A DNA stretch of 64,000 nt. Source: Thermoplasmata archaeon. Lineage in GTDB: Archaea > Thermoplasmatota > Thermoplasmata > Lutacidiplasmatales > UBA184. The position numbers and the translations under genes were made by a program. The stretch is from positions 295,202 through 359,201 of the forward strand of contig JAKASQ010000001.1 of the NCBI GenBank assembly GCA_021828195.1. The letters run 5' to 3'. Under the pieces are notes generated by a model. That model saw only the letters and a program-made list of their open reading frames with translations, was not told the origin of the DNA and searched no databases. Positions 1 through 64,000 of this stretch are shown in pieces. Numbering within the stretch: the first letter of the stretch is position 1; every line of letters begins with the position of its first letter.

Positions 1-1299
1 ATGCGCATCGGCGCGCTTGCTTCGGAGCCGGTGCGACTGGTCGAGGGCGCATTCTGGACGCTCGATGAGTCGGACGGACCGGGCGATGCGCATCGTGTCG
101 GTGCGCACGTACAGGGGTGGATCCGCTCGGCCCGCCCCGGTGACCCGATCCTCCTCGGCGACGGCGGGGTGGAACTGAGGGTCACGGGGGCCGATCGAAA
201 GGGGATCCGGGCCCGCGTAGTCCACGGAGGACCGGTGCGCAGCCACGCGGGGCTCTTCCTCCCCCGGGCCCATCTGCGCACGAGCGTCCTCGGGCCGAAG
301 GACGTGCACGACATCGGGATCGGTGTCGCGGGAGGCATCGATTTCCTCGCCGTGTCGTTCGTGAGGAACGCCGAGGATCTGCGCCTCGCCCGCTCGGCCC
401 TGGACCGCCGGCCGGGGGGAGATCGAGTAGGTCTCATCGCCAAGATCGAACGCGCGGAGGCGCTCGATGCGATCGATGAGATCCTGCTCGCGTGCGACGC
501 GATCATGGTCGCGAGAGGCGATCTCGGGGTCGAGGTCCCGCTCGAGCGCCTCGCCCTCGCGCAGAAGATGCTGGTGCGCAAGGCCAATCTCGCGGCTCGT
601 CCGGTGATCGTGGCTACGCAGATGCTCCTGAGCATGGTCCACGCGCCCCGGCCCACACGGGCCGAAGCGACCGACGTCGCCAACGCCGTCCTCGATGGAG
701 CGGACGCCGTCATGCTCTCCGAGGAAAGTGCGATCGGAGAGCATCCCGAGGACTCCGTGCGCTGGCTCGCCCGGATCGCCTCGGCGACCGAGGGGCAGAT
801 TCCGACGGGCGTTCGCTCGGACGCCTCGGGATCCGCGCCCACGGAACCTACGACGGAGCGGGCGGTGGCGTTGGCCGCCGTGGAACTCGCCCACGCAGTC
901 GACGCCCGAGCCATCCTCACCCCGACGCACTCCGGTCGGACCGCGACGCTCATCTCTTCGTTCCGACCCCGGGTGCCGATCGTCGCACTCTCGGCGGTCC
1001 CCGAAACGCGCCGTCGCCTCGGCCTCGTCTGGGGCGTTCAGAGCCGTGCGGTCCCCGCGCGCCTGTTGCTCACCGCGCTCCGGGGTCGCGCCGTTGCGAT
1101 CGCGCGGGAGCTCGGCCCGGGTCCCGCCGGCCGCGTGGTCTTGACGGCGGGCTATCCGGTCGAGGGCCGACCGACGAACCTCGTGACGATCGTCGATCCT
1201 ATCACCGGCCCTACGCGCGCGGCGCCGTTGCGTCGAGGTGGGCGTGATGCGCCGTCCCCAGGTCGGCGTAGAACAGCAACGGGAGGAACCCGATCGTGA
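1..1299 (+). CDS. pyk: Pyruvate kinase, 5' end cut by the window edge
   Basis: Last step of glycolysis: phosphoenolpyruvate plus ADP gives pyruvate plus ATP, in the cytosol. The barrel core is clear: the Lys-bearing LIAKIERAEALDAIDE, the metal-binding MVARGDLGVEVP, then PVIVATQML and the LDGADAVMLSEESAIG segment, followed by a typical C-terminal allosteric domain ending near VTIVDP. The usual N-terminal segment (substrate-binding Arg and first barrel strands) is missing, so the gene starts before base 1 and the first ATG is probably internal. The last ~90 nt overlap the convergent MFS gene, and the basic tail after VTIVDP is not a family feature. Identification is firm; the start is unknown. 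Confidence 0.9.
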   Translation: MRIGALASEPVRLVEGAFWTLDESDGPGDAHRVGAHVQGWIRSARPGDPILLGDGGVELRVTGADRKGIRARVVHGGPVRSHAGLFLPRAHLRTSVLGPKDVHDIGIGVAGGIDFLAVSFVRNAEDLRLARSALDRRPGGDRVGLIAKIERAEALDAIDEILLACDAIMVARGDLGVEVPLERLALAQKMLVRKANLAARPVIVATQMLLSMVHAPRPTRAEATDVANAVLDGADAVMLSEESAIGEHPEDSVRWLARIASATEGQIPTGVRSDASGSAPTEPTTERAVALAAVELAHAVDARAILTPTHSGRTATLISSFRPRVPIVALSAVPETRRRLGLVWGVQSRAVPARLLLTALRGRAVAIARELGPGPAGRVVLTAGYPVEGRPTNLVTIVDPITGPTRAAPLRRGGRDAPSPGRRRTATGGTRS

Positions 1300-2437
1300 T
1301 CGCTCCGGCGAAGATCCAGGCGAGGACGTAGCCCCCGTACTCCGCGAGGTACCCGAACGCGATCGCGAGGCCGCTCCCCACGAACACCTGGATCGTGTTC
1401 AGCGAGGCGATCCCAAGCACGAGATGCTCGCCGCCCGTGTCCGGCATGTACGTCGGGATGAAGTACAGCACGGCGACCGCCACGCCATCGGCCAACCCCA
1501 CGTAGATGAACAGCGCCGCGACGGCGTAGAGGGGCAGGAACGGGATCGTCGCGATCACGACCCCGATCGTTGCGCTGCACAGGACCAGGAGGAAACGGTG
1601 TCGTCGGCTACCCTTCGCGAGCCATCCTCCCGCGATCCCTCCAGGGAAAGCGGCCACGACCACGAGCGCGGCGACGGCCGCAGTGATCCCGATCCCCCAG
1701 TCGGGGTGGACCTCGGCGCCGTACTGTACGAAGTACTGAGCGATGATGAACATCGACGCCCACAGACCGGCCAGGGCGAGCGATATCGCCCAGAGCGAAC
1801 GGGACCGGAACACCCGGACGGCCGCGCGCTGGATCTCGGCGAACGTGCCGACGACCCGTCGGACCGGTTCGAGGGGAAGGATCCACGCCGCGAACCCGGC
1901 GACGCCCAGCAGGACCAGGCCTCCCACGCCGAGCGTCCATTGCCAACCGATCACGGTTCCCAGAAGCGCCCCCCCGAAGAGCCCGATCGCGCCCCCGAGG
2001 CTGAAACCCCCGTTGTACAGCCCGATGATCGGGGCGCGCTGTTCGTGCGGATAGTACGACGCGACGAGGCTGAGCCCCGGGGCGAAAAAGAACGCCGCGC
2101 CGGCTCCGGTCGCAAAACGGACCGCCGCGAGGATCTGCCAATCCGGCGAGAGCGCGCTGAGCGTGCCGAAGACCCCCATCACGCACAGCCCCGCAAGGGC
2201 CACCGGCCTCGCCCCCCAACGGAGGGCCGCCATTCCACCCGGGATCTGGAACAGGCCGACCCCGAGCAGGTAGATTCCGAGAACGAGCCCCAGCTGCGAG
2301 GTGCTGGCGTTGAGGCCCACGCCGATGAGTGGGAGGACGGCGCCGATGTTGTACCAATTGAACGCGTAGACGACTCGGGCGATGAACAGGGCCGCTGCAG
2401 CGTTCCTTCGATCGAGCGGAGCGAGCTCCGCGGTCAG
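1211..2437 (-). CDS. MFS transporter
   Basis: About 12 hydrophobic helices in ~408 residues, typical of major facilitator superfamily permeases. It resembles the nitrate/nitrite and sugar-phosphate type: an early GIYLLGVGLFQIPGG helix pair, a glycine-rich YNGGFSLGGAIGLFGGA stretch and a central basic loop. The substrate cannot be read from the sequence. There is no ATG or GTG near the expected N-terminus. The best start is a CTG at 2435-2437 whose last two bases begin the TGA of the upstream beta-lactamase-fold gene (a CTGA overlap), which fits translational coupling used elsewhere in this window. Convergent with pyruvate kinase at its 3' end. Confidence 0.8.
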   Translation of the reverse strand: MTAELAPLDRRNAAAALFIARVVYAFNWYNIGAVLPLIGVGLNASTSQLGLVLGIYLLGVGLFQIPGGMAALRWGARPVALAGLCVMGVFGTLSALSPDWQILAAVRFATGAGAAFFFAPGLSLVASYYPHEQRAPIIGLYNGGFSLGGAIGLFGGALLGTVIGWQWTLGVGGLVLLGVAGFAAWILPLEPVRRVVGTFAEIQRAAVRVFRSRSLWAISLALAGLWASMFIIAQYFVQYGAEVHPDWGIGITAAVAALVVVAAFPGGIAGGWLAKGSRRHRFLLVLCSATIGVVIATIPFLPLYAVAALFIYVGLADGVAVAVLYFIPTYMPDTGGEHLVLGIASLNTIQVFVGSGLAIAFGYLAEYGGYVLAWIFAGAITIGFLPLLFYADLGTAHHAHLDATAPRA

Positions 2438-3384
2438 GCCCCCCGCCTCCCGATCTCCCCGTGCACCTCGAAGTAGCGCAGCAGGCCGAGGGCGGCGAGC
2501 GAGTAGCCCGAGACCAGATCGGAGTGTCCGTTCGCGCCCGCGGCGGACCCGGACGACGCGAGACGGGCTTCCTCGTGCGCCCGCAGACGCGCTGCGACGA
2601 ACTCCGCGTCGGGGCTCTCCCGTGCGGCCTCCAGGGCCACGTCCCGCCACTCCTGGACGATGCCTCGGTACTCGGCGAGGTCCTTCGGGCCCCCCGGCGC
2701 CGGACCAAAGTGGCTGTAGAGCACGATCGCCGGATCGAGCCGGCGCATCTCCTCGACACTCGAATAGAGCTGGTCGAGATCGAGGTCCGGTGGAGGGATC
2801 GCGGGGCGAGCCCGCCAACTCCCTTCGAGTCGGACCCCGGCGCCGTCACCGGTAAAGACCGCCCGAGTTCCCGAGTCGAAGAATGCGAGGTGGTGGCGGG
2901 CGTGGCCCGGAGCGGCAATAATCCGGAACTCTCCCCCGGTCACCGGAAACGACTCCCCGCCCCGGAGGGCCACGATCCGGTCCGGTGCAACGGGGACGAT
3001 CGGACCCCACAGCGGATCCGCCGCGACCCCCCAGGCCCGCCGCGCGCTCGCGATGAGGCGGGTCGGGTCGACGAGATGCGGGACGCCGAGCTCGTGCGCG
3101 TAGAAGGTAGCGCCGGGCAGCTTGTCCACGAGCGCGCCCACCCCTCCGGCGTGATCGAGGTGAATGTGCGTGACGAACACCCGGCGCACCTCGCCCGGCT
3201 CGACCCCGGCCGCTGCGAGCCCCCTCAGCAGGAACTCGCGGCAGGTGGTCGGTCCGGTCTCGACCAGAGTCCAGCCGCCTTCCTGAGGCAACAGGTAGGC
3301 GGCCACCAGTCCCTCGGTGTCCCGGAAGTCGAGGTCGATCATCCGGCGGTTCTTCCCGAGCTCGAGGACCGTCGGGGCGCTCAT
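2434..3384 (-). CDS. Metallo-beta-lactamase-fold hydrolase
   Basis: A 316-residue cytosolic protein with the zinc ligands of the MBL superfamily in order: THIHLDHAG (HxHxDH) near residue 75, APGHARHH near 158, FTGDG near 178 and YSHFG near 222. The last ~80 residues form a helical C-terminal extension as in the MBLAC2/quorum-lactonase-like branch. The family hydrolyses thioesters, lactones or phosphodiesters; the substrate here cannot be told. First frame of a short minus-strand run with the MFS gene, whose start overlaps this stop. The ATG lies 8 nt after the stop of the M50 protease gene, so the genes from 4998 down to 1211 may be one transcript. Confidence 0.85.
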   Translation of the reverse strand: MSAPTVLELGKNRRMIDLDFRDTEGLVAAYLLPQEGGWTLVETGPTTCREFLLRGLAAAGVEPGEVRRVFVTHIHLDHAGGVGALVDKLPGATFYAHELGVPHLVDPTRLIASARRAWGVAADPLWGPIVPVAPDRIVALRGGESFPVTGGEFRIIAAPGHARHHLAFFDSGTRAVFTGDGAGVRLEGSWRARPAIPPPDLDLDQLYSSVEEMRRLDPAIVLYSHFGPAPGGPKDLAEYRGIVQEWRDVALEAARESPDAEFVAARLRAHEEARLASSGSAAGANGHSDLVSGYSLAALGLLRYFEVHGEIGRRGA

Positions 3385-3391
3385 GGCCCCC

Positions 3392-4096
3392 TCATGTGGG
3401 CACCGAAATCTGACCGTAGAGCGCGAGCGCTCCCACGACGGTCATGGCCCCGCAGATCACGATCGCGCCGACCCAGGTCGTCCGGCTCCACCGCATCACC
3501 TTCGCCCCGTCGAGCGGGCCGAACGGGAGCAGATTGAACGTGGCGAACCACCCGTTGAAGAACGTCAGCCACAGGAGGGCTCCGACCACCGCTGCAGAGA
3601 GATGAGAGACCGAGGCCGCGACGGCGCCGGCAAAAAAGACCGCGGCGAAGACGAGGTTGGTCATCGGCCCAGCGAGGCTCGTTCGTCCCCACTCCCGGAG
3701 GTCGTTCATTCCCCCGACCACCGTCGCGCCGGGGGCTGCGAAGAGGAACCCGAAGCTGGCTGTCAGGACGCTGAAGGCGAGCCCGGCAGGCGACATCCGG
3801 AACTCGGCCCAGGCGTGGTGACGTTGGGCGACGAACTTGTGGGCGAGCTCGTGGGCCAGAAATCCGGTGACCGCCGCCGTAGCGGCGATGGCAAACGTCG
3901 AGAGCGAGAGGAACCCGGCCAGGCTCGACACGCCGGCGAACAGGCTCAGGCTCCCGATGATCAGCATCAGGTCGAACGTCAGCACGATGAACGCGATCAG
4001 GAGGTCGCGGATCTCGATGGGAGAGGTCGCGTAGCGCGCCGGAGCGGCCGGATAGGCCGTCGTCGTGTAGTAGTAGCTTGTATTCGGACCGGTCAT
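3392..4096 (-). CDS. M50 site-2-protease-family metalloprotease
   Basis: An intramembrane zinc protease of about 234 residues with five or six membrane segments. The active-site motif HELAHKF (HExxH) lies in a transmembrane helix, and the distal LLPFGPLDGAKVM corresponds to the conserved N/LxPxxPLDG motif carrying the third metal ligand. There are no PDZ or CBS domains, as in the minimal archaeal forms. I chose the ATG at 4094-4096 because it overlaps the stop of the upstream cobalamin-binding gene as ATGA; a longer start 27 nt upstream is possible. The target is unknown. Family members release membrane-bound transcription factors or clear signal peptides. Confidence 0.88.
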   Translation of the reverse strand: MTGPNTSYYYTTTAYPAAPARYATSPIEIRDLLIAFIVLTFDLMLIIGSLSLFAGVSSLAGFLSLSTFAIAATAAVTGFLAHELAHKFVAQRHHAWAEFRMSPAGLAFSVLTASFGFLFAAPGATVVGGMNDLREWGRTSLAGPMTNLVFAAVFFAGAVAASVSHLSAAVVGALLWLTFFNGWFATFNLLPFGPLDGAKVMRWSRTTWVGAIVICGAMTVVGALALYGQISVPT

Positions 4097-4998
4097 GCGA
4101 TCTTCCTCGTGGAGGGCGCCCACCGTCGCACGGGCATCGGATGCCCGTCCTCACGCCCCGTCAGAAGCCCACGAACTAGATCGATGCCGTCCGCGAGCCG
4201 GGGGCCCGGTCGGCTGAAGTAGGCCTCGTCGGCGATGTAGATCCCGAGTCGGGGAGTGAGGCGGCCCAGGCCGACGTGCCGCGAACGGCGCTCTAGTTCC
4301 GACTGCGTTCGCTCGACGGAAAAGCTGCACGGGCTGAGCACGACGAGATCGGGAGCGTACCGATCGATCTCCTCCCACGTCGTCCGAATGCCGGGCTCAC
4401 CGGAGCACGGACCGATCGCGTCTCCGCCGGCCGCGCGCACGATATCCGGCGTCCACAGGCCGGCGAGGATAGGGGGATCCAGCCATTCCACGATGGCCAC
4501 CAGTGGGACACGGCCGGACAGAGGGGGTGCGGTCGACCGGGCCCGCAGCTCGGCTTCGACCCGGTCTCCCGCGGCCTCGTCCCCGATGGCACGGGCCACC
4601 GCCCCGACAGTGTCCCACACCTCGGAGAGGGTCCGGGGGGTCAGCGAAACGATCGCCGGAGCGATCCCGGCGTCCCGGCACGCGGCTACGACCTCCTCCT
4701 CCGTTACCGAACAGACGCCGCATAGGTCCTGGGTGAGGAGCAGCTGGGGCGCGAGCTTCGTGAGCAGAGGGATGTCCAACGTGTACAGGCTCTCCCCCCG
4801 GCTCCGAACCTCGCGCACCCGCGCATCGATCTCCTCCGAGGAGAGATGGCCGTCTCTGTGCTTCGGTCGCATGACCACCGGCCGGGATCGCACGGGGGCT
4901 GGGTAGTCGCACTCCTCGCTCCGACCGACCAGATCCGACGCGTGGCCGAGCGCGCAGACGATCTCGGTGGCACTCGGTAGAACGGAGACGATGCGCAT
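4093..4998 (-). CDS. Cobalamin-binding protein, BtuF-like, without signal peptide
   Basis: A class III solute-binding fold of 301 residues. It has the N-terminal RIVSVLPSATEIVCALG strand-helix typical of BtuF-type proteins, then TQDLCGVCSVTEEEV and IVEWLDPPILAGLWTPD, which are characteristic of the cobalamin-binding subgroup of COG0614. It has no signal peptide or lipobox and no permease or ATPase beside it, so it is probably cytosolic, and B12 handling is inferred from family only. The ATG at 4998 opens directly on the conserved first strand. It heads the minus-strand run ending with the MFS gene. A B12-binding-type radical SAM protein is encoded at 11475, but no link can be shown. Confidence 0.82.
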   Translation of the reverse strand: MRIVSVLPSATEIVCALGHASDLVGRSEECDYPAPVRSRPVVMRPKHRDGHLSSEEIDARVREVRSRGESLYTLDIPLLTKLAPQLLLTQDLCGVCSVTEEEVVAACRDAGIAPAIVSLTPRTLSEVWDTVGAVARAIGDEAAGDRVEAELRARSTAPPLSGRVPLVAIVEWLDPPILAGLWTPDIVRAAGGDAIGPCSGEPGIRTTWEEIDRYAPDLVVLSPCSFSVERTQSELERRSRHVGLGRLTPRLGIYIADEAYFSRPGPRLADGIDLVRGLLTGREDGHPMPVRRWAPSTRKIA

Positions 4999-5019
4999 GC
5001 GGTCCTTCCAATCGCTCGA

Positions 5020-6105
5020 CTACGTCGAAGAGGATAGCTTACCTTTTCGCCCGGACCGGGGTCGCCGGGGGGGCGCGGCGGAACTTCGCCGGGCGCGGGC
5101 CGGGGGCTTCGACGTCGGTGGGGGCGAGACGGAGGGCCTCTGCCGGGCGGCCCGGATGGAGGCCTCCACGCTCTGCCGTGCCGTGGCCTCGGCCTCCGGG
5201 GTCAGGCCCAGGGCTCGTGCGGTGTTCAGCTCGAGGCACGCTCCCTCGGCGTCGCCGGTGCGTTCGCAGGCAAGAGCGGAGAGCAGGCGTAGATGGGCGT
5301 CCGAGGGTGAAGCCCGGAGCATCGTTTCAACTTCGCTTCGCGCTTCGACCCACTGCTCGGACTCGATCAGCGCTCCGAGGAGGCCGGCATGCGCCGCCGC
5401 GAGCTCCGGGAAGTCGCGCACGAGTCCCCGGTACGCACGAATCTCCCGGTCGGTTCGACCGAGCGCCCCGAGCACGACCGCACGGCCGAGCCGAGCGGCC
5501 GGGTTGTCCGGATGGAGCGCCTGCACTTCTTTCCAGGCCGTGTCCGCTTCCTTCCACTGACCGAGGCCCGCGAGCGAACGTGCCACGCCGATGAGGGCGG
5601 GTAGATACTCCGGCTTGAGAGCGGCCGCCTGCCGATAGAACCGGAGCGATAGCGCCGGAACGCCCGACTCCTCCCAACTCCGGGCCCGACCCAGGATGGC
5701 CTCCAACCGCTCGACCGTCGGGAGGTAGTGCCCCCGCGGAGCGCCGCCGACCACCGGGGGAGCGGGGGGGAGGAGCGGCGATTCGACTCCCAGCTGCTGG
5801 ACGAGATTCACGAACGCGGGACCATCGACCACGGTCCCGCCGTCGTCTTCCACCTCCCCGCGGACGGCGCCGGACACGGGGTCCGGGGAGAACAGCACGA
5901 GCCGCTCCGCCGGGGCCCCGTTCGTCTGGAGCCAGTGGTGGACCGACGCCGGGCTCACCCGATCGGCGCGGGGAGCGAACACGAAGAGGAACCCGTCCGT
6001 GCTGAGGACGACGAACCCGTCGCGCACGGGCCGCGCGGCCGCGAGGTGCTGGTCCATCGCTTCGAGCATCTCGCCGACGAGACGGACAAACGCCCGGGTC
6101 TCCAT
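5020..6105 (-). CDS. TPR-repeat protein
   Basis: About 361 residues. The first ~110 form an alpha/beta region (VRDGFVVLSTDGFLFVFAP) that I do not recognise. From about residue 130 to 310 come tetratricopeptide-like helix pairs with PEYLPALIGVARSLAGLGQW and HPDNPAARLGRAVVLGALG, so the protein probably acts as a scaffold. The tail is rich in Pro, Ser, Arg and Lys. I chose the ATG at 6105 because a TATA-like box (6127-6135) lies about 26 nt upstream, as expected for a leaderless transcript; a TTG at 6144 would add 13 residues but overlaps that box. It is divergent from the prenyl synthase gene. Confidence 0.75.
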   Translation of the reverse strand: METRAFVRLVGEMLEAMDQHLAAARPVRDGFVVLSTDGFLFVFAPRADRVSPASVHHWLQTNGAPAERLVLFSPDPVSGAVRGEVEDDGGTVVDGPAFVNLVQQLGVESPLLPPAPPVVGGAPRGHYLPTVERLEAILGRARSWEESGVPALSLRFYRQAAALKPEYLPALIGVARSLAGLGQWKEADTAWKEVQALHPDNPAARLGRAVVLGALGRTDREIRAYRGLVRDFPELAAAHAGLLGALIESEQWVEARSEVETMLRASPSDAHLRLLSALACERTGDAEGACLELNTARALGLTPEAEATARQSVEASIRAARQRPSVSPPPTSKPPARARRSSAAPPRRPRSGRKGKLSSST

Positions 6106-6126
6106 CGCTCCCGGCAGGGTCGAGCG

Positions 6127-6135
6127 CTTAAATAC
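6127..6135 (-). promoter_or_regulatory. TATA-like box between TPR gene and prenyl synthase gene
   Basis: The sequence GCTTAAATA is centred about 26 nt upstream of the TPR gene's ATG at 6105, the spacing of an archaeal TATA box to a leaderless start. Read on the plus strand it is only a few bases from the ATG at 6138 but about 33 nt from the GTG at 6165, so it might also serve the prenyl synthase from that later start. Confidence 0.5.
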
Positions 6136-6137
6136 GA

Positions 6138-7226
6138 ATGCCAATCCCGCCGACGGGGCGAACCGTGGAGTTCTCCGAACTCGCGAAGTACCGGCGATCG
6201 ATCGAGCGGGAGATCGCCCGACAGTACGTCGTGCAGCGACGAAGGGCCACCCCCACCGTGCGTCCGTACCTCGATGTTCTGGAAGAGTTCACGCTTCGCG
6301 GGGGAAAGCGATTCCGGGCGATCTGTCTCCTCGCCGGATACCACATCGCCACGGGGCGAGATCCGAAGGCGGTGGTGCCCGCCGCCGCCGCGATGGAGCA
6401 CTTCCAGAGCTGGATGCTGATCCACGACGACATCATCGATCACGGCGAGGAGCGCCGAGGAGGCCCCACGGTCCACCGTCGCCTCGCCCGGCAACACGCC
6501 GAGGCGAGGGCCGGAGGCTCGGCGGAGGACTACGGCACGGGGATCGCCATCACGGTCGGCGATCTCGAAGAGCCGTTCACCGTCGACGCCCTTCTCTCCA
6601 CGCCGGCTCCCCCGGCCGCCCGTCTCGCGGCCCTCGCCGAGTACGTGGAGATGACGCGCCGTACCGCGTACGGCCAGCTCCTGGACGTTCGCAACGGGAC
6701 GCTCGAACCGAGTCGGGTCACCGAGAAGGACGTCTTGCTCGTGCACGAATTGAAGTCGGCCGTGTACACCGTCGTCTCCCCGCTGCGCATCGGGGCTCTC
6801 CTCGGTGGCGTTCCAGCCCGTCGCCTCGAGGACCTCACGGCCATCGGAACCGACCTCGGGATCGCCTTCCAGCTGCGGGACGACGTCCTGGGTGCGGGGT
6901 TCGACGCCGGAGCGAGCGGGAAGAGCTCGAACGACATCGTCGAAGGGAAGCGCACCTTGCTCATCGTGCGCGCGTGGAGCGCCACGGACGAGGCGGGCCG
7001 GGACCGCCTTCGCCGGGTCCTCGGCAACCCCCACGCCGCCACGGAGGACGTGGAGCGCGCTCGCGACCTCATCCGGTCGACGGGGAGTCTCGAGTACTCC
7101 GAGCAGCGGATCGCGCGCCTCGCCCAGCGGGCGTACGCTCGGCTGGCGCGGAGCCGTACGATCCCCCCGGCGGGAAAGCCGCTGCTCCGAGAGATCGGCG
7201 ATCGCCTGGTCCAGCGCTCGACGTAG
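6138..7226 (+). CDS. Polyprenyl (geranylgeranyl-type) diphosphate synthase
   Basis: Condenses isopentenyl diphosphate with allylic diphosphates to make the C20 (or longer) chains of archaeal lipids. The first Asp-rich motif is HDDIIDHGEERRG near residue 96, and the second is FQLRDDVLGAGFD near 250 followed by GKSSNDIVEGKRTLLI. The second motif is the DDxLG form common in archaeal and actinobacterial enzymes. Length is normal for an archaeal GGPP synthase. The first ATG is at 6138, but homologues usually begin at the segment VEFSELAKYRR, which corresponds to a GTG at 6165 and sits better relative to the TATA-like box, so the true start may be nine codons later. Confidence 0.9.
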   Translation: MPIPPTGRTVEFSELAKYRRSIEREIARQYVVQRRRATPTVRPYLDVLEEFTLRGGKRFRAICLLAGYHIATGRDPKAVVPAAAAMEHFQSWMLIHDDIIDHGEERRGGPTVHRRLARQHAEARAGGSAEDYGTGIAITVGDLEEPFTVDALLSTPAPPAARLAALAEYVEMTRRTAYGQLLDVRNGTLEPSRVTEKDVLLVHELKSAVYTVVSPLRIGALLGGVPARRLEDLTAIGTDLGIAFQLRDDVLGAGFDAGASGKSSNDIVEGKRTLLIVRAWSATDEAGRDRLRRVLGNPHAATEDVERARDLIRSTGSLEYSEQRIARLAQRAYARLARSRTIPPAGKPLLREIGDRLVQRST

Positions 7227-7240
7227 GCGGCGAGACCGGT

Positions 7241-7615
7241 TCAGCCTTGGGAACCGCCCGACACGGGGACCCCGGCGGCCTGGAGCGCCTCGGAGATCTC
7301 CTTCTGCATTGTCGTGTAGCGCTCCTTGAGATGGTTCTCCTGCCGCTCGAGCGCCTTGTGCCGGATCTCCAGGGTCTCCTTCTCTTCCGTGAGTAGCTCC
7401 TCGACCTCCTTGCGGCTCTTCGCCTTCACGATCAGGCTGCCGATGGGCCGGTAGATCGTCGCGTCCTCGGGGAGGGACTTGAGCTCCTCGAGCGTATGCG
7501 TCACTTCCCGCAGCTTCAGGTCCATCTGCAGGCGCTGTTGGGAGGTCGACTGGAGCTCCTGCTGGAGGCGCTGGAACTGTCGGAGATCGTTCTGGATCTT
7601 CGCGGGTATCGCCAC
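7241..7615 (-). CDS. pfdB: Prefoldin beta subunit
   Basis: A 124-residue, almost entirely helical protein with two coiled-coil arms (IQNDLRQFQRLQQELQSTSQ and the Glu/Lys-rich C-terminal arm) joined by the short hairpin ATIYRPIGSLIVKAKSRKEV, the classic prefoldin beta layout. With the alpha subunit it forms the jellyfish-shaped hexamer that holds unfolded proteins for the thermosome. It begins at GTG 7615 with a TATA-like box about 28 nt upstream. The neighbouring pcc1 is a conserved archaeal partner in gene order. Its 3' end faces the prenyl synthase gene with only 14 nt between. Confidence 0.95.
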   Translation of the reverse strand: MAIPAKIQNDLRQFQRLQQELQSTSQQRLQMDLKLREVTHTLEELKSLPEDATIYRPIGSLIVKAKSRKEVEELLTEEKETLEIRHKALERQENHLKERYTTMQKEISEALQAAGVPVSGGSQG

Positions 7616-7640
7616 GAGGGTCCCGGACCGGACGCGTCAG

Positions 7641-7646
7641 ATAAGC
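7641..7646 (-). promoter_or_regulatory. TATA-like box of pfdB
   Basis: The minus-strand GCTTAT is centred about 28 nt before the GTG start of prefoldin beta, consistent with a leaderless mRNA. Confidence 0.4.
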
Positions 7647-7713
7647 GCTTCGGCCGTGCGTTTCGCGCTCCGCCCCAAGGCCCGATCCGCGCGTCTCTCC
7701 CGGAGGCGCGGGA

Positions 7714-8010
7714 CTAGGAGCGGGAGGGCGGCGGAACGCCACCGGCGCGCGGAGCGCCCGCGGCTCTCACCGTCTCCAGCGTCAGGTGGACCCAGCCGAG
7801 GTACGTGTTCAGGGCCGCCCGCGCGGCGCCGGTGTCCCGCGCCCCGAGCGAGATCCGGACGATCTTCGGAACGGGGCGGTCGATCGACGCGGTGGCCCGA
7901 GGCACCTCACGGGCGGCCTCGGGAGCGAGCGCGCGCGCCAGCCAGTCCGCGACCTTGGCCTCTTCGAGGCGGATCGAGATCGTCGCAGTCCACGGCGGCT
8001 CGGGGCTCAT
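7714..8010 (-). CDS. pcc1: KEOPS complex subunit Pcc1
   Basis: A 98-residue protein of the CTAG/Pcc1 family. Signature elements are ALAPEAAREVPRATASI near the start and the C-terminal helix GAARAALNTYLGWVHLTLET, matching the family's ALRAALNSYLRW pattern. Pcc1 dimerises the KEOPS complex (Kae1, Bud32, Cgi121), which makes the universal t6A37 of tRNAs that read ANN codons, such as the tRNA-Thr in this window. The ATG at 8010 overlaps the purB stop as ATGA, so the two are likely translated together. The last dozen residues are Pro/Gly/Arg-rich and not conserved in the family. Confidence 0.9.
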   Translation of the reverse strand: MSPEPPWTATISIRLEEAKVADWLARALAPEAAREVPRATASIDRPVPKIVRISLGARDTGAARAALNTYLGWVHLTLETVRAAGAPRAGGVPPPSRS

Positions 8011-9374
8011 CGGTGGAGTTCCGACTCGATCCGATCGACCACTCGGTCGGTCTTCGCGGCCGCGGCGCGGACGTACGCCTCCGGATCCAGCAGCTCCCCG
8101 ATCTCGGCCGGCGTCAGGAGCGCGGCGATGGCGGGATCGGCCGCGGCGCGGTCGGCGAGTCCGGCCCCGTGCGCCGCGTCTCGCGTGAGCGTGCGGAGCC
8201 GCTCGTGGGCGTCGGCGCGGGCCATTCCGCGCGCGGTCAGGGCGAGCATGAGGTTCTCGGTCATCGCGTTGCCTTGCGAACGCTTCAGATGCTCTGCCAT
8301 GCGATCGGGGTCCACCCGAAGGGTCCGGAACACCTCCGCCATCTTGCGCAGGATGTCGTCGGTCAGCACGATGGAGTGCGGCAGCGCGATCCGCTCGTTC
8401 GCCGAGTTGGCGAGGTCACGCTCGTGCCACTGGATCATGTTCTCGAGCGCGGGGAGCTGGAAGGCGCGGACGAGGCGGGCGAGGCTCGCGACGTTCTCGG
8501 AGAGCATCGGGTTACGCTTCTGTGCCATGGTCGAGCTTCCGACCTGCTTCGACTCGTCGAACGCCTCCATCACCTCCCCGATCTCCGTCCGCTGCAGGTT
8601 GCGGACCTCCGTGGCGAGCCGTTCCGTGGTCGCCGCCACGAGGGCCATGAAGTTCGCGAACTCGGCGATCCGATCCCGGCCCACGATCTGCGTCGGGGCC
8701 TCGGCCACTCCGATCCCGAGCCGGCGCATCACCCCCGCCTCCACCTCCGGGGCGTGCGCGCCGAAGCCGGCGCCGGTGCCGACCGCTCCGGCCATCTTCC
8801 CGACCAGGAGGCGCGGCGTGAGCTCCTCCAAGCGTCGGTGATGGCGGGCGATCTCGGCGGCTGCGGACGCCATCTTGTACCCGAAGCTGATCGGGACCGC
8901 GTGCTGGCCATGCGTGCGGCCGATCTCGGGCGTGGCACGATGCTTGCGCGCGAGGGCCACGAGCGCGAGCGCGAGCTCTCGGAGGTCCTCCCGCAGGATC
9001 GCGACGCTCTCCTTGAGTTCGAGCGCGAGCGCGGTGTCGGTGATGTCGGCGGAGGTCGCCCCATAGTGCACCCAACGACCGGACGGACCCGCGGCCTCAG
9101 CGAGCGAACGCACGAGCGCCATGACGTCGTGGCGCAGCTCCCGCTCGAGTGCGTCGGCCCGGGCGAGGGTCACGCGGTGTTCGCGGACCGCGCGATCGAT
9201 TGCGTCGGCGTCGGCCTTCGGGACCAGCCCGAGTTCCGCTTCGGCGAGGGCGAGGGCGGCCTCCACATGGAGCGCGCGATCGAGGCGCGCGCCTCGGGAG
9301 AAGATCTGTCGAACCTCGGCCCGGCCGTACCGGAACTCGAGGGGACAGAACAGGCTCTCGGCGTCCTCCGGCAC
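8007..9374 (-). CDS. purB: Adenylosuccinate lyase
   Basis: Fumarase/aspartase-superfamily enzyme acting twice in purine synthesis: SAICAR to AICAR and adenylosuccinate to AMP, each releasing fumarate. Seen here: the N-terminal CPLEFRYGR, the catalytic-His segment GRTHGQHAVPISFG and the signature GSSTMAQKRNPMLSE. I chose the GTG at 9374 (about 455 residues) because homologues start just before CPLEFRYG and a TATA-like box (9397-9403) sits about 26 nt upstream. An ATG at 9425 would add 17 residues on the far side of that box. Followed without a gap by pcc1. Confidence 0.95.
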   Translation of the reverse strand: MPEDAESLFCPLEFRYGRAEVRQIFSRGARLDRALHVEAALALAEAELGLVPKADADAIDRAVREHRVTLARADALERELRHDVMALVRSLAEAAGPSGRWVHYGATSADITDTALALELKESVAILREDLRELALALVALARKHRATPEIGRTHGQHAVPISFGYKMASAAAEIARHHRRLEELTPRLLVGKMAGAVGTGAGFGAHAPEVEAGVMRRLGIGVAEAPTQIVGRDRIAEFANFMALVAATTERLATEVRNLQRTEIGEVMEAFDESKQVGSSTMAQKRNPMLSENVASLARLVRAFQLPALENMIQWHERDLANSANERIALPHSIVLTDDILRKMAEVFRTLRVDPDRMAEHLKRSQGNAMTENLMLALTARGMARADAHERLRTLTRDAAHGAGLADRAAADPAIAALLTPAEIGELLDPEAYVRAAAAKTDRVVDRIESELHR

Positions 9375-9396
9375 GGTCCATAGACCCGGCTCGTCG

Positions 9397-9403
9397 TATA
9401 ATA
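9397..9403 (-). promoter_or_regulatory. TATA-like box of purB
   Basis: The minus-strand TATTATA lies about 26 nt upstream of the GTG at 9374. This spacing supports the shorter purB start and a leaderless transcript. Confidence 0.55.
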
Positions 9404-9593
9404 GACGTGCGTCCGGGAGGGCCATCGCGGGGAGGGCGACGACCGAGGCCCGAGAACGCGTCGCGGCTCGCTCGCGGGAGGTCCCGGGGTGCCGATGGCT
9501 CGGATCCGCCCGAGAACGGCCGGGCCTTCCTCTTGGCTCGGCTCGCGTATCGATCGGAGTCGAGGAAGTACGTCCAGCCCAGCTCCCGGCCCC

Positions 9594-10550
9594 TCACCGC
9601 CGAGCGCCCGCGGGTTCCGCGGGGGTCGGGTACTGCCAAGCCCGGCGCTCCCCCGGTCGCGCGAAATCCTCGAAGGTGGTCACGACATCTCCGGCCATGG
9701 AGATAAGAATGATCGCGATGAGCCCGAGAAGGATCGCGAGGGTGCCGACCGAGACCGCGATCGATTGGTACTCGATCGTGTTCGGAGCGAGGCCGACCAC
9801 GACCACGAAGTAGAAGATCTCGAGCACCGCGGCTCCGATCTCGATCGGGCCGTAGTACCGGGTGGGATGCGCGGCATACGCGGCCCCGGCCAACAGCGCG
9901 AACAGCGAACCGACCCACACAAGGGAGGAGGGGAAGCTCGCGACGGGGATTCCGTTCGATTGCAACATCGACACGAGATACAGCGGGAGCCAGACCCCGG
10001 CGAAGTACGTCCCCAGACCGAGCGCTACCCCTCCGATGATCCTGCGCGTCCACCACGGTACGCGGAACGGCCGAGAGCGCGCCAGCACGAACCGCGTTCC
10101 CAGGAGGACGGCCAGGGCGAGCCAGAACTCGTAGAGGGGCGTCGGCCAGCTCGACACGGGAGAGCTGGAGGGCAGGATCCGGTTGAGGTAGTACCAGAGC
10201 TGGGTGTCGATCAGGAGGTAGAGGACGAGCGCGAGAGCAACGCCTCCCGCCGCCCGCCAGGCCCATCCGGCGGGCGAGTCCGGGCGCAGCGGAGCGAGCG
10301 CGTAGCCGGCCCCAGCGAACGCCGCGACGACGATCCAGATCGCGTATGTCGTCGGGTTCCATCCCGTGATCGGAGAGTTGGACGGGAGGAGGCCGAAGGC
10401 CCGCAGCAGGAACCAGAACAATCCGTCGAGGACGACGAAGATCGACACGGCGATACCGAGCCCGATGGCGACGTGTTTCGGCCACTCGGGAACCGGAGGG
10501 GGAGTCGGCGCGTTCGCGGTGGTGCTCGAGCCGGCGTCGGGCTCGGCCAT
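9594..10550 (-). CDS. Polytopic membrane protein of unknown function
   Basis: 318 residues with about eight or nine hydrophobic segments separated by short loops, and a Pro/Thr-rich cytoplasmic N-terminus (ANAPTPPPVPEWP). Pairs of helices recur with similar spacing, each preceded by an LLPSNSPITGWN- or ILPSSSPVSSWP-type loop, suggesting internal duplication. I recognise no family motif. The start ATG at 10550 lies 2 nt after the stop of the anchored protein gene upstream, so the two are probably co-expressed and may form one envelope complex. About 220 nt separate its stop from the purB start; I see no gene there. Confidence 0.6.
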   Translation of the reverse strand: MAEPDAGSSTTANAPTPPPVPEWPKHVAIGLGIAVSIFVVLDGLFWFLLRAFGLLPSNSPITGWNPTTYAIWIVVAAFAGAGYALAPLRPDSPAGWAWRAAGGVALALVLYLLIDTQLWYYLNRILPSSSPVSSWPTPLYEFWLALAVLLGTRFVLARSRPFRVPWWTRRIIGGVALGLGTYFAGVWLPLYLVSMLQSNGIPVASFPSSLVWVGSLFALLAGAAYAAHPTRYYGPIEIGAAVLEIFYFVVVVGLAPNTIEYQSIAVSVGTLAILLGLIAIILISMAGDVVTTFEDFARPGERRAWQYPTPAEPAGARR

Positions 10551-10552
10551 GG

Positions 10553-11380
10553 CTAGGCCCCCACGGGGATCGGGGGGAGCGCCACGCTAAACGGGGAACC
10601 GATCCCACCGCTCAACGTAGCCACGAACGAATCTCCGGTCCAGCTCGCGCAGGAGGTCGGGACCTGGGCCGTCTGACCAAAGGGCTGGCCGCTCGGAGTG
10701 GAGACCCCGAAGGAACCGGCGCCGCACGATACGCCTCCGGGCGTGAGCACTTGGAAGGCGAGGAGCCCCGCGAGCGAGAACGAGGCGTGGTTCTGGAACG
10801 CGAGCGTCACACTCGCCTCGCCTCCGGCAACGCTCGCGGTCACGACAGCGTTCATGAACGGCGCGCCCCAAGATTGATTCTGGACGAGGTGAACCGAAAC
10901 GGGTACGGGTAGGATCCAGCCCACCGTTGCGTTCACCCAGATCCCGAGCTCGAGGGTCTCGGAGTTCGTCAGCAGGGCCTCGCCGGGCGAACCCGGAGCG
11001 ACCGATACCGAGACAGCGAGCCCGAGCTGGCCCGATCCTCGCGAGGGGATCCCCGTGGATGGGGTCGAGCCTTGACCCAAGATGATCCCCGAGGTCGTGT
11101 AGAGGACCACGCCCGCGCCGAGCGTGAGCGGGTAGAGGCCAGAGTTCGACACGTTGAGGGTCTGGGTCGCTCGGATGGTCGAGGAGCCGACGAATCCAAA
11201 CGTGCGTTGGCTCGAACCGCCGGCCGGGCGCAGATCTTTCGCGACGTTCTCGAAGGAGTACGCCACCGTCGCAAGATAGAGGATGAACAGTATGAAGACG
11301 ACCACCGACGCCCGCTTGAGGATCTTGGTGAGCCGCACGAGATGCGGTGGACGTGAGCGCATCGGTCCCGTCCGCGCCAT
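10553..11380 (-). CDS. Membrane-anchored extracytoplasmic protein
   Basis: 275 residues. A basic N-terminus precedes one strong transmembrane helix (SVVVFILFILYLATVAYSF, residues ~25-45). The rest is Ser/Thr/Gly/Val-rich, beta-strand-like sequence outside the membrane, with two Cys (GVSCGAG and PTSCASW) that could form a disulfide. It resembles archaeal secreted beta-sandwich proteins of the LEA/late-embryogenesis-like type, where TQTLNVSNSGLYPLTLG would be the conserved strand pair, but I cannot assign it firmly. It directly precedes the polytopic membrane protein gene (2-nt gap). No catalytic motif is visible. Confidence 0.6.
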   Translation of the reverse strand: MARTGPMRSRPPHLVRLTKILKRASVVVFILFILYLATVAYSFENVAKDLRPAGGSSQRTFGFVGSSTIRATQTLNVSNSGLYPLTLGAGVVLYTTSGIILGQGSTPSTGIPSRGSGQLGLAVSVSVAPGSPGEALLTNSETLELGIWVNATVGWILPVPVSVHLVQNQSWGAPFMNAVVTASVAGGEASVTLAFQNHASFSLAGLLAFQVLTPGGVSCGAGSFGVSTPSGQPFGQTAQVPTSCASWTGDSFVATLSGGIGSPFSVALPPIPVGA

Positions 11381-11474
11381 CGATGGACGAAACGAGCTTC
11401 GCCTTGTAAGTCTTGGGCTTGACCTTGGCCGGGGTTCCGACCATGCACCGCGCCGGTGCCGGGCCCGTGAGGTT

Positions 11475-12992
11475 CTACGGTCTCGAGCCGCTCGACGAGC
11501 GCCGGCGGGGAGGGGGCAGGAGTGGGAGCTCTGCGGGAGACCGCTCGGGCTCCTCCGAGGTTCCGTCGCCCATGAGCAACGGCGTGGCTACCCGTTCGTG
11601 GAAGCGGTCGGCGACATGCCCGATCCGATCGACGACCCGGTCCGACAGCTTCCCGCGGGCCTTCCCGAGAGCAGCCTCCAGCCCGAAGCGAGCCTGCTCC
11701 CACCGGTAGAGGTGCTCCGTGTAGGTGGCCTCGTATAGGAGCGTGCTGCCCCCGGATCTCCGGCGCGGGGTCGAACGCCCGGTCAGTCGGTCCTTCACGG
11801 CCTCGTGAAATCGCGTTCCCGGGACCGGCACCGCAATCGATACCGAGTACTCTTCCGGACTGAATCGTCGGAAGAGCTGGAGCGTCGCTTCGATATCCGC
11901 GAGCGACTCCCCCGGGTACCCCAGCATCAGGAACCAGAACTGTCGGATCCCTTCCGCGCGAAGCGCCTCGGCCGCACGCTCGACCTGGGCGAGGCGCGTC
12001 CCGCGGTTCATCAGGTCGAGCATCTTCTGGCTGCCGGACTCGACCCCGACGTAGACCCGCTCGAGGCCGGCCTCGCGCATGCGCTTCAGGAGGTCCGGCT
12101 TCAGGAGATCCACGCGGGCGAGGCACTCGAACTTGAGGTGGAGGTCCGCGGCCTCCATGCGGTCCAAGAGCTCGTCGAGCCACGCTCGGGAGATGCCAAA
12201 GACATCGTCGCAGAACCGGACATAGTCGACGCCGTAGCGCTGCTGGAGTGCCTGGAGCTCGCGGACCACGCGCTGGGGCGATTGCTGGCGGAAGGTCCGG
12301 CCGAACGTCGGCTTCGAGCACCAGGAGCAGTCGAACGGACATCCGCGCGAGGTGAGCACGGCGGAACGCCGCTCGCCCGTTCGGCGCTGCCAGCGCTCGA
12401 GGTAGCCGTCCATGTCGATCAGGTCCCAAGCGGGGAGCGGAAGATCGTCCAGCTCCCGGATCACCGGCCGGGAAGGACCGTGCACGGTGCGGCCGGCCCT
12501 GCGCAGAACGACGCCGGGCATCCCCGCAATCTCGGCACCCGTGGCGAGCCCCTGGGCGAGCGCGACCGAGGTCGCTTCGCCTTCGCCGGTCACGACGAAG
12601 TCGAACCCGGTGTCGAGGTAGAATTCTGGCCGGCTCGCCGAGTCCGGACCCCCGGCTACCGACTGGACCCCCGCGGCGCGCGCCAGCCGCGCGATCTCGG
12701 CCGCCCGGCGGTGCGTGAGCGTCTTCGTGTGCACCCCGACGATGTCGGGCCGGAACGAGCGGATCGCCGCCCCGACCGGACGGACGTCGCGGGCGAACGT
12801 GAGGTCGACCATGGAGGCGACGCAGCCATGCGACCGGAGGTACGCTCCCAACGTCAGCAGGCCGAGCGAAGGATACAGTTCCACGAACTTGCGCTCCATC
12901 GGGTCCTCGCGGGCGATGTAGGGATCGACGAGCAGGACCCGAGGAGCGCTCGTCGCGGGGAGGCGGGTGCCCGTGAACTTTGCGCTAGGCAC
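11475..12992 (-). CDS. B12-binding-domain radical SAM protein
   Basis: About 505 residues. The N-terminal ~130 form a cobalamin-binding-like Rossmann domain (PRVLLVDPYIAR, FRPDIVGVHTKTLTH). The radical SAM barrel begins at SRGCPFDCSWCSKP (CxxxCxxC for the [4Fe-4S]-SAM cluster), followed by VRFCDDVFGIS and YVGVESGSQKMLDLMNRGT, typical of the BchE/P-methylase (COG1032) group. Such enzymes methylate unactivated carbons or close rings; the substrate is unknown. I chose GTG 12992, which overlaps the ferredoxin stop; extending upstream would read through the ferredoxin in another frame. The C-terminus ends in an Arg/Ser-rich tail. The ferredoxin may supply electrons. Confidence 0.85.
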   Translation of the reverse strand: MPSAKFTGTRLPATSAPRVLLVDPYIAREDPMERKFVELYPSLGLLTLGAYLRSHGCVASMVDLTFARDVRPVGAAIRSFRPDIVGVHTKTLTHRRAAEIARLARAAGVQSVAGGPDSASRPEFYLDTGFDFVVTGEGEATSVALAQGLATGAEIAGMPGVVLRRAGRTVHGPSRPVIRELDDLPLPAWDLIDMDGYLERWQRRTGERRSAVLTSRGCPFDCSWCSKPTFGRTFRQQSPQRVVRELQALQQRYGVDYVRFCDDVFGISRAWLDELLDRMEAADLHLKFECLARVDLLKPDLLKRMREAGLERVYVGVESGSQKMLDLMNRGTRLAQVERAAEALRAEGIRQFWFLMLGYPGESLADIEATLQLFRRFSPEEYSVSIAVPVPGTRFHEAVKDRLTGRSTPRRRSGGSTLLYEATYTEHLYRWEQARFGLEAALGKARGKLSDRVVDRIGHVADRFHERVATPLLMGDGTSEEPERSPAELPLLPPPRRRSSSGSRP

Positions 12993-13185
12993 GCGTTCGC
13001 CTCCCGCGGGGAACCGGGCGACCCCCCGAGATGGCTCCGACGGGGCAGTACGCGACACACCACCCGCACTCCGTGCAGTGGGAGAGGACCTCGAGGCGGG
13101 TCGGGGTGAGCTCCATCGCATTGGGCGGGCAAACCCCCGTGCACAGCCCGCAGAGCACGCAGGTTTCCGAGTCGATTGTCACCAT
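12985..13185 (-). CDS. 2[4Fe-4S] ferredoxin
   Basis: 66 residues with two complete cluster motifs, CVLCGLCTGVCPP and CTECGWCVAYCP, each CxxCxxCxxxCP, followed by a short Arg-rich tail. It is a small low-potential electron carrier of the bacterial/archaeal type. The stop overlaps the GTG start of the radical SAM gene by a few bases, so the natural inference is that it reduces that enzyme's cluster. Its position between the radical SAM gene and sufU also fits an Fe-S-related island. Start ATG 13185 is unambiguous. Confidence 0.9.
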   Translation of the reverse strand: MVTIDSETCVLCGLCTGVCPPNAMELTPTRLEVLSHCTECGWCVAYCPVGAISGGRPVPRGRRTRA

Positions 13186-13215
13186 GGTTCGGGGCGGCCC
13201 GGCGGTGGACGCCGC

Positions 13216-13623
13216 TTACGCTCCCTGGGCAGTGGGACGGACCGTGGATGCGGAGGAGTGCAGCGCCTTTCCGAGCGCCGCGAATCCCGTCAGAGCGCAC
13301 TTCAAGCGCACGGGGGAGAGGGGGATTCCGAGCTGCTTGAGAACGTCATCTCGGGTGATGGCTTGGACCTCCTCCAGCGACTTTCCCGCGACTTGGACCG
13401 TCAGGAGGGAGGTGCTCGCGACACTGATCGCGCATCCGTCGCCCGTGAAGCGGATCTCGGCGACCTTGCGGTGGTCGGGGTCGAGCTTGAGTCGCACCTC
13501 GATGTGGTCCCCGCAGGTAGGGTTGGATTCAGCGCCCTCCAGGTCCGCGGAGGGCAGGAGGCCGAAGTTCTTCGGGTTCCGGTAATGGTGCAAGATCATC
13601 TCCTGATACAGGTCGTACGCCAT
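13216..13623 (-). CDS. sufU: SufU/NifU-type Fe-S scaffold or sulfurtransferase
   Basis: 135 residues from the ATG at 13623. The family N-terminus is plain (MAYDLYQEMILHHYRNPKNF), and the three metal-ligand cysteines sit in NPTCGDHIEV, GDGCAIS and LKCALTG, with the Asp of CGD also conserved. SufU proteins accept persulfide from SufS or hold nascent clusters. The spacing between second and third Cys is long, as in SufU rather than IscU. An upstream in-frame start would add 33 unrelated residues and cover the TATA-like box near 13658, so I reject it. It is divergent from sufD, which makes it part of the SUF set though on its own promoter. Confidence 0.9.
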   Translation of the reverse strand: MAYDLYQEMILHHYRNPKNFGLLPSADLEGAESNPTCGDHIEVRLKLDPDHRKVAEIRFTGDGCAISVASTSLLTVQVAGKSLEEVQAITRDDVLKQLGIPLSPVRLKCALTGFAALGKALHSSASTVRPTAQGA

Positions 13624-13654
13624 CGGGATCCCTACTCCTATGAGCCTTCCTGAG

Positions 13655-13663
13655 GTATAAAGC
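13655..13663 (-). promoter_or_regulatory. TATA-like box of sufU
   Basis: The minus-strand CTTTATACC is centred about 35 nt before the sufU ATG, which would give a leader of a few bases. It lies in the interval shared with the divergent sufD promoter. Confidence 0.4.
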
Positions 13664-13767
13664 GCCGTCCCCGCGGAGAGCGGGAAGGTTTCCGGCGCGC
13701 TTACCGTCAGAGAATCGCACACCGGAACCTGCGAATCTGGGCCGGATCGGAGCGTCCACCCCGGGAG

Positions 13768-13775
13768 TTTATAAA
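13768..13775 (+). promoter_or_regulatory. TATA box of sufD
   Basis: A perfect TTTATAAA, centred about 26 nt upstream of the sufD ATG at 13798, predicts a leaderless transcript. Confidence 0.6.
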
Positions 13776-13797
13776 CACTCCCGAGTGTCTAAATCCA
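13775..13797 (+). promoter_or_regulatory. Palindrome and shared SUF element at the sufD start
   Basis: A perfect inverted repeat, ACACTC-CC-GAGTGT (13775-13788), lies between the TATA box and the ATG. Overlapping its right arm is GAGTGTCTAAATCCA (13783-13797), which resembles elements at the sufC/regulator promoter (18897-18911) and the sufB promoter (16686-16700). Its place at the expected transcription start suits a repressor operator. The regulator is inferred to be the SufR-like protein encoded at 18951. Confidence 0.5.
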
Positions 13798-15189
13798 ATG
13801 GCGACGGCAACGACGCAGCGACCGTGGCTCCGGGAGGAAGAGGTTCGCGATCTCTCCGAATCGCTCGCCGACCCGGAGGCGGTGGCTCAGCACCGAGCCG
13901 AGGCCTATCGGCTCTTCCTCGAGCTCCCCATGGAACCCAACCCGCTGTACCGCCACTATGGGTACTTCTCGGGAGTCGACCTGAGCGGCATCGATCCGGT
14001 CGCCCGTGGAGCGCCCGTGGCGCTCCCGCCGGCACTGCCCGACGCGGTCCGCATCGTCCATGACCGGTCGGGGACCCGCATCGAGCTCCCCCCCGCGCTG
14101 CACGAACTCGGCGTGAGTGCGAACGCCTTGATCGACTCCTGGAGGGCCGATGCGACGGCGCTCCCCATGCTGATGCGCGGCTCGGAGACCCCCGCCGATC
14201 GTCTCTCGGCGCTCAGCATCGCGATCCTGAACCGTGGGTATCGGCTCGAGATCCCGGACCGATGCCCGACCCCGATCCGGGTCCAGGACATCACCGTGCT
14301 CTCGCAGGCGCACGAGGCCCAGTCGGTCCGCCGATCGATCCGGATCGGCGAGCGCGCGCAGGTCCTCATGACCGAGGAACTCTACTGCCACGGGCCGGTC
14401 CCCACCGAGCAGCGCTTCTACGGCTCGTCGGTCGACTACGATCTCGCGGCCGACGCGAAGGCCGTCCACCTTTCGGTGCACGCTCCGGATGGTCGGGCCG
14501 TCTCGTTCTACCGTCGCTCGGCGACGACCGAGCGCCGCAGCCGCCTCGCGTGGATCTGGGCCGGTCTCGGAGGGTTCTCGACGCGCGGACGCAACCAGAC
14601 GACGCTGATCGGGAATGGATCGAGCGTCGACGATCTACAGACCTTCTACGGAAGGGACCATCAATCCTACGACAGCGATGTGCACATCACGCACCGCGGC
14701 GAGGACACGCACGGCCAGTCGATCACGCGAGGGGTCTTCCGGGATGACTCGCGCGGAATGAGCCGCGGTCTCGTCCGGATCGAGCCGCCCGCGCGCAAGA
14801 CGGTGAGCTACATCTCCGAGCATGCGATGCTCCTCTCGCGCGGGGCGCGCTCGGACACGATCCCGATTCTCGAGATCCTCTGCCCGGACGTCAAAGCGAC
14901 GCACTCCACCAGCGTCGCCCCGGTCGACCCGGAGAAGATCTTCTACTTAGAATCCCGAGGGATCAGCCCGTCGGAGTCCGTGCGCGCGATCGGGGAGGGT
15001 TTCCTCTCCTACGTGCTCGACCGCGCCCCGATCGCCGGCCTGCGGGAGACCCTGTATCCCCTCCTCGCCGCCCGCTGGGAGGGGAAGGAGATCGACTGGG
15101 GAGACCCGGCATACCCTCCGCTCCCGGATCTCGAAGTGGCGGGCACGGCCGCGGCGCCCGATTGGCGCTTCGACGCGAAGCTCCGATAG
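13798..15189 (+). CDS. sufD: SufD-like component of the SUF scaffold
   Basis: 463 residues of the SufB/SufD family, with a helical N-terminus (residues ~1-130) and the right-handed beta-helix core. Conserved C-terminal family segments are seen: YISEHAMLLSRGARSDTIPI, VAPVDPEKIFYLESRGIS and FLSYVLDRAP. It is more divergent from SufB than SufB orthologues are from each other, and lacks the SufB Cys/Glu scaffold residues in the core, so I call it SufD. With SufB and SufC it forms the SufBCD scaffold where clusters are assembled. Start ATG 13798 is fixed by a TATA box 26 nt upstream. It is convergent with sufB (73-nt gap). Confidence 0.85.
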   Translation: MATATTQRPWLREEEVRDLSESLADPEAVAQHRAEAYRLFLELPMEPNPLYRHYGYFSGVDLSGIDPVARGAPVALPPALPDAVRIVHDRSGTRIELPPALHELGVSANALIDSWRADATALPMLMRGSETPADRLSALSIAILNRGYRLEIPDRCPTPIRVQDITVLSQAHEAQSVRRSIRIGERAQVLMTEELYCHGPVPTEQRFYGSSVDYDLAADAKAVHLSVHAPDGRAVSFYRRSATTERRSRLAWIWAGLGGFSTRGRNQTTLIGNGSSVDDLQTFYGRDHQSYDSDVHITHRGEDTHGQSITRGVFRDDSRGMSRGLVRIEPPARKTVSYISEHAMLLSRGARSDTIPILEILCPDVKATHSTSVAPVDPEKIFYLESRGISPSESVRAIGEGFLSYVLDRAPIAGLRETLYPLLAARWEGKEIDWGDPAYPPLPDLEVAGTAAAPDWRFDAKLR

Positions 15190-15262
15190 CGGGCGTGCCC
15201 ACGGGCGACCGCGCCGAATCGGGCGGAGGCCCGCTCGGAACTCCGGTGGGGACGTATCGGGT

Positions 15263-16675
15263 CTAACCGACCGCGCCGATCATCTCGAGCTGGATGAGAC
15301 GGTTGAGCTCGAGGGCGTAGTCGACGGGTAGCTCCTTGGAGAACTCGGCCAGGAATCCCATCAGGATCAGGTGGATCGCGTCCGACTCCGTGAGCCCGCG
15401 GCTCATGAGGTAGAAGATCTGCTCCTCGCCGATCTTGCCGACCACGGCCTCGTGCGTGATCGTCGCGTCCTCTTCGTGGATCTCGTTGTACGGGTACGTA
15501 TCCGACCGGCTCATGTCGTCGGGGAGCAGGGCGTCGCAGCGGACGGCGGCCTTGACCCCGGTGGCCCCCTTCGCGACGTGGAGGAGGCCGCGGTAGCTCG
15601 TCTGGCCGCCCCGGATGGCGATCGACTTCGAAATGATCTTGCTCGAGGTGTCCGGCGCCGAGTGCACCGCCTTCGCCCCGCTATCGATGATCTGACCGGC
15701 GCTCGCGAACGCGACCGAGAGGATATCCGCCCGCGCGCCGCGACCCTTGAGGTAGACGGAGGGGTACTTCATCGTGATCTTCGAGCCCATGTTGCCGTCG
15801 ACCCACTCGACGAGCGAGTTCTCGTACGCCACGGCCCGCTTCGTCACCAGATTGTACACGTTCTTCGACCAGTTCTGCACGGTCGTGTAGCGCACCTTGG
15901 CGTACGGTTCGGCCACGACCTCGACAACGGCCGCATGCAGGGAGTCCGTCGAGTAGATCGGAGCGGTGCAGCCCTCGATGTAGTGGATCTTGGCGCCCTT
16001 GTCGGCGATGATCAGCGTGCGTTCGAACTGCCCGACGTTCTTCGCGTTGATGCGGAAGTAGGCCTGCAGCGGGATGCCGCAGTCGACCCCGGGTGGGATG
16101 TAGACGAAGCTGCCTCCGGACCAGACGGCGCTGTTGAGCGCGGAGAACTTGTTGTCGTTGTACGGGACGATCTTGCCGAAATACTTCCGGACGATATCCG
16201 GGTGCTCCCGCACCGCGGTGTCCGTGTCGCAGAAGATGATTCCCTTCTTCTCGAGGTCCTCGCGGAGCTTGTGGTAGACGGTACCGCTGTCGTATTGGGC
16301 CCCGACGCCCCCGAAGAAGTCGCGCTCGGCCTTGGGGATCCCGAGCTTGTCGAACGTGTTCTTGATGTCCGCGGGCAGGTCCTCCCACTTGCGCTTGGGC
16401 TCGTCCTCCCCCATCGGGGCGGCGTAGAACGTATAGGAGTCGAAATCGAGCTCGTCGAGCTTGGGACCCCAGTCGGGCATCGGGCGCTTGACGAAATGTT
16501 CGTAGGCGCGCAGGCGGTACTCCCGGAGCCAGTCCGGTTCCTTCTTCCAATCGGAGATCTGGTGGATCGTTTCGATCGAGAGACCCTTTCCAGAGCGGAG
16601 TTTGTACGTCTCCGGGTCCTTGAAGTCGTAGCGGGTATAGTCGAGCGGAGTGAACTCCTGAGCTCCCTGCGCCAT
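15263..16675 (-). CDS. sufB: Fe-S cluster assembly protein SufB
   Basis: 470 residues with strong SufB hallmarks: the N-terminal YRLRAYEHFVKRPMPDWG, SFVYIPPGVDCGIPLQAYFR, YIEGCTAPIYSTDSLHAAVV and the C-terminal ITHEAVVGKIGEEQIFYL. The cysteine in the IEGCTAP segment and nearby acidic residues correspond to the sulfur-transfer and cluster-binding positions known for SufB. It forms the SufBC(2)D scaffold with the SufC ATPase. Start ATG 16675 is supported by a TATA box near 16711 and a SUF promoter element between them. It lies downstream of sufC-sufS on the same strand but has its own promoter in the 133-nt gap. Confidence 0.95.
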   Translation of the reverse strand: MAQGAQEFTPLDYTRYDFKDPETYKLRSGKGLSIETIHQISDWKKEPDWLREYRLRAYEHFVKRPMPDWGPKLDELDFDSYTFYAAPMGEDEPKRKWEDLPADIKNTFDKLGIPKAERDFFGGVGAQYDSGTVYHKLREDLEKKGIIFCDTDTAVREHPDIVRKYFGKIVPYNDNKFSALNSAVWSGGSFVYIPPGVDCGIPLQAYFRINAKNVGQFERTLIIADKGAKIHYIEGCTAPIYSTDSLHAAVVEVVAEPYAKVRYTTVQNWSKNVYNLVTKRAVAYENSLVEWVDGNMGSKITMKYPSVYLKGRGARADILSVAFASAGQIIDSGAKAVHSAPDTSSKIISKSIAIRGGQTSYRGLLHVAKGATGVKAAVRCDALLPDDMSRSDTYPYNEIHEEDATITHEAVVGKIGEEQIFYLMSRGLTESDAIHLILMGFLAEFSKELPVDYALELNRLIQLEMIGAVG

Positions 16676-16685
16676 GGTGGTCCCG

Positions 16686-16700
16686 TCAATTCAAGCACCA
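16686..16700 (-). promoter_or_regulatory. Shared SUF element upstream of sufB
   Basis: The minus-strand TGGTGCTTGAATTGA matches the pattern RGTGYYTRAATYSA (from the second base) seen at the sufD and sufC/regulator promoters. It lies between the sufB TATA box and the ATG, where a bound repressor could block initiation. Confidence 0.4.
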
Positions 16701-16703
16701 GAT

Positions 16704-16714
16704 GGTATTTAAAT
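16704..16714 (-). promoter_or_regulatory. TATA box of sufB
   Basis: The minus-strand ATTTAAATACC is centred about 35 nt before the sufB ATG, leaving a leader of roughly 10 nt. It shows that sufB can be transcribed separately from sufS. Confidence 0.5.
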
Positions 16715-16808
16715 GAAATGTCGCCCGCGTCGCTTGTCCGACCCTCTATCGGGAAGGGCCCTTGATTCGCCATCGTGTAGCGTCGAGTGCTACATCTTCG
16801 CATACCGC

Positions 16809-18035
16809 TTAGGCGAATACCTTGACGACCTTGTCCAGCGCGTCATAGAGCAGGTCGATCTCTTCGAGGGTGTTGTACAGATAGGGGCTCGCCCGCGCCA
16901 TGGCTCCGACCCCGTACCGGTCCATGAGCGGCTGCGAGCACTGGCGCCCCGCTCGGATCGCGATCCCTTCCGCGTCGAGGATCGAAGCGATGTCGTGCGG
17001 GTGGATCCCTTCGAGCGCGAAGGAGAACACCGCCTCGCGTTCGCGTACGTCCCGGGATCCGAAGATCCGGATCTTCTTCCCGAGGCGCTCGTCCGCGTTC
17101 TGGAACAAGCGGGCCTGCATCGATCGCTCGTGGCGGGCGAGGTCCTCCCACCCGATGCCTTCGAGGTAGTCGAGCGCGACGGAGAGCCCGATCGCGCCGG
17201 CGATGTTCGGCGTGCCGGCCTCGAACTTCGCCGGAGGCTCGCGATACGATATCCGACCGGCATGCACCTCCTCGATCATGGAGCCCCCTCCCATCCAGGG
17301 GGGCATCTCCTCCAGGAGCTCCTTCCGGGCCCACAACGCTCCGATGCCGGTCGGCCCGAGGGTCTTGTGCCCGGAGAACGCGACCGCGTCGGCTCCGAGC
17401 GCGACGACGTCGATGGGGATGTGCGGGGCCGACTGCGCTGCGTCCAGGACCACGACCGCCCCGGCGGCGTGGGCTCGGTCCGCGATCTCGCGGACCGGGT
17501 TGACGGTGCCGAGGACGTTGGAGACGTGGGGAAGGGTAACGACCTTCGTCTTCCCATCGAACCATCGGTCGTACTCGTCCAGACGCAGGTGCCCGGCTTC
17601 GTCCACGCTGACGAACTCGAGGGTTGTACCTCGCTCCTCCCGCAGCATGTGCCAAGGGACCACGTTGGCGTGATGGTCGCTAACGGTAGCGACGACCCGG
17701 TCGCCCGCCTTCAAGCGGCTCCGGCCGAGACCGTGGGCGAGCAGATTGAGCGCCTCGGTCGCCCCCCGGACGAACACAATCTCGGATGGATCGGGCGCCC
17801 GCAGGAACCGCCCGACGCGCGCCCGGGCGTCCTCGTAGGCGTCCGTGGCCTCCTCGCTGAGCAGGTAGATCCCGCGGTGGACGTTGGAGTTCGTCTCGCG
17901 ATAGAAATTGGACTCCGCATCGATGACGACGCGCGGCTTCTGCGAGGTCGCGGCGGAGTCGAGGTACACGAGCGGCTTGCCGCGCACACGGCGGGAGAGG
18001 AGAGGAAACTGTTCGCGGATCTTCTGGACGTCCAT
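16809..18035 (-). CDS. sufS: Cysteine desulfurase SufS
   Basis: 408-residue PLP enzyme of aminotransferase class V. It converts cysteine to alanine and loads persulfide sulfur for the SUF scaffold. Seen here: LVYLDSAATSQKP at the N-terminus, DAAQSAPHIPIDV, the PLP lysine in FSGHKTLGPTGIG, and GRQCSQPLMDRYG, where the Cys is the persulfide-forming residue in the SufS-type position. Start ATG 18035 is 42 nt after the sufC stop, so sufC and sufS are likely one transcript. Its substrate cysteine could come from the CysM-type operon that diverges from sufC. Confidence 0.95.
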   Translation of the reverse strand: MDVQKIREQFPLLSRRVRGKPLVYLDSAATSQKPRVVIDAESNFYRETNSNVHRGIYLLSEEATDAYEDARARVGRFLRAPDPSEIVFVRGATEALNLLAHGLGRSRLKAGDRVVATVSDHHANVVPWHMLREERGTTLEFVSVDEAGHLRLDEYDRWFDGKTKVVTLPHVSNVLGTVNPVREIADRAHAAGAVVVLDAAQSAPHIPIDVVALGADAVAFSGHKTLGPTGIGALWARKELLEEMPPWMGGGSMIEEVHAGRISYREPPAKFEAGTPNIAGAIGLSVALDYLEGIGWEDLARHERSMQARLFQNADERLGKKIRIFGSRDVREREAVFSFALEGIHPHDIASILDAEGIAIRAGRQCSQPLMDRYGVGAMARASPYLYNTLEEIDLLYDALDKVVKVFA

Positions 18036-18077
18036 GGTCGCCCGTGGGGTTGGTACGAGACCGGTCGGGACTCCCCG

Positions 18078-18848
18078 CTAGTTCTGCGTCGGGGCGCCGA
18101 CTTTGACCCAGTCGTACCCTTTCGCTTCGAGTTCGTCGACCAATTCCCGTCCGCCCGACATGGCGATGACGCCATCGACCATGACATAGACGCGGTCCGG
18201 GTCGACGTACTTCAGGATCCGTTGGTAGTGCGTGATGAGCAGGATTCCTTCCTCCGGGCCATGGAGCTTGGCGACCGTCTCTCCGACAGCGCGCACGGCG
18301 TCGATGTCCAGGCCGGAATCGGGCTCGTCCAGGATCGAGAACAAGGGGTGGAGCATCGCCATCTGGAGGACCTCGTTGCGCTTCTTCTCGCCGCCGGAGA
18401 ATCCCTCGTTGAGGGATCGCTTCAGCATCGATTCCTCCATTTCGAGGTGTCCGAGGTTGGTCTTGAGGTCCTTGTCGAACGCCACGGTGTCCGCCGTCTC
18501 GGCGGTGTGGCGCTGCATGTAGGCGGTCCACAGGAACTTCGACACCGAGAGCCCCGAGACCTCCTGGGGGTATTGGAACCCGAGGAAGAGGCCGGCGCGG
18601 GAGCGTTGGTCGACCGGCATCTTGAGAAGGTCCACCCCATCAAGGAGGGCCTCGCCCGAGGTGACCTTGTACTTCGGGTGGCCCATCAGCGCATAGGCGA
18701 GGGTGCTCTTGCCGGAGCCGTTCGGGCCCATTAGGGCGACCAGTTCGCCGGTCCGCAGGGAAAGGTCGACGCCCTTGAGGATCTCCTTGCCCGCGACCTC
18801 GACCCGGAGACCCTTGATGACCAGCGTATGAAGGGGCTTTTCCGCCAT
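18078..18848 (-). CDS. sufC: Fe-S assembly ATPase SufC
   Basis: 256-residue ABC-type ATPase that powers conformational change in the SufBCD scaffold in the cytosol; it is not a transporter. Motifs in order: Walker A GPNGSGKSTLAYALMG near residue 40, the SufC-specific QYPQEVSGLSVSKFL, the signature FSGGEKKRNEVLQ near 150, Walker B SILDEPDSGLDIDAV near 170 and ITHYQRILKYV. First gene of the sufC-sufS run. A TATA-like box (18881-18890) and a shared SUF element (18897-18911) lie upstream, in the divergent interval with the regulator gene. Confidence 0.95.
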   Translation of the reverse strand: MAEKPLHTLVIKGLRVEVAGKEILKGVDLSLRTGELVALMGPNGSGKSTLAYALMGHPKYKVTSGEALLDGVDLLKMPVDQRSRAGLFLGFQYPQEVSGLSVSKFLWTAYMQRHTAETADTVAFDKDLKTNLGHLEMEESMLKRSLNEGFSGGEKKRNEVLQMAMLHPLFSILDEPDSGLDIDAVRAVGETVAKLHGPEEGILLITHYQRILKYVDPDRVYVMVDGVIAMSGGRELVDELEAKGYDWVKVGAPTQN

Positions 18849-18880
18849 CGACTGCCCTCGGCGAATACGAGCCAGTCGCT

Positions 18881-18890
18881 TTATTTAAGC
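18881..18890 (-). promoter_or_regulatory. TATA-like box of sufC
   Basis: The minus-strand GCTTAAATAA is centred about 37 nt before the sufC ATG, giving a leader of roughly 10 nt. Confidence 0.45.
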
Positions 18891-18896
18891 ATAGCG

Positions 18897-18911
18897 CGGT
18901 GCCTAAATCCA
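18897..18911 (+). promoter_or_regulatory. Shared SUF element between sufC and the regulator gene
   Basis: CGGTGCCTAAATCCA shares 11 of 15 positions with the sufD element. It lies between the two divergent TATA-like boxes (18881-18890 and 18911-18918), so one bound regulator could control both sufCS and its own operon. Confidence 0.45.
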
Positions 18912-18918
18912 TTTAAGC
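18911..18918 (+). promoter_or_regulatory. TATA-like box of the SufR-like regulator operon
   Basis: ATTTAAGC is centred about 36 nt before the ATG at 18951, giving a short leader. It abuts the shared SUF element. Confidence 0.45.
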
Positions 18919-18950
18919 TTGGCCGCCGTCTGTTACGCTCGTAGGACGGG

Positions 18951-19598
18951 ATGAGCGCAGCAGATCTGGCCCCTCACGAAGGAACTCGGGGGCGTATTCT
19001 CGATCAACTCGCTCAGGCCCCATGCACGGCCCGCAACATCGCAAACACCCTCGGCATCCAAGAGAGCGCCGCGCGAGGGCATCTCGAGCGCCTGCGAGAG
19101 CGGGGATACGTGATCCCGACGTTCCGTCGCGAAGGAGTCGGCCGCCCGCGCAAGCGCTACGCCCTCACCCCCGAGGGTCAGGAGCTCTTCCCGAAGAGAT
19201 ACGACCTCCTCCTCGATGCGTTGATGGACGAGATCCTCGCCCGCCAGGGGGAGCAGTTCGCCAATGACCTCTTCGCGAGCGCGGCGGCGCGCGTGGCCCA
19301 TGGGATCGCCCAGGGAATCCCGAAGAACGGTTCGCTCGAGGAACGCACCCGCCACCTCATCGACTCGCTCAACGCCTTCGGATTCAACTGCACCATGGAG
19401 AAGATGACGGACGGGGGGTTCCGGATCGTTCGCTCGAACTGCGTCTTCCGACGGAACGCGCTGTCTCACAGCCGCCTGATGTGCAATGTGTTCGACCAGC
19501 GCCTGACGGAGACCCTGATCGGTCAAGTGGACGTCGATCTGCAGGACACGATCGGCCGTGGGGGGATGCGATGTTCGCATCTGATCCATCTGCGGTAG
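18951..19598 (+). CDS. SufR-like winged-helix regulator with C-terminal cysteine cluster
   Basis: 215 residues. The N-terminal winged helix (residues ~10-80: ILDQLAQAPCTARNIANTLG, AARGHLERLRERGYV, the wing GVGRPRKRYALTPEG) is of the SufR/ArsR-like type. The C-terminal half carries cysteines spaced C-x13-C-x29-C (SNC, LMC, RCS), close to the pattern of SufR proteins, which bind an Fe-S cluster and repress suf genes. A fourth Cys (FNC) lies 17 residues before the first. It heads the operon with cysM, the JAMM protease and the CysO-MoeZ fusion and diverges from sufC. Fe-S sensing is inferred from spacing and context. Confidence 0.8.
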   Translation: MSAADLAPHEGTRGRILDQLAQAPCTARNIANTLGIQESAARGHLERLRERGYVIPTFRREGVGRPRKRYALTPEGQELFPKRYDLLLDALMDEILARQGEQFANDLFASAAARVAHGIAQGIPKNGSLEERTRHLIDSLNAFGFNCTMEKMTDGGFRIVRSNCVFRRNALSHSRLMCNVFDQRLTETLIGQVDVDLQDTIGRGGMRCSHLIHLR

Positions 19599-20542
19599 GC
19601 GCGAACCGCACGATCGAGCGGACCCAGGGCTCGGAACACACAGTCCTCCGAGATCCTCTGCTCCGAGCGATCGGCAACACGCCCCTCCTCCCGCTCGATC
19701 GGATCGTCGCACGGCACGGGGGCGGGTTCCGCCTTTTCGGAAAGGCCGAATTCCTCAATCCCACGGGCTCGGTGAAGGACCGCGCGGCTCTGTTCATTGT
19801 CGAAGAGGCCATCGAAGCGGGCGAGCTCCGGAACGGGAGAACGCTCGTGGACGCCTCCAGCGGCAACACCGCGGTCGCCTACGCGATGCTCGGGGCGCGC
19901 CTCGGCTTTCCGGTACGGCTCTGCGTCCCCCGCAACGCGCACCCCGAGCGCCTGCGTCGGATGCGAGCGTTGGGCGCGGAGATCGTCCTGACCGACCCGA
20001 TGGAGGGAAGCGATGGCGCCCAGCGAGAGGCCCTGCGCATCTCCCGAGCCCAGCCGGAGAAGTACTACTATCCGGATCAGTACAACAGCCCCGCCAATCC
20101 CGGGGCCCATTACGCGGGCACGGGCCCGGAGATCTGGCATCAGACGAACGGAAGGCTCACTCACTTCGTCGCGGGCGTGGGCACCGGGGGCACCATCTCG
20201 GGGGTGGCGCGGTACCTGAAGGAACAACAGCCGACGATCCGGGTCGTGGGCGTCGAGCCGACCGGCCCCATGCACGGGATCGAGGGACTCAAGCACCTCC
20301 CGTCAGCCTTGCGCCCATCGACGTACCAGGAGCGCTGGGTGGATGCAACGATGCGGATCGAGACCGAGGTGGCGATCGAGGCCCAAGGCGAGCTCGCCCG
20401 AGAAGAGGGGATCTCGGTGGGTCGATCCGCCGGCGCCGCCGTCGCAGCCTCCCTCGCGCTCGGTGCCGCGAGTCCGGAGGCGTTCATCGTGACGATCCTG
20501 CCGGACGCCGCGGACCCCATGGCGCAGGAGACCGACCGATGA
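19571..20542 (+). CDS. cysM: Cysteine synthase, CysM-like
   Basis: 323 residues of the fold-type II PLP family. Seen here: GNTPLLPLDRIV, the PLP lysine in NPTGSVKDRAALFIVE, the substrate loop DASSGNTAVAYAM, NPGAHYAGTGPEIWHQ and the phosphate-binding GVGTGGTISGVARYL. It looks closer to the mycobacterial CysM type, which uses O-phosphoserine and a CysO thiocarboxylate, than to CysK, and its two downstream neighbours are the CysO-pathway partners. The ATG at 19571 overlaps the regulator gene by 28 nt and follows a G-rich ribosome-binding-like stretch. The substrate preference is inferred, not proved. Confidence 0.88.
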   Translation: MFASDPSAVGANRTIERTQGSEHTVLRDPLLRAIGNTPLLPLDRIVARHGGGFRLFGKAEFLNPTGSVKDRAALFIVEEAIEAGELRNGRTLVDASSGNTAVAYAMLGARLGFPVRLCVPRNAHPERLRRMRALGAEIVLTDPMEGSDGAQREALRISRAQPEKYYYPDQYNSPANPGAHYAGTGPEIWHQTNGRLTHFVAGVGTGGTISGVARYLKEQQPTIRVVGVEPTGPMHGIEGLKHLPSALRPSTYQERWVDATMRIETEVAIEAQGELAREEGISVGRSAGAAVAASLALGAASPEAFIVTILPDAADPMAQETDR

Positions 20543-20985
20543 CGGTAGCGAACCTCGCTCCGGGGCTCGTCGAAGCGATCGCTCGCCACGGGGAGGAGAC
20601 GTACCCGGACGAGTGCTGCGGATTCCTCGTCGGCACCGCCAGCGACGAAGAGCGCCACGTCACCCGCATCGAGCGCGCGACGAACGAGTACGCGGGAGAG
20701 CGGCGGCGGCGCTTCGTGATCCGTGCGGAGGAGCTGCAGCGGATCGAGGAGGGCCTCGAAGGCACTTCGCTGTTCGTCCTCGGCTTCTACCACTCCCACC
20801 CGGACCACCCGGCACGGCCCTCCGCGTTCGACCAGGACCACGCCTGGCCCTGGTACGTGTACCTCGTTCAGAACGTCGAACGAGGTCGTGCCGGCGAGAT
20901 CGGCGCGTTCGAGCTCGAGGCGGAGGCCCGAGAGTTCCGTGCGATCCCGCTCCGACCGGCTTCACCCCTCCACGCCACCGTCTGA
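20539..20985 (+). CDS. JAMM/MPN+ metalloprotease, Mec-like
   Basis: 148 residues with an intact JAMM zinc centre: the catalytic Glu in YPDECCGFLVG near residue 28 and HSHPDHPARPSAFDQDHA near 95 (HxH-x7-S-x2-D). In mycobacteria the homologue Mec cleaves CysO-cysteine to free cysteine. Here the ATG overlaps the cysM stop (ATGA) and the gene is followed at once by the CysO-MoeZ fusion, so the same role is likely. Because CysO is fused to its E1 here, the protease may also have to cut after the internal Gly-Gly to mature the carrier. Family and motif are firm; the substrate is inferred. Confidence 0.88.
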   Translation: MTVANLAPGLVEAIARHGEETYPDECCGFLVGTASDEERHVTRIERATNEYAGERRRRFVIRAEELQRIEEGLEGTSLFVLGFYHSHPDHPARPSAFDQDHAWPWYVYLVQNVERGRAGEIGAFELEAEAREFRAIPLRPASPLHATV

Positions 20986-21033
20986 ATGGAACGATACCGA
21001 GAGCTCAAGAACGGACGAACCCAGGTACCAGCG

Positions 21034-22527
21034 ATGGCGCAAGTCTCGGTCAAGATCCCTACGCCACTGCGCTCGTTCGCCGGCGGCGCGGCCACGATCC
21101 CCGTCGAGGGCGCCACGGTCGGCGAGGTGCTCCGGCGGATCACGACCGCCCACTCCGGGCTCGGTCGCCACCTGTTCACCCCGGAGGGAAAGCTCCGCAG
21201 CTTCGTCACGGTCTATCGCAACGACGAGGACATTCGCTACCTGGAACGGGACTCCACGCCCGTGAAGGATGGCGACGTGGTGTCCATCGTCCCAGCGATC
21301 GCCGGAGGGGGCGGTGTCGAATCAAGGACCCCAATCCCGCTCGTCCTCCCCGAGCGCAGCGTTCCGGCCGGAAGCCGCGCGCGGGCCCTGTCCAACGAGG
21401 AGATGCTGCGGTACAGTCGCCACCTCCTCCTCAGCGAGGTCGGAGTCCTAGGTCAGAAGAAGTTGCGCGACGCGAAGGTTCTGATCGTAGGCGCCGGTGG
21501 GCTCGGCTCTCCCACCGCGCTGTATCTCGCCGCCGTCGGTGTGGGAGAGATCGGGCTTGTGGATTTCGACCGGGTCGAGGTCTCGAACCTGCAGCGCCAG
21601 ATCCTGTTCACGACGGCGGATGTGGGCCATGCGAAAGTGGACGCGGCCCGAGACCGGCTCCAGGCGATGAATCCCGGGGTCCATGTGACCGCGTTCTCCG
21701 AGCCGCTCACCTCCGCGAACGCGATGGACGTGATTCGGGGGTACGACATTGTGATCGACGGGACGGACAACTTCGCCACGCGCTACCTGGTCAACGACGC
21801 CTGCGTTCTGCTCGGCAAGCCCAACGTCTATGGGTCGATCTATCGGTTCGAAGGGCAGGCGAGCGTCTTCGACGCCCGGGCGGGCCCCTGCTACCGCTGC
21901 CTGTACCCGGAACCCCCGCCTCCGGGCCTCGTTCCGTCGTGCGCCGAGGCCGGTGTGCTCGGGGTGCTGCCGGGGATCGTGGGGGTCATCCAGGCGACCG
22001 AGGCGATCAAGATCCTCCTCGGAGCCGGTGAACCCCTCGTCGGACGCCTGCTCTTGTTCGATGCACTTGCGATGTCGTTCCGGGAGCTCGCGCTGCGCAA
22101 GAACCCGGACTGCGACCTCTGCGGTCCCCACGCGACGCAGAAGGGGCTCATCGACTACCTAGAGTTCTGCGGTGTCCCGGCCGTCGGTTCGGCCCCGGCT
22201 CCGTCGGGGGTACCCGAGGTGAGTGCGAAGGCGCTCGCGGAGGAACTGAGCTCTCCCGAACCGCCGTTCCTGCTCGATGTTCGCGAGCCCGAGGAGTGGG
22301 AGATCGTTCGCCTTCCCGGCGCCTACTTGATCCCCCGCCTCGAGCTGCCCGACCGCCTGAACGAGGTGACGGGAGCTCGACGGGTCGTGGTGTACTGCAA
22401 GAGCGGGGTCCGTTCGAGCGCCGCCACGAAGCTCCTCCTCGGGCTCGGCTTCTCCGGAGTGCGCAACCTACGCGGAGGGATCGACGCCTGGGCGAAGCAG
22501 GTCGACCCTTCGATGCCGCGATACTGA
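21034..22527 (+). CDS. Fusion of CysO/MoaD-like sulfur carrier, MoeZ/ThiF-type E1 and rhodanese
   Basis: About 497 residues. Residues 1-94 are a ubiquitin-like sulfur carrier resembling mycobacterial CysO (VSVKIPTPLRSFAGG, VYRNDEDIRYL, VVSIVPAIAGG). Its diglycine lies in a GGGG run at residues 91-94 (bases 21304-21315) and is internal. Residues ~120-380 are an E1-like domain: the nucleotide loop GAGGLGSPTALYLAAVG, ESNLQRQ-type VSNLQRQILF, GTDNFATRYLVND, and two zinc CxxC pairs (PCYRC, DCDLC). Residues ~385-497 are a rhodanese with active Cys in VVYCKSGVRS. I chose ATG 21034 because CysO homologues begin there; ATG 20986, right after the JAMM stop, adds 16 residues. Confidence 0.88.
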   Translation: MAQVSVKIPTPLRSFAGGAATIPVEGATVGEVLRRITTAHSGLGRHLFTPEGKLRSFVTVYRNDEDIRYLERDSTPVKDGDVVSIVPAIAGGGGVESRTPIPLVLPERSVPAGSRARALSNEEMLRYSRHLLLSEVGVLGQKKLRDAKVLIVGAGGLGSPTALYLAAVGVGEIGLVDFDRVEVSNLQRQILFTTADVGHAKVDAARDRLQAMNPGVHVTAFSEPLTSANAMDVIRGYDIVIDGTDNFATRYLVNDACVLLGKPNVYGSIYRFEGQASVFDARAGPCYRCLYPEPPPPGLVPSCAEAGVLGVLPGIVGVIQATEAIKILLGAGEPLVGRLLLFDALAMSFRELALRKNPDCDLCGPHATQKGLIDYLEFCGVPAVGSAPAPSGVPEVSAKALAEELSSPEPPFLLDVREPEEWEIVRLPGAYLIPRLELPDRLNEVTGARRVVVYCKSGVRSSAATKLLLGLGFSGVRNLRGGIDAWAKQVDPSMPRY

Positions 22528-22534
22528 ACGAACG

Positions 22535-23122
22535 TTACATCGACCCCGGGGCGCGCGCGCCTGCCGGGGCCCCGTCGTCGATCGCGAGGGGAGCACGATA
22601 CGAGCGCACGCGCCGGGAGAGTTCCCGCGCGAACGCCGGCGGGTCGCGCGGGGAGATGAAGAGCGGCACCGAATCGGCCGTGATCAGGAGCCCTTTCGGC
22701 GAGGTGTAGATCGCGTCGATGGGTCCGAGCGAAGGCGTCCACATCCGGCCGCGCCATCCCCAGGATCCGAAGAAGCCGCCCGGTGAGAGATCGCTCAGAT
22801 TGACGAACTCGATCTTCCGCACCTCGTGCAGGTTCACGTGCCGGGAGCCGAGGATCCGGGAGGCGTGCAGCCGGTCGGCGTCCATCGAGTAGTGCGTGGA
22901 AAGGTAGCGGACCAGGAAGAACAGGATGAGCGCATAGAGAAGGTAGGGCACCCACCACCCGCCGGAGATGAGGCTCGCGGGCACCGTGAAGAAGGCGAGG
23001 AGGAGCAGAATGATGTACGTGCCGATGACCGCATAGGAGTACGACGCCCAGGACCGATAGTGTCCTCCTCCCGCGGTGGGGGAGTCCAGCTTGAGGTCGG
23101 CGGGCTCCGTGGCCACCTTCAT
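22535..23122 (-). CDS. Membrane protein with bacterial PH-like domain
   Basis: 195 residues. Two adjacent transmembrane helices (residues ~30-70, including YAVIGTYIILLLLAFFTVPA) are followed by a soluble C-terminal domain. This has the pattern of membrane-anchored bPH2/YdbS-like proteins: a YSMDADRLHASRILG strand pair, HVNLHEVRKIEFV and GLLITADSVPLFISPRDPPA. The function is unknown; such domains probably mediate protein or lipid contacts at the membrane. Its stop is 7 nt from the convergent CysO-MoeZ stop. I saw no functional link to that operon. The last ~15 residues are low-complexity Ala/Gly/Pro. Confidence 0.65.
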   Translation of the reverse strand: MKVATEPADLKLDSPTAGGGHYRSWASYSYAVIGTYIILLLLAFFTVPASLISGGWWVPYLLYALILFFLVRYLSTHYSMDADRLHASRILGSRHVNLHEVRKIEFVNLSDLSPGGFFGSWGWRGRMWTPSLGPIDAIYTSPKGLLITADSVPLFISPRDPPAFARELSRRVRSYRAPLAIDDGAPAGARAPGSM

Positions 23123-23471
23123 CGATCGGTCCTCGTAGGAGGCTATCCCGAAGTGGGGTTAAGGATTCCATGGAGTTCGCTCTTGTCGGAGGGGCCGCCG
23201 AGTTCCGTCTGGCACCGACGTGGGGCGTTACGCGTACGACCTGCCGCACCGACCAGACCTCCGGGATCGGTGAAGACTTCAACGTGACCATCAATGGAAC
23301 GAGTTTTCAGCTGATCTCCACCAGCTCCGGATCGGTCAGTTCCACGCAGGGAGCCGTGGCCGGCCCCGGCGACGAGCGCGTCGAACCTCGCCGGCAACCG
23401 CACGGTGGGTCCCTCCGCGCGCCCGGCAGAGCTCGGGACCGTGGTTCGCCGCGCTTAGGACGCCTCGAGCG
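23123..23471. other. 349-nt interval without a convincing gene
   Basis: It lies upstream of the PH-like gene and downstream of the DUF35 gene. A plus-strand open frame from 23170 encodes a short patch resembling secreted archaeal protein sequence (EDFNVTINGTSFQLISTSS), with fewer G+C bases than its surroundings, then turns into Arg/Pro-rich antisense-like sequence. It may be a relic. I see no RNA gene. Confidence 0.3.
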
Positions 23472-23810
23472 TCAGTCCTGTCGAGGGCCTTCGGGAGAGA
23501 TACGAGCTCGGTAGGTCGCGCCGTCCGCGCGCACGTCCATCCTCGAGCCTCTTGAGGGAAGGTTCCCCTCGACGATCGCGAGCACGCGAACCCCCTCGGA
23601 GACCTCCACGAGGGCCAGACGGTGCGGGCTCTCCCAGCCGGTGGCGGGGTACACGACCTCGGTCGATGCGAGCACCGTGCCTGTCGACGGAACGGAGAGG
23701 GAAGCGCGTGACCATCCACCGCACCGGGGACACGGCCCGTCGCTGGGGAGGAACGCCGCCTGGCATGCCGAGCATCGCGAAAGCCCGAGATCGTGCGGTC
23801 GAAGATTCAT
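23472..23810 (-). CDS. DUF35 OB-fold acyl-CoA-associated protein (first copy)
   Basis: 112 residues: an N-terminal rubredoxin-like zinc ribbon (CSAC and CPRC pairs, residues ~13-31) and an OB-fold (TGTVLASTEVVYPATGWESP, RLALVEVSEGVRVLAIVEG). In archaea, DUF35 proteins bridge thiolase and HMG-CoA synthase and shuttle acyl-CoA between them. The ATG overlaps the thiolase stop as ATGA, so the two are translationally coupled. A paralogous pair lies at 62080-63533 in the same order. No HMG-CoA synthase gene is in the window, so the partner for the complex, if any, is encoded elsewhere. Confidence 0.85.
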   Translation of the reverse strand: MNLRPHDLGLSRCSACQAAFLPSDGPCPRCGGWSRASLSVPSTGTVLASTEVVYPATGWESPHRLALVEVSEGVRVLAIVEGNLPSRGSRMDVRADGATYRARISPEGPRQD

Positions 23811-24940
23811 CGTCCTGCGCTCCCCAGGACCGTCACGTAGTTGTGGGAACCGATCCCGCTCATCGCGTGCGCCAGACCGACCCTCGGTCGCCTTGCCGTC
23901 GCGTGGCGACCGGCCTCGCCCCGCAGCTGCAGAGCGACCTCGGCCACCTCGGCCACGCCCGAGGCGCCGACGGGGTGGCCGCGCCCGATCACTCCTCCAC
24001 TGGGATTCACTGGAACTCTCCCGTCGGGACGGACCCACCCACGCTCGAACCACGCCGGGGCCTCTCCCGGTCCGCAGATGCCAAGATCCTCGATGTGAAT
24101 CATCGCAAAAGGAGAGAAGGCGTCGTGCACCTCCGCGGCATCGATGACCGTGGGTGTGATGCCCGCGGCGTCGTACGCGCGCTGAGCGGCACGGCGTGTC
24201 GCCGAGAACGCATAGAGGTCCTTCCGGTCCACGAGCCTCAGGGCGTCGAAGCCTTGACCGAGCCCGAGGATCGTCGCCGGACCCTCTCCTCGCTCGAGCA
24301 CGAGCGCGGTCGCGCCATCAGAGATGGCGGAGCAGTGCAGGAGTCGAAGGGGAAGGGCCACCGGGCGGCTCGCGGCGACCTCCTCCATCGTGACCGCCTT
24401 CTGAAAGTGCGCGCTCGGGTTGTTGGCCGCCATCGCCCTCGCATGGACGGTGGCGACGTCGCAGATGGCGGCGGTGAGTTGAAATCGTTCGATGTAGCGC
24501 TGGGTCGCGATTGCCGCGAGCGCGGGCATGGTCGCTCCCGACGCGGCCTCGCTCGGATGGAGCGACGACGACAGATCCTTGGTGTTGTCGGCCGTGGGCC
24601 GGTTGGTCATCTTCTCGGCCCCAACGACGAGGGCGCGGTCGAACCGCCCGGATTCGAGCGCGAGGACCGCCGCGTGGACCGCCATCCCCCCTGTACCGCT
24701 CGAGGAGTCCACGCGAAAGCCCGAACTCGACTCCAGACCGAGGCGCCCGGCGAGATGGGGGAGAAGAGGTTCGCGACCCTGGACTCCTTGGGCGAACATC
24801 GTCCCGACGACGAGGAGGTCGACCGGCTTCCGTCCGATCCCCTCAAGGGCGAGCGCGGAGGCCTCCACGGCGAGATCGACCAGGCCCTCGGGACGCTTCC
24901 CGTACCGACCCATGCCAATCGACGCGACGTGGACGCTCAC
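23807..24940 (-). CDS. SCP2-type thiolase homologue with Ser in place of the nucleophilic Cys (first copy)
   Basis: 377 residues with the thiolase fold and most family motifs: VVGAEKMTN, EVHDAFSPFAMI, VNPSGGVIGRGHPVGASG. At the nucleophile position, where active archaeal thiolases have a Cys in a CASG- or CSTG-type turn, this protein reads VDSSSGTGGMAV, so Ser81 replaces Cys (codon AGC). The two catalytic His regions look intact. Claisen condensation through a Cys thioester is therefore doubtful; a structural, Ser-based or acyl-handling role is possible. It forms a coupled pair with the DUF35 gene. The paralogue at 62400 has the same substitution. Confidence 0.85.
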   Translation of the reverse strand: MSVHVASIGMGRYGKRPEGLVDLAVEASALALEGIGRKPVDLLVVGTMFAQGVQGREPLLPHLAGRLGLESSSGFRVDSSSGTGGMAVHAAVLALESGRFDRALVVGAEKMTNRPTADNTKDLSSSLHPSEAASGATMPALAAIATQRYIERFQLTAAICDVATVHARAMAANNPSAHFQKAVTMEEVAASRPVALPLRLLHCSAISDGATALVLERGEGPATILGLGQGFDALRLVDRKDLYAFSATRRAAQRAYDAAGITPTVIDAAEVHDAFSPFAMIHIEDLGICGPGEAPAWFERGWVRPDGRVPVNPSGGVIGRGHPVGASGVAEVAEVALQLRGEAGRHATARRPRVGLAHAMSGIGSHNYVTVLGSAGR

Positions 24941-25113
24941 GGATTCACCAGTCCTGGATGACGTCGGAGATTGCTTCGGGCCTTAAACCTCCCGATGGCG
25001 GGAACACGTCACGGAGGGAGGAGGGCCGTCGGGCGAGCGCGGCCCGATCGACTCGGTGCCGCAATGGCGGCAGTGTCGGTGCGGACCCGGCGTCGGCTCG
25101 CGCTCCCCCGAGC

Positions 25114-26889
25114 TCAGGCGGCCGGCTCGTAGTAGTACTCGCCCGCCGAACGCTGCTCTCGATCGAGGGCCGAGCCTTCCTGGTTGATCCGCGGCCGAAG
25201 GGTCTCCGCATCTCGGCGGAAGGTGATGTCGATGCTCCGCAGGAGACGGTTCATCCCTTCCCGCATCGGAAAGGGGCCCTCGCCCAGACCGGCGGCGCCC
25301 GCATCGCGGGAGGAGAAGACCATCAACGCGTCGCAGGCGATGTCGAGGAAGTACACGTCGTGGTCCACCACGAGGGCCGACATCGCTTGGCGTTCCACCT
25401 GGCGCCGGATCAGGCGCGCCATGGACATGCGCTCGTCGGCGTCTAGATACGCGGAGGGCTCGTCCAGCAGATAGAGTTGCGCGGGGCGCGCGAGGGCGAG
25501 CGCCACGGCCGCCCGCTGGAGTTCTCCGCCCGAGAGATCGGGGAGCGCGACATCGAGCACCTCGTCCAGGTGAAGGCCGGGAACCAGGTCGCGCTCGAAG
25601 AGCGCCACGTCGAACGTCGGATCGGCCGCGAGGGCCGCCATCCGTTCGCGTAGGCTCGCCTGGTGGGTTGCGCGGAGGTACTGCGGCTTGTAACTGACGA
25701 TCACCGAGGCTGGCGGTGCGCCCCGGGTGGGGAGTTCGACCCCGGCAAGCATGCGGACGAAGGTGGTCTTACCGGTAGCGTTCGGTCCGACGATCCCCAC
25801 GGTCTCCCCCTTCGCGAGGCTCCCGGCGCCGACGGAGAGATGGAACTTCGGGAACTCTTTCTCGAGTGGGGGGAACGACACGATCGCATCGAGGCGGGTC
25901 GTGGGCTTGGGTGGGTGCGCGACGAAGCGGATCGGGTCCGTGCGGAAGCGGACGTTCTCCTCCCGCAGGTAGCCCTGAAGGTAGGTGTTGATCGCGGTGC
26001 GCATGGGCATCGCGCGCGTGATGACCCCGAAGGCCGAGGACTCCCCGTACAGCAGATGCGCCTGGTCGGCGAGGTAGTCGAGCAGCGCGAGGTCGTGTTC
26101 GATTACGAGAACGCTTTTGCGCTCACCGAGGCGGCGCAACGTCCGCGCGATCCGGAGGCGATGGACGATGTCGAGGTACCCCGAGGGCTCGTCGAAGAGG
26201 TAGAGATCGGCCTCGGTGGCGAGCGCCCGCGCGATCGCGGCGAGCTGGAGCTCCCCGCCCGAGAGCTCGGAGAGAGGACGTTCGGCCCTCGCGCTCAGCC
26301 CGACCGAGTCGAGGGCCGCGGCGGCCTCGCCTCCGCCGGCCGCCACATACGCTTCCGCGGACATCGGCTCCCCCGCGATCCGGTCCACGTACTGCGGCTT
26401 CACCACCGTGCGCAACTCGCCCCGCGCGATCTTCTGGAAATGGGCGTGCAAGGTGGTCCCGCGGTAATGCTCGACGACGGCCTCCCACTCCGGACGTTTC
26501 GTGTAGTTTCCGAGATTGGGGATCTCGACACCGGCGAGAATCCGGAGCGCCGTGGACTTCCCGGTTCCGTTCGGACCCAGGAGCCCCGTGATCCCCTGGC
26601 TGGGAGGCGCGGGGAGCCGGTAGAGGCGGAACCCGTTGTAGCCGTACCGGTGCACGATCTCCGATTCGTCCGCCTCGGGAGTGTTGAGGATCTTGATCGC
26701 GTCGAACGGGCACTTGTGGATGCAGATCCCGCAACCGATGCACAGGGTCTCGGAAATGATCGGCTTGCCGGTCGGCCCCTCGACAATGCACGCCTGTCCC
26801 ATCCGGTTGACCGGGCAGTACTCTGCGCACTCCCACTGGCACTCCTTGGGGTGACAGCGGTCGTTCAGCAGGATCGCGATCCGGCTCAT
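25114..26889 (-). CDS. Ribosome recycling ATPase ABCE1 (RLI)
   Basis: 591 residues. An N-terminal domain holds two [4Fe-4S] clusters (CHPKECQWECAEYCP and CIGCGICIHKCP), followed by two ATPase modules. NBD1: Walker A GPNGTGKSTALRIL, signature LSGGELQLAAIARAL, Walker B LYLFDEPSGYLDI. NBD2: VGPNATGKTTFVRMLAG, LSGGELQRAAVALAL, YLLDEPSAYLDADE. ABCE1 splits ribosomes after termination and depends on Fe-S assembly. It follows a MacB-like ABC ATPase gene by 3 nt and so appears to be the last gene of an exporter operon. NBD1 carries one insert but all catalytic motifs are present. Confidence 0.97.
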   Translation of the reverse strand: MSRIAILLNDRCHPKECQWECAEYCPVNRMGQACIVEGPTGKPIISETLCIGCGICIHKCPFDAIKILNTPEADESEIVHRYGYNGFRLYRLPAPPSQGITGLLGPNGTGKSTALRILAGVEIPNLGNYTKRPEWEAVVEHYRGTTLHAHFQKIARGELRTVVKPQYVDRIAGEPMSAEAYVAAGGGEAAAALDSVGLSARAERPLSELSGGELQLAAIARALATEADLYLFDEPSGYLDIVHRLRIARTLRRLGERKSVLVIEHDLALLDYLADQAHLLYGESSAFGVITRAMPMRTAINTYLQGYLREENVRFRTDPIRFVAHPPKPTTRLDAIVSFPPLEKEFPKFHLSVGAGSLAKGETVGIVGPNATGKTTFVRMLAGVELPTRGAPPASVIVSYKPQYLRATHQASLRERMAALAADPTFDVALFERDLVPGLHLDEVLDVALPDLSGGELQRAAVALALARPAQLYLLDEPSAYLDADERMSMARLIRRQVERQAMSALVVDHDVYFLDIACDALMVFSSRDAGAAGLGEGPFPMREGMNRLLRSIDITFRRDAETLRPRINQEGSALDREQRSAGEYYYEPAA

Positions 26890-26892
26890 CGC

Positions 26893-27597
26893 TCACTCCT
26901 CCCGACGATCGTCGACGACCCGGCCGTCGCGCATCGTGATGTGCCGGTGGGAGCGGGCGGCCACGTCCGGATTGTGGGTGACGGTCACGACCGTCGCGCC
27001 GGAAGCGGACCCGACCGAGTCGATCAGGGCGAGGACGGTCTCCGTCGCGGCGCTGTCGAGCTCCCCGGTCGGCTCGTCCGCGAGCAAGAGGCCCGGACGG
27101 TTCGCGAGCGCCCTTGCGATCGCGACGCGCTGTTCCTCTCCGCCGGAGAGCTGATGCGGGAATGAGCCCGCGCGGGGAGCGAGACCCACCTCCTCGAGGA
27201 GCTCGTCCGCCCGGCGGGCGCGCTCGGCCCGGTCCACACCGGCGGCGCGCATGGGCAGTTCGATGTTCTCCCGGGCGGTCATCGTCGGGAGGAGGTAGAA
27301 GCGCTGAAAGATGAATCCAATCCCCGTCAGCCGCAAGCGGGCCCGCTCCCGCTCGGAGCGCCCTCCGACGGGCCGTCCGTTCCACCGGACCTCTCCGGCG
27401 GTCGGGGTATCGAGCAGGCCGAGCATGTTCATCAGCGTCGTCTTTCCGCACCCGCTCGGGCCCGCGACGCTGACCCGCTCCCCGGGTTCGAGGGTCAAGG
27501 AGATGTCTCGGAGAGCATCGACCGGGGTCGTCGAAGGAAGGTAACGCTTCCACACCCGGACGATCTCGATGGTCGGAGCTGGGCTTGGGGAGTTCAT
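26893..27597 (-). CDS. ABC transporter ATP-binding protein, MacB/LolD type
   Basis: 234 residues with Walker A AGPSGCGKTTLMNMLGLLD, Q-loop FIFQRFYLLPTMTARENIEL, signature LSGGEEQRVAIARAL, Walker B LLLADEPTGELDSA and switch VTVTHNPDVAARSHR, the pattern of the MacB/LolD family that works with FtsX-like permeases. The signature reads GGEEQR rather than GGQQQR. The ATG overlaps the permease stop upstream (ATGA), so it is coupled to the two permeases. Mechanotransmission or export of lipids or peptides is the family role; the substrate is not visible. The start is fixed by the overlap. Confidence 0.93.
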   Translation of the reverse strand: MNSPSPAPTIEIVRVWKRYLPSTTPVDALRDISLTLEPGERVSVAGPSGCGKTTLMNMLGLLDTPTAGEVRWNGRPVGGRSERERARLRLTGIGFIFQRFYLLPTMTARENIELPMRAAGVDRAERARRADELLEEVGLAPRAGSFPHQLSGGEEQRVAIARALANRPGLLLADEPTGELDSAATETVLALIDSVGSASGATVVTVTHNPDVAARSHRHITMRDGRVVDDRREE

Positions 27598-28847
27598 CGC
27601 AGCGCCTCCACGACGTCCAGGCGCATCGCCGAGCGCGCGGCGAGGCCGCTCGCGAGGCAGGCGAGCGCGAGCACGCCGGCCGCGATCGAGCCGAGCAAGA
27701 TCGGGTCGTACGTCGCGAGCGATGCGGCCTGCTTCACGGCGCCCGTCCCGTACGCTGCGAGGATCGAGATCACGATCACCCCGAGCACCGTACCGCCGAC
27801 GATCCCGGCGGCTGCAAGCGCCTCTCCGCGCGCGAGGATGCCGACCGCTATCCAGCGGGGGGGCAGACCGAGGGCCCGGCGGATCCCGATCGAACGACGC
27901 TCCGACTCCACGCGCCGGACGAGGACGATGGCGAGGAAGATGAGCCCGACCGCAAGACCCACGGAGGACAGGGCCAGATAGAACCCGGTCAGGATCGCGT
28001 CGGCGTTCTCGAGTTGCTGTGCCTGCTGCAGCTGGGTGGTGACGCCGTAGTACGGGACGAGCGACTGGATCTGAGCCGCGACCGCATTGATCTGGGACGG
28101 ATCGTTCTCCGCAGCCCCGCTCAGCGCGACCTGGATCGTGTCGGAGGCGTCGAGGAGGGAGGAGGGCGTCGCGCTCGTCCGCGCCCAGCCCGTCAGCACT
28201 TGGAGATCGGACAGGGGAACGATCACCGCGAACGCCCCGGTCGGGCCCAGCAGGGACGGCGGGACTCCGAACACCCCGGTGACCCGGAAGGCGGTACCGA
28301 GGCTCCGATTCGCGGAGGGCGACAGCACGATCGACTGGCCGACCCGGATGCCCGACGCGGCCTCGAACGGGGTGGAGATGAGGGCATCGAGCGTCGTCGG
28401 CCCCGTGTACGTCCCGTTGGCGTAGTGGATCAGGTCGGTCGGATCGCCGAGCGGCAGCGGAGACGGAAACAGGCCGGCCTCGGATGGGCCGAGGGTCGGA
28501 GTGAACTGATCGGGGATGACCCCCTCCGCCAGCACCGCGGTCGGGGTGACGCCTCCGGCGTAGAGGTCGATGGGAACGCTGAGCACCGGGGAGGAGGCTG
28601 CGACGCGCGGGATCGCATTGAACTCCGAAACGAGCCCGTGGGACAACGAGATCCCGTGCATCCCGGCCGACGACACCGAGATCACGTACCCGGTTTGCTG
28701 CAACTGGGCGATCTCGTGCGCCGACACTCCTCCACCCACCGATACGAGGATCACGGGGAGGGCTACCGCGACCGCGATCGCGATCGCGGCCAGCACGATC
28801 TGTAGGCGGGAGTGACGGGTTGGGCTCCGCCAGGCGATCGGTCTCAT
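27594..28847 (-). CDS. FtsX-like ABC permease (second)
   Basis: 417 residues: an N-terminal transmembrane helix, a large extracytoplasmic domain (~residues 40-280, rich in Ser, Thr and Pro) and three C-terminal transmembrane helices, the MacB/FtsX layout. The C-terminal helices contain the family segment RRVESERRSIGIRRALGLPPRWIA, the cytoplasmic coupling region to the ATPase. It overlaps both neighbours as ATGA, so three transporter genes run in one reading train. The two permeases are related but divergent, which suggests a heterodimeric transporter like LolCE. Confidence 0.85.
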   Translation of the reverse strand: MRPIAWRSPTRHSRLQIVLAAIAIAVAVALPVILVSVGGGVSAHEIAQLQQTGYVISVSSAGMHGISLSHGLVSEFNAIPRVAASSPVLSVPIDLYAGGVTPTAVLAEGVIPDQFTPTLGPSEAGLFPSPLPLGDPTDLIHYANGTYTGPTTLDALISTPFEAASGIRVGQSIVLSPSANRSLGTAFRVTGVFGVPPSLLGPTGAFAVIVPLSDLQVLTGWARTSATPSSLLDASDTIQVALSGAAENDPSQINAVAAQIQSLVPYYGVTTQLQQAQQLENADAILTGFYLALSSVGLAVGLIFLAIVLVRRVESERRSIGIRRALGLPPRWIAVGILARGEALAAAGIVGGTVLGVIVISILAAYGTGAVKQAASLATYDPILLGSIAAGVLALACLASGLAARSAMRLDVVEALR

Positions 28848-30151
28848 GGCGCACGCAGCTCCTCGGCGATCGGCAGCTGCATGGCCCGGGCGGCCGGCGC
28901 GATGCCGGCAATGAGACCGATCGCGACGACGATCGCAACGCCCGTCCCGATCACCCCGAGATTGAAGGAGACGAAGGAGAAGCCGGTCGGTAGGCCACTG
29001 CCTCGTTGGAGCAGGAGGATGTTGAGCGCGTTGGTGGCGAGGAAGGCGAGCGGCAATCCGATCGCGAGACCGATGAGGGAGAGGAGGACCGATTCCTCCA
29101 CGACCATCCGCCCGACGGAGGCCCGCGCGTGGCCGATCGCGCGACGCAGCGCGATCTCCCGGGAGCGATCATCGACGCTCATCAGGACGACGGTGGTCGT
29201 GAACAGCGCCGCCACCACGAGACCGATCGCGCCGACGATCTCCCCGAAGGTGCGGTAGAGCGAGACCGCGTCCTGGATGGCCCCCAGGATGCTTTGGAGC
29301 GTGAAGACGCTCAGCTGGGGGAACGCTCCTGCGATCCGAGCCGCGTCCGCGGAGGGATTGGATGCGTCGTGCAGGTGGATGAGGATCAGCGAGGCATAGT
29401 CGGTCGACGCGTGCGCGCTGCCGAGCATCGTCTGGAGCTCGGAGAGGTAGAAGAACCCGAGGAGCGCCGATGGCAGGAGCCAGAAGGGCCCCGAGATGCC
29501 GACGACCCGGAACCCCGTCGCCTGAGCATACCATCCTTGCACCTGCGTGGGACCCGAGGCGGACGACGGGCTCGCCCACACGAGGTCGCCCACCTCTACG
29601 TGCATCACCGACGCGAGGCCCTGATCGAGCACGACCTCGCCGGTCACGGGGCCGTTGTAGGTCCCGTTCGCGTAATGGGGATCTCCGGGGTAGGTGAACC
29701 CGGGTCCGGAGTAGAGCGTCGGGACCTCGATCCCGGTGTTGTCGGAGGGAATCCAGCCCACGGATCCCGATCCGGTCAAGGCCCACGCGCTCGGGATGGC
29801 GCTGCCGTTTTGAGAGCTGTTCGCGGCGGCCCATAATGACGCATTCCCGAACACGAGATCGCTGAGAAGCCATGGGCTCGCGACCTCGACGTTGGAGTCG
29901 GTCGCCGGAATCTCGCTTGAGAGAGGGTGCGCCTGCAGGATCGGGGGGAAGGTGGACGAGGAGAGGCTCGTGTTCGCGCTCGCCGAGAGCAGATCGATGC
30001 CGCTCGACGCGGCCAGCTGGGTCGAGCTCGTCTGGATGCCCGAGGAAAGGGCGAGGAGGAGGACGACCAGAGCGGCCGCAAGACCGATGCCGAGCGACGC
30101 CAGGGTCGAGCGACCGGGTCTTCGCCGGATCGCATCGAAGGCCGGGTACAC
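28844..30151 (-). CDS. FtsX-like ABC permease (first)
   Basis: 435 residues with the same plan as the next gene: an N-terminal helix (STLASLGIGLAAALVVLLLA), a long extracytoplasmic domain, and three C-terminal helices with the coupling segment DDRSREIALRRAIGHARASV. It should pair with the second permease. The ATG lies 19 nt after the mptA stop, so transcription may run from mptA into this operon, or a promoter inside mptA may be used; I could not identify one. Substrate unknown. The extracytoplasmic domain has many NG/NGT patches, common in exported archaeal proteins. Confidence 0.83.
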   Translation of the reverse strand: MYPAFDAIRRRPGRSTLASLGIGLAAALVVLLLALSSGIQTSSTQLAASSGIDLLSASANTSLSSSTFPPILQAHPLSSEIPATDSNVEVASPWLLSDLVFGNASLWAAANSSQNGSAIPSAWALTGSGSVGWIPSDNTGIEVPTLYSGPGFTYPGDPHYANGTYNGPVTGEVVLDQGLASVMHVEVGDLVWASPSSASGPTQVQGWYAQATGFRVVGISGPFWLLPSALLGFFYLSELQTMLGSAHASTDYASLILIHLHDASNPSADAARIAGAFPQLSVFTLQSILGAIQDAVSLYRTFGEIVGAIGLVVAALFTTTVVLMSVDDRSREIALRRAIGHARASVGRMVVEESVLLSLIGLAIGLPLAFLATNALNILLLQRGSGLPTGFSFVSFNLGVIGTGVAIVVAIGLIAGIAPAARAMQLPIAEELRAP

Positions 30152-30170
30152 GGCTACCTCGAGGCCCGAC

Positions 30171-31079
30171 CTACGACTCCGATGGTCGACGGAGCTCGCC
30201 GAACGTCGTCTCGTGCGAGGATTCGACGTTGTACTTGTGGATCGACTCTTCGCTGACGGTCCCTACGCGCACCACGACGTGGTCCGGTATCTCGGGAAAC
30301 CGGGCGGGGAGGTCGGCGAGCAGATCGCGCATCACGTCCTCGACGAACTTCGGGTTGCGGTGGGCGTTCAGGACGAGCTGGGCCTCGTCTCCGCGCTTGA
30401 GGATCGCGTAGGTCGGCGAGGACTGGGCATGCTCGATTGCCTCCAACAGATGCGTGGCATCGACCTCGACCCCCGGTGGGAGCTCGAACAAGAGACGCGT
30501 GCGGTTGCGCTGGTTGTGGGTGATCATCGGCAGGCCTTTCAGGGAAGGATCCGCCAGCAGCGGATACTCGGCCGTGAGGCGCTCGCGGCACGTCTCCATC
30601 GCGCAGGGGCACGCCGTCATCCCGGCGGCCTCGGCGCCGATACCCCGGATCAGGGTCACCTGGCCGTCGGTTCCCCGGTGGGCACGGGTTTCCGCGAGGA
30701 TGGTAAAATCCTCGAAGCTCTCTCGCCCCGGAGCGATCCCCTTCCTGAGGAAGAACTCCGCCTCCGCGCTGACGGTCGCGTCGTTCGCGTATTGGTGCCG
30801 TACGAGGAGCTCCTCGGCGATCTTGGCGCACGCGGCCTCGAAGCTCTCCACGGGCTTCTGCGCGGTCCAGTCGACGATCTCCGCCAGGAGCTCCGCGTTC
30901 CGAGAGAGATCAGATCCCTTGCGGTGGGCCGGAAGGTCGACCGCGACACTGAAGCTCGCGCTGAGGACGTGGTCGATCCCGTCACGGATGACGTGGATCG
31001 GCTTGCGGATCCCGGTGATCCCGACCTGGCGGAGCTCGTACCGCCCGCGCGTCGGCGCCATCGCGTGGACGTCCTTCAT
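30171..31079 (-). CDS. mptA: GTP cyclohydrolase MptA (type IB)
   Basis: 302 residues of the FolE2/MptA family (GCYH-IB). It makes a dihydroneopterin product from GTP for tetrahydromethanopterin- or folate-type cofactors and the archaeosine route. Seen here: GITGIRKPIHVI, EFFLRKGIAPGRESFEDF, the metal-binding TACPCAMETCRERL (Cys ligand) and NQRNRTRLLFELP. I chose the ATG at 31079 because a TATA-like box (31103-31109) sits 27 nt upstream, as for a leaderless mRNA; a GTG at 31091 would add four residues. It may be co-transcribed with the ABC exporter operon downstream. Confidence 0.92.
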   Translation of the reverse strand: MKDVHAMAPTRGRYELRQVGITGIRKPIHVIRDGIDHVLSASFSVAVDLPAHRKGSDLSRNAELLAEIVDWTAQKPVESFEAACAKIAEELLVRHQYANDATVSAEAEFFLRKGIAPGRESFEDFTILAETRAHRGTDGQVTLIRGIGAEAAGMTACPCAMETCRERLTAEYPLLADPSLKGLPMITHNQRNRTRLLFELPPGVEVDATHLLEAIEHAQSSPTYAILKRGDEAQLVLNAHRNPKFVEDVMRDLLADLPARFPEIPDHVVVRVGTVSEESIHKYNVESSHETTFGELRRPSES

Positions 31080-31102
31080 CGGTCGCTCCACGAGAAGAGG
31101 GT

Positions 31103-31109
31103 CTTTAAC
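31103..31109 (-). promoter_or_regulatory. TATA-like box of mptA
   Basis: The minus-strand GTTAAAG is centred 27 nt upstream of the ATG at 31079, supporting that start. Confidence 0.5.
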
Positions 31110-31154
31110 TCGTTCCCCCGGCGCTCTAGCACGGACACCCGGCGGGAGTACGCC

Positions 31155-31186
31155 TTATACGAAGCGTGCCGGTGTACACCTTCGTA
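31155..31186 (+). promoter_or_regulatory. TATA box and nested inverted repeats before the MIP18-family gene
   Basis: TTATAC (31155-31160) is centred 28 nt before the ATG at 31186. Between them are TACGAAG (31158-31164) and its inverted copy CTTCGTA (31180-31186), and inside lies a perfect 10-nt palindrome GGTGTACACC (31171-31180). The two symmetry centres differ. This is a plausible operator; the regulator is unknown. Confidence 0.45.
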
Positions 31187-31584
31187 TGCCCGATGACGTG
31201 CCGGCCTCTCCCGCCGCTCCCACCAGCCCACCCGCACCCGCTCCTGCGGCTCCCCCCGGGGTCACGGGGCAGGGCGGGCTCTACGCAGAACGGGAAGCGA
31301 AGCTGCTCGCCGAACTCAAGAAGATCTACGACCCGGAGATCCCGATGAACATCGTCGATCTCGGCCTCATCTACGGGTTCGATTGGACGGGCGATGACGT
31401 CGTCCTCCGCATGACGCTCACCGCTCCGGGATGCCCGGTTGCCGGCATCCTCGCCGACGAGATCAAGACCGCCATGGAAAAGGTGCCCGACGTGCACTCT
31501 GCGAAGGTCGACATGATCTGGGATCCGCCCTGGACGCCCGATCGGATGAGTGACTTCGCGAAGCGCCAGTTCGGCTACGCCTGA
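31186..31584 (+). CDS. MIP18/SufT-family (DUF59) protein
   Basis: 132 residues: a Pro/Ala-rich N-terminal ~30 residues, then the DUF59 domain with YDPEIPMNIVDLGLIYGFD and MTLTAPGCPVAGILADEI, whose Cys is the conserved reactive residue, ending in VWDPPWT-type MIWDPPWTPDRMS. In bacteria and archaea this family (SufT, PaaD-like) helps deliver Fe-S clusters to target proteins. That suits an organism with the SUF system here and several Fe-S enzymes. It has its own promoter with a TATA box 28 nt before the ATG and an inverted repeat between them. It is divergent from mptA. Confidence 0.88.
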   Translation: MPDDVPASPAAPTSPPAPAPAAPPGVTGQGGLYAEREAKLLAELKKIYDPEIPMNIVDLGLIYGFDWTGDDVVLRMTLTAPGCPVAGILADEIKTAMEKVPDVHSAKVDMIWDPPWTPDRMSDFAKRQFGYA

Positions 31585-31599
31585 GCGGGACGGCGAACC

Positions 31600-31606
31600 G
31601 TTAAGG
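31600..31606 (+). promoter_or_regulatory. TATA-like box of the DUF1684 gene
   Basis: GTTAAGG is centred 27 nt before the ATG at 31630, as for a leaderless start. Confidence 0.45.
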
Positions 31607-31629
31607 CCGCTGACCGGTCGGTCCGCTCG

Positions 31630-32337
31630 ATGACCCCCTCTGAGAGCGAGTGGCGCAGGGCCATCGAAGAAGAGCGCGCGCACAAGGATGAGTTCATGGC
31701 GCGGCACACGGAGTCGCCGTTCGTGGCCGAGCGCGTTCCGTTCCATCCACTGAACTACTTCCCCGTCGACCCGAAGTACCGCATTGCGGCGCGGCTCGAG
31801 CGCCGCACGACCCCGGAGGAGGCGTTCCTGCGGACGAACCGGGATGGCTCCGCCGTCATGCGTTACCTCGGGGATCTCGTCTTCACGCTCGAAGGGAAGC
31901 GCCACCACCTTCGGGTCTACCACGCGGGCGAGGGAGTCGGCACGAGCGTCTTCGTGCCGTTCCGGGATGCAACGAGTGGCCGGGAGTGCTACGGGCCGGG
32001 CCGCTACCTCGTGTTCACCCTGACCGAGGACGATCACTACGACCTTGACTTCAACGGGGCGTTCAACCCGTACTGCGCGTACACCGACGCCTACGAGTGT
32101 GGCTTTCCACCGGTGGAGAACGATCTCTCGGTCGCGATCCGGGCGGGCGAGAAGGCCTGGGCTGAAGGCCCGAACCCGAGCTCGCCGTCTGGCGCGATCC
32201 TCGAGAACACGAGGAAGCAGCTCGCGGCGCGGGCGCGCCGTCCCACGCCGGCGCCCGCGCCGCGCTCGGCCTCGCGGCCGGCCTCAACGCGCACGACCCG
32301 CGCGAAGGCCGCGACCCGGCGTCGCGCGGGGCCGTAG
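31630..32337 (+). CDS. DUF1684 protein
   Basis: 235 residues. The family core is clear: WRRAIEEERAHKDEFMARH at the start, FHPLNYFPVDPKYRI, and the C-terminal hallmark DFNGAFNPYCAYTDAYECGF followed by PPVEN. The biochemical role of DUF1684 is not established. The fold is an all-beta domain with an invariant FNPxCAY loop. The last ~50 residues form a low-complexity Ala/Pro/Arg/Thr tail absent from most members, and may bind nucleic acid or be disordered. It has its own TATA-like box. Neighbouring UspA is in the same direction but 51 nt downstream. Confidence 0.85.
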   Translation: MTPSESEWRRAIEEERAHKDEFMARHTESPFVAERVPFHPLNYFPVDPKYRIAARLERRTTPEEAFLRTNRDGSAVMRYLGDLVFTLEGKRHHLRVYHAGEGVGTSVFVPFRDATSGRECYGPGRYLVFTLTEDDHYDLDFNGAFNPYCAYTDAYECGFPPVENDLSVAIRAGEKAWAEGPNPSSPSGAILENTRKQLAARARRPTPAPAPRSASRPASTRTTRAKAATRRRAGP

Positions 32338-32388
32338 ACTCCCGACCACGTCCTTCATGTCGGGGGAGGCCATATTCTCCCCAGCGCG

Positions 32389-32862
32389 ATGTCGGAAACC
32401 AGCGCGAGCGCGCCCGGCTCGAAGCGCCCCGATCCGGTTCCACGGCCGATCCAGGGCATCGTCGTCGGGTACGACGGCTCGGAGTCCTCGGCCCGCGCCT
32501 GCTCGATGGGGATCCGGATCGCGGGCCTGCTCGGCGCCGAGATCCACCTCGTGCACGCCGGCGAGCTGCGCCCGGAGATCGTGGAGCCTCGGACCGAGGA
32601 GGAGATCGCCTCCGTGCACGACACCGTCGCGGCCGCGATGCAGCTCGTGAAGTCCTACGCGGATCGGGCAGGCGTCCGACTGCGGATCGTGAGCCGAGAG
32701 AGCGCTCCCGCGGCCGCCATCCTCGCGGTCCAGGAGGAGACGGGCGCCGACCTCATCTTGGTCGGCACGCGCGGCCTCCATGCGGCATCGAAACTGTTCC
32801 TCGGCTCCGTCTCCTCGGATGTCGTCGCGCGCGCTCGAGTACCCGTGACCATCGTTCCCTAG
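32389..32862 (+). CDS. Universal stress protein, UspA family
   Basis: 157 residues with the Usp fold: the ATP-binding Asp in GIVVGYDGSESSARA and the phosphate loop GTRGLHAASKLFLGSVSSDVV (G-x2-G-x9-G-S), so it is of the ATP-binding class. Single domain, cytosolic. The N-terminal ~20 residues are a Ser/Pro-rich extension. Usp proteins respond to stress and starvation; the specific role here is not visible. It is convergent with the Ehr gene cluster, 17 nt apart. Confidence 0.9.
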   Translation: MSETSASAPGSKRPDPVPRPIQGIVVGYDGSESSARACSMGIRIAGLLGAEIHLVHAGELRPEIVEPRTEEEIASVHDTVAAAMQLVKSYADRAGVRLRIVSRESAPAAAILAVQEETGADLILVGTRGLHAASKLFLGSVSSDVVARARVPVTIVP

Positions 32863-32879
32863 GGGCCCCGCCGTCCGGC

Positions 32880-34886
32880 CTACAAGGCGAGCGCCGTGTA
32901 CACCATCACGATCAGCACGATCACCAGGATGTACGCGAGATAGCGGCCGATCCTCCCGGGCATCACCGCCCGCTTCAGTCCGTCCGCGAACCAGAGCGCG
33001 GCGCGCACGAGGCTGTCGTAGACGACCTTGAACACGTCGAGGACCTCGAGGTCGACGTTGTACGCCTCGGGGGTCGCAACCTCCGCCGCGATGGCGGGTC
33101 CCGCCCGTTGACGGATCTCGCGGGTTCCCAAGAGGCCGCGGAGCATGATCCGCATCCCCGTGCTGTACCCGAACGACGTGTAGGTCTCCTCCGCCGCGCT
33201 CGGGGCGCGTCCCGAGGACCAGACCGGGGTCGGTCGCTCCTTACGCGGTCCGCCGAAGGCGAAGTAGATGAGCGGGGGAACGAGGCCGAGCACGAGCGCG
33301 ATCGCGAGCGCCGGCGGGGAGAGGATCCCGAATGGGCTTCCCGATACGATCGACCAGCCGTTCGGCACGGCGAGGAGCCCCGAGACCGGAGCGGTCAAGG
33401 AGTAGCCGGCGAACGTCGACGCCGCCGGGGTCAGGAACTGGAGGATCCAGGGTGAGAGGACGCCGAGCGCCACGATGACCGTCGCCAGAGCCGCGATCGG
33501 CGTGCTGAGGCCCCAGCGCCGCGGCGTTCGATCGGTCGCCACGGGTTTCCACAGGACCGTGAACCCCAGGAACTTGACCATCGCCACGACGACGAGGCCG
33601 GCCGCGAGCGCCACAGCTGCTCCCGCGAGGAGACCGAGGAACTGAAGCGCGGGGACCGAGAAACGGAATGACTGGAAGAGCGCCTCGAGGATCATCCATT
33701 CGCTCACAAAGCCCGCCAGCGGTGGCCCTGCGGCGAGGCTCAGGCTCGCCACGAGGATCGCCCCGCTCGCGGCGGCGTCGGCCCCTTTCGGCCGCCCGCG
33801 CACCCGGTTGAGATCGACCGTTCCCGTCGACCGCTCGATGTACCCGGCACAGAGGAAGAGGGTCGCCTTCGTGACCGCATGCGCGAGAGCCTGGAAGAAC
33901 GCCGCGAACAACGCGAAGGCGAACAAGGTGGGAACGTCCTCCGCCCGGGCGATGAGCGCGACCCCGAGCGCCACGAGGATGAGGCCGTTGTTCTCGATCG
34001 TGCTGTACGCCGGTAGCCCCTTTGCGTGCTCGCTCACCGCGGCGAAGAGCGCGCCGAGGAGCGCCGAGATCGCTCCGATGATCAGGAGGAGGCCCCCCCA
34101 CCACGACGGTCCCTCGGGCAGAAGGGTCAGCAATCGGAAGAGCCCATAGACCCCGGCAAGGGTCAGCGTCGAACTCAGAACCGCCGACGCGTTCGACGGC
34201 GCGGAGGAGTGCGCGATCGGGAGCCATTCGCTCATGTGGAACGGTGCGATTCCCATCTTGAGCCCGAAGCCGAGCAGCGCCGCCACGAAGACGAGCGAGG
34301 TGACGGGCCCGGCGACGGTGATCGCCGTCATGGCGAATCCCCCCGAGAGCGAGTAGAACGCCGCGATCGCCAAGGCGACGAGCAAGCTGCTGCCCTCGCC
34401 GAAGGCGAGGAAGACGAACGCGGCGGAGAAGGTCCGGGCCGGCCGCCCCGTGGCTTCTAGGATCATCCAGTACGACGCGAGGGTCATCGCCTCCCAGCCC
34501 GCGAGGAAGACGAGGAAGTTCGTCGAGGTGAGCACGATCGCGATCGATCCGAGGGTCAGCGAGTAGGCGACCGCGAGCCATGGGGTATCGTGGTGGTCGT
34601 AGTCGAGCGAGAACGCGGAGGTGCCGATCCAGACGATCCCGGCCGTGAGGGCAAAGAACGCCGAGAGTCCGTCGAGCCGCATCGATTCCGGCTCCGCGAT
34701 CACGCCGGACCAGGAGATCGCCGTCACCGGCCCGTAGGCGAGCACGAGGATCGCCGTGGCGACGAGAAGTCCGCTTGCGACGAGGGTGACCGCGTAGCCG
34801 AGCCGCCGAGAGAGGATCGCGAGCGGCGCTCCGGCGAACAGGCCGATGACGGAGACGAGGAGGAGGACGCCGGCGATGTTCGTCAC
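32880..34886 (-). CDS. Ehr complex subunit, HyfB/NuoL-like antiporter
   Basis: 668 residues with about 15-16 transmembrane helices, of the Mrp-antiporter-like family found in complex I and group 4 hydrogenases. The family core includes KMGIAPFHMSEWLPIAHSSAP (lysine and His in a broken helix), STIENNGLILVALG and ALAHAVTKATLFLCAGYIER. The C-terminal ~110 residues carry one more helix that may anchor the subunit along the membrane arm. It should conduct H+ or Na+. Last gene of a six-gene run: its start overlaps the stop of the small-subunit gene by 4 nt. With HyfF-like protein it gives two antiporter-type subunits. Confidence 0.88.
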   Translation of the reverse strand: MTNIAGVLLLVSVIGLFAGAPLAILSRRLGYAVTLVASGLLVATAILVLAYGPVTAISWSGVIAEPESMRLDGLSAFFALTAGIVWIGTSAFSLDYDHHDTPWLAVAYSLTLGSIAIVLTSTNFLVFLAGWEAMTLASYWMILEATGRPARTFSAAFVFLAFGEGSSLLVALAIAAFYSLSGGFAMTAITVAGPVTSLVFVAALLGFGLKMGIAPFHMSEWLPIAHSSAPSNASAVLSSTLTLAGVYGLFRLLTLLPEGPSWWGGLLLIIGAISALLGALFAAVSEHAKGLPAYSTIENNGLILVALGVALIARAEDVPTLFAFALFAAFFQALAHAVTKATLFLCAGYIERSTGTVDLNRVRGRPKGADAAASGAILVASLSLAAGPPLAGFVSEWMILEALFQSFRFSVPALQFLGLLAGAAVALAAGLVVVAMVKFLGFTVLWKPVATDRTPRRWGLSTPIAALATVIVALGVLSPWILQFLTPAASTFAGYSLTAPVSGLLAVPNGWSIVSGSPFGILSPPALAIALVLGLVPPLIYFAFGGPRKERPTPVWSSGRAPSAAEETYTSFGYSTGMRIMLRGLLGTREIRQRAGPAIAAEVATPEAYNVDLEVLDVFKVVYDSLVRAALWFADGLKRAVMPGRIGRYLAYILVIVLIVMVYTALAL

Positions 34887-35644
34887 GGCGACCCTCCGCT
34901 CCGCGTGCGGTCACGCCCCGCGAGGCGCAGGATCCCGTCCAGCACCGCGAGCGGAGGCGGCGGGCACCCGCTGACGAAGAGATCGACCGGCACGACGGAT
35001 CGGACCGTCGAATCGAGCCCCGGCGTATTTTCGAAGATCCCACCGTCGATCGCGCAGGCGCCCACCGCGAGCACCGCCTTCGGTGAGGGCATCGCTTCGT
35101 ACGTGCGCTTCAGAGGTTCGACGAGCCCCGCGGTCGGCACTCCGACGACGACCAGCACGTCCGCGTGTCGAGGGGAGTTGGTGAACGAGATCCCTAGTCG
35201 GTGGGCATCGTAGTACGGGTTCGCTAGCGCGAGCACTTCGAGGTTGCAGGCGTTGCAACTGCCCGCGTCCATCAGGAACACGGTGATCGATCGCCCGATC
35301 GGGGCGAGCGGGGCGGGAGCGGCGGTCGACTTCGGGGGAACCCCGTCGATCCAGAGGAGCGAGGATCGGCCCCCGCTCGCTGCTTCGAGCTCCGCAGCGG
35401 CTCGGAACCCCGACGGAAGGCAGCGCGAGCAGCGGATGCACTTGCCTTGGTCGAGGCCGCTCGCTCCGATCGCGCGCGTCGGGCAATGGGACTCCGCGGC
35501 AGCGGCGAAGGCCGCGAACGAGCTACAGTCGGCGACCTGTGGAGCCCGCCCGGACGGGGGAGCCTCCTCCTCGGTCGCCGGTTCGGCGGGGTAGGACGTC
35601 GTGACGATGCCCTTCTTCCACGCCCGTTCGACCCAGCTCGACAT
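34883..35644 (-). CDS. Ehr complex small subunit, HyfI/NuoB-like, with one-cluster ferredoxin half
   Basis: 253 residues. The C-terminal ~140 match the small subunit with the proximal [4Fe-4S] ligands DAGSCNACNLEVLAL, VGACAIDGG and VSGCPPPP. The N-terminal ~90 are a remnant of a 2[4Fe-4S] ferredoxin (HyfH/NuoI-like). Only HCPTRAI from the first motif and KCIRCSRCL from the second survive, which is exactly the four-ligand set of one cluster; the three Cys of the other are lost. So one extra cluster is likely kept. The gene sits 6 nt after the large-subunit stop and overlaps the HyfB-like start. Confidence 0.85.
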   Translation of the reverse strand: MSSWVERAWKKGIVTTSYPAEPATEEEAPPSGRAPQVADCSSFAAFAAAAESHCPTRAIGASGLDQGKCIRCSRCLPSGFRAAAELEAASGGRSSLLWIDGVPPKSTAAPAPLAPIGRSITVFLMDAGSCNACNLEVLALANPYYDAHRLGISFTNSPRHADVLVVVGVPTAGLVEPLKRTYEAMPSPKAVLAVGACAIDGGIFENTPGLDSTVRSVVPVDLFVSGCPPPPLAVLDGILRLAGRDRTRSGGSP

Positions 35645-35650
35645 CGATGC

Positions 35651-36949
35651 TCACCCGTCCGTGTCGGCGAACGCGAGGCCGAAGCTCTCGAGTGCGAAGT
35701 GGAAATCCGTGAACACGGCGCCGCGCATCCCGAGCGCGAACAGCGGCCAGTTCACCTGGCTCGGGGTCCGCACGCCGAGCGCGGCGACCCGCCCGTCGGC
35801 GAGGCGGACATCGTAGACGAGGTCCCCGCTCGGGGCCTCGAGACGCACGATCCCGCGGCCCGGCTCGACCGGGGGTCGAGGCACGTACTCCCCGCCGCGA
35901 ACGCTCGTCCAGCGGTCGAGCATCTGCTCGACGAGGAGGAGGCTCGAACGGACCTCCTCCTCGCGGACCAGCACGCGGGCGAGCGCGTCGCCCTCGGACC
36001 CCTGGGCGAGCGGCACGAAGAGGTCGGTGTACGGAGGGGAGGGAGCACGGAGGCGGTCGTCCCACGCGACCCCGCTCGCCCGCAGCGTCGGCCCCACCGC
36101 TCCCCAGCGGATCGCGTCGGCGCGGGAGACGAGGGCGGTGGATTGGATCCGGTCGATGAACGTGCGCGAACCGAGGAAGAGCTCCCAGAGGGAGGCGAAC
36201 TCCCGATCGTAGGCGCGTAGCCGTTCTCCGAGCGCGCGGCGGTCGTCCGGCCCGAGGCGGCGGAACCGGTTTCCCGGAGCGAACGCACCGAACGCCCAGC
36301 GATGCCCGAACGTCCGCGCCATGAGACGGAGCGATTCCTCGGCGAGCGCGTGGGCCTGGGCAAGGCCGACGTTCTGGGAGGCCGCCTCGGCGACCCGAGC
36401 GATGAGGCGCACGTGATTGTACACGCGTTGGAGCTCCTGGGCGAGCGCGCGGGTCCACAGCTCCTCCTCCGGCACCCGGATCCCGTTCGCGACCTCGACC
36501 GCGCCGAGGAAGGCAGCCGCGTGGGACGCCGAGAAGTTGCCCGCGAACCGCTCGACCCTGAGCAGCGCGTCCGCCGGCACCCGGCCGACGACAGCGGAGG
36601 CGATCCGGCGCGACTTGTACCCGACCTCAGGGACCAGCTCGAGCACCCGTTCTCCGTACGTGCGGATGTCGAACGCCCCGGACTCCGGGACCCCCATCGT
36701 CACCGGTCCGTACGGGAAGGTGAACACGCCGTACCCTTCGACGGACTCTCCCACCGGAAGTCGGTGGGGTCGGCCCCGCGCCTGCCAATGTTCGACGAGG
36801 CCGAGGTCCTCGGAACTGAGCTCGGGGGGCCGTTCGAAGATCGTCTCCTTGCGTTCGTAATCGGTCCGAAGCGCGAGCGTGCGCTCCGCGTCGACGTAGG
36901 TGAGCGCGCGCGCGGGAACCGATCCCCCCGCGGGAGGCGGGGCGCTCAC
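35651..36949 (-). CDS. Ehr complex large subunit, HyfG/NuoD-like, lacking Ni-binding cysteines
   Basis: 432 residues of the NuoD/hydrogenase-large-subunit family: GPVTMGVPESGAFDI, YGERVLELVPEVGYKSR, a long helical core and the C-terminal region. In [NiFe] group 4 enzymes the Ni is held by RICGIC near the N-terminus and DPCxxC near the C-terminus. Here the first reads ERFAGNFSASH and the second TDFHFALESFG, so all four Cys are gone. It therefore cannot be a hydrogenase; it fits the energy-converting-hydrogenase-related (Ehr) group, as in complex I. GTG 36949 overlaps the HyfF-like stop as GTGA. There is no NuoC-like domain. Confidence 0.88.
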   Translation of the reverse strand: MSAPPPAGGSVPARALTYVDAERTLALRTDYERKETIFERPPELSSEDLGLVEHWQARGRPHRLPVGESVEGYGVFTFPYGPVTMGVPESGAFDIRTYGERVLELVPEVGYKSRRIASAVVGRVPADALLRVERFAGNFSASHAAAFLGAVEVANGIRVPEEELWTRALAQELQRVYNHVRLIARVAEAASQNVGLAQAHALAEESLRLMARTFGHRWAFGAFAPGNRFRRLGPDDRRALGERLRAYDREFASLWELFLGSRTFIDRIQSTALVSRADAIRWGAVGPTLRASGVAWDDRLRAPSPPYTDLFVPLAQGSEGDALARVLVREEEVRSSLLLVEQMLDRWTSVRGGEYVPRPPVEPGRGIVRLEAPSGDLVYDVRLADGRVAALGVRTPSQVNWPLFALGMRGAVFTDFHFALESFGLAFADTDG

Positions 36950-38388
36950 GGGATCCCTCCGCCGAGCACGGCCGCCGCCGAGCGGATTGCGGGGGCCAGG
37001 TACGGAATCGCGATGATCCCGAGGAGAAGAGCGACGCCGACGTTGATCATCGGGATGAGGACGTCGCTCGCAGGCTCCGCAGGTTCGGACGATGGAGGTG
37101 CGGCCCTCCGCTCGCTCCCGAACACCATCCGACCGATCTGCGCGTTCATTCCGAGGAACGCGATCAGGATCGCCACGACGCACGCCGCGACCACCCACCA
37201 GGCGCCGAGGACGATTGCCCCCGCCAGGATCAGGAGCTCGCCGACGAACGTTCCGAACGGCGGGGTCCCGGTGACGGCGATCGCGGAGACCACCCACGTC
37301 GCCCCGGTCCATGGCAGCTCGGTGCGGAGTCCGCGCACGTCGTCGATCCGGGTCGTGCCGGTCTTCCTCAGCACGTTCCCCGCGCAGTAGAACGCCGCGG
37401 ACTTCGCGAACGCGTGCGCCACGACGAGGATCAAGGCCCCGTAGAGTGCGATCCCGCCGAGCCCGACGCCGACAATCGCGAGCCCCATGACCTCCATGCT
37501 GGAGTAGGCGAGGAGCCGCTTGTACGATCGCTGCCGTTGCATCAGGAACGCCGCGACCAATGCCGTGACGATCCCGAACACGATGACGAGGTCGGAGAGC
37601 CCGGCCGGCACCGGGCTCGCGACCACCGCGTAGACCCGCAGGAAAGCGTAGAGCGCGGTCGGGAGCAGCACGCCCGAGAACATCGCCGAGACGGGCGAGG
37701 GCGCCTCGGAGTGTGCGTCGGGGAGCCAGGTGTGCATGGGGAACAGGCCGATCTTCGTGCCGTACCCCACGAGCGCGAGGGTCACGGCCATCGCGAGCGG
37801 CAGGCTGAGGGTGACCGGATGGGCTGCGAGCGCGAAGGCGTTGAGCGAGCCGGTGGATTCATAGAGGAGCAGCAAGGCGAACAGCGCGGTCGTGAGTCCG
37901 GCCGACGCGATGAGGGTGTAGCGCCAGGCGGCCTCGACGCTCGTCGGCTTGTGCTCCAGCACGATGAGGAGCGCGCTCGTGACCGTCGTGGCCTCGAGCC
38001 CGATCCACATCAGGCCGAGGTCGGTGACGGAGAGCGTGAGGAGCATCGCGAAGGCGAACGCTCCGAGCAGCGCGTAGTAGCGCTGAGGCGTAAGGAACGG
38101 ACGATCGATCGAGCGGAGGTACCGGCGGGAGTACCACGTGGAGGTGGCGAAGATCGACGCGACGAGGAACAGGAAGAGATCGCTCAGCGAGTCGAGGCCG
38201 AGGTAGCTCCCCCAGGTGCCCGACGCCTGCATGCCGAGCAGCACGGCGGCTCCCCCGAGCGTGACGAGCGCGGTCACCCGCGCCGCGATTTCGCTCCCGC
38301 GGGTCCCGGCGACGATCGCGAGGAGGGCGCCAGCGACCGGCGCGACGAGGACCAGCAGGAGCCACAAGATCGGGTCGCCGAAGATCAT
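36946..38388 (-). CDS. Ehr complex subunit, HyfF/NuoN-like antiporter
   Basis: 480 residues with about 14 transmembrane helices. The Mrp/NuoN family motifs are seen: GYGTKIGLFPMHTWLPDAHSE (Lys and His in the discontinuous helix), RSYKRLLAYSSMEVMGLAIV and HAFAKSAAFYCAGNVLRKTG. It is the second antiporter-type subunit and should couple electron flow to ion movement. The ATG overlaps the HyfE-like stop (ATGA), and its own stop overlaps the large-subunit GTG, so the order is hyfC-E-F-G-I-B like. Confidence 0.88.
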   Translation of the reverse strand: MIFGDPILWLLLVLVAPVAGALLAIVAGTRGSEIAARVTALVTLGGAAVLLGMQASGTWGSYLGLDSLSDLFLFLVASIFATSTWYSRRYLRSIDRPFLTPQRYYALLGAFAFAMLLTLSVTDLGLMWIGLEATTVTSALLIVLEHKPTSVEAAWRYTLIASAGLTTALFALLLLYESTGSLNAFALAAHPVTLSLPLAMAVTLALVGYGTKIGLFPMHTWLPDAHSEAPSPVSAMFSGVLLPTALYAFLRVYAVVASPVPAGLSDLVIVFGIVTALVAAFLMQRQRSYKRLLAYSSMEVMGLAIVGVGLGGIALYGALILVVAHAFAKSAAFYCAGNVLRKTGTTRIDDVRGLRTELPWTGATWVVSAIAVTGTPPFGTFVGELLILAGAIVLGAWWVVAACVVAILIAFLGMNAQIGRMVFGSERRAAPPSSEPAEPASDVLIPMINVGVALLLGIIAIPYLAPAIRSAAAVLGGGIP

Positions 38389-39035
38389 CCGCTGAGCTCC
38401 TCGAGGATCTCGGCCTCGGGCAGACCGGTCACGTCCCGCTGGATTGACAGGATGATGGCGACGAGCACGACGCCCAGCACGTCGAGGAAGACGACCACTT
38501 CAATGAACAGGGGGAAGCCGAACGCGAAGAGCGCCGCCGCGTAGACGATCGCGTTCTCCTCCTCGAGGTACCCGATCACTTGGACGAGCGTGTTCCGCCG
38601 GGTCGCGAGCATGAGGAGTCCCTCGAGCAGGAGGACGAACGGTAGCGCGATGCCGGGCACCGCCGGGAGCGAGGGGGCGAGCGTCTGTTGGAAAACGAAC
38701 CATCCGACGATCGCGAGCGCTACCGCCGCGAGTGCGTGGCCCGTGACCTGGTGCGACGCATGGATCTCGCGCGCCCGCCAGCGGAACGCCCGGATCTGGC
38801 GCCGGAGAATATACGGGACGAGAAGCACCCGGGCGCCGACGACGAGGGCCGCGACGGCCCCGAATGTCCAGTTGTCGTACACCCAGGCGAGCCAGCCGAG
38901 GAGTGCGGCGAGGAGGAGGGACTGGAGCGCGATGCCGCTGACGAGCGGATCGACGAACGACTCGGACTGCAGATAGAGCGCGGTGAGGAGAATCCCGAGG
39001 CCGACCAGCGCCTCCACGGTCGAGGTCGTGTCCAT
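38385..39035 (-). CDS. Ehr complex subunit, HyfE-like
   Basis: 216 residues with about six transmembrane helices. HyfE proteins are the NuoK-plus-NuoJ-like subunits of group 4 complexes, typically with the segment VQVIGYLEEENAIVYAAALF here at residues ~150-170, where the Glu pair in the membrane is the family hallmark. The final helix and FIEVVVFLDVLGVVLVAI are also typical. Start ATG 39035 directly abuts the HyfC-like stop. Its ion-conducting Glu is retained. Confidence 0.85.
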   Translation of the reverse strand: MDTTSTVEALVGLGILLTALYLQSESFVDPLVSGIALQSLLLAALLGWLAWVYDNWTFGAVAALVVGARVLLVPYILRRQIRAFRWRAREIHASHQVTGHALAAVALAIVGWFVFQQTLAPSLPAVPGIALPFVLLLEGLLMLATRRNTLVQVIGYLEEENAIVYAAALFAFGFPLFIEVVVFLDVLGVVLVAIILSIQRDVTGLPEAEILEELSG

Positions 39036-39998
39036 CTAGGCCCCCCCAAGAACCGCGAAGGCGAAGAACGACAGGATGGCGAGCGAAAAGGAGAGCGCGA
39101 GGAAGTCCCGGATCTTGAACAGCCGGACCTTCGCGAGGGTCGCCTCGAGGAGGACGAGGATCGCGACGAGCACGAGCAGCTTCGCGAGGAGGATCCCGAT
39201 GTTGGCGAGAGTGGCGATCGGGCCGGTATCGGCGAGCATTCCCCACGGGAAGGCGAAGACATTGACGAACACCGAGAAGAGCAGGAACTGCTTCAACCAA
39301 GAATTCCAGCGGAGGAGCCCGAGCAGTCGGCCGGAGTGTTCGTAGGTCCGGCCATCCTCGAGCATCCCGAACTCCATCAGTCCGGAGCTCTCGACCGGCA
39401 GCTTCGCGGTCTCGACAAGGAGGAGCAGGAAGAACGCCGCTGTGACGAGGAGATGCGGGGGCGAGAGGTACGACGACCACGACGCCGAGAGTACGTTGTT
39501 GGTGACGTACGGGTTGTTCGTCCCCGTGATCACGGCGACCGCGAAGAACACCACGATAAGGGTGGGCTCGGTGAGCGCAGCGAAGGAGACGCTGCGGCTC
39601 GCGCCGAGCGCCGTGTAGTTGCTCCCGGCATCCAGCGCGGCGAGGATCGTGACGACGCCCGCGAACGCGAAGAGGAGTCCTCCGCCCAGGAAGTCGACGA
39701 CGGAGGCGTACGGGAGCGGATAGGGCGTGATGATCGGCACGACCACGGAGATGACCATGTACGCCGCGAACGCCACGAACGGGGCCGCGACGAACAGGCG
39801 CGAAGTGTTCGACGGGCGCAAGGTCTCCTTGCGGAGGAGCTTGCGGAGGTCGTAGTACGGCTGGAGAATCGGAGGACCCCGTCGCGACTCCGTCCACGCC
39901 TTGGTCCGCGCGAGGATCCCGGAGAGGAGCGGCGAGAGAAGGAGAACGGCGAGAATCTGAGCTCCCGTCGCAAACGTGGCATCCCAGTCTGGCGGCAC
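39036..39998 (-). CDS. Ehr complex subunit, HyfC/NuoH-like
   Basis: 320 residues with about eight transmembrane helices. NuoH-family hallmarks: ESRRGPPILQPYYDLRKLLR with the conserved Arg-rich cytoplasmic loop, and PVESSGLMEFGMLEDGRTYE (loop with Glu residues facing the quinone- or hydrogen-site cavity in relatives), then SGRLLGLLRWNSWLKQ. It links the peripheral electron-transfer arm to the antiporter subunits. First gene of the operon, starting at GTG 39998. An inverted repeat (40006-40020) and a TATA-like box (40091-40100) lie upstream; a ~70-nt leader would be needed. Confidence 0.85.
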   Translation of the reverse strand: MPPDWDATFATGAQILAVLLLSPLLSGILARTKAWTESRRGPPILQPYYDLRKLLRKETLRPSNTSRLFVAAPFVAFAAYMVISVVVPIITPYPLPYASVVDFLGGGLLFAFAGVVTILAALDAGSNYTALGASRSVSFAALTEPTLIVVFFAVAVITGTNNPYVTNNVLSASWSSYLSPPHLLVTAAFFLLLLVETAKLPVESSGLMEFGMLEDGRTYEHSGRLLGLLRWNSWLKQFLLFSVFVNVFAFPWGMLADTGPIATLANIGILLAKLLVLVAILVLLEATLAKVRLFKIRDFLALSFSLAILSFFAFAVLGGA

Positions 39999-40005
39999 CT
40001 ACCTT

Positions 40006-40020
40006 CTACCTCGAGGGTAG
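40006..40020 (-). promoter_or_regulatory. Inverted repeat just upstream of the Ehr operon
   Basis: CTACC-TCGAG-GGTAG is a perfect 5-nt inverted repeat with a 5-nt spacer, 8-22 nt before the GTG of the HyfC-like gene. It could be an operator or an RNA hairpin over the ribosome-binding region. The regulator is unknown. Confidence 0.3.
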
Positions 40021-40090
40021 GCGTCATTGGCTGCCGCAGTTCGCCCCGGAGGGCTGGTGGACGCCACCACCGGCTCACGGTTAGACGAGC

Positions 40091-40100
40091 CGTTATAAGA
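40091..40100. promoter_or_regulatory. TATA-like sequence between the Ehr operon and the 40213 gene
   Basis: CGTTATAAGA lies about 100 nt upstream of the HyfC-like start and about 115 nt before the plus-strand gene. Neither distance is ideal, so its target is unclear. Confidence 0.3.
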
Positions 40101-40212
40101 AATCACCCTCGGCCGCGAAGGGGAACGCCCCGCGCGGGCGCCGACTCTCCACATCGGGCCGAGCCGCCGCGGGAAAGCCTCAAGCGGTGGCGGCGCGTTC
40201 GGATGAGGACGG

Positions 40213-40704
40213 TTGTGGAGTCAGCCGCCGTGCGCAGGCACGGAAACTGCCCGGGACGCCGATGACTCCTACATGGGAGCAATGGAGTCCGTGGGCAGAG
40301 GCGGGGAGCGAGGTGGGCGAGACGTCACCGAGCCGTTGCATGTCTTCTCCGCCGAGCTCCGAACCGCCCTCGCGCCCTGGATCGACTTGGACACGGTCGA
40401 CGCCGAGGCCTTCGAGGCCTGGCTGCGGACGATCCTCCCGCTCCTTCCTCGGGCGGGGTCGAAATCTCGGACCGACGAGGACCGCCCCCGCGCGCTCGCT
40501 CTCGCGCTCGTGGAGGCCGCGCAGGAGCGCGCGGTCAGCCACTTCCAGGCGGCAGAGTACTTCCGCGACAACCAGATGCTCGCACGGCGGGTCAAGGCCC
40601 TCGAGGCGATCCTCCGTACCGCAAAGAAGCGGGGGTTCACGAGCGGGGAGACGGGAGAGAACCCCGACTCCGATCGGGTCGGCGCCCGCTACCTTCCCCG
40701 GTAG
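40213..40704 (+). CDS. Small unrecognised protein
   Basis: Up to 163 residues; the true start could be ATG 40273 or 40282, as the first 20 residues look non-coding. The rest is soluble, mostly helical (FEAWLRTILPLLPRAG, RALALALVEAAQERAVSHF, MLARRVKALEAILRTAKKRG) with a basic C-terminus. It contains no Cys apart from the doubtful N-terminus, and no motif I know. Codon third positions are strongly G/C as in neighbouring genes, so I believe it is coding. It is convergent with marC (32-nt gap). No operon partner on its strand, so context gives no hint. Confidence 0.5.
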   Translation: MWSQPPCAGTETARDADDSYMGAMESVGRGGERGGRDVTEPLHVFSAELRTALAPWIDLDTVDAEAFEAWLRTILPLLPRAGSKSRTDEDRPRALALALVEAAQERAVSHFQAAEYFRDNQMLARRVKALEAILRTAKKRGFTSGETGENPDSDRVGARYLPR

Positions 40705-40736
40705 AGCGAGCCCGAGCGGCGAGTTCCGGGCCGCGA

Positions 40737-41372
40737 CTACAGCTGCGGGATGATCGCGATCGCCCCGTTGAGCACGAACTGGATCGCGACTGCGGCGAGC
40801 AGGAGCCCGAAGATCCGGGTCATCGCCATGACGCCCACCCGGCCGAGGCCGCGGAGGATCATCTGTCCGTATCGAAAGATCACGTACGTGGCGATCGCCG
40901 TGATGACGATCGCGATGAACGTCACCGAGATCCCAAGCGCGTCGGTCGAGGCGCTTGACTCGTAGATCATGACCGTGGAGATCGCGCCCGGGCCCGCGAG
41001 CAGCGGGATCGCAATGGGGAACACCGCGACCTCGTCCCGCGCCTGGGCCGCGTCCAGGCGATCGGCGTGGGTCAGCTTCGTCGGCCCGATCTCGCCGCGC
41101 AGCATGTCGTAGGCGATGATGAACAGCAGGATCCCGCCCGCGATCTCGAACGCCGGGAATCCGAAGCCGTAGGCGGCGAAGACGAACCGGCCCACGAGCG
41201 TGAACCCGATGAGGATCGCGGCCATGATCAGGACCGAGCGCCGGAGGATACGCTCGCGGTCCTCGGGAGAGAACTCGCTCGTCAGGCCGACAAAGAACGG
41301 CAACGTGCCGACGGGGTCGACGACCGCGAACGTGCTGGCGATGACCGCCAGGAAGAAACCGAGATCGTTCAC
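40737..41372 (-). CDS. MarC-family integral membrane protein
   Basis: 211 residues with six transmembrane helices, the MarC/UPF0056 layout: FAVVDPVGTLPFFVGLT in the first helix pair, the central IPLLAGPGAISTVMIYES and the last helix RIFGLLLAAVAIQFVLNG. The DPxGxxP and LAGPG motifs are the conserved family signatures, repeated in two halves. The function is not settled; it was once thought a drug-resistance component and is now considered a possible small-molecule transporter. Start GTG 41372 with a GGGAGGG stretch upstream. A TATA-like GCTTAAGC near 41413 is consistent with a short leader. Confidence 0.9.
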   Translation of the reverse strand: MNDLGFFLAVIASTFAVVDPVGTLPFFVGLTSEFSPEDRERILRRSVLIMAAILIGFTLVGRFVFAAYGFGFPAFEIAGGILLFIIAYDMLRGEIGPTKLTHADRLDAAQARDEVAVFPIAIPLLAGPGAISTVMIYESSASTDALGISVTFIAIVITAIATYVIFRYGQMILRGLGRVGVMAMTRIFGLLLAAVAIQFVLNGAIAIIPQL

Positions 41373-41452
41373 GCGCTGGACCCTCCCGCTCCAAGGTCGT
41401 GGCCGCTCGCTTAAGCGTTACCAGGGCCCCCCGTGCCGCGCCGGGGCATGGG

Positions 41453-42235
41453 CTAGCGCACGGCGACGAGCACCCGATCGTCGAGGTTCTGCCAGAGAAC
41501 TCCGACCTCGTGGAACCCCGCGGAGCGCAGCGCGCGATGGTGGAGCCCCAGCCCCGACGCCGGGTCGTCGCCGTGCGCATGCGGGTACCGCCGCTCGTGC
41601 TCCGCCCACTCCGCAGCGAGGCCGGGCTCCTTCGAGACCTCGCGCCACCACTCCGACCAGGAGCGCGCGTCGGCCGACTCCGGAGTGCGGGCCCGTCGGT
41701 GCCGGATCTCCCGGGCGAGTCGCGCGATCCGGCCGCGGCCCGCCGGATGGGCCGGTAGGCTGTCCCCGTTGAGGAAGAGGGCTCCCGGTCGCAGGCGCCG
41801 GCCGAGCCCCCGATAGAAGCGTCGAAGCTCGGGCGGTTTCAGCCAGTGGAGCGCCGTCGTCGACACGGCCGCATCGAACCGTCCCGCGGGAAGCCCACGG
41901 CCCCAGTCCGGGGCACGCAGGTCGGTATCGACCCAGGTCATCCGCCCGTGGACCGAGCCGAGTCCATGCCGGCCGATCGCGAGCAAGACCGGATCGTGGT
42001 CCATGGCGACGACCCGCGCGCCTGGGCACCGAGCGAGCACGCGCTCCGACAACGAGCCGGTGCCGCAGCCGATGTCCAGCACCCGGAAGCGGGAACGAAA
42101 GGCGACCGACAGAATCTCGGTCATCGCCGAAAATCGCTCTTCGCGTTCCGGGATGTGCAGCGTCTGCATCGCGTCCCAGCTCGCTCGAAGTGCCCTCCAG
42201 TTCGGAGCCGAGCCTCGACCACCCACGCGTGCCAT
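41453..42235 (-). CDS. Class I SAM-dependent methyltransferase
   Basis: 260 residues with the Rossmann motif I VLDIGCGTGSLSERVL near residue 50, motif II VVAMDHDPVLLAIGRH with an acidic residue binding the ribose, and motif IV FDAAVSTTALHWLKP. The pattern is like ubiquinone/trans-aconitate methyltransferases (Methyltransf_25). The substrate is unknown. The C-terminal ~90 residues (WSEWWREVSKEPG, GLHHRALRSAGFHEVGVLWQ) form the cap found in this group. I chose ATG 42235, since the frame extends far upstream through low-complexity sequence without family similarity. Neighbours do not suggest a pathway. Confidence 0.8.
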   Translation of the reverse strand: MARVGGRGSAPNWRALRASWDAMQTLHIPEREERFSAMTEILSVAFRSRFRVLDIGCGTGSLSERVLARCPGARVVAMDHDPVLLAIGRHGLGSVHGRMTWVDTDLRAPDWGRGLPAGRFDAAVSTTALHWLKPPELRRFYRGLGRRLRPGALFLNGDSLPAHPAGRGRIARLAREIRHRRARTPESADARSWSEWWREVSKEPGLAAEWAEHERRYPHAHGDDPASGLGLHHRALRSAGFHEVGVLWQNLDDRVLVAVR

Positions 42236-42305
42236 GACATCGGATGCAGCGGCGAGGAGATACGCTTGACTTGCTCCGACCGGGTTCAGCCGTAGGGCCG
42301 GAAAT

Positions 42306-43523
42306 CTACAACCACGGGAGCGTGACGACGGCCCCGAATGGAACGCCGATCGCGTGCGGCATGACCCACAGCACCGGGAACGGAGGCGCCCGGTCGGGAA
42401 AGGTTCCCTGTCCATCCGTCAGATAAACGAGCCCGGTCGGCGCGATCGAGCCGGTGCGCGCGGCCCATTCGAACGCGGGCCGGAAATCCGTACCTCCGCG
42501 TCCATGGAATTCGAGAGGGACGGGAATCCCTGGTCGGATCTCTCGCACGGATCGGACCGCGTCGTCCGCCTCGACGACCACCAAGCGGCCGGATCCACCC
42601 ACGAGGTCCGCGATGCCTTGGACCTCGGAGAGGAATGCGCGCGCCCCCGCCGGATCGATGGAACCGGAGGTGTCGATCGCAATCGCGAGGGTGCCCACGG
42701 AGCGGGTTCGAGTGCCCGGGAGGATGAGCCCGACCGAAAGATAGCGTCGGCTCGGTGGGATCCAGGAGTAGTCCTGTGCGTACGCACGCTGCAGGAAGCG
42801 GACCAGCTCCGATCGCCAGTAGAGCTGCGGGCGGCCGATGGAGGCGAGGATCTCTCCGGCCGCCTCTCGGCCCTCCCCCGTGTAGGCCATCGAATGCGCC
42901 GCGAGCACGATCCGGTCGCGCCAGCGCTCCCGCAGGTCGCGGCCCGAGCTCGCCTCCCCGGACGGTTCCTGCCAGCACTCTGCGACGTCCGCGACGATCG
43001 CATCCTCCGGTGGGTTCTCTTCGGGCGGCGGCAGGAGGGCGTAGATCTCTTCGGCCGAGCGATCCCGTGCGAGATCGACCGATGCCTTGAGCGGCAGGAC
43101 CTCGCGGTAGTCGTAGGCGCTCCGAAGGAACAGTGGAACGAGGGAGAGATCGCTCGCGCTCTGCCACTTGCGCGCGTCGCGCCCTTCGCCTCGCCACGGG
43201 TGCCCGAGGGCCCAATGCAGCAGGACGTGGAGGAAGTGGCCCTCGAGTCGCATCGGGGGCGCCGTTCGAACGAAGTCGGGGCGGTAGTGTAGGACCCGAC
43301 CGTCGCACGCGATGCTGCGTACCGTCCTCGACTCCTTCCAAGGTATTCCGAGTGCGAGCACGCCGAGGAACGGGTTGCGCATGAGGAAGTGGAAGCGCGC
43401 GCCCTCCAGGATCCGCGCGGCTTCGAGATCGAGAGTCGGCTCGACGGGTGCGGCGAGGGGCGACCCCGGCCCACGAGAGGGGCGCGCCGCGCGAGGGCCG
43501 TACCGCCGTCGCGTTCGGGCCAT
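42306..43523 (-). CDS. VWA-like/putative metallopeptidase protein (DUF2201 type)
   Basis: 405 residues. The N-terminal part matches the putative metallopeptidase domain fused to VWA-like domains (DUF2201_N). It normally carries HExxH; here the site reads GHFLHVLLHWALGHPWR, so the motif is HVLLH with Val instead of Glu, and catalysis is doubtful. The C-terminal ~150 residues are a VWA-like domain with MIDAS residues LAIAIDTSGSID and LTDGQGTF. It overlaps the MoxR stop by one base (TGATG), and such pairs usually act as an ATPase-chaperone with its VWA partner. Ordinary start ATG 43523. Confidence 0.82.
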   Translation of the reverse strand: MARTRRRYGPRAARPSRGPGSPLAAPVEPTLDLEAARILEGARFHFLMRNPFLGVLALGIPWKESRTVRSIACDGRVLHYRPDFVRTAPPMRLEGHFLHVLLHWALGHPWRGEGRDARKWQSASDLSLVPLFLRSAYDYREVLPLKASVDLARDRSAEEIYALLPPPEENPPEDAIVADVAECWQEPSGEASSGRDLRERWRDRIVLAAHSMAYTGEGREAAGEILASIGRPQLYWRSELVRFLQRAYAQDYSWIPPSRRYLSVGLILPGTRTRSVGTLAIAIDTSGSIDPAGARAFLSEVQGIADLVGGSGRLVVVEADDAVRSVREIRPGIPVPLEFHGRGGTDFRPAFEWAARTGSIAPTGLVYLTDGQGTFPDRAPPFPVLWVMPHAIGVPFGAVVTLPWL

Positions 43524-44584
43524 CAGTCCAGCGCCTCGACGTTCTGCACCGCCCACGCGCGGAACGCCGGCTGCTGGGCGGCGGAGGGATTCGCGCGCAC
43601 CAGGTCCCGGATGAGCAGTACCTCGAGCTCGCGGAGACCGTTCTTGCCGAGCGCTTGTGCGTATCCGATCATGCGCGGCACTCGGCCCTTCTCGCGCGCG
43701 TAGCGAGCCACGAGCCCGGTGACGACCGCGTAGCCCGTCGCGGGGTCCGGCGGGATCAGGTCGGCCCCGGCGATGATCTTCTCGAGACGCGGCCGCGCGT
43801 TGAGCGACTTGCGGAAGAGATCGAACTCGGTCGCGGGACCCGCTCCGACGCATCCCTCGATCGCCGCTCGCATCTCCCGGTCTCCGAGATCGAGCGCGAG
43901 GACCCGGCTGACCATCTCCCAGGTGCGTGGGCAGGGGTACGCCTTCGAGCTCCCCGGGGACTGGGAGAGAAGCGTGGGCCGGAACTCCAGGAATGCGATG
44001 ACGGACGGATCGATCCCGGCGCCGAACGCCCAGCCCTTCCAGCTCTCGAGGTCGGGGACGAGCTCGAGGTGTTCGAACCGGGAGAGCAGCGCGGAGGGCA
44101 TCGCGTGAGCGATCGATTGGTCGCTCTCCCGGTTCCCGGCTGCGACCACGTACCAACCCGGAGGAAGGGAGTACTCCCCCACCTTGCGGTCGAGAACGAG
44201 CTGGTAAACGGATGCTTGTACGAGCGGAGGAGCCGCATTGAGCTCGTCCAGGAACAGGATCCCCTTGCCGCCCGATGGGAGGAACTCCGGGGGCGCCCAG
44301 CGGACCTTTCCCCGATACGGCACCGGGAGCCCGCGAAGATCGACCGGATCCATTAGGAGCATCCTCAGGTCGATGACCCGTAGGTTCCCGGCCTCCGCGA
44401 TCTGGCGGACGATCGAACTCTTACCGACGCCGGGGGGCCCCCAGATGAAGATCGGCGGCCACTTCGCCTCCAGATGCGCCTCGAGCACGCGACGCAGCTC
44501 CGGAGCTGTGACTCGACCCCCGTACTCTCCCGCGGAGAGCCCGGCCTCGCCGAGTGCGGTGGCGAGCGAACCGGGGCCGCTCAC
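43523..44584 (-). CDS. MoxR-family AAA+ ATPase
   Basis: 353 residues. Walker A is IWGPPGVGKSSIVRQIAE near residue 45, Walker B GILFLDELNAAPPLVQASVY near 115, sensor YVVAAGNRESDQSIAHAMPSAL and the arginine finger LLSRFEHLEL. This is the branch of MoxR proteins that pairs with DUF2201/VWA proteins. It probably remodels or activates a metalloenzyme or membrane protein. GTG 44584 overlaps the upstream unknown gene's stop (GTGA), and its stop overlaps the VWA gene, so three genes are coupled. Confidence 0.9.
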   Translation of the reverse strand: MSGPGSLATALGEAGLSAGEYGGRVTAPELRRVLEAHLEAKWPPIFIWGPPGVGKSSIVRQIAEAGNLRVIDLRMLLMDPVDLRGLPVPYRGKVRWAPPEFLPSGGKGILFLDELNAAPPLVQASVYQLVLDRKVGEYSLPPGWYVVAAGNRESDQSIAHAMPSALLSRFEHLELVPDLESWKGWAFGAGIDPSVIAFLEFRPTLLSQSPGSSKAYPCPRTWEMVSRVLALDLGDREMRAAIEGCVGAGPATEFDLFRKSLNARPRLEKIIAGADLIPPDPATGYAVVTGLVARYAREKGRVPRMIGYAQALGKNGLRELEVLLIRDLVRANPSAAQQPAFRAWAVQNVEALD

Positions 44585-45585
44585 GGATCCTCGGTGTCCC
44601 CGGTGCGCACGTTGGGGAGCTCTTCGGTCAACGCCATCGTCACGAGCTCCGTAGAGAAAGCACTTCGCAGGCGATCGCGGGCGCGGGCACAGCGGGCCGC
44701 GAAGGCATTCGCCTCCGCCGCGAGCGCGGGCGTCGCGTGGCCGACGTAGGCGCCCAGCGTGGCCGCGAGGCCGGTCGGGAGATGCGCGCCACCGGCGTCG
44801 AGCTGGAAGTACAGACGGCTCGGAGAACCATCCCACGACATATCCCCGAGGCGGGGAAAACGCAGGAAGCGCAGTTCGACGCCGTCCGCGTACCGGATCG
44901 TTCGCCCGCGCAGGGCCGATTCGATCGGTCCCCTCGGGAGATCGTTCACAAGGGCCCGGAAGAGGCGGGCATCTTCCTCGCTCGGGACCTTCACGGCCCC
45001 TCCAGGAATGTCGATCTGCGGAGGAATGGGTTCGATGAGGGAATCGAGCATCTTGGCGAACCCCGCCACCCCAGCCTCTCCTGGACGGGTCCCAACGGAG
45101 TCCTCGTCGGGCACGATGGGAGACTCCTCGGCGAGATCGGCGAGGAAGGGCTTGAGCTCCTCGAAGCGCCCGGCGATGCGTTGGCAGCAGCCGACCCACC
45201 GGGCGAGCCATACCGAGGGGGAGGCGACTGTCGCGGCCGCATCGAGCGTGGAGGCGGGGACGTCGGCGATGGCCGTAACCGAGGCCCACGGTGCATAGCG
45301 TCGGCCGACCTCGATCGCCTGTACTGCGAGGACCAATTCTCGAAGCTCCGCGAAGAACCGCTCCGCAGTGTCGGTCTCGCCGGCTTTCTCTTCGTAGAAG
45401 CTGATCAGCGCGGGCTTCGTCCAGGCGGATTCGCCTCCCTCCCCGGAGAGATGCGCGAGCCAACGGATCAGTCCCGGCCCAACCTCGAGCGAGCGGATCG
45501 CACGATCCGCTTCGATCCAAGCTCCGGCCCCCTCCGGTGCCGGAGGGCCGTGGGAGGTCGACGCCTTCGAGGGAAGCTCGGGCAC
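44581..45585 (-). CDS. Unrecognised protein in the MoxR/VWA operon
   Basis: 334 residues, soluble, rich in Ala, Glu and Leu; no signal peptide. The N-terminal two-thirds looks helical (AERFFAELRELVLAVQAIEV, LARWVGCCQRIAGRFEELKP). A central acidic loop (EESPIVPDEDSVG) is followed by a C-terminal mixed region with RTIRYADGVELRFLRFPRLG and helices. I know no matching family. Its stop overlaps the MoxR GTG, so it is almost certainly co-translated and may be the adaptor or substrate for the ATPase/VWA pair. The start could be a few codons later. Confidence 0.55.
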   Translation of the reverse strand: MPELPSKASTSHGPPAPEGAGAWIEADRAIRSLEVGPGLIRWLAHLSGEGGESAWTKPALISFYEEKAGETDTAERFFAELRELVLAVQAIEVGRRYAPWASVTAIADVPASTLDAAATVASPSVWLARWVGCCQRIAGRFEELKPFLADLAEESPIVPDEDSVGTRPGEAGVAGFAKMLDSLIEPIPPQIDIPGGAVKVPSEEDARLFRALVNDLPRGPIESALRGRTIRYADGVELRFLRFPRLGDMSWDGSPSRLYFQLDAGGAHLPTGLAATLGAYVGHATPALAAEANAFAARCARARDRLRSAFSTELVTMALTEELPNVRTGDTEDP

Positions 45586-45595
45586 GCCGACCTCC

Positions 45596-46252
45596 TCAGG
45601 CGACGCGGGCGGACGCGGGTCCAGAGAAGCCCTCGCGCAGGAACTTGATCCCCACCACGATCACCCATAGGAGCGCGGGCGCGACGACGAGCCGCTCCCA
45701 CCCGCCGTGACCGAGGAACCAGGAGAGGTTGAGGCCGAACATGGCGAGCGCGATCGCGGTCACGAAGAATCCCACGATCGACGGGATCGTCCAAGCGTGC
45801 CAACGGGGGTCATTCCAGCCGGCGAGGCCCACAAAGAGCAAGGTGAATCCGGCCGCGATGAACGCGAGCGAGGCGGCGGATATGTGGATCGGATAGTTGA
45901 GGTGCTCGTTGAAGATCCCGACGCCGATCGCGCCGATGCCGACGAGCGCGTAGGTGGCGACCCCGAGGCGTCCGAACGCTCCGGGCGGCACTCCCCGGCG
46001 CATCGCCATCAGGCCGACCAGGACGAGCGCGCCGAGCGCGATGGCCGAGAGGTTGAGCATCCAATAGTACGGGAACGCCACGAGCGACGGATCGCCAAGA
46101 TTGCTGATGGTGTTGTTCTGGAAGCTGTAGTTCTGGCCCTGCGCGATCAGGATGAGCGCCTCCGCGGTCGTCACCACAACGAACTGGATGGGGCCGACGA
46201 TCATCGCGATCGCGCCCACGCGCTGGCCGTGGTCGAGGCGGCTCGTGCTCAT
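45596..46252 (-). CDS. DUF998-like membrane protein
   Basis: 218 residues with six transmembrane helices: VGAIAMIVGPIQFVVVTTAE, then SFQNNTISNLGDPSLVAF, the DUF998 signature loop (xxxISxLGD), then WMLNLSAIALGALVLVGL and further helices. The family's function is unknown. I chose the ATG at 46252, which fits the first helix. The frame stays open for another ~200 codons upstream into the frameshifted membrane gene at 46253-47027, but the linking segment is Arg/Pro-rich and looks non-coding. A TATA-like stretch at ~46285 (AGCTTATGA on the minus strand) is 33 nt upstream. Confidence 0.8.
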   Translation of the reverse strand: MSTSRLDHGQRVGAIAMIVGPIQFVVVTTAEALILIAQGQNYSFQNNTISNLGDPSLVAFPYYWMLNLSAIALGALVLVGLMAMRRGVPPGAFGRLGVATYALVGIGAIGVGIFNEHLNYPIHISAASLAFIAAGFTLLFVGLAGWNDPRWHAWTIPSIVGFFVTAIALAMFGLNLSWFLGHGGWERLVVAPALLWVIVVGIKFLREGFSGPASARVA

Positions 46253-47027
46253 GATCCGAGGCGTTCCGAGCCGGCCAGCATCATAAGCTTCCCGGCAAGG
46301 AAGCCGTCGCGGGGGCAGGGGTCCTCGTGGACGGGCCGGTCGCTCCCGGTGGGTGAGCCCGCCGCTGTGCCAGGTCACGATGATGATCGTGTAGAATGCG
46401 CACCCGGGGTGCGTCGGATTGTACCGGGCGATGCTTGCGGCTACTGAGGAGATACTGGCGATCAGGAAGGGCGTCTGGGCGGTCCTCTCGAGGGAGAGCG
46501 GATCGGCCGTCGGGTGGGCGAGCTCGGGCTTGCCGCTGACGCGCAGCGCGATCGGGCCCATCGTCACTCCCGCTGCGCATTGGACCGCGGAGTACAGCGC
46601 GACCGACACCCCCGTGGACCCGTAGAGGCCTTTGAGGCCGGTCACGAACGGCGTCCCCACGATGAACATGAGGAAGGTGATGTTCGTCCCGTTGAGAATG
46701 GCGTCGGCGCCGCGAATGTGCCGGAAGGTCCCGCGGTGGAGTGTCCACCCCACGGCGATGACGAGGAGTGCGACCACGCAGCTGATGAACAGGCTCGTCT
46801 CCGAACCGAGGAATGGGGAGATGGCCACGCCGGTCGGCAGGTCGGCGTAGGGTGGGGAGTTCAGGACCACCGCCGAGGGGGGCCGACAGGTTGGTGACGG
46901 TCAGGACCATCGCGAACGCGGACACGCTCTCGCTCCGGGCGAGGAGACGGCCGGTATCCTCGGTGATCGCGACCGAGTCGGCGGCGTGGGTAAAGTCCGG
47001 TGCGAGCTCGTCCTTCTCCCGCACCAC
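46253..47027 (-). pseudogene. Membrane protein gene broken by a frameshift
   Basis: Two minus-strand frames join to make one plausible membrane protein. The first (from GTG 47027) encodes a soluble N-terminus and the start of a helix (FAMVLTVTNLSAP). After a run of six C (near 46880) the neighbouring frame continues with VVLNSPPYADLPTGV, FISCVVALLVIAVGW, ITFLMFIVGTPFVTG and a last helix ending near WHSGGLTH. Removing one C would fuse them. There is no stop codon after the last helix before the DUF998 gene, so the 3' end is unclear. It may be a real pseudogene or an assembly error. Family not recognised. Confidence 0.4.
46287..46304. terminator. Hairpin between the broken membrane gene and DUF998
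   Basis: GCTTCC-CGGCAA-GGAAGC is a perfect 6-bp hairpin with a 6-nt loop. It may be a stop for the upstream gene or just structure; no T-run follows, so the call is weak. Confidence 0.2.
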
Positions 47028-47110
47028 GAAGTTCCCGGAGCGTCCACCGGTACTTCAACCGCATTGCGCATGGTACGCGCGCCGGCGTGCTGAACTCTAC
47101 CGGCAGAGCC

Positions 47111-47118
47111 ATTAAATC
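47111..47118 (+). promoter_or_regulatory. TATA-like box of the OsmC gene
   Basis: ATTAAATC is centred about 26 nt before the ATG at 47141, as for a leaderless start. Confidence 0.55.
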
Positions 47119-47140
47119 GCCCGCCGAACTCCGTCCCGGA

Positions 47141-47578
47141 ATGGCAGCAAAGCGCACGGCCCAGGCGGTTTGGGAAGGGGATCTGGCGAAGGGACACGGT
47201 CACGTCACCGGGACGAGCGGGGGGCTTCCTGATGTCGCGGTGAGTTGGGCCTCGCGCACCGAAGTCTCCGGGGGGAAGACGAGCCCCGAAGAGCTCCTCG
47301 CGGCGGCGCATGCGGCCTGCTTTTCGATGGCCCTCTCTGCGGGTCTGGGCCGAATGCAGAAGCCTCCCCAGCAGCTCAAGGTAAGCGTCACCGTCGCCTT
47401 CGACAAGGTCGGGGAAGCATGGAAAGTGACGACGAGCGAGGTCACGGTCGTCGGCACGGTTCCCGGCATTTCCGCCGAAGAGTTCGAGAAGGCCGCTCAA
47501 GGTGCCGGACAGAACTGCCCAATCTCCGGAGCGCTGAAGGGCAACGTGGCCGTCACGGTCCACGCGAAGCTCGCCTAG
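47141..47578 (+). CDS. OsmC-family peroxiredoxin
   Basis: 145 residues with the two redox Cys of the OsmC/Ohr family in AAAHAACFSMALSAGL and GAGQNCPISGAL, plus the Thr/Ser-rich first strands (GHGHVTGTSGGLPDVAVSWA). The spacing and the SPEELLAAAHAACF motif are typical of the OsmC subgroup (thiol-dependent hydroperoxide reduction), cytosolic. ATG 47141 is fixed by the TATA box; longer in-frame starts would have to read through that box. It stands alone, convergent with the Dph6-like gene, which ends 7 nt away. Confidence 0.92.
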   Translation: MAAKRTAQAVWEGDLAKGHGHVTGTSGGLPDVAVSWASRTEVSGGKTSPEELLAAAHAACFSMALSAGLGRMQKPPQQLKVSVTVAFDKVGEAWKVTTSEVTVVGTVPGISAEEFEKAAQGAGQNCPISGALKGNVAVTVHAKLA

Positions 47579-47585
47579 ACTGCGA

Positions 47586-48236
47586 TCACGCTGGCTCGAG
47601 GTCGGCGAAGACGAACCCGTCGCGCTCGACGACCGCTCCCGGCCGCACGGCGACGGGGGCCCGGAACATCGGGCCGTCGGAGACGAACGTGTGGAACTCT
47701 CCGTGCTCTCCGCAGGGATCGACCCCGGCCGGCAGTTCGCACAGGAGGGTCTCGTCGAACGACCGTCCCGCGAACGTCCCGGGAAGCTTCCGGGGATCGA
47801 CGGCGACGATCGTGGCGCGCATCCCCCTCGCAATCATCTCGTGGGCGAGGTCGCGGGTGGCGCGTCCCCACAGCGGAAAGACCGGTCGGATCCCGGTCTC
47901 GCGGAGCTTGTCCTCTCGATAGCTGCGGATATCCTCGAGGTAGAGATCCCCGAATACGATCCGGCTCACCCCTTCCTCCCTCAGTCGTGCGATCATCGCT
48001 CCCATCCGTTCCTCGTAGACCGCGTTGGGGCACGGGAACGGGATCGATACCGGATAGAGCGGAAGCCCGGCCGCATTCGCTTGGCGTTCGAGCAGTTCCT
48101 CCCGCACCCCGTGCATCGACACCCGCGCGAACGTCTCCGTGATCGTCGTGAGCAAACCGACGATCTCGAGTTCGCCCGCACGACGGGCCAGATGGAGCGA
48201 GTACGCGGAGTCCTTTCCGCTGCTCCAGGAGACCAC
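47586..48236 (-). CDS. Dph6/COG2102-type ATP-binding amidoligase-like protein
   Basis: 216 residues of the adenine nucleotide alpha-hydrolase family. The P-loop is WSSGKDSAYSLHLA, with LLTTITETFARVSMHG, ERQANAAGLPLYPVSI and GEHGEFHTFVSDGPMF, typical of COG2102. Some members (Dph6) do the final amidation of diphthamide on EF-2 with ATP and ammonium. This looks like the bacterial-type branch, where the role is unsure. The N-terminal strand before SSGKDS is short: GTG 48236 or 48233 may be the start, and no ATG exists upstream in frame. Confidence 0.8.
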   Translation of the reverse strand: MVSWSSGKDSAYSLHLARRAGELEIVGLLTTITETFARVSMHGVREELLERQANAAGLPLYPVSIPFPCPNAVYEERMGAMIARLREEGVSRIVFGDLYLEDIRSYREDKLRETGIRPVFPLWGRATRDLAHEMIARGMRATIVAVDPRKLPGTFAGRSFDETLLCELPAGVDPCGEHGEFHTFVSDGPMFRAPVAVRPGAVVERDGFVFADLEPA

Positions 48237-48309
48237 CGCCCGCGGGCGATCCTCCGATCGTCGCTCGGCGCCGGCCGGGTCCGTCGCACGCGTCGTCGGG
48301 CCTCCCCCC

Positions 48310-49995
48310 TCAAAAGTCCCCGAGACTGCGCTGGGCGTCCCGGCGGGCCACCGAGGCGGCGCTCGCGGCGCTGGGTCGGGCCGGCGCGGCCGCGGCTCGC
48401 GGCACTTCCTCGTCCGGCGCGAGGAGCTCCTCGACGGCGCGGCTCTCGGGCTCCACGCGCCGCACGTAGGCGATCTCCTCGGGGGTCAGTTCGAGGTCCC
48501 GGACCAGCGAGCGTTGGGTGTTGCGGAGAGCGGCGCCGGTGGGTCCGCTCGACGCCGGTCGCAAGAAATCCTCCAAGAACGGAAGACCGACCTCGCGCAC
48601 CTTCTCCCGCGAAAGATGGAACGCTCCACCGTACTTGCCCGCGATCGACTCCCGCAACGCCCGCGCGCCCCTCGAACGGCCCATCTCCCCGAGGAACTCG
48701 GGAAAGCGAGCCGGTCCGGTCGAGGTGCCGGGGCGATCGCGAACGCGGATGCCAACTCCCCCGGTCATCAGCTCGGAGGCGTAGCTCCAGAGTCCATAGT
48801 TCCTCCAGCGACGCGCGCGGTTCAGATACAGATCGGCGTGGGCGAGCGGGACGTAGGCGGCGGCGCGGTGGGCCGCGTCGATCGAGAACCGGGGCAGATT
48901 CTCCTCGATCCATGGAAAGAGATCTTCCGGTGTGGCATCCACCCGATCCCGTACCTCGGTGCTCCGGTAGAATCGCGCTTGGGTCAGGGCCTCTTCGGTG
49001 ACGAAGGCGAGATCGGACCCGAGATCGCGGTTTCCGAGCACGCTCATCTGCGCGGGCCCGGGAGGCAGGGGCGAGATCGCATCGACATCGTTGAGCGCTG
49101 CGCGCAGATCGCCGTGCGCTCGATGGACGATGCTTTCGATGGCCCGGCCTTCGATCGCGAGCCCTTCCCGGCGGGCGATGCGGGTGATGCAGGTACGCAC
49201 GTCGACCTCCGAGATCGGGTAGAAGCGGATACGCGCGACCCCCGTTCGCAGGGCCCCGGAGTGCCGCGTCAATTCCCGCTCGTCATTGACGATCAGGAGG
49301 AGGGGTTGCCGAGTCGTTCGCACGAGTTCGGTGATCGCACCGATCCCGCCTCGATCGGAAAGATCGACCTTGCGGGAGCTTCCTCGCCAGTCCGCGAGAT
49401 CGCGTTGGGCCAGGGCGAGCGCCGTCCAACGATGGCTGCCCGGGACTCGGGGGACAGCTTCCCAGCCATCGAACGCGGGCGGGGCTCCCGCCTTTCCGAG
49501 ACCCCACGTGACGTTTAGGGCGTCGACGGTCCCGTACCGCCCCCGGAGGTACTCTCGCCAGCCGATCGAGGCGGGGGCCTTGCGTGCCGGCTCGCCGAGC
49601 CGGCCAGTAAGGCAATCCGCCTCGTCGAGCACGATCAGGGTCCGTTGGTGCACCGGGTCGAACGGTCCCTCCGAGAGAGTGCGGAGCCCGGCGGCCCGGC
49701 CCGCGACCTTCTGGATGGCGTCGGCGTTGCGGGCATCCGAGGCATTCATCTCCACGACGCCCCACCGTAGATCTGCGGCGAGCGCGAGCGCCGCCGACGT
49801 CTTTCCTACTCCCGGAGGCCCGGATAGGATGGCGGCCCGGCGCGTGGGAGGGGGTCCGGGCCGGGTCCAGCCCTCGGCCCAGTTTCGCAGCTCGGCGCGG
49901 GCCCGGGGATTGCCCGCAAGATCGTCCAGCCGGATCGGCCGCATCCGCTCCGACAGAGGGAGACGTGCGGACGCGGACCGGCCGGATTCGACCAT
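48310..49995 (-). CDS. rfcL: Replication factor C large subunit with an internal insertion
   Basis: 561 residues. Clamp loader AAA+ ATPase that opens and loads PCNA. Walker A is LSGPPGVGKTSAALALA near residue 57, Walker B TLIVLDEADCL, and further on VNDERELTRHSG, then the lid and the collar domain. The C-terminus ends QRSLGDF, a PCNA-interacting (PIP) box. Between Walker B and DRGGIGAI (~80 residues) lies an insertion with WREYLRGRYGTVDALNVTWG, unusual for RfcL. I chose ATG 49995, because a TATA-like box (50018-50025) is 27 nt upstream; ATG 49944 is an alternative. Confidence 0.9.
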   Translation of the reverse strand: MVESGRSASARLPLSERMRPIRLDDLAGNPRARAELRNWAEGWTRPGPPPTRRAAILSGPPGVGKTSAALALAADLRWGVVEMNASDARNADAIQKVAGRAAGLRTLSEGPFDPVHQRTLIVLDEADCLTGRLGEPARKAPASIGWREYLRGRYGTVDALNVTWGLGKAGAPPAFDGWEAVPRVPGSHRWTALALAQRDLADWRGSSRKVDLSDRGGIGAITELVRTTRQPLLLIVNDERELTRHSGALRTGVARIRFYPISEVDVRTCITRIARREGLAIEGRAIESIVHRAHGDLRAALNDVDAISPLPPGPAQMSVLGNRDLGSDLAFVTEEALTQARFYRSTEVRDRVDATPEDLFPWIEENLPRFSIDAAHRAAAYVPLAHADLYLNRARRWRNYGLWSYASELMTGGVGIRVRDRPGTSTGPARFPEFLGEMGRSRGARALRESIAGKYGGAFHLSREKVREVGLPFLEDFLRPASSGPTGAALRNTQRSLVRDLELTPEEIAYVRRVEPESRAVEELLAPDEEVPRAAAAPARPSAASAASVARRDAQRSLGDF

Positions 49996-50017
49996 CGGGC
50001 CGGTAGTTCGCGCGGCG

Positions 50018-50025
50018 CTTAATAG
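50018..50025. promoter_or_regulatory. TATA-like box shared by rfcL and the AKR-like gene
   Basis: CTTAATAG (minus CTATTAAG) is centred 27 nt before the rfcL ATG (49995) and about 38 nt before the ATG at 50060. It could serve both directions, or only rfcL with a leaderless start. Confidence 0.45.
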
Positions 50026-50059
50026 GGCCGGGCGGGCTTCAAGCTCCGGGTCTCCCCGC

Positions 50060-51034
50060 ATGGAGTTTCGTCGGATTCTCGGCGGCGATCGGGAGGCCTC
50101 CATCCTCGGACTCTCGCTCGACTCGATCCGGACGTCCATCCACCCCGCCGAACCCGCGGCCCGCCGGCTCCTGTCCATCGCCCAGGAAGGGGGCGTCCGA
50201 CTCTTCGACACGGCCGACTCGATTCATCCGAAGCGTACGGAGGCGATGCTCGACCGCGTCGATCGGTTCGAACCGGGCACGCTGTGGATGCTCGAGCGAT
50301 CTCCTTCAGTGCTTGGAGCCGATCCGGCGTCGCGGCGCTTCGACCGCGACGATGCCGGGATCGAAGCTCGCCTCCGAAGATCCTTGGCGGAGACTCCCAC
50401 CCGGCCCGACTTGGCCCGCTGGGTCCAATGGCGCGGGAGCGCCTCACATCCGGAATGGGACGACGAGGCCACCGCGTGCCTCCGGGAGCTCCAGCAGGCT
50501 GGGGAGGTCGCAGGGTGGAGCCTGCGTCGGGTCGCGACGGCGGAGCGGACCGCTGCGCCGGCGGGAGCGGCGCTGAGCGGGGAGATCTCGCTGTTGGACC
50601 GAACGTGGGCCGGCGTTCTCCGGACGACCGAGCGCCCCGCCTCGTTCTTCGCGCGGGACCCAATGGCCTCGGGTCGTCTCGATGGAACGAGATGGGATCA
50701 TTCCCTCAGTGCGATAGGAGGCCGGAGCGTGCCCGCTCCATTGAGGCGCTGGCAAGAGGAGGTGGCGCCGGTCCTGGAGTTCGGATTCCTCACCGATGGA
50801 CATCGTCGGACCCTGGCGCAGGCGGCGCTTCAGTACGTCGCAGGCCTACCGGGCGTTGCATCGATCCTCGTCCCGCTCCCGCCGGCGGAAAGGCTCGCGG
50901 AATGCCTCGCGTTCACGAACGCACCCGGCCTCTCCGAACCGGAGAGCGATCGTATCTCCCGGTCGATGGAGTTGGGGCCGGAGACGCCCGGACCGGGGCG
51001 TCTTGAGCGCACGGGACCTGGGCCTGAACAATGA
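50060..51034 (+). CDS. Aldo/keto-reductase-like protein lacking the catalytic tetrad
   Basis: 324 residues with an AKR-like barrel order: GGDREASILGLSLDSI, the FDTAD element followed by SIHPKRTEAMLDRV, and a C-terminal QAALQYVAGLPGVASILVPL typical of AKR strand 7-8. The Tyr, Lys and His of the AKR tetrad are not where expected (after FDTAD there is no Tyr, the strand-4 Lys reads LER, and the HxxD position is WVQWRG), so oxidoreductase activity is doubtful. The 3' end overlaps the peroxiredoxin start (ATGA), so both are co-translated. It is divergent from rfcL. Confidence 0.7.
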   Translation: MEFRRILGGDREASILGLSLDSIRTSIHPAEPAARRLLSIAQEGGVRLFDTADSIHPKRTEAMLDRVDRFEPGTLWMLERSPSVLGADPASRRFDRDDAGIEARLRRSLAETPTRPDLARWVQWRGSASHPEWDDEATACLRELQQAGEVAGWSLRRVATAERTAAPAGAALSGEISLLDRTWAGVLRTTERPASFFARDPMASGRLDGTRWDHSLSAIGGRSVPAPLRRWQEEVAPVLEFGFLTDGHRRTLAQAALQYVAGLPGVASILVPLPPAERLAECLAFTNAPGLSEPESDRISRSMELGPETPGPGRLERTGPGPEQ

Positions 51035-51486
51035 GCCCGACGATTCCAATCGGGGCGATGGCCCCGGAGTTTGCCGCGCCTCGCCAAGACGGGAGCCTGC
51101 TCCGGCTTTCCGAGTACCGCGGTCGCCCGTTGATCCTGTACTTCTTTCCGAGGGCCGGGACCCCCGGGTGCACCCGGGAGGCGGAGGGGTTCGCCGAGCG
51201 GTACCGCGAGCTCCAAGCGAGTGGAGTCGAGGTGGTGGGAATCAGCACGGATCCGGTGGAACGGCAGGCCCGCTTTGCCGCGGACTGCCGGGTTCCCTTC
51301 CCGCTCCTCTCCGACGCCGACCACGCCATCGCCCGCTCGTACGGGGTGCTCGGGCTCCTCGGGCTCTCGAAGCGGGTTACCTTCGTCCTCAGCGCGGACG
51401 GAGTTGTCATCGACGTGATCTCCGGCTTCCTGCCGGGCCCCCACGTCCGCAGCGCGATCGACCGATTCCTGACTCCCTCGGCCTAG
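51031..51486 (+). CDS. Peroxiredoxin, BCP/PrxQ type
   Basis: 151 residues, thioredoxin-fold peroxidase. The peroxidatic Cys lies in FFPRAGTPGCTREAEGF, preceded by RPLILYF and followed by GVEVVGISTDPVERQARFA. The second (resolving) Cys is the one in AADCRVPFPLL. It reduces hydroperoxides with thioredoxin-like donors in the cytosol. The start overlaps the AKR-like gene stop, and the close coupling suggests a shared oxidative-stress role. No signal peptide. Standard length for BCP. Confidence 0.93.
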   Translation: MSPTIPIGAMAPEFAAPRQDGSLLRLSEYRGRPLILYFFPRAGTPGCTREAEGFAERYRELQASGVEVVGISTDPVERQARFAADCRVPFPLLSDADHAIARSYGVLGLLGLSKRVTFVLSADGVVIDVISGFLPGPHVRSAIDRFLTPSA

Positions 51487-51517
51487 GTCGATCCCCGCGG
51501 GATCGGGCCCGGTCGCG

Positions 51518-51718
51518 CTACTCGCCCTCGTAGTCGAAGTAGGTCCGCACCGTCGCGCGGTACTCCGCGGCCGTCTGTCCCTCGACACGGCCCTCGGGCT
51601 TGGTAGCGCGGAACTCCTTCCGGTTCCGGACGCTCTTCTCGGTGGTCTCCGCCGCATTCTCGACCGCCTTCGCAAGTGGCTCCTTCGACGTGCCGACGAG
51701 TTCGGTGACCTTCTGAAT
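51518..51718 (-). CDS. Dodecin, apparently starting at ATT
   Basis: 66 residues matching the dodecin family in order: QKVTELVGTSKEPLAKAVEN, then AAETTEKSVRN, the RKEFRATKPEGRVEGQ strand and EYRATVRTYFDYE. Dodecins form a 12-mer that stores FMN or FAD. No ATG, GTG or TTG lies in frame between the family N-terminus and an upstream stop; the conserved start position is ATT (51716-51718), preceded by an AGG-rich stretch. So initiation at ATT is likely, or a sequence error hides the start. It is convergent with the peroxiredoxin gene. The frame is short and easily missed. Confidence 0.75.
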   Translation of the reverse strand: MQKVTELVGTSKEPLAKAVENAAETTEKSVRNRKEFRATKPEGRVEGQTAAEYRATVRTYFDYEGE

Positions 51719-51893
51719 CCTGGGAGGTCCTGCCCGAGGGAGGAGGGGGCACCGCGCCTAATCGTCGCGAGGGGGTCATCCGTCCTCGCCACGCTCGACC
51801 GGCGGACCGGAACGGTCACAGTGTGACTTGGCGCAGTTGCCTCGTCACGGTAACCATTATCCGCCCCGCCTCCCGACGGGCCTCGAGGCGTGC

Positions 51894-52703
51894 ATGTCGG
51901 ACTTCCTGACCTTCTTCGCCCTTACGACGGTCATGGGACTGTCGATCTTCATCTCGTTGCCGCTCATCATGAGCCGACGGATCCCGATCGCCTGGATCGT
52001 GATGTTCAGCGCGGTCGCGATCGGCATCCTGGTCTTCTTGATCGCGGACATCTTCTCCAACGTCGCCTCGGTCAATGTCGGAGGCGCTCAGTACCTGACG
52101 AACCCGACGTTGGACGCGCTGTTCGTGGGAGGGGTCACCCTCGCGTACGTGATCCTCTACTTCATCGACAATCGGGCCCCCGCGCTCGCCAAGGCAGAGG
52201 GACAGGAGTCCTCGATCGGCGACTTCAACCCGAGCCGCGTGGCGTTGATCATCGCCATCGGGATGGGATTCCAGAACCTCACCGAGGGCCTGGTCTTCGG
52301 CTTCAACTGGGTCGCCGGCAACGTCACCCTTCTCGCGGTCATCTTCGTTGGATTCTTCGTCCAGAACATCACCGAAGGCTTCCCGATCGGAGCCCCGTTC
52401 ATGGGACAGAACGAGCGCCCGCGCGGCCGGATCGTCGCGTACTTCACGATCGGTGGCCTCACGACGATCCTCGGCGGAGTGGTGGGCTACCTCCTCGGCA
52501 CGAACCCGGGAGCGTACTACACGCAGATCCTGGTCTTCTTCGACGCGATCGCAATCGGGGCTCTCGTCTACGTCATCTTGCCGATGATCCGGGTCGCCTT
52601 CCGCAAGGAAGGCACCACCATGGACCATTTCTCGAAGCAGCGCCTAGTCTACTTCGGGGTCCTGGCCGGATTCCTTCTCGGGTTCGTGGTGAACTCGTTC
52701 TAG
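51894..52703 (+). CDS. ZIP-like metal transporter with altered ligand motifs
   Basis: 269 residues with about eight transmembrane helices. The ZIP duplication is visible: helix 4-like FQNLTEGLVFGFNW and helix 5-like VQNITEGFPIGAPF. The usual metal site is HNxPEG and HExxHE; here Gln replaces the first His in both, while Asn and Glu-Gly are kept. It may still move divalent ions or have a changed specificity. ATG 51894 is the first Met before the first helix (LTFFALTTVMGLSIFISLPL). A TATA-like CATTATCC near 51857 gives a short leader. Confidence 0.78.
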   Translation: MSDFLTFFALTTVMGLSIFISLPLIMSRRIPIAWIVMFSAVAIGILVFLIADIFSNVASVNVGGAQYLTNPTLDALFVGGVTLAYVILYFIDNRAPALAKAEGQESSIGDFNPSRVALIIAIGMGFQNLTEGLVFGFNWVAGNVTLLAVIFVGFFVQNITEGFPIGAPFMGQNERPRGRIVAYFTIGGLTTILGGVVGYLLGTNPGAYYTQILVFFDAIAIGALVYVILPMIRVAFRKEGTTMDHFSKQRLVYFGVLAGFLLGFVVNSF

Positions 52704-52745
52704 ACGGAGCGGAGGCGAGCCTCCCGCGTGACGGGCGGAGCGGCG

Positions 52746-53306
52746 CTACGGCTCTGCGAGTTCGCTGGATACGTCGGCCGGAAGGCCGAGGGTCGTGAGG
52801 ATGTCCTCGTGCGATCGGCCGAACTCCGAAGGTGCCGCCTTCGCAAGATCGACCAGACGCAACCTCTTCCACGGATGCAGCGACGGGAGTCGGGAGGAGG
52901 CGAGGCGGCCCCGATAGATGAACTGGAGATCCCAGTGCTTGGTACGCTGGGAGCGGGGCATGTAGAACTGGGAGTCCAGGATCGGCGGATCCCATGTGGC
53001 GGAGAGGTTTCCCAGCTGCTCGTGCAATATCCGGGTCGCGGCGTGATTGGGACCCTCGCCGAACAGCAGATGCGAGGCCGGCAGGACCCAGCGACCCTCG
53101 TTGAGTTCGACCTCCTCTCGAGCGAGGCCCGCGAAGTGGTCCCACGGCGCCTCGGGGTTCATCTGTCCCACGAGCACCTGCTTCGGGTCCCCGGGGGGAC
53201 TGAAGATCAAGAACGCCGACAAGCAGATGTCCTCGGAGGGGAGCTCGTGGATGCTGAACGGCGCGTCGCTGCGCGTGAACCGGCAGAAGATCCGGTCGGT
53301 CGCCAT
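52746..53306 (-). CDS. Nudix-like fold protein with a degenerate Nudix box
   Basis: 186 residues. A region reading FGEGPNHAATRILHEQLG occupies the place of the Nudix box (GxxxxxEAxxRExxEE), but the Glu pair is lost (RILHEQ). Flanking strands (AFLIFSPPGDPKQVLVGQM, HWDLQFIYRGRL) suit a Nudix fold. So it may bind a nucleotide without hydrolysing it. The start ATG 53306 has a TATA-like GTTACAAC about 27 nt upstream. A longer start upstream would add ~70 Arg/Pro-rich residues. Context gives no hint. Family not named further. Confidence 0.55.
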   Translation of the reverse strand: MATDRIFCRFTRSDAPFSIHELPSEDICLSAFLIFSPPGDPKQVLVGQMNPEAPWDHFAGLAREEVELNEGRWVLPASHLLFGEGPNHAATRILHEQLGNLSATWDPPILDSQFYMPRSQRTKHWDLQFIYRGRLASSRLPSLHPWKRLRLVDLAKAAPSEFGRSHEDILTTLGLPADVSSELAEP

Positions 53307-53796
53307 CGCCGGGCCGAGCTTCGCGTGGTTGTAACGGTTCGGGTGAGGTTCGGCCCCACCGTCCCCGCTCTTCGGCCCAGATCTCTGCCCGACAACCCGC
53401 GATGCGCAGGGCGAGGGGGCGGGTGGAGGGTGATCGCATCGGACGAACCTCGGATCCCTCCGGGCCGATGGGTCGGCCCGGACCAATGCGCCACGAGGTA
53501 GGGAGGTCGACTCGCTCATCTTGCGCAGCGGCCGTCTCCCCGCCGATTGTTCCCGAGGCTCGTCGATCGCGAAGAGAGCGCGGAACGCGCCCCTCCCGCT
53601 CTCCTCGTGGGGCGGACGACCCTCCGCGGGCCGGTCGATGCAACGGGGCGCTTCGTTCGGAGGCTCGTCTTCATTGTCCGCAGCACCGGCAGCCGGATCC
53701 TCCTCCCCCCATCTTTGTGCGGCTCATCGTCGAGCGCTCGAGCACGGCTCCGGGGCCCGAAGGGGATCGATCGCGCGACCCGCCCTCGCACGCGCG
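53307..53796. other. 490-nt interval without a recognised gene
   Basis: Only Arg/Pro/Ser-rich frames typical of G+C-rich non-coding DNA are present. I see no RNA gene, repeat array or insertion sequence. It lies next to the tRNA-Thr, so a small RNA cannot be excluded by eye. Confidence 0.4.
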
Positions 53797-53869
53797 AGCC
53801 GCCGGAGAGGATTGAACTCCCGACCTGCTGATTACAAATCAGCCGCTCTACCAACTGAGCTACGGCGGC
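53797..53869 (-). tRNA. tRNA-Thr (anticodon TGT)
   Basis: A 73-nt cloverleaf. Acceptor GCCGCCG pairs with CGGCGGC. The D-arm starts GCTC, the anticodon loop is TTTGTAA inside stem GCTGA/TCAGC, and the T-arm contains GTTCAAT. The discriminator is T, as common for archaeal tRNA-Thr. No intron and no encoded CCA. It reads ACA and likely carries KEOPS-made t6A at position 37. Confidence 0.95.
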
Positions 53870-53931
53870 ACCGGGCCGGGGATGCTGTCGCGGGGACTTA
53901 AATCAGGTCGCGCCCCCTCCGCCGCCGCTTT

Positions 53932-55638
53932 ATGGCGCCTCCGGTGGCAGCCGGTATGGCTTCGAACGACCCCGCGCACCACAACATCCACGCCCCACGG
54001 GGTCCGGATCTTTCCTGCAAGGGCTGGAGCCAGGAGGCCGCCCTGCGCCTGCTGATGAATAATCTCGATCCCGAGGTCGCTCGGGATCCGGATCATCTCA
54101 TCGTGTACGGGGGGCGCGGCAAGGCCGCAAGGGATTGGGAGGCGTACGATCGGATCGTCGCGGCGCTTCGCACGCTCGGGAACGACGAGACGCTCCTCGT
54201 GCAGTCGGGCAAGCCCGTCGGGATCTTTCCGACGCACTCCGCCGCGCCGCGCGTGCTGATATCGAACGCGATGATCGTGCCCCGCTGGGCGACCGACGAG
54301 ATCTTCTGGGACCTCGAGGCGAGGGGCCTGACCATGTACGGCCAGATGACGGCCGGCAGCTGGGTGTACATCGGCACGCAGGGGATCCTGCAGGGCACGT
54401 ACGAGACGCTCGCATCGCTAAGCCGAGCCGAGTTCCAAGCACCGGACCTCACCGGACGCTGGATGCTCTCGAGCGGCCTCGGAGAGATGGGAGGAGCCCA
54501 GCCGCTGGCCGTGACGATGCTGGGCGGCGTCGCCCTCATCGTGGACGTCGATCCCCGCGCGATCGATCGGCGGCTCCGTCTGAAGTACCTCGATGTGCAA
54601 GCCCCCTCGCTCGACGAAGCGCTGGCGCTCGTTCACGACGCGGTCGTGGGTCGTCGGCCCCTTTCCGTCGGTCTTCAGGCGAACGCGGCGGACGTGTACC
54701 CCGAGATCGTGCGCAAGGGGATCGTGCCTCACGTGGTCAGCGATCAGACGGCGGCCCACGATCTGCGAGTGGGCTACATCCCGCAGGGGCTGACCGTGGA
54801 GCAAGCGGCCCGCGCTCGGATCGACGACCCGGCGGCCTACCTCGTCCGGGTCCGCGCTTCGCTCGCCACGGAGGCCCGGGCCATCCTCGCGATGCAACGG
54901 CAGGGGGCGAAGACGTTCGACTACGGCAACAACTTCCGGACCCAGGCGAAGGGGTCCGGGGTACCGGATGCGTTCGAGATTCCCGGATACGTACCGAAGT
55001 ACATCCGGCCCTTGTTCGCCGTCGGGAGCGGGCCGTTCCGATGGATCGCCCTCAGCGGCGATCCCGAGGACATCCACCACATCGACCGGATGATCTTGAA
55101 CGAGTTCCGGGAAAACGAGCCGCTCTGCCGATGGATCCGGCTTGCCGGGGAAAAGGTACGCTTCCAGGGGCTCCCTGCCCGGATCTGTTACATGGGCTAC
55201 GGGGAGCGAGAGCGCTTCGGACATCTCGTCAACGCGCTCGTGCGCGACCACGATCTCGTCGCGCCGATCGCCATCGGACGCGACCACCACGATACGGGCA
55301 GCGTCGCGAGCCCGTTCCGAGAGACCGAGGCGATGCGGGACGGCTCGGACGCGATCGCCGACTGGCCGATCCTCAACGCCCTCCTGAACGTCGCGAGCGG
55401 AGCGAGCTGGGTTTCGGTCCATCACGGCGGAGGCGTCGGGATCGGCAACTCGATCCACGCGGGCCTCGTGATCGTGGCCGACGGAACGGCGGAGGCCGAC
55501 GAGCGGATCCGCCGGGCATTGCACAACGATCCCGGGATCGGAGTCGCACGCCACGCCGACGCGGGATATCCAGAGTCGCGCGCGCTGTTGGCCTCCGCCC
55601 GGTTTCGGGTGCCGGGCGAGCGACCGGCGCCGCCGTAG
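53932..55638 (+). CDS. hutU: Urocanate hydratase
   Basis: 568 residues. It adds water to urocanate with NAD+ as a tightly bound electrophile, the second step of histidine breakdown. Family motifs are strong: [68 protein letters not shown] with the active-site Cys, [13 protein letters not shown] and [15 protein letters not shown]. Start could be ATG 53932 or the in-frame ATG 53956; each has a TATA-like stretch 25-31 nt upstream (53897 and 53927). No other hut gene is in the window, so the rest of the pathway must lie elsewhere. Confidence 0.95.
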
Positions 55639-55652
55639 CGGCGCGCGCCGCG

Positions 55653-55660
55653 CTTTAGTA
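55653..55660 (+). promoter_or_regulatory. TATA-like box of the M29-like gene
   Basis: CTTTAGTA is centred about 26 nt before the ATG at 55682, as for a leaderless start. It lies right after the hutU stop. Confidence 0.4.
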
Positions 55661-55681
55661 CGCACTCGCATTCGAGCGGCC

Positions 55682-56785
55682 ATGTCCCCGGATTCTGCAC
55701 AACCCGATCTGCTCGCCCGAAGGGTCCTGTCCCAGAGGATCCAACTCCGCCCGAAGGAGACGGTCACGATCGAGGCGTGGCCCACCGCCTTGCCCTGGGC
55801 CAATGCGTTCGTGCGGCAAGCTCGTCGGATCGGTGCGAAGCCGATCCTGCTGTACGACGACGAGGCGTCTTACTGGAAAGAGGTACTCTCGGGCGGGGCG
55901 CCGGGCCTCGGTCGACCCGGGGCCCACGAGTGGGCCGTACTCGAGCACTCGGACGTCTACATCTATTTCTGGGGACCGGAGGACCGAAGCCGGATGCGCG
56001 CGTTGCCGGACGCGACCCAAGAGGCGCTGACGGCGTTCAATGCACGCTGGTACGAGGTTGCGGCGAAGACCGGTCTGCGGGGCCTTCGCATGGAGATCGC
56101 CCGCGCCACCGAGGCCAATGCGCGATACTACGGGGTCAATCTCGGCCGGTGGGAACGAGAGCTCGTTGCGGCCAGTATGCGCAATCCGGCGGAGTTCGAT
56201 CGGCCCAGCGCCCGACTCCGGCGCGCCCTGGAGCACGGAACGACCGTACGGATCCGGCACCCCAACGGAACCGACCTTTCCCTTGCGCTCGCGGACCGGG
56301 AGGCGAGGAGCTTCCTCGGACGGGTGACGCGGGAGACCATGAAACGCCGGTTCGGCATGCTCGCGAGCGTGCCGACCGCGGCGGTGGTGGTCTCGCTGGA
56401 TGAATCAGCGGCCGAGGGAGCGATCGTATCGGATCGGGAGAACTACCTCCCCACCGGCCCGGTGGTAAAGGGTAGCTGGAAATTCTCGGACGGCCGCCTG
56501 CGGTCCGCTCGCTACGCGTCCGGAGGGACCCGGTTCCGTGGGCCCTATGCCGAGGGTGGCGATGGAAAGGATCGGCCGGCATTCCTCGAGATCGGACTCG
56601 ACCCGGCGCTCCGTGTCTCGCCGGAGCTCGAGGATAGCGAACTGGGCGCGATCACCGTCGGCATCGGCGCCAACGCCGGTTACGGAGGCAAGAGCAAGTC
56701 GAGCTTCAGCAGCTGGCTGACCGTACGAGGCGCGGAGCTATCGATCGACGGGACGGTCGTGGTCAGGGGCGGGCGGGTCCGCTAG
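55682..56785 (+). CDS. M29-like aminopeptidase homologue, metal ligands apparently lost
   Basis: 367 residues resembling thermophilic aminopeptidases of family M29 (AmpS/AmpT): the N-terminal SQRIQLRPKETVTIEAWPTA, VYIYFWGPEDRSRM, then IRHPNGTDLSLALADREA and the C-terminal ITVGIGANAGYGG and SSWLTVRGAELSIDG. M29 enzymes hold two metals with Glu, His and Asp residues in the last part. The usual HIALG-like and HxD motifs read ITVGIG and SSWLTV here, so His and Asp are missing and activity is doubtful. The 3' end overlaps the convergent Nudix gene by 23 nt. Confidence 0.72.
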   Translation: MSPDSAQPDLLARRVLSQRIQLRPKETVTIEAWPTALPWANAFVRQARRIGAKPILLYDDEASYWKEVLSGGAPGLGRPGAHEWAVLEHSDVYIYFWGPEDRSRMRALPDATQEALTAFNARWYEVAAKTGLRGLRMEIARATEANARYYGVNLGRWERELVAASMRNPAEFDRPSARLRRALEHGTTVRIRHPNGTDLSLALADREARSFLGRVTRETMKRRFGMLASVPTAAVVVSLDESAAEGAIVSDRENYLPTGPVVKGSWKFSDGRLRSARYASGGTRFRGPYAEGGDGKDRPAFLEIGLDPALRVSPELEDSELGAITVGIGANAGYGGKSKSSFSSWLTVRGAELSIDGTVVVRGGRVR

Positions 56786-57260
56786 GCCGGCCCAAGGACC
56801 GGGTTCGGGACGAACGCACCCGATCACGGGCCCGTGCAACGACCGTCCGGTCGGTTTCGTAGGTGACGGTGCCCAGGGCCTCCTCCGACGCTAGCCACGC
56901 GTATCGGTCGAAGATCGGCTCGAGCCGGACCGACCTCGTGGGGGTGTAGGCGAGGAAGTAGATTGCCGTCTTGAGCACGTTCGAGCCCTCGCCCGGCCGA
57001 TAGAAGCGGTACGTAATCTCTCCGATCTCCTCTTGGAGGTCCACCGAGTCGATGCCGGTCTCTTCGACGATCTCCCGACGCGCGGCCTGCGCTAGGGATT
57101 CTCCCGGATCGACGTGGCCCTTCGGAAGACACCAACGGTCCTCGTCCGCGAGGTGGATCAGCAGGAACTCGCCGCTCGGTTCGTGGACCACGACCGCACC
57201 CGCGGAGAGTTCCGGCACGATCGGCGCGTCGGCTCGAAAGGGGAGGGTTCCCGGTTTCAC
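56763..57260 (-). CDS. Nudix hydrolase
   Basis: 165 residues with a complete Nudix box, GHVDPGESLAQAARREIVEE followed by TG, and the flanking RWCLPK strand. The pattern (WxLPKGHxxxGE) is like the Ap4A/diadenosine-type hydrolases and general nucleotide-diphosphate pyrophosphatases. It cleaves nucleoside diphosphates linked to another moiety. Start GTG 57260 has a TATA-like GCTAAG (57285-57290) about 27 nt upstream. The last ~25 residues are Arg/Ser-rich and overlap the convergent M29-like gene. Confidence 0.9.
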   Translation of the reverse strand: MKPGTLPFRADAPIVPELSAGAVVVHEPSGEFLLIHLADEDRWCLPKGHVDPGESLAQAARREIVEETGIDSVDLQEEIGEITYRFYRPGEGSNVLKTAIYFLAYTPTRSVRLEPIFDRYAWLASEEALGTVTYETDRTVVARARDRVRSSRTRSLGRPSGPARP

Positions 57261-57355
57261 GGGGGCCCCGATGAACCCTCGGCTCTTAGCCCCTCCACCG
57301 GGAGCGGAATCCCGCCGATGAACGCTTATGGCGCCTTACGCCTCCGCTTCGCCGG

Positions 57356-58948
57356 ATGCTGGGCCCCGAGGAGGAATATCACGACCTCGCGACGCTCGTG
57401 GTCGCGAAGGCCGCGAAGAACGAGGAGAAGGTCGCGGTACGTTTCGGCGCCAAGACCCTCTCCTATCGGGATCTCGATCGCGAGAGTCGGCGCGTCGCCT
57501 CCGGCCTCCAGGCGGCGGGGATCGGGCACGGAGATCGGGTCGCCGCCTTCCTGTTCAACGGCCCGGAGTTCCTCTCGCTCTGGTTCGGTCTCTCCCGTCT
57601 CGGAGCCGTCCTGGTTCCGCTGAACACGGCCCTCAAGGGAGAGATTCTCCGCTACGAGCTCGATGACGCCTCCCCGAAGGGGATCGTCGTTGACGTTCGG
57701 CTCTGGCCCACCTACGCGGCGGTCCGGGGTCCGAGCCCTATCCCGAGGGAATGGATCGTCAAGCCGCAGACTTCGGTCGATGCGCTCCCACCGGACGTCG
57801 CGAACTTTGCATCGTTGCCGAGCGACGCGCCGCTCGGTCCCGTGGACCCTCCGCAGCCGTGGGAGGCCGCGGCGATCATGTACACCAGTGGCACGACCGG
57901 GCCTCCCAAGGGAGTCCTCGTGCCGCACGAGGGCTACCTCGTTACTTCGGCCGAGATCGGGCGAAGAAGCCGCCTCCACGAAGGCGCGGTGCTGTTCACG
58001 GGACTCCCCCTGTTCCACTGCAACGCCCAGGAGATGACGACCCTCGCCGCGATGCTCAACGACCTCACCGCCGCCTTCGAGGAGCGGTTCCACGCGAGCA
58101 CCTACTGGGAGACCGCCGCCGCGATGGGAGCGACCCACGTTTCCCTGCTGATCTCGATGATCAACGTGCTGTACAAGCAGCCCGAGAAGCCGACCGACCG
58201 CCATCACACCGTGCGCGTCGCCCTCACCGCCGGAACGACGAAGCAGATCTGGCCGGAGTTCGAGAAGCGCTTCGGCCTGACCGTGATCGAGCTCTACGGG
58301 ATGACCGAGTGCGGGTGTACGACCCTCATGAACCCCCCGAACGCGATCCGGGTCGGCTCGATCGGAACTCCCCTCGACTTCGTCGAGGCCGATGTAGTGG
58401 ACGAGCAGGATCGCCCCGTGCCGAACGGAGAGCGGGGCGAACTGATCGTTCGGCCGCGGCGACCGTTCACGATGTTCCTCGGCTATCTCAACAAAGCCGA
58501 ACAGACGGTGGATGCCTGGAGGAACCTGTGGTTCCACACCGGGGACTACGTGACGCGCGACGCGGACGGGTACTACTACTTCGTCGACCGGAAGAAGGAT
58601 GTCATCCGCCGGCGCGGGGAGAACATAGCGCCGTATGACGTGGAGATCGCGATCAACCACCACCCCGCTGTCTTCGAGTCCGTCGTGGTGGCTGTCCCCT
58701 CCCCGCTCGGAGAGGACGACGTGAAGGCGTTCGTGCAGCTCAAGCCCGGCGCGACGGTGGAACCCAAGACGCTGTTCGAGTTCGCGAGCGAGCGCCTTCC
58801 GTTCTTCATGGTGCCGAAGTACATCGAGTTTCTGGACGAGATCCCCAAGACGGCCAATCAGAAGGCCCAGCGCTACCTCCTCCGGGGACGGCGCGGAGGT
58901 CAGGAGTACGACCGAGACACCCTCGGCGTCGTCCTCCGCAAGCCGTAG
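57356..58948 (+). CDS. Acyl-CoA synthetase, AMP-forming
   Basis: 530 residues of the acyl-adenylate/CoA-ligase family. P-loop MYTSGTTGPPKGVLVPH near residue 180, then IELYGMTECGCT, the hinge WFHTGDYVTRDADG and YYFVDRKKDVIRRRGENIAP, and the C-terminal catalytic Lys in IPKTANQKAQRYLLRG. It activates a carboxylic acid to its CoA thioester in the cytosol; the overall pattern resembles the CaiC/long-chain type. A TATA-like stretch at 57324-57330 suits the ATG at 57356. It is near hydroxyacyl-CoA dehydrogenase, SCP2 and thiolase genes, so a fatty-acid-related role is likely. Confidence 0.9.
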   Translation: MLGPEEEYHDLATLVVAKAAKNEEKVAVRFGAKTLSYRDLDRESRRVASGLQAAGIGHGDRVAAFLFNGPEFLSLWFGLSRLGAVLVPLNTALKGEILRYELDDASPKGIVVDVRLWPTYAAVRGPSPIPREWIVKPQTSVDALPPDVANFASLPSDAPLGPVDPPQPWEAAAIMYTSGTTGPPKGVLVPHEGYLVTSAEIGRRSRLHEGAVLFTGLPLFHCNAQEMTTLAAMLNDLTAAFEERFHASTYWETAAAMGATHVSLLISMINVLYKQPEKPTDRHHTVRVALTAGTTKQIWPEFEKRFGLTVIELYGMTECGCTTLMNPPNAIRVGSIGTPLDFVEADVVDEQDRPVPNGERGELIVRPRRPFTMFLGYLNKAEQTVDAWRNLWFHTGDYVTRDADGYYYFVDRKKDVIRRRGENIAPYDVEIAINHHPAVFESVVVAVPSPLGEDDVKAFVQLKPGATVEPKTLFEFASERLPFFMVPKYIEFLDEIPKTANQKAQRYLLRGRRGGQEYDRDTLGVVLRKP

Positions 58949-58949
58949 C

Positions 58950-59351
58950 GTCGATCGGGGGGCCCCGATCGTCCTCCTCGACGCCAACGCTCTCGTGCTC
59001 TGCGCCCGGGTTACCTTCCCCCTCGAAGCCGAGATCGAGCGCCTGGTGGGACCGGCACGGATCGCGGTGCCGGCCTCCGTCCTCCGCGAGCTCGACGGCC
59101 TCCTCCAGCGAGGGACCCCGGAGGCGGGGCTCGCCCGGGCCCTGGCGGGGCGGTTTGCCTCGATCGATTCCACCGGGGCCGGCGACACCGCGATCTTGGA
59201 GCTCGCCGTCGAGCGTCGCGCCTTCGTGGTGACCTCGGACCGAGCCCTCTCCGATCGACTCGCGAACGCCGGACTCGACGTCCTCATGCCGAGGGACCGG
59301 GACCGGCTGGTCCGCCGGGCCGGCCGATCGCGACCCGCGGGTAACGGTTAA
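58950..59351 (+). CDS. PIN-domain nuclease-like protein, start codon unclear
   Basis: About 125-134 residues with a PIN fold: the first catalytic Asp in IVLLDANALVLCARV, an acidic residue in VLRELDGLL, GAGDTAILELAVERR and FVVTSDRALSDRLANAG. It resembles archaeal COG1412 (Fcf1/VapC-like) RNA nucleases. No ATG or GTG lies upstream of the first strand; the first GTG (58995) would cut off the catalytic Asp, so initiation at a near-cognate codon (GTC 58950 or ATC 58968) or a missed frameshift is likely. It follows the acyl-CoA synthetase by 1 nt. No antitoxin gene is beside it. Confidence 0.6.
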   Translation, partial: VDRGAPIVLLDANALVLCARVTFPLEAEIERLVGPARIAVPASVLRELDGLLQRGTPEAGLARALAGRFASIDSTGAGDTAILELAVERRAFVVTSDRALSDRLANAGLDVLMPRDRDRLVRRAGRSRPAGNG

Positions 59352-59399
59352 GACTCGTACCCCGCTCGCCGAGCGGGAGCGCGCGGGCCGGATAGGGCG

Positions 59400-60449
59400 A
59401 TGCGAGACGACGACAAGCTGTTGGACCTTCCGGACGCGGAGTTCGGGAGCGGAGTCATCGGGGTCTGCGACGTCTGCGGCACCCGCCAGGCCGTGATCGT
59501 CCTGCAGAAGGAGCGCTTCAAGCTCTGCGTCATCGATTTTCTCAACAAGACCTGGCGGAAGAGCACGAACGCCCCCGGCGCTCCGCTCCCCCCGTACCGC
59601 AGCGAACGGATCTGGTTCCGGAGCAAGGCGGTCCCGGGCGGGAGCGCGCCGGCGATCGTGCTGACGCCGACCAAGCCGGTCCGCCACCCGGCCGTGCTCA
59701 TCACACCCGACGTCTACGGACTGACGACGACGGTCCTAGATGCGGCGATCCGGTTCGCACGAGAAGGGTTCGAGGTTTTGCTGCCCGACCTGACGAAGAC
59801 CGCCGGGTTCGGCCCGTCGCTCCACTTCGCGCTTCGCGGAGACGTACGGTTCCGCGGAGGGGTCGCGATCCGGTCCGAGCGGGTCGCGACGGTCCTCGAG
59901 CTGTACACCGACGCGCTCGACACCCTTCGAGCCCGCGACATGGTGGACCCCGTTCGCACGGCGCTCTTCGGGACGAGCTACGGGGCGAGCCTCGCGCTCG
60001 CCCTCGCCGCTCAAGATCCCAAGCTCGCCGCCGTGGCGCTCGCCTATCCGGTGGGCACGAATCCTCCGGACCTCGCCAAGCTCGTCACCGTGCCGATCCT
60101 CTGCATCTCGGGAGACCGGGACCGCCTCGCCCAGAAGGCCCGGGCCCAACTCGATCACGCTCGGATGGAGACCCGCAGCGCCTTCGAGTTCGTGGATTTG
60201 CCCGGCGCGCGGCACGACTTCCTCTCTCGGGATTCCTCCCACTATGACGTCGCGGCCGCCGAAGAGGGTTGGACCCACATCATCGGGTTCCTCCGTCGGC
60301 AGCTCTTGCCTCCGCCCCCGAAGCCGCCGTCGATGCCGGCCAAACCGGCCGCGCCCGCTGCGGCTCCCCCCGTCGCGCGCTCCGGGGCACCGGCCCCGAC
60401 CCCGGCCGTCCCCGTCTCGGCCGCCCCGCCGCCTCCGGCTCCGAGTTGA
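59400..60449 (+). CDS. Dienelactone-hydrolase-like alpha/beta hydrolase
   Basis: 349 residues. Alpha/beta-hydrolase triad: nucleophile Ser in LFGTSYGASLALALA near residue 200, Asp in CISGDRDRLAQ and His in LPGARHDFLS. An N-terminal segment with CDVCGT and FKLC could be a small zinc-binding motif, unusual for the family. The C-terminal ~50 residues are a Pro/Ala-rich tail. Substrate unknown; family members open lactones or hydrolyse esters. The closest TATA-like stretch is at ~59348, somewhat far. It is convergent with the SCP2 gene, 7 nt away. Confidence 0.8.
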   Translation: MRDDDKLLDLPDAEFGSGVIGVCDVCGTRQAVIVLQKERFKLCVIDFLNKTWRKSTNAPGAPLPPYRSERIWFRSKAVPGGSAPAIVLTPTKPVRHPAVLITPDVYGLTTTVLDAAIRFAREGFEVLLPDLTKTAGFGPSLHFALRGDVRFRGGVAIRSERVATVLELYTDALDTLRARDMVDPVRTALFGTSYGASLALALAAQDPKLAAVALAYPVGTNPPDLAKLVTVPILCISGDRDRLAQKARAQLDHARMETRSAFEFVDLPGARHDFLSRDSSHYDVAAAEEGWTHIIGFLRRQLLPPPPKPPSMPAKPAAPAAAPPVARSGAPAPTPAVPVSAAPPPPAPS

Positions 60450-60456
60450 CCCTTCC

Positions 60457-60852
60457 CTACGCAACCGGGATCGATCCCACGTCGTGGACCAGCTGACGTG
60501 CCGCCCGGGTGAACCGCAGAAGCTTCGCCATGTTCCCCCGCACCTTGAGGGTGCCGCCCATGATGGCCTGTACCGGGTCGATCTGGCGGCCGAGCACCCG
60601 CTGCCAGTTCTCCGCCGAGGCTTCGAACACGAACTCGCTCTCCGTGCTCCGAGAGTCCGGGACGAACTGCGCTCCCCGGCACTGGCCGTTCGCGAGATCC
60701 AGGTGGATCCCGGGCGCGGGCGCATCGACCGCGCCACCGGTCACCCGCAGGAGGATGTCACCCTCCCAGCCGCGCGCGGCGTCGGCGTACTCGGTGTCTC
60801 GGTTCACTACCGCGCGAAGGGCGTCGGCCCACGGCTGAGAAGGAAACTTCAT
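60457..60852 (-). CDS. SCP2 sterol-carrier-domain protein
   Basis: 131 residues; the SCP2 fold with the typical strand-helix pattern EGDILLRVTGG, GIHLDLANGQCRGAQFV, ASAENWQRVLGRQIDPVQAIMGGTLKVRGNMAKLLRF. The DPVQAIMGGTLKVRGNMAKL segment is the conserved C-terminal helix of the family, which binds acyl chains or lipids in a hydrophobic tunnel. It likely works with the acyl-CoA enzymes nearby. ATG 60852 has a TATA-like GCTTAAGC (60875-60882) 26 nt upstream, and starts downstream of the dehydrogenase stop (60886). Confidence 0.9.
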   Translation of the reverse strand: MKFPSQPWADALRAVVNRDTEYADAARGWEGDILLRVTGGAVDAPAPGIHLDLANGQCRGAQFVPDSRSTESEFVFEASAENWQRVLGRQIDPVQAIMGGTLKVRGNMAKLLRFTRAARQLVHDVGSIPVA

Positions 60853-60874
60853 GGTTCCCCAATGCGCGCCGGTC

Positions 60875-60882
60875 GCTTAAGC
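60875..60882 (-). promoter_or_regulatory. TATA-like box of the SCP2 gene
   Basis: GCTTAAGC is centred about 26 nt before the ATG at 60852, giving a leaderless start independent of the upstream dehydrogenase gene. Confidence 0.5.
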
Positions 60883-60885
60883 GGT

Positions 60886-61848
60886 TCAGGAGTACTCGTA
60901 GAAGCCGCGTCCCGTCTTTCGACCCAGGTGCCCGGCATCGACCAGTCGACGTAGCATGGGGGAGGGGCGGTACTTCGGGTCGCCGAACTCGCGCTGGAGC
61001 GTCTCCGACACTTCCAAGGCGACATCGAGCCCGATGAGGTCCGCGAGCTCGAAGGGTCCCATCGGGAACCCCGCCCCGGACTTCATCGCGAGGTCGACGT
61101 CTCGGGAGGAAGCCAGACCCTCTTCGAGCACGAAGCACGCTTCGTTGAGGACCGGGAGGAGGATCCGGTTGACGACGAACGCCGGCGACTCCTTCACCCG
61201 GATCGGAACCATCGGGAATCGGTGGTTGCGCTGCCCCTGCAGGAATTCGATCGTGTCGGCCACTACGTCCTCTCGAGTATCGACGCCGCCCGCCACCTCG
61301 ACCAGGGGGAGCGTGTACGGCGGGTTGAAGAAGTGGGTGACGAGCGTCTGGGAGACGTGCCGGAGGCCCCGGGCGAGCCGTGTGATCGAGAGGGAGGAGG
61401 TGTTCGAACCGATCACCGCATGCTCGGGGAGGACCGCGTCGAGCGCTTCGAGCACCGGCCGCTTGACCTCGGTGCGCTCGAAGACCGCCTCGACCACGAA
61501 GTCCACGCTTCGGAACTCGTCGTACGTGGTGGTCCCGCGGACGCGCGCCACCACCTCCGCTCCGCGGGCCGGCGTGAACTTGGGTGCGAGCTTCGCGCGG
61601 AGCGTCGTGAGCTGAGCCTCCGTGAGCTGGACGCCGAGCGCTCCGATCCGTTCGATCTCCTTGTCCGCGCGCCCGGCGTTGTACGCCACGAGCTCGTCGA
61701 CGTAGCCCCGCACTCGGCCGAGGCCCCTCGTCACGAGCTCCTCGCTGACGTCCTTGAGAACTACCGGGATCCCGTTGAACGCCAGGACCTCGGCGATGGC
61801 CGATCCCATGGCTCCGGCTCCCACCACGCCCGCCTGCGTGACGCGCAT
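60886..61848 (-). CDS. 3-hydroxyacyl-CoA dehydrogenase
   Basis: 320 residues. The N-terminal NAD-binding Rossmann motif is GVVGAGAMGSAIAEVLA, then VDFVVEAVFERTEVK, catalytic His region LVTHFFNPPYTLPLVEV, KESPAFVVNRILLPVLNEA and the C-terminal domain ending GRKTGRGFYEYS. It oxidises 3-hydroxybutyryl- or acyl-CoA to 3-oxoacyl-CoA. ATG 61848 fits homologues; an upstream in-frame start adds 23 unrelated residues. It has the two-domain length of HBD-type enzymes. With the CoA ligase and SCP2 nearby it suggests beta-oxidation or related acyl chemistry. Confidence 0.93.
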   Translation of the reverse strand: MRVTQAGVVGAGAMGSAIAEVLAFNGIPVVLKDVSEELVTRGLGRVRGYVDELVAYNAGRADKEIERIGALGVQLTEAQLTTLRAKLAPKFTPARGAEVVARVRGTTTYDEFRSVDFVVEAVFERTEVKRPVLEALDAVLPEHAVIGSNTSSLSITRLARGLRHVSQTLVTHFFNPPYTLPLVEVAGGVDTREDVVADTIEFLQGQRNHRFPMVPIRVKESPAFVVNRILLPVLNEACFVLEEGLASSRDVDLAMKSGAGFPMGPFELADLIGLDVALEVSETLQREFGDPKYRPSPMLRRLVDAGHLGRKTGRGFYEYS

Positions 61849-61921
61849 CGACCACCCGGGTCGGAATGAGCGCGGGGGCGTGAATAGGCTATCGGCCACC
61901 GTGCCCGGCGCGGCCACAGAG

Positions 61922-61927
61922 TTTAAG
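61922..61927 (+). promoter_or_regulatory. TATA-like box of tRNA-Ser
   Basis: TTTAAG is centred about 28 nt before the tRNA 5' end at 61953, as expected for an archaeal tRNA promoter. Confidence 0.5.
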
Positions 61928-61952
61928 GGCGGCCGCTTCTCGGTGCTAGCGC

Positions 61953-62068
61953 GCGGGGATGGCCCAGCCCGGTAAGGCGCAGGATTGCTAATCCTGTGGT
62001 GATTTCACCTCGGGGGTTCAAAGGGAGGCCGGGGGAGTCCCGGCCTTCGGAAAGTCCCCCTCCCCGCG
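61953..62068 (+). tRNA. tRNA-Ser (anticodon GCT) with a 32-nt insertion in the T-loop
   Basis: Acceptor GCGGGGA pairs with TCCCCGC, G is the discriminator, the D-stem is GCC/GGC, the anticodon loop TTGCTAA lies in stem CAGGA/TCCTG (anticodon 61987-61989), and the long variable arm is GGTG/CACC. The T-stem is GGGGG (62012-62016) with CCCCC (62056-62060). Between T-loop bases TTCAAA (62017-62022) and T (62055) lie 32 extra nt (62023-62054) that fold into a strong hairpin (62024-62048). Removing them restores a normal 7-nt loop TTCAAAT. This is best read as an intron at the 59/60 position. No encoded CCA. Confidence 0.85.
62023..62054 (+). other. Predicted noncanonical tRNA intron (T-loop, position 59/60)
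   Basis: The 32-nt insertion has a 10-bp hairpin (one G-U pair) with loop GGAGT. TTC of the T-loop (62017-62019) can pair with bases just upstream of 62053, giving a bulge-helix-bulge-like fold with both predicted cut sites in bulges. Exact ends could shift by a base or so. Confidence 0.7.
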
Positions 62069-62079
62069 CTCCGTGATCC

Positions 62080-62397
62080 CTAACCGGGCGGCGCGGAGCT
62101 GAAACGATACACGTCACCGTCTTGGCGAATGCCGACCGTGTCGCCGATCACCGGCAACGGACCCTCCACGATCCCGAGCAGACGGACGGCTTCGGTGAGC
62201 TCGACCAGCGCGATCCGGTGCGGGGCGCTCCAACCTTCGGCGGGGCTCGTGAGCTCCGTGACCGCGACCACGGTTCCGAGGGACGGGATCTCGACCGTGA
62301 GCGCCTCCCGCATGCCGCAGCGAGGGCAGGGGCCGTTGCCCGGAACGTACAGCCCCTGACAGGAGACACAACGCTGGAGTTGGAGGGGGAGCGCCAT
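62080..62397 (-). CDS. DUF35 OB-fold acyl-CoA-associated protein (second copy)
   Basis: 105 residues with the zinc ribbon CVSC and CPRC and an OB-fold (GTVVAVTELTSPAEGWSAPH, IALVELTEAVRLLGIVEG). It is clearly paralogous to the copy at 23472. It starts 2 nt after the stop of its thiolase partner. The tight pairing suggests a physical complex, by analogy with the DUF35-bridged archaeal thiolase/HMG-CoA synthase complex. Its stop is 11 nt past the tRNA-Ser end on the other strand. Confidence 0.85.
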   Translation of the reverse strand: MALPLQLQRCVSCQGLYVPGNGPCPRCGMREALTVEIPSLGTVVAVTELTSPAEGWSAPHRIALVELTEAVRLLGIVEGPLPVIGDTVGIRQDGDVYRFSSAPPG

Positions 62398-62399
62398 GG

Positions 62400-63533
62400 T
62401 CAGGACCCCTCCCGGCCGAGGATCGTCACGAAGTTGTGGGACGCCATTCCACCGATCGACTGGGCGAGCCCGATCCGGGGGAGGCGCGGAAGCGCTCGCG
62501 GTCCGGCCTCGCCCCGGAGCTGGCACGCCACCTCCGCGATCTCGGCGAGCCCGGAGGCGCCGATGGGGTGGCCGCGGCCGAGCACGCCCCCGGATGGATT
62601 GACAGGAAGTCGGCCCTCCGGCGCCACCCAGCCCTGCTCGAACCAGCTCCCGGCCTCGCCCGGGCCGCAGACCCCGAGGTCCTCGAGGTCGATGAGCGCG
62701 AACGGCGCGAACGCATCGTGGAGTTCGACCACCTCGAGCTCCTTGCGGGTGATACGGGCCATCTCGTAGGCGCGCCTCGCCGCGACCCGCGTCGCCGCGA
62801 AGGTCGTGAGATCGACCCGGTCGATCAGCCGCATCGCGTCCAGTCCCTGTCCGAAACCGAGGACCGCGGCCGGTCCGGCACCTTTCTCCACGACGAGCGC
62901 CACGGCCCCGTCGGAGATGGCGGGGCAGTGCAACAGACGCAGGGGTAGGGCTACGGGCCGGCTCGCGGAGACCTCGTCCGCGCGGACGGGGGTCCGGAAC
63001 TGGGCGTTGGGATTCAGCGCGGCCCGGGCCCGCATGTGGACGCTGACGAGGTCGAACACCGATGGGGACACGCCGTACCGAGCACAGTAGCGCTGCGCGA
63101 TGAGCGCCGCGAGCCCGGGCATGGTCGCGCCGGCGGCCACCTCGCTCGGGTGAAGCGAGTTCGCCAGCGCGCGGATCACTTCCGGCGTCGGGGGCTGGGT
63201 CATCTTCTCTGCGGCCACGACGAGCGCCCGCTCGTGCCGGCCGGACTCGATCGCGAGCACGGCGGCCTGAAAGGCCGCCGCGCCGGACGCGGACGCCGCG
63301 TCGACGCGGAAGCCCGCGGTCGACTCCATGCCGATCCGGCTCGCGAGCCGCGGGACCGTGCTCTCGAGACCGTTGACCGCGCCGGTCAGCATGCTGCCGA
63401 CGACGAGCAGGTCCACCGGCTTGCGTCCGAGCCCCTCGAGCGCGAGGGTCGCGGCCTCCGCCGCGAGGTCGAGCCATCCCTCGGTGCGCCGGCCGAAGCG
63501 GCCGAGCCCGAGCGCGCTGACGTGGACGGTCAC
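62400..63533 (-). CDS. SCP2-type thiolase homologue with Ser in place of the nucleophilic Cys (second copy)
   Basis: 377 residues, the same length as the paralogue at 23807. Conserved: VVAAEKMTQPP, ELHDAFAPFALIDLED, VNPSGGVLGRGHPIGASG. The nucleophile turn reads VDAASASGAAAF, so Ser81 (codon TCC) stands where active thiolases have Cys. As the two copies use different Ser codons (AGC and TCC), the Ser has probably been kept over time rather than being one recent mutation. The ATG overlaps the stop of the nuclease gene upstream. A thiolase-like binding or Ser-based activity is possible. Confidence 0.85.
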   Translation of the reverse strand: MTVHVSALGLGRFGRRTEGWLDLAAEAATLALEGLGRKPVDLLVVGSMLTGAVNGLESTVPRLASRIGMESTAGFRVDAASASGAAAFQAAVLAIESGRHERALVVAAEKMTQPPTPEVIRALANSLHPSEVAAGATMPGLAALIAQRYCARYGVSPSVFDLVSVHMRARAALNPNAQFRTPVRADEVSASRPVALPLRLLHCPAISDGAVALVVEKGAGPAAVLGFGQGLDAMRLIDRVDLTTFAATRVAARRAYEMARITRKELEVVELHDAFAPFALIDLEDLGVCGPGEAGSWFEQGWVAPEGRLPVNPSGGVLGRGHPIGASGLAEIAEVACQLRGEAGPRALPRLPRIGLAQSIGGMASHNFVTILGREGS

Positions 63534-64000
63534 GCCGTCGCCTCCGCGGTCGGCGTCTCCGTGAGGAACCTTACCGTCGCGAGGAAGCGGGAGAGCGGCA
63601 GGCCCTGCTCCCAGTGGATGATCGCATTGCCCTCGCGGGTGGTGTCGAGCGTGGGGAGCCGGCGACAGACCAGGTTCAGGATCCCTCGGATCGGTGCCTT
63701 CGTTCCGATGTACATCCGCCAGGGGTCGGGATCGCGGTAGCCTACCCTGCGGTACGCGTACAGCACCGTGAGCCCCACCCGCGCGACCGCCTTGCGGTGG
63801 CCCTCAAGCTGTACAAGGCCCCGGCCCCCCGCGGCCGTGAAGTAGATCGTATCCTCCGCGGAGGACTTGACCTCGAGGGGGAACGCGAACTCCCGGCGCA
63901 GGGCGATCAGGTCCAGCCCGAGGGAGCCGGCGGCGCGGATCACGAGGAACGGCTCGTCGATGATCCGTTCGAACTCGGTGCGATCGCTCGGCTCGAGCCC
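63530..64000 (-). CDS. Hjc-like PD-(D/E)XK nuclease, 5' end beyond the window
   Basis: At least 157 residues, continuing past base 64000. The active-site pattern AAGSLGLDLIALRR and FPLEVKSSAEDTIYF matches the D...ExK core of archaeal Holliday-junction resolvase-like nucleases, with the GS and second acidic residue in place. The C-terminal part (YRRVGYRDPDPWRMYIGT) is longer than in Hjc proper, so it could be a relative with another DNA substrate. Its stop overlaps the thiolase start (ATGA), so the nuclease, thiolase and DUF35 genes may be one transcript, which is an odd mix. Confidence 0.7.
   Translation of the reverse strand, partial: GLEPSDRTEFERIIDEPFLVIRAAGSLGLDLIALRREFAFPLEVKSSAEDTIYFTAAGGRGLVQLEGHRKAVARVGLTVLYAYRRVGYRDPDPWRMYIGTKAPIRGILNLVCRRLPTLDTTREGNAIIHWEQGLPLSRFLATVRFLTETPTAEATA

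Follow-up and report, generated by a model that had tools for sequence, protein, structure and literature searches.

A SufR-like regulator beside SUF genes and a predicted carrier-type cysteine operon in a Thermoplasmata archaeon

Described systems and the gene layout

Operon type 4c of Iyer, Burroughs and Aravind (2006; PMC1779556) combines ThiS/MoaD, E1-rhodanese, JAB and cysteine synthase genes, and the paper lists it for alpha- and gammaproteobacteria, Acidobacteria, one actinobacterium, Chloroflexus and one member of Bacteroidetes/Chlorobi. It was also suggested there that JAB possibly frees a carrier fused to another protein. The same four functions occur together in the locus described here, and its core operon is this bacterial type; however, row 4c of that paper lists no archaeon, its available part names neither SUF genes nor SufR, and carrier, E1 and rhodanese are here one protein. 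The mycobacterial CysM-CysO-Mec-MoeZ pathway (PMC3227635) likewise comprises a cysteine synthase, a GG carrier, a JAMM protease and an E1-rhodanese. According to the available part of that paper, MoeZR serves MoaD too, as the single E1 found here would, whereas CysO is free instead of fused, and moeZR (Rv3206c) lies distant from cysO-cysM (Rv1335-Rv1336). Archaeal MoaD-MoeBR fusions, of the same kind as the fusion here, were reported in 2024 (PMC11237513) as cluster 356.3, mainly from unclassified Euryarchaeota and Poseidoniales, with a suggested transfer from Acidobacteria to archaea; post-translational cleavage was noted as needed for a MoaD-MoaE fusion. They are filed under molybdopterin, and the available text of that paper is without CysM and has JAMM once, in a reference title. 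In the open-licence literature searched, no archaeal regulatory link between SufR and cysteine synthesis was found. The first-pass annotation had called a regulated sulfur loop in an archaeon undescribed to its knowledge; the core operon, however, is a type known since 2006.

In the window (the whole 64-kb stretch of DNA analysed), sufC (ATPase; 18078-18848; TIGR01978, 316.1 bits), sufS (cysteine desulfurase; 16809-18035; TIGR01979, 537.2 bits) and sufB (15263-16675; TIGR01980, 680.6 bits), all above their cut-offs, lie on the minus strand. A sufU/IscU-like gene for a scaffold or sulfur-transfer protein (13216-13722, minus strand; TIGR01994, 93.9 bits, cut-off 92.5) is divergent from sufD (13798-15189, plus strand), which has the SUFBD_core domain and scores 165.7 bits with TIGR01981, below the cut-off of 222. 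Divergent from sufC-sufS-sufB, four plus-strand genes at 18951-22527 encode a SufR-like winged-helix regulator (18951-19598), a CysM-type PLP cysteine synthase (19571-20542; best start ATG 19571), a Mec-like JAMM/MPN+ metalloprotease (20539-20985) and a CysO-MoeZ-rhodanese fusion (20986-22527). sufR and cysM overlap by 28 bp, cysM and the JAMM gene by 4 bp, and the fusion abuts the JAMM gene. All four genes named in the first-pass annotation are thus present, and the linkage to SUF that it noted gains an operator-like palindrome and a second arrangement in another archaeal family. The GC content is 64-72%, and the kin are Thermoplasmata, features reminiscent of the Lutacidiplasmatales (PMC9287336).

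The gene order recurs in genomes of the same family, which rules out chance or an assembly artefact as its source. Among 55 same-family cysM loci fetched, 48 carry sufR upstream of cysM at a distance of up to 260 bases; five, all of genus g2, are without sufR, and two are cut off there. The order is kept in genera g4 and g5, and SUF genes are missing beside cysM in g2. In a second archaeal family (f9, eight genomes) the order on one strand is sufC-sufU-cysM-fusion-sufB-sufD-Rieske-sufS-mec, with sufR divergent; five loci hold all ten genes and three are cut by contig ends.

The fused carrier, the JAMM protease and the single E1

The single reading frame of the fusion holds ThiS, ThiF and rhodanese domains, as had been proposed. 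Its likelier start is ATG 21034, which places the carrier at about 21034-21309, ending in AGG and followed by a low-confidence linker, the E1 and the rhodanese. Since this AGG is internal, the carrier is free only if cut. The JAMM protease was correctly predicted to be intact: the motif H-S-H-P-x6-S-x2-D and the upstream Glu are present. Within the family, a JAMM gene occurs at 60 of 60 loci with a fused carrier and at none of the 15 with an unfused E1, and in 15 of the fused loci cysM is missing while carrier, JAMM and E1 remain. The JAMM gene thus tracks the carrier fusion and not CysM, suggesting that the protease frees the carrier from the fusion in this family. Seven of the 15 unfused loci have the E1 without carrier, JAMM or cysM, perhaps by one deletion; counted over independent starred-branch pairs, the link holds in 3 of 3 (p = 0.25). 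Outside the family it fails: in locus L241 and in the bacterium L031, JAMM and cysM occur together with an unfused carrier ending in GG.

Since no other E1 in the whole genome exceeds the cut-off, the E1 of the fusion probably acts on further carriers as well. MoaE was found in all 19 same-genus genomes searched, and one of two free carriers with a terminal GG lies next to MoaE. The carrier hub has work besides CysM, because the 15 fused loci just mentioned are without cysM. These findings would also fit a reading in which the E1, rhodanese and carrier form a general sulfur hub for molybdopterin, tRNA thiolation and protein modification, drawing on SufS persulfide as Fe-S assembly does, with cysM as an optional passenger and not a partner; the seven loci with the E1 alone and a cysteine desulfurase homologue downstream in 11 of 74 bacterial loci are in its favour. 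However, every E1-bearing cysM locus of the family (45/45) has the fused carrier and JAMM, cysM overlaps its operon partners here, and it clades with bacterial cysM of the same operon type. We regard this general-hub reading as rather unlikely. The single E1, JAMM as a carrier-releasing protease and cysM as an optional part were absent from the first-pass annotation.

The regulator and its candidate operator

The regulator matches SufR_cyano (TIGR02702; E 7.7e-12) with 45.3 bits, far below the equivalog cut-off of 178.8, and is therefore SufR-like by sequence and not a certified SufR. C164, H173, C178 and C208 are conserved, with the three cysteines present in 97% or more of 68 sequences, which bears out the annotation's SufR-like assignment. 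Mycobacterium tuberculosis SufR, as described in the available part of PMC6034842, shares the winged helix, the suf neighbours and three C-terminal cysteines with near-equal spacing (its ligands C203, C216 and C244), whereas the regulator here falls under the cut-off and heads the cysM operon too.

Between the regulator gene and the adjoining suf genes lies a 24-bp palindrome, TTTA-N2-CA-N8-TG-N2-TAAA. The pattern was drawn from the exact copy in the sufC/sufR gap (18884-18907), and with up to two mismatches it has three sites in the window against 0.05 expected, all in SUF promoter gaps. The second (13770-13793, one mismatch) lies in the divergent sufU/sufD gap, at the same place in relatives, and the third, weaker one (16690-16713, two mismatches) is directly upstream of sufB, where relatives have it in two loci only (L114 and L115). 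The 29-bp form has one site in its own genome. Across 100 loci (1.29 Mb), 110 sites with up to two mismatches were found, compared with 6 for the same pattern read backwards: 67 at sufC/sufR, 31 at sufD, 2 at sufB, 4 at cysM and 6 elsewhere. Exact copies occur in 8 of 8 gaps in f9 and 51 of 56 in genus g1. Genera g4 and g5 have only sites with 3-6 mismatches, the same level as shuffles. From this placement, the palindrome is likely the operator of the predicted regulator.

It could instead be a shared core-promoter motif, a TATA box with a second element, and the regulator no cluster sensor. The left arm of the sufC/sufR copy overlaps a TATA-like stretch, the SufR cut-off is missed, and the sites at g2 cysM promoters (two mismatches in 4 of 5, three in 1) are weak, since TATA stretches overlap them. 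Against this, two arms at fixed N8 spacing persist in two families whose cores differ, the regulator has its three conserved cysteines, and no site with up to three mismatches was found in 195 windows upstream of four other locus genes, mostly operon-internal. A core-promoter motif is thus improbable, and an operator remains our reading.

Cysteine synthesis and the proposed circuit

In the CysM tree, the cluster set stands on a starred branch (98) apart from CysK and CBS; the grouping with O-acetylserine CysK enzymes that the annotation had named as refuting was thus not found. The label mycobacterial-type is not supported: M. tuberculosis CysM is on a long branch (1.77), weakly placed (support 60), with no supported grouping with the sequences here, and the carrier is fused. 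Arg220 of the mycobacterial enzyme, which we take to have a role for phosphoserine, corresponds to a lysine here (K241), kept in at least 97% of the archaeal sequences (n = 56) and in 100% of the bacterial ones (n = 72); basic residues also occupy this position in bacterial CysM chains named CysB. An actinobacterial origin, at which the annotation hinted, is unsupported by the tree, where Actinobacteria are M. tuberculosis chains only, and by a peptide-pattern scan of 76 loci, none with an actinobacterial title (the list in PMC1779556 has one actinobacterium). Only one bacterial sequence, from Gemmatimonadetes and on a long branch, falls with the archaeal clade in the tree (92, not starred), and the bacterial relatives of the core operon found here are mostly Acidobacteria and Chloroflexi.

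CysE was not found in any of the 19 same-genus genomes searched, so no canonical source of O-acetylserine was found. Together with the distance from CysK, this makes a thiocarboxylate route with O-phosphoserine plausible for CysM. The class-V aminotransferase L203, a PSAT candidate for phosphoserine supply, reaches only 48 bits with serC_3 (cut-off 402). Because the genome holds a CBS-like enzyme together with a Cys/Met PLP enzyme, cysteine may also come by transsulfuration. That CysM is an ordinary sulfide-dependent synthase, linked to SUF through its cysteine use while the carrier serves other pathways, is very doubtful, given that no CysE was found in those genomes and that cysM occurs in the family alongside carrier and JAMM, although its best solved matches are named cysteine synthase B or O-acetylserine sulfhydrylase B, lysine replaces Arg220, and the fetched stretch of 14 of 20 phylum-level cysM loci outside the family shows neither carrier nor JAMM nor E1.

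We favour, with a probability of about 0.6, a locus in which Fe-S assembly and carrier-based cysteine synthesis are joined under an Fe-S-sensing regulator of the SufR type. We infer all binding and chemical steps of the circuit. The regulator would bind the palindrome between sufC and sufR and between sufU and sufD, and less strongly at sufB. With ample clusters it would repress SUF and its own operon, and a shortage of clusters would lift the repression of both. The operon that it heads would form a sulfur-carrier hub, in which JAMM would cut the fusion after AGG to yield free CysO, E1 would adenylate CysO and the rhodanese domain would sulfurate it to the thiocarboxylate. CysM would join CysO-COSH to an activated serine, probably O-phosphoserine, and JAMM would then free cysteine for use by SufS. 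The annotation had suggested that the rhodanese could take persulfide from SufS in a loop, which is not supported, as such a loop would bring no net gain of cysteine; the sulfur more likely comes from thiosulfate or some other form of sulfane sulfur. We give even odds to the fuller statement that this is an archaeal SufR regulon with one shared palindromic operator in two arrangements and two families, in which JAMM would first excise the carrier from a carrier-E1-rhodanese polyprotein and then release cysteine.

Fe-S assembly drains cysteine sulfur, and to our knowledge the matching of sulfur supply to demand has been little studied in archaea. The locus offers a concrete circuit with one sensor, one 24-bp site and opposed operons. 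It also offers a natural experiment for asking why sulfur carriers have JAMM proteases next to them: within the archaeal family, the locus JAMM is present wherever carrier and E1 are fused, only there, and absent where the carrier ends at GG. In this group of uncultured archaea, Fe-S assembly genes and predicted carrier-type cysteine genes are probably under one Fe-S-sensing switch, and this suggests that the supply of sulfur and its use are tuned together in the cell, as a single system. Since the fusion holds the only E1 found in the genome, the switch may affect molybdopterin and other carrier-dependent sulfur too.

The array beside the SUF genes and its conservation

The window has four adjoining genes on the same strand: 18951-19598 encodes a winged-helix protein resembling SufR, 19571-20542 (ATG start) a CysM-type synthase, 20539-20985 a JAMM protease and 20986-22527 a fusion of carrier, E1 and rhodanese. 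Each of the three junctions overlaps or abuts. The first-pass annotation had described such an array at 18951-22527 beside SUF, and all of its genes and junctions were located as claimed. The sufC, sufS and sufB genes are divergent from the array, and sufD and sufU lie further out. A gene for a bacterial-PH-domain protein (22535-23122, minus strand) is convergent to the fusion gene and occupies the same place in many relatives. The genome (G000) comprises 1.62 Mb in 7 contigs, with a completeness of 93.6%.

CysM of the window type (identity ≥ 53%) was found in 59 of 106 genomes of the order, as counted from listed rows, some of them partial. Most of the genomes listed also have a second synthase, about 40% identical; the one examined, that of G000, is CBS-like. 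Wide flanks were fetched for 55 of the 59 genomes plus the window (G093, G097 and G100 were left out). The co-occurrence search suggested by the first-pass annotation placed sufR upstream, on the same strand and at most 260 bases from the CysM domain, in 48 of the 55 loci; two are cut by a contig end, and five, all from genus g2, have cysM-mec-fusion without nearby sufR or sufC. SufR relatives (E ≤ 0.001) are present in 98 of the 106 genomes. Among 20 extra loci fetched around them, sufC is divergent next to sufR in 17, and no divergent sufC was found beside sufR in three, again all g2. Since such loci in the window's own family include some without cysM, sufR-SUF is the constant part there and cysM is the variable part. 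Genome G057 has two SUF-sufR-JAMM-fusion loci (L182, L183) in one assembly with 6% contamination, reflecting either duplication or a mixed bin.

The regulator and a candidate operator

C164, H173, C178 and C208 are conserved in at least 97% of 68 regulator sequences. The cysteine gaps of 13 and 29 residues resemble those of 12 and 27 between the required C203, C216 and C244 of M. tuberculosis (Mtb) SufR (PMC6034842). The SufR equivalog score of the window regulator is far under the cut-off, as is that of the regulator in the second archaeal family, f9 (48 bits).

The sufC-sufR gap of genus g1 contains a conserved block with sharp bounds, and its 29-bp consensus was matched with at most 5 mismatches in 52 of 56 gaps (shuffled mean 15.9). 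Comparison of the g1 and f9 gaps left the core TTTA-N2-CA-N8-TG-N2-TAAA, a likely SufR operator. The exact palindrome is present in 51/56 g1, 4/6 g6 and 8/8 f9 gaps and is off by 1-2 in those of g7 (5) and g3 (1); in g4 (4 gaps) and g5 (3 gaps) the best sites have 3-6 mismatches, which is chance level. Because this short pattern was picked after viewing the sufC/sufR gaps, counts there cannot be taken as independent; the sites at sufU/sufD and sufB emerged later. With at most 2 mismatches, the window has three sites, at 18884 (sufC/sufR gap), 13770 (sufU/sufD gap) and 16690 (before sufB), against 0.05 expected, and none of 100 shuffles reached three. In 100 loci (1.29 Mb) there are 110 sites, compared with 6 for the pattern read backwards: 67 at sufC/sufR, 31 at sufD (with or without sufU), 2 at sufB, 4 at g2 cysM, 2 at sufC of a distant g8 locus, 1 inside g8 sufS and 3 elsewhere. 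In g2, whose cysM genes lie away from SUF, a weak 2-mismatch palindrome occurs in 4 of 5 cysM promoters (L164-L167).

The core operon in relatives and the link between JAMM and the fused carrier

In f9 (same class, 8 genomes), sufC-sufU-cysM-fusion-sufB-sufD-Rieske-sufS-mec are on a single strand with divergent sufR, and four junctions of locus L238 overlap by 4-8 bp. Five loci (L238, L266-L269) have the complete ten-gene set; contig ends truncate L264, L265 (133 bases past sufS) and L270, whose remaining parts match. Of 389 genomes sampled across the phylum, 37 have CysM at E ≤ 1e-70, and 21 of these 37 do not belong to the own family. Twenty of the 21 were fetched: one has the f9-type SUF operon (L238), three have mec, carrier and E1 next to cysM (L236, L241, L242) and two have mec alone (L237, L240), while mec, carrier and E1 were not found within the fetched stretch of 14. 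The sufB genes of several relatives, including L129 (3920-6397), L138 (12881-15343) and L150 (3411-5888), are interrupted in frame by about 350 aa that include a LAGLIDADG domain, an insert absent from window sufB; the L150 insert has an additional sub-threshold intein-splicing match. These three inserts are probable SufB inteins.

A single pattern-based scan yielded 74 bacterial loci. A JAMM relative follows cysM in 68; of the other six, four end less than 600 bases after cysM, and L009 and L076 do not. A cysteine desulfurase homologue lies downstream in 11, six of which also have an IscU-like gene. The four-gene core is therefore the type 4c operon that Iyer, Burroughs and Aravind reported from bacteria in 2006 (PMC1779556), and bacteria, too, repeatedly show a tie to sulfur mobilisation. 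No relative of the window's SufR (E ≤ 0.001) was found in any of the 74 loci.

The fusion was predicted with a mean pLDDT of 84.9; residues 91-115, from GG onward, fall below 50 and are likely an exposed linker. The fold of the model best matches Uba4, MoeB-MoaD and ThiS-ThiF. Among the 75 same-family E1 loci fetched, JAMM accompanies all 60 fused carriers (45 with cysM, 15 without, these 15 all with an intact motif) and was seen with none of 15 unfused E1 genes; the only two JAMM sequences without intact motif are cut by contig ends. In seven unfused loci no carrier was seen within the stretch, and a single deletion could account for them. More informative are the eight with a free carrier (adjacent in seven, apart in L232); each of these carriers ends in GG without any extension. 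Nine of the 15 unfused genomes keep one other, distant JAMM, and in six no further JAMM was found at E ≤ 0.01. On the best tree there are 7 changes of the trait, but starred branches leave only 3 independent pairs, all agreeing (p 0.25).

Beyond the own family the association is less strict. A carrier is present in 65 bacterial loci, fused in 35 and unfused in 30; 29 of the latter have residues after AGG, which would also need removal. Bacterial L031 and archaeal L241 are exceptions: both have JAMM and cysM alongside a carrier that stops at GG, which would be expected of a JAMM with a further role in cysteine release. The unfused CysO of 14 acidobacterial loci (L010, L013, L014, L025-L028, L030, L038, L040, L050, L056, L063, L083) does not stop at GG but continues past AGG into a short tail containing Cys-Ile/Val-Cys (e.g. 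RCICS), possibly removed by JAMM or metal-binding.

In G000, the one ThiF-family match over the cut-off is the locus E1; a second (22 bits) is under it. Besides the fused carrier, two others end exactly in GG (G000:C2:207432-208026 and G000:C6:107186-107422, one beside MoaE), and no E1 other than that of the locus was found that could serve them.

Cysteine synthesis and the sulfur source

In a tree of 86 rows (short search, SH-aLRT support only), archaeal cluster CysM forms one clade (98, starred) and joins bacterial cluster CysM in one starred set (98). This set separates from a group of CysK, CBS and the second copies (also 98 and starred), a result on which the first-pass annotation had staked its CysM assignment, and also from CysM of solved enterobacterial chains. 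Its label "mycobacterial-type" is not supported: Mtb CysM sits on a long branch with support 60, and its Arg220 (chain numbering) corresponds to Lys241 in window CysM. Lys occupies this position in all 72 bacterial sequences and in at least 97% of the 56 archaeal ones. CysE is over the cut-off in 4 of 31 relatives and was not found (E ≤ 0.001) in any of 19 same-genus genomes. Unlike the own genus, a distant relative in the order has a cysteine synthase adjoining CysE, the canonical O-acetylserine pair (G002:C11:239161-240560). G000 also encodes a CBS-like enzyme and a Cys/Met PLP enzyme.

The species compared are uncultured. If the rhodanese took persulfide from SufS, as suggested earlier, making cysteine would consume cysteine, so net synthesis would call for another sulfur source. 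Alternatively, SufS may supply the hub for the making of other products, with cysM replenishing cysteine from external sulfur, which also fits the cysM-less loci. The best reading is that a SufR-type regulator would govern both SUF and a carrier-based sulfur hub, and that this hub would include cysteine synthesis in many, not all, relatives.
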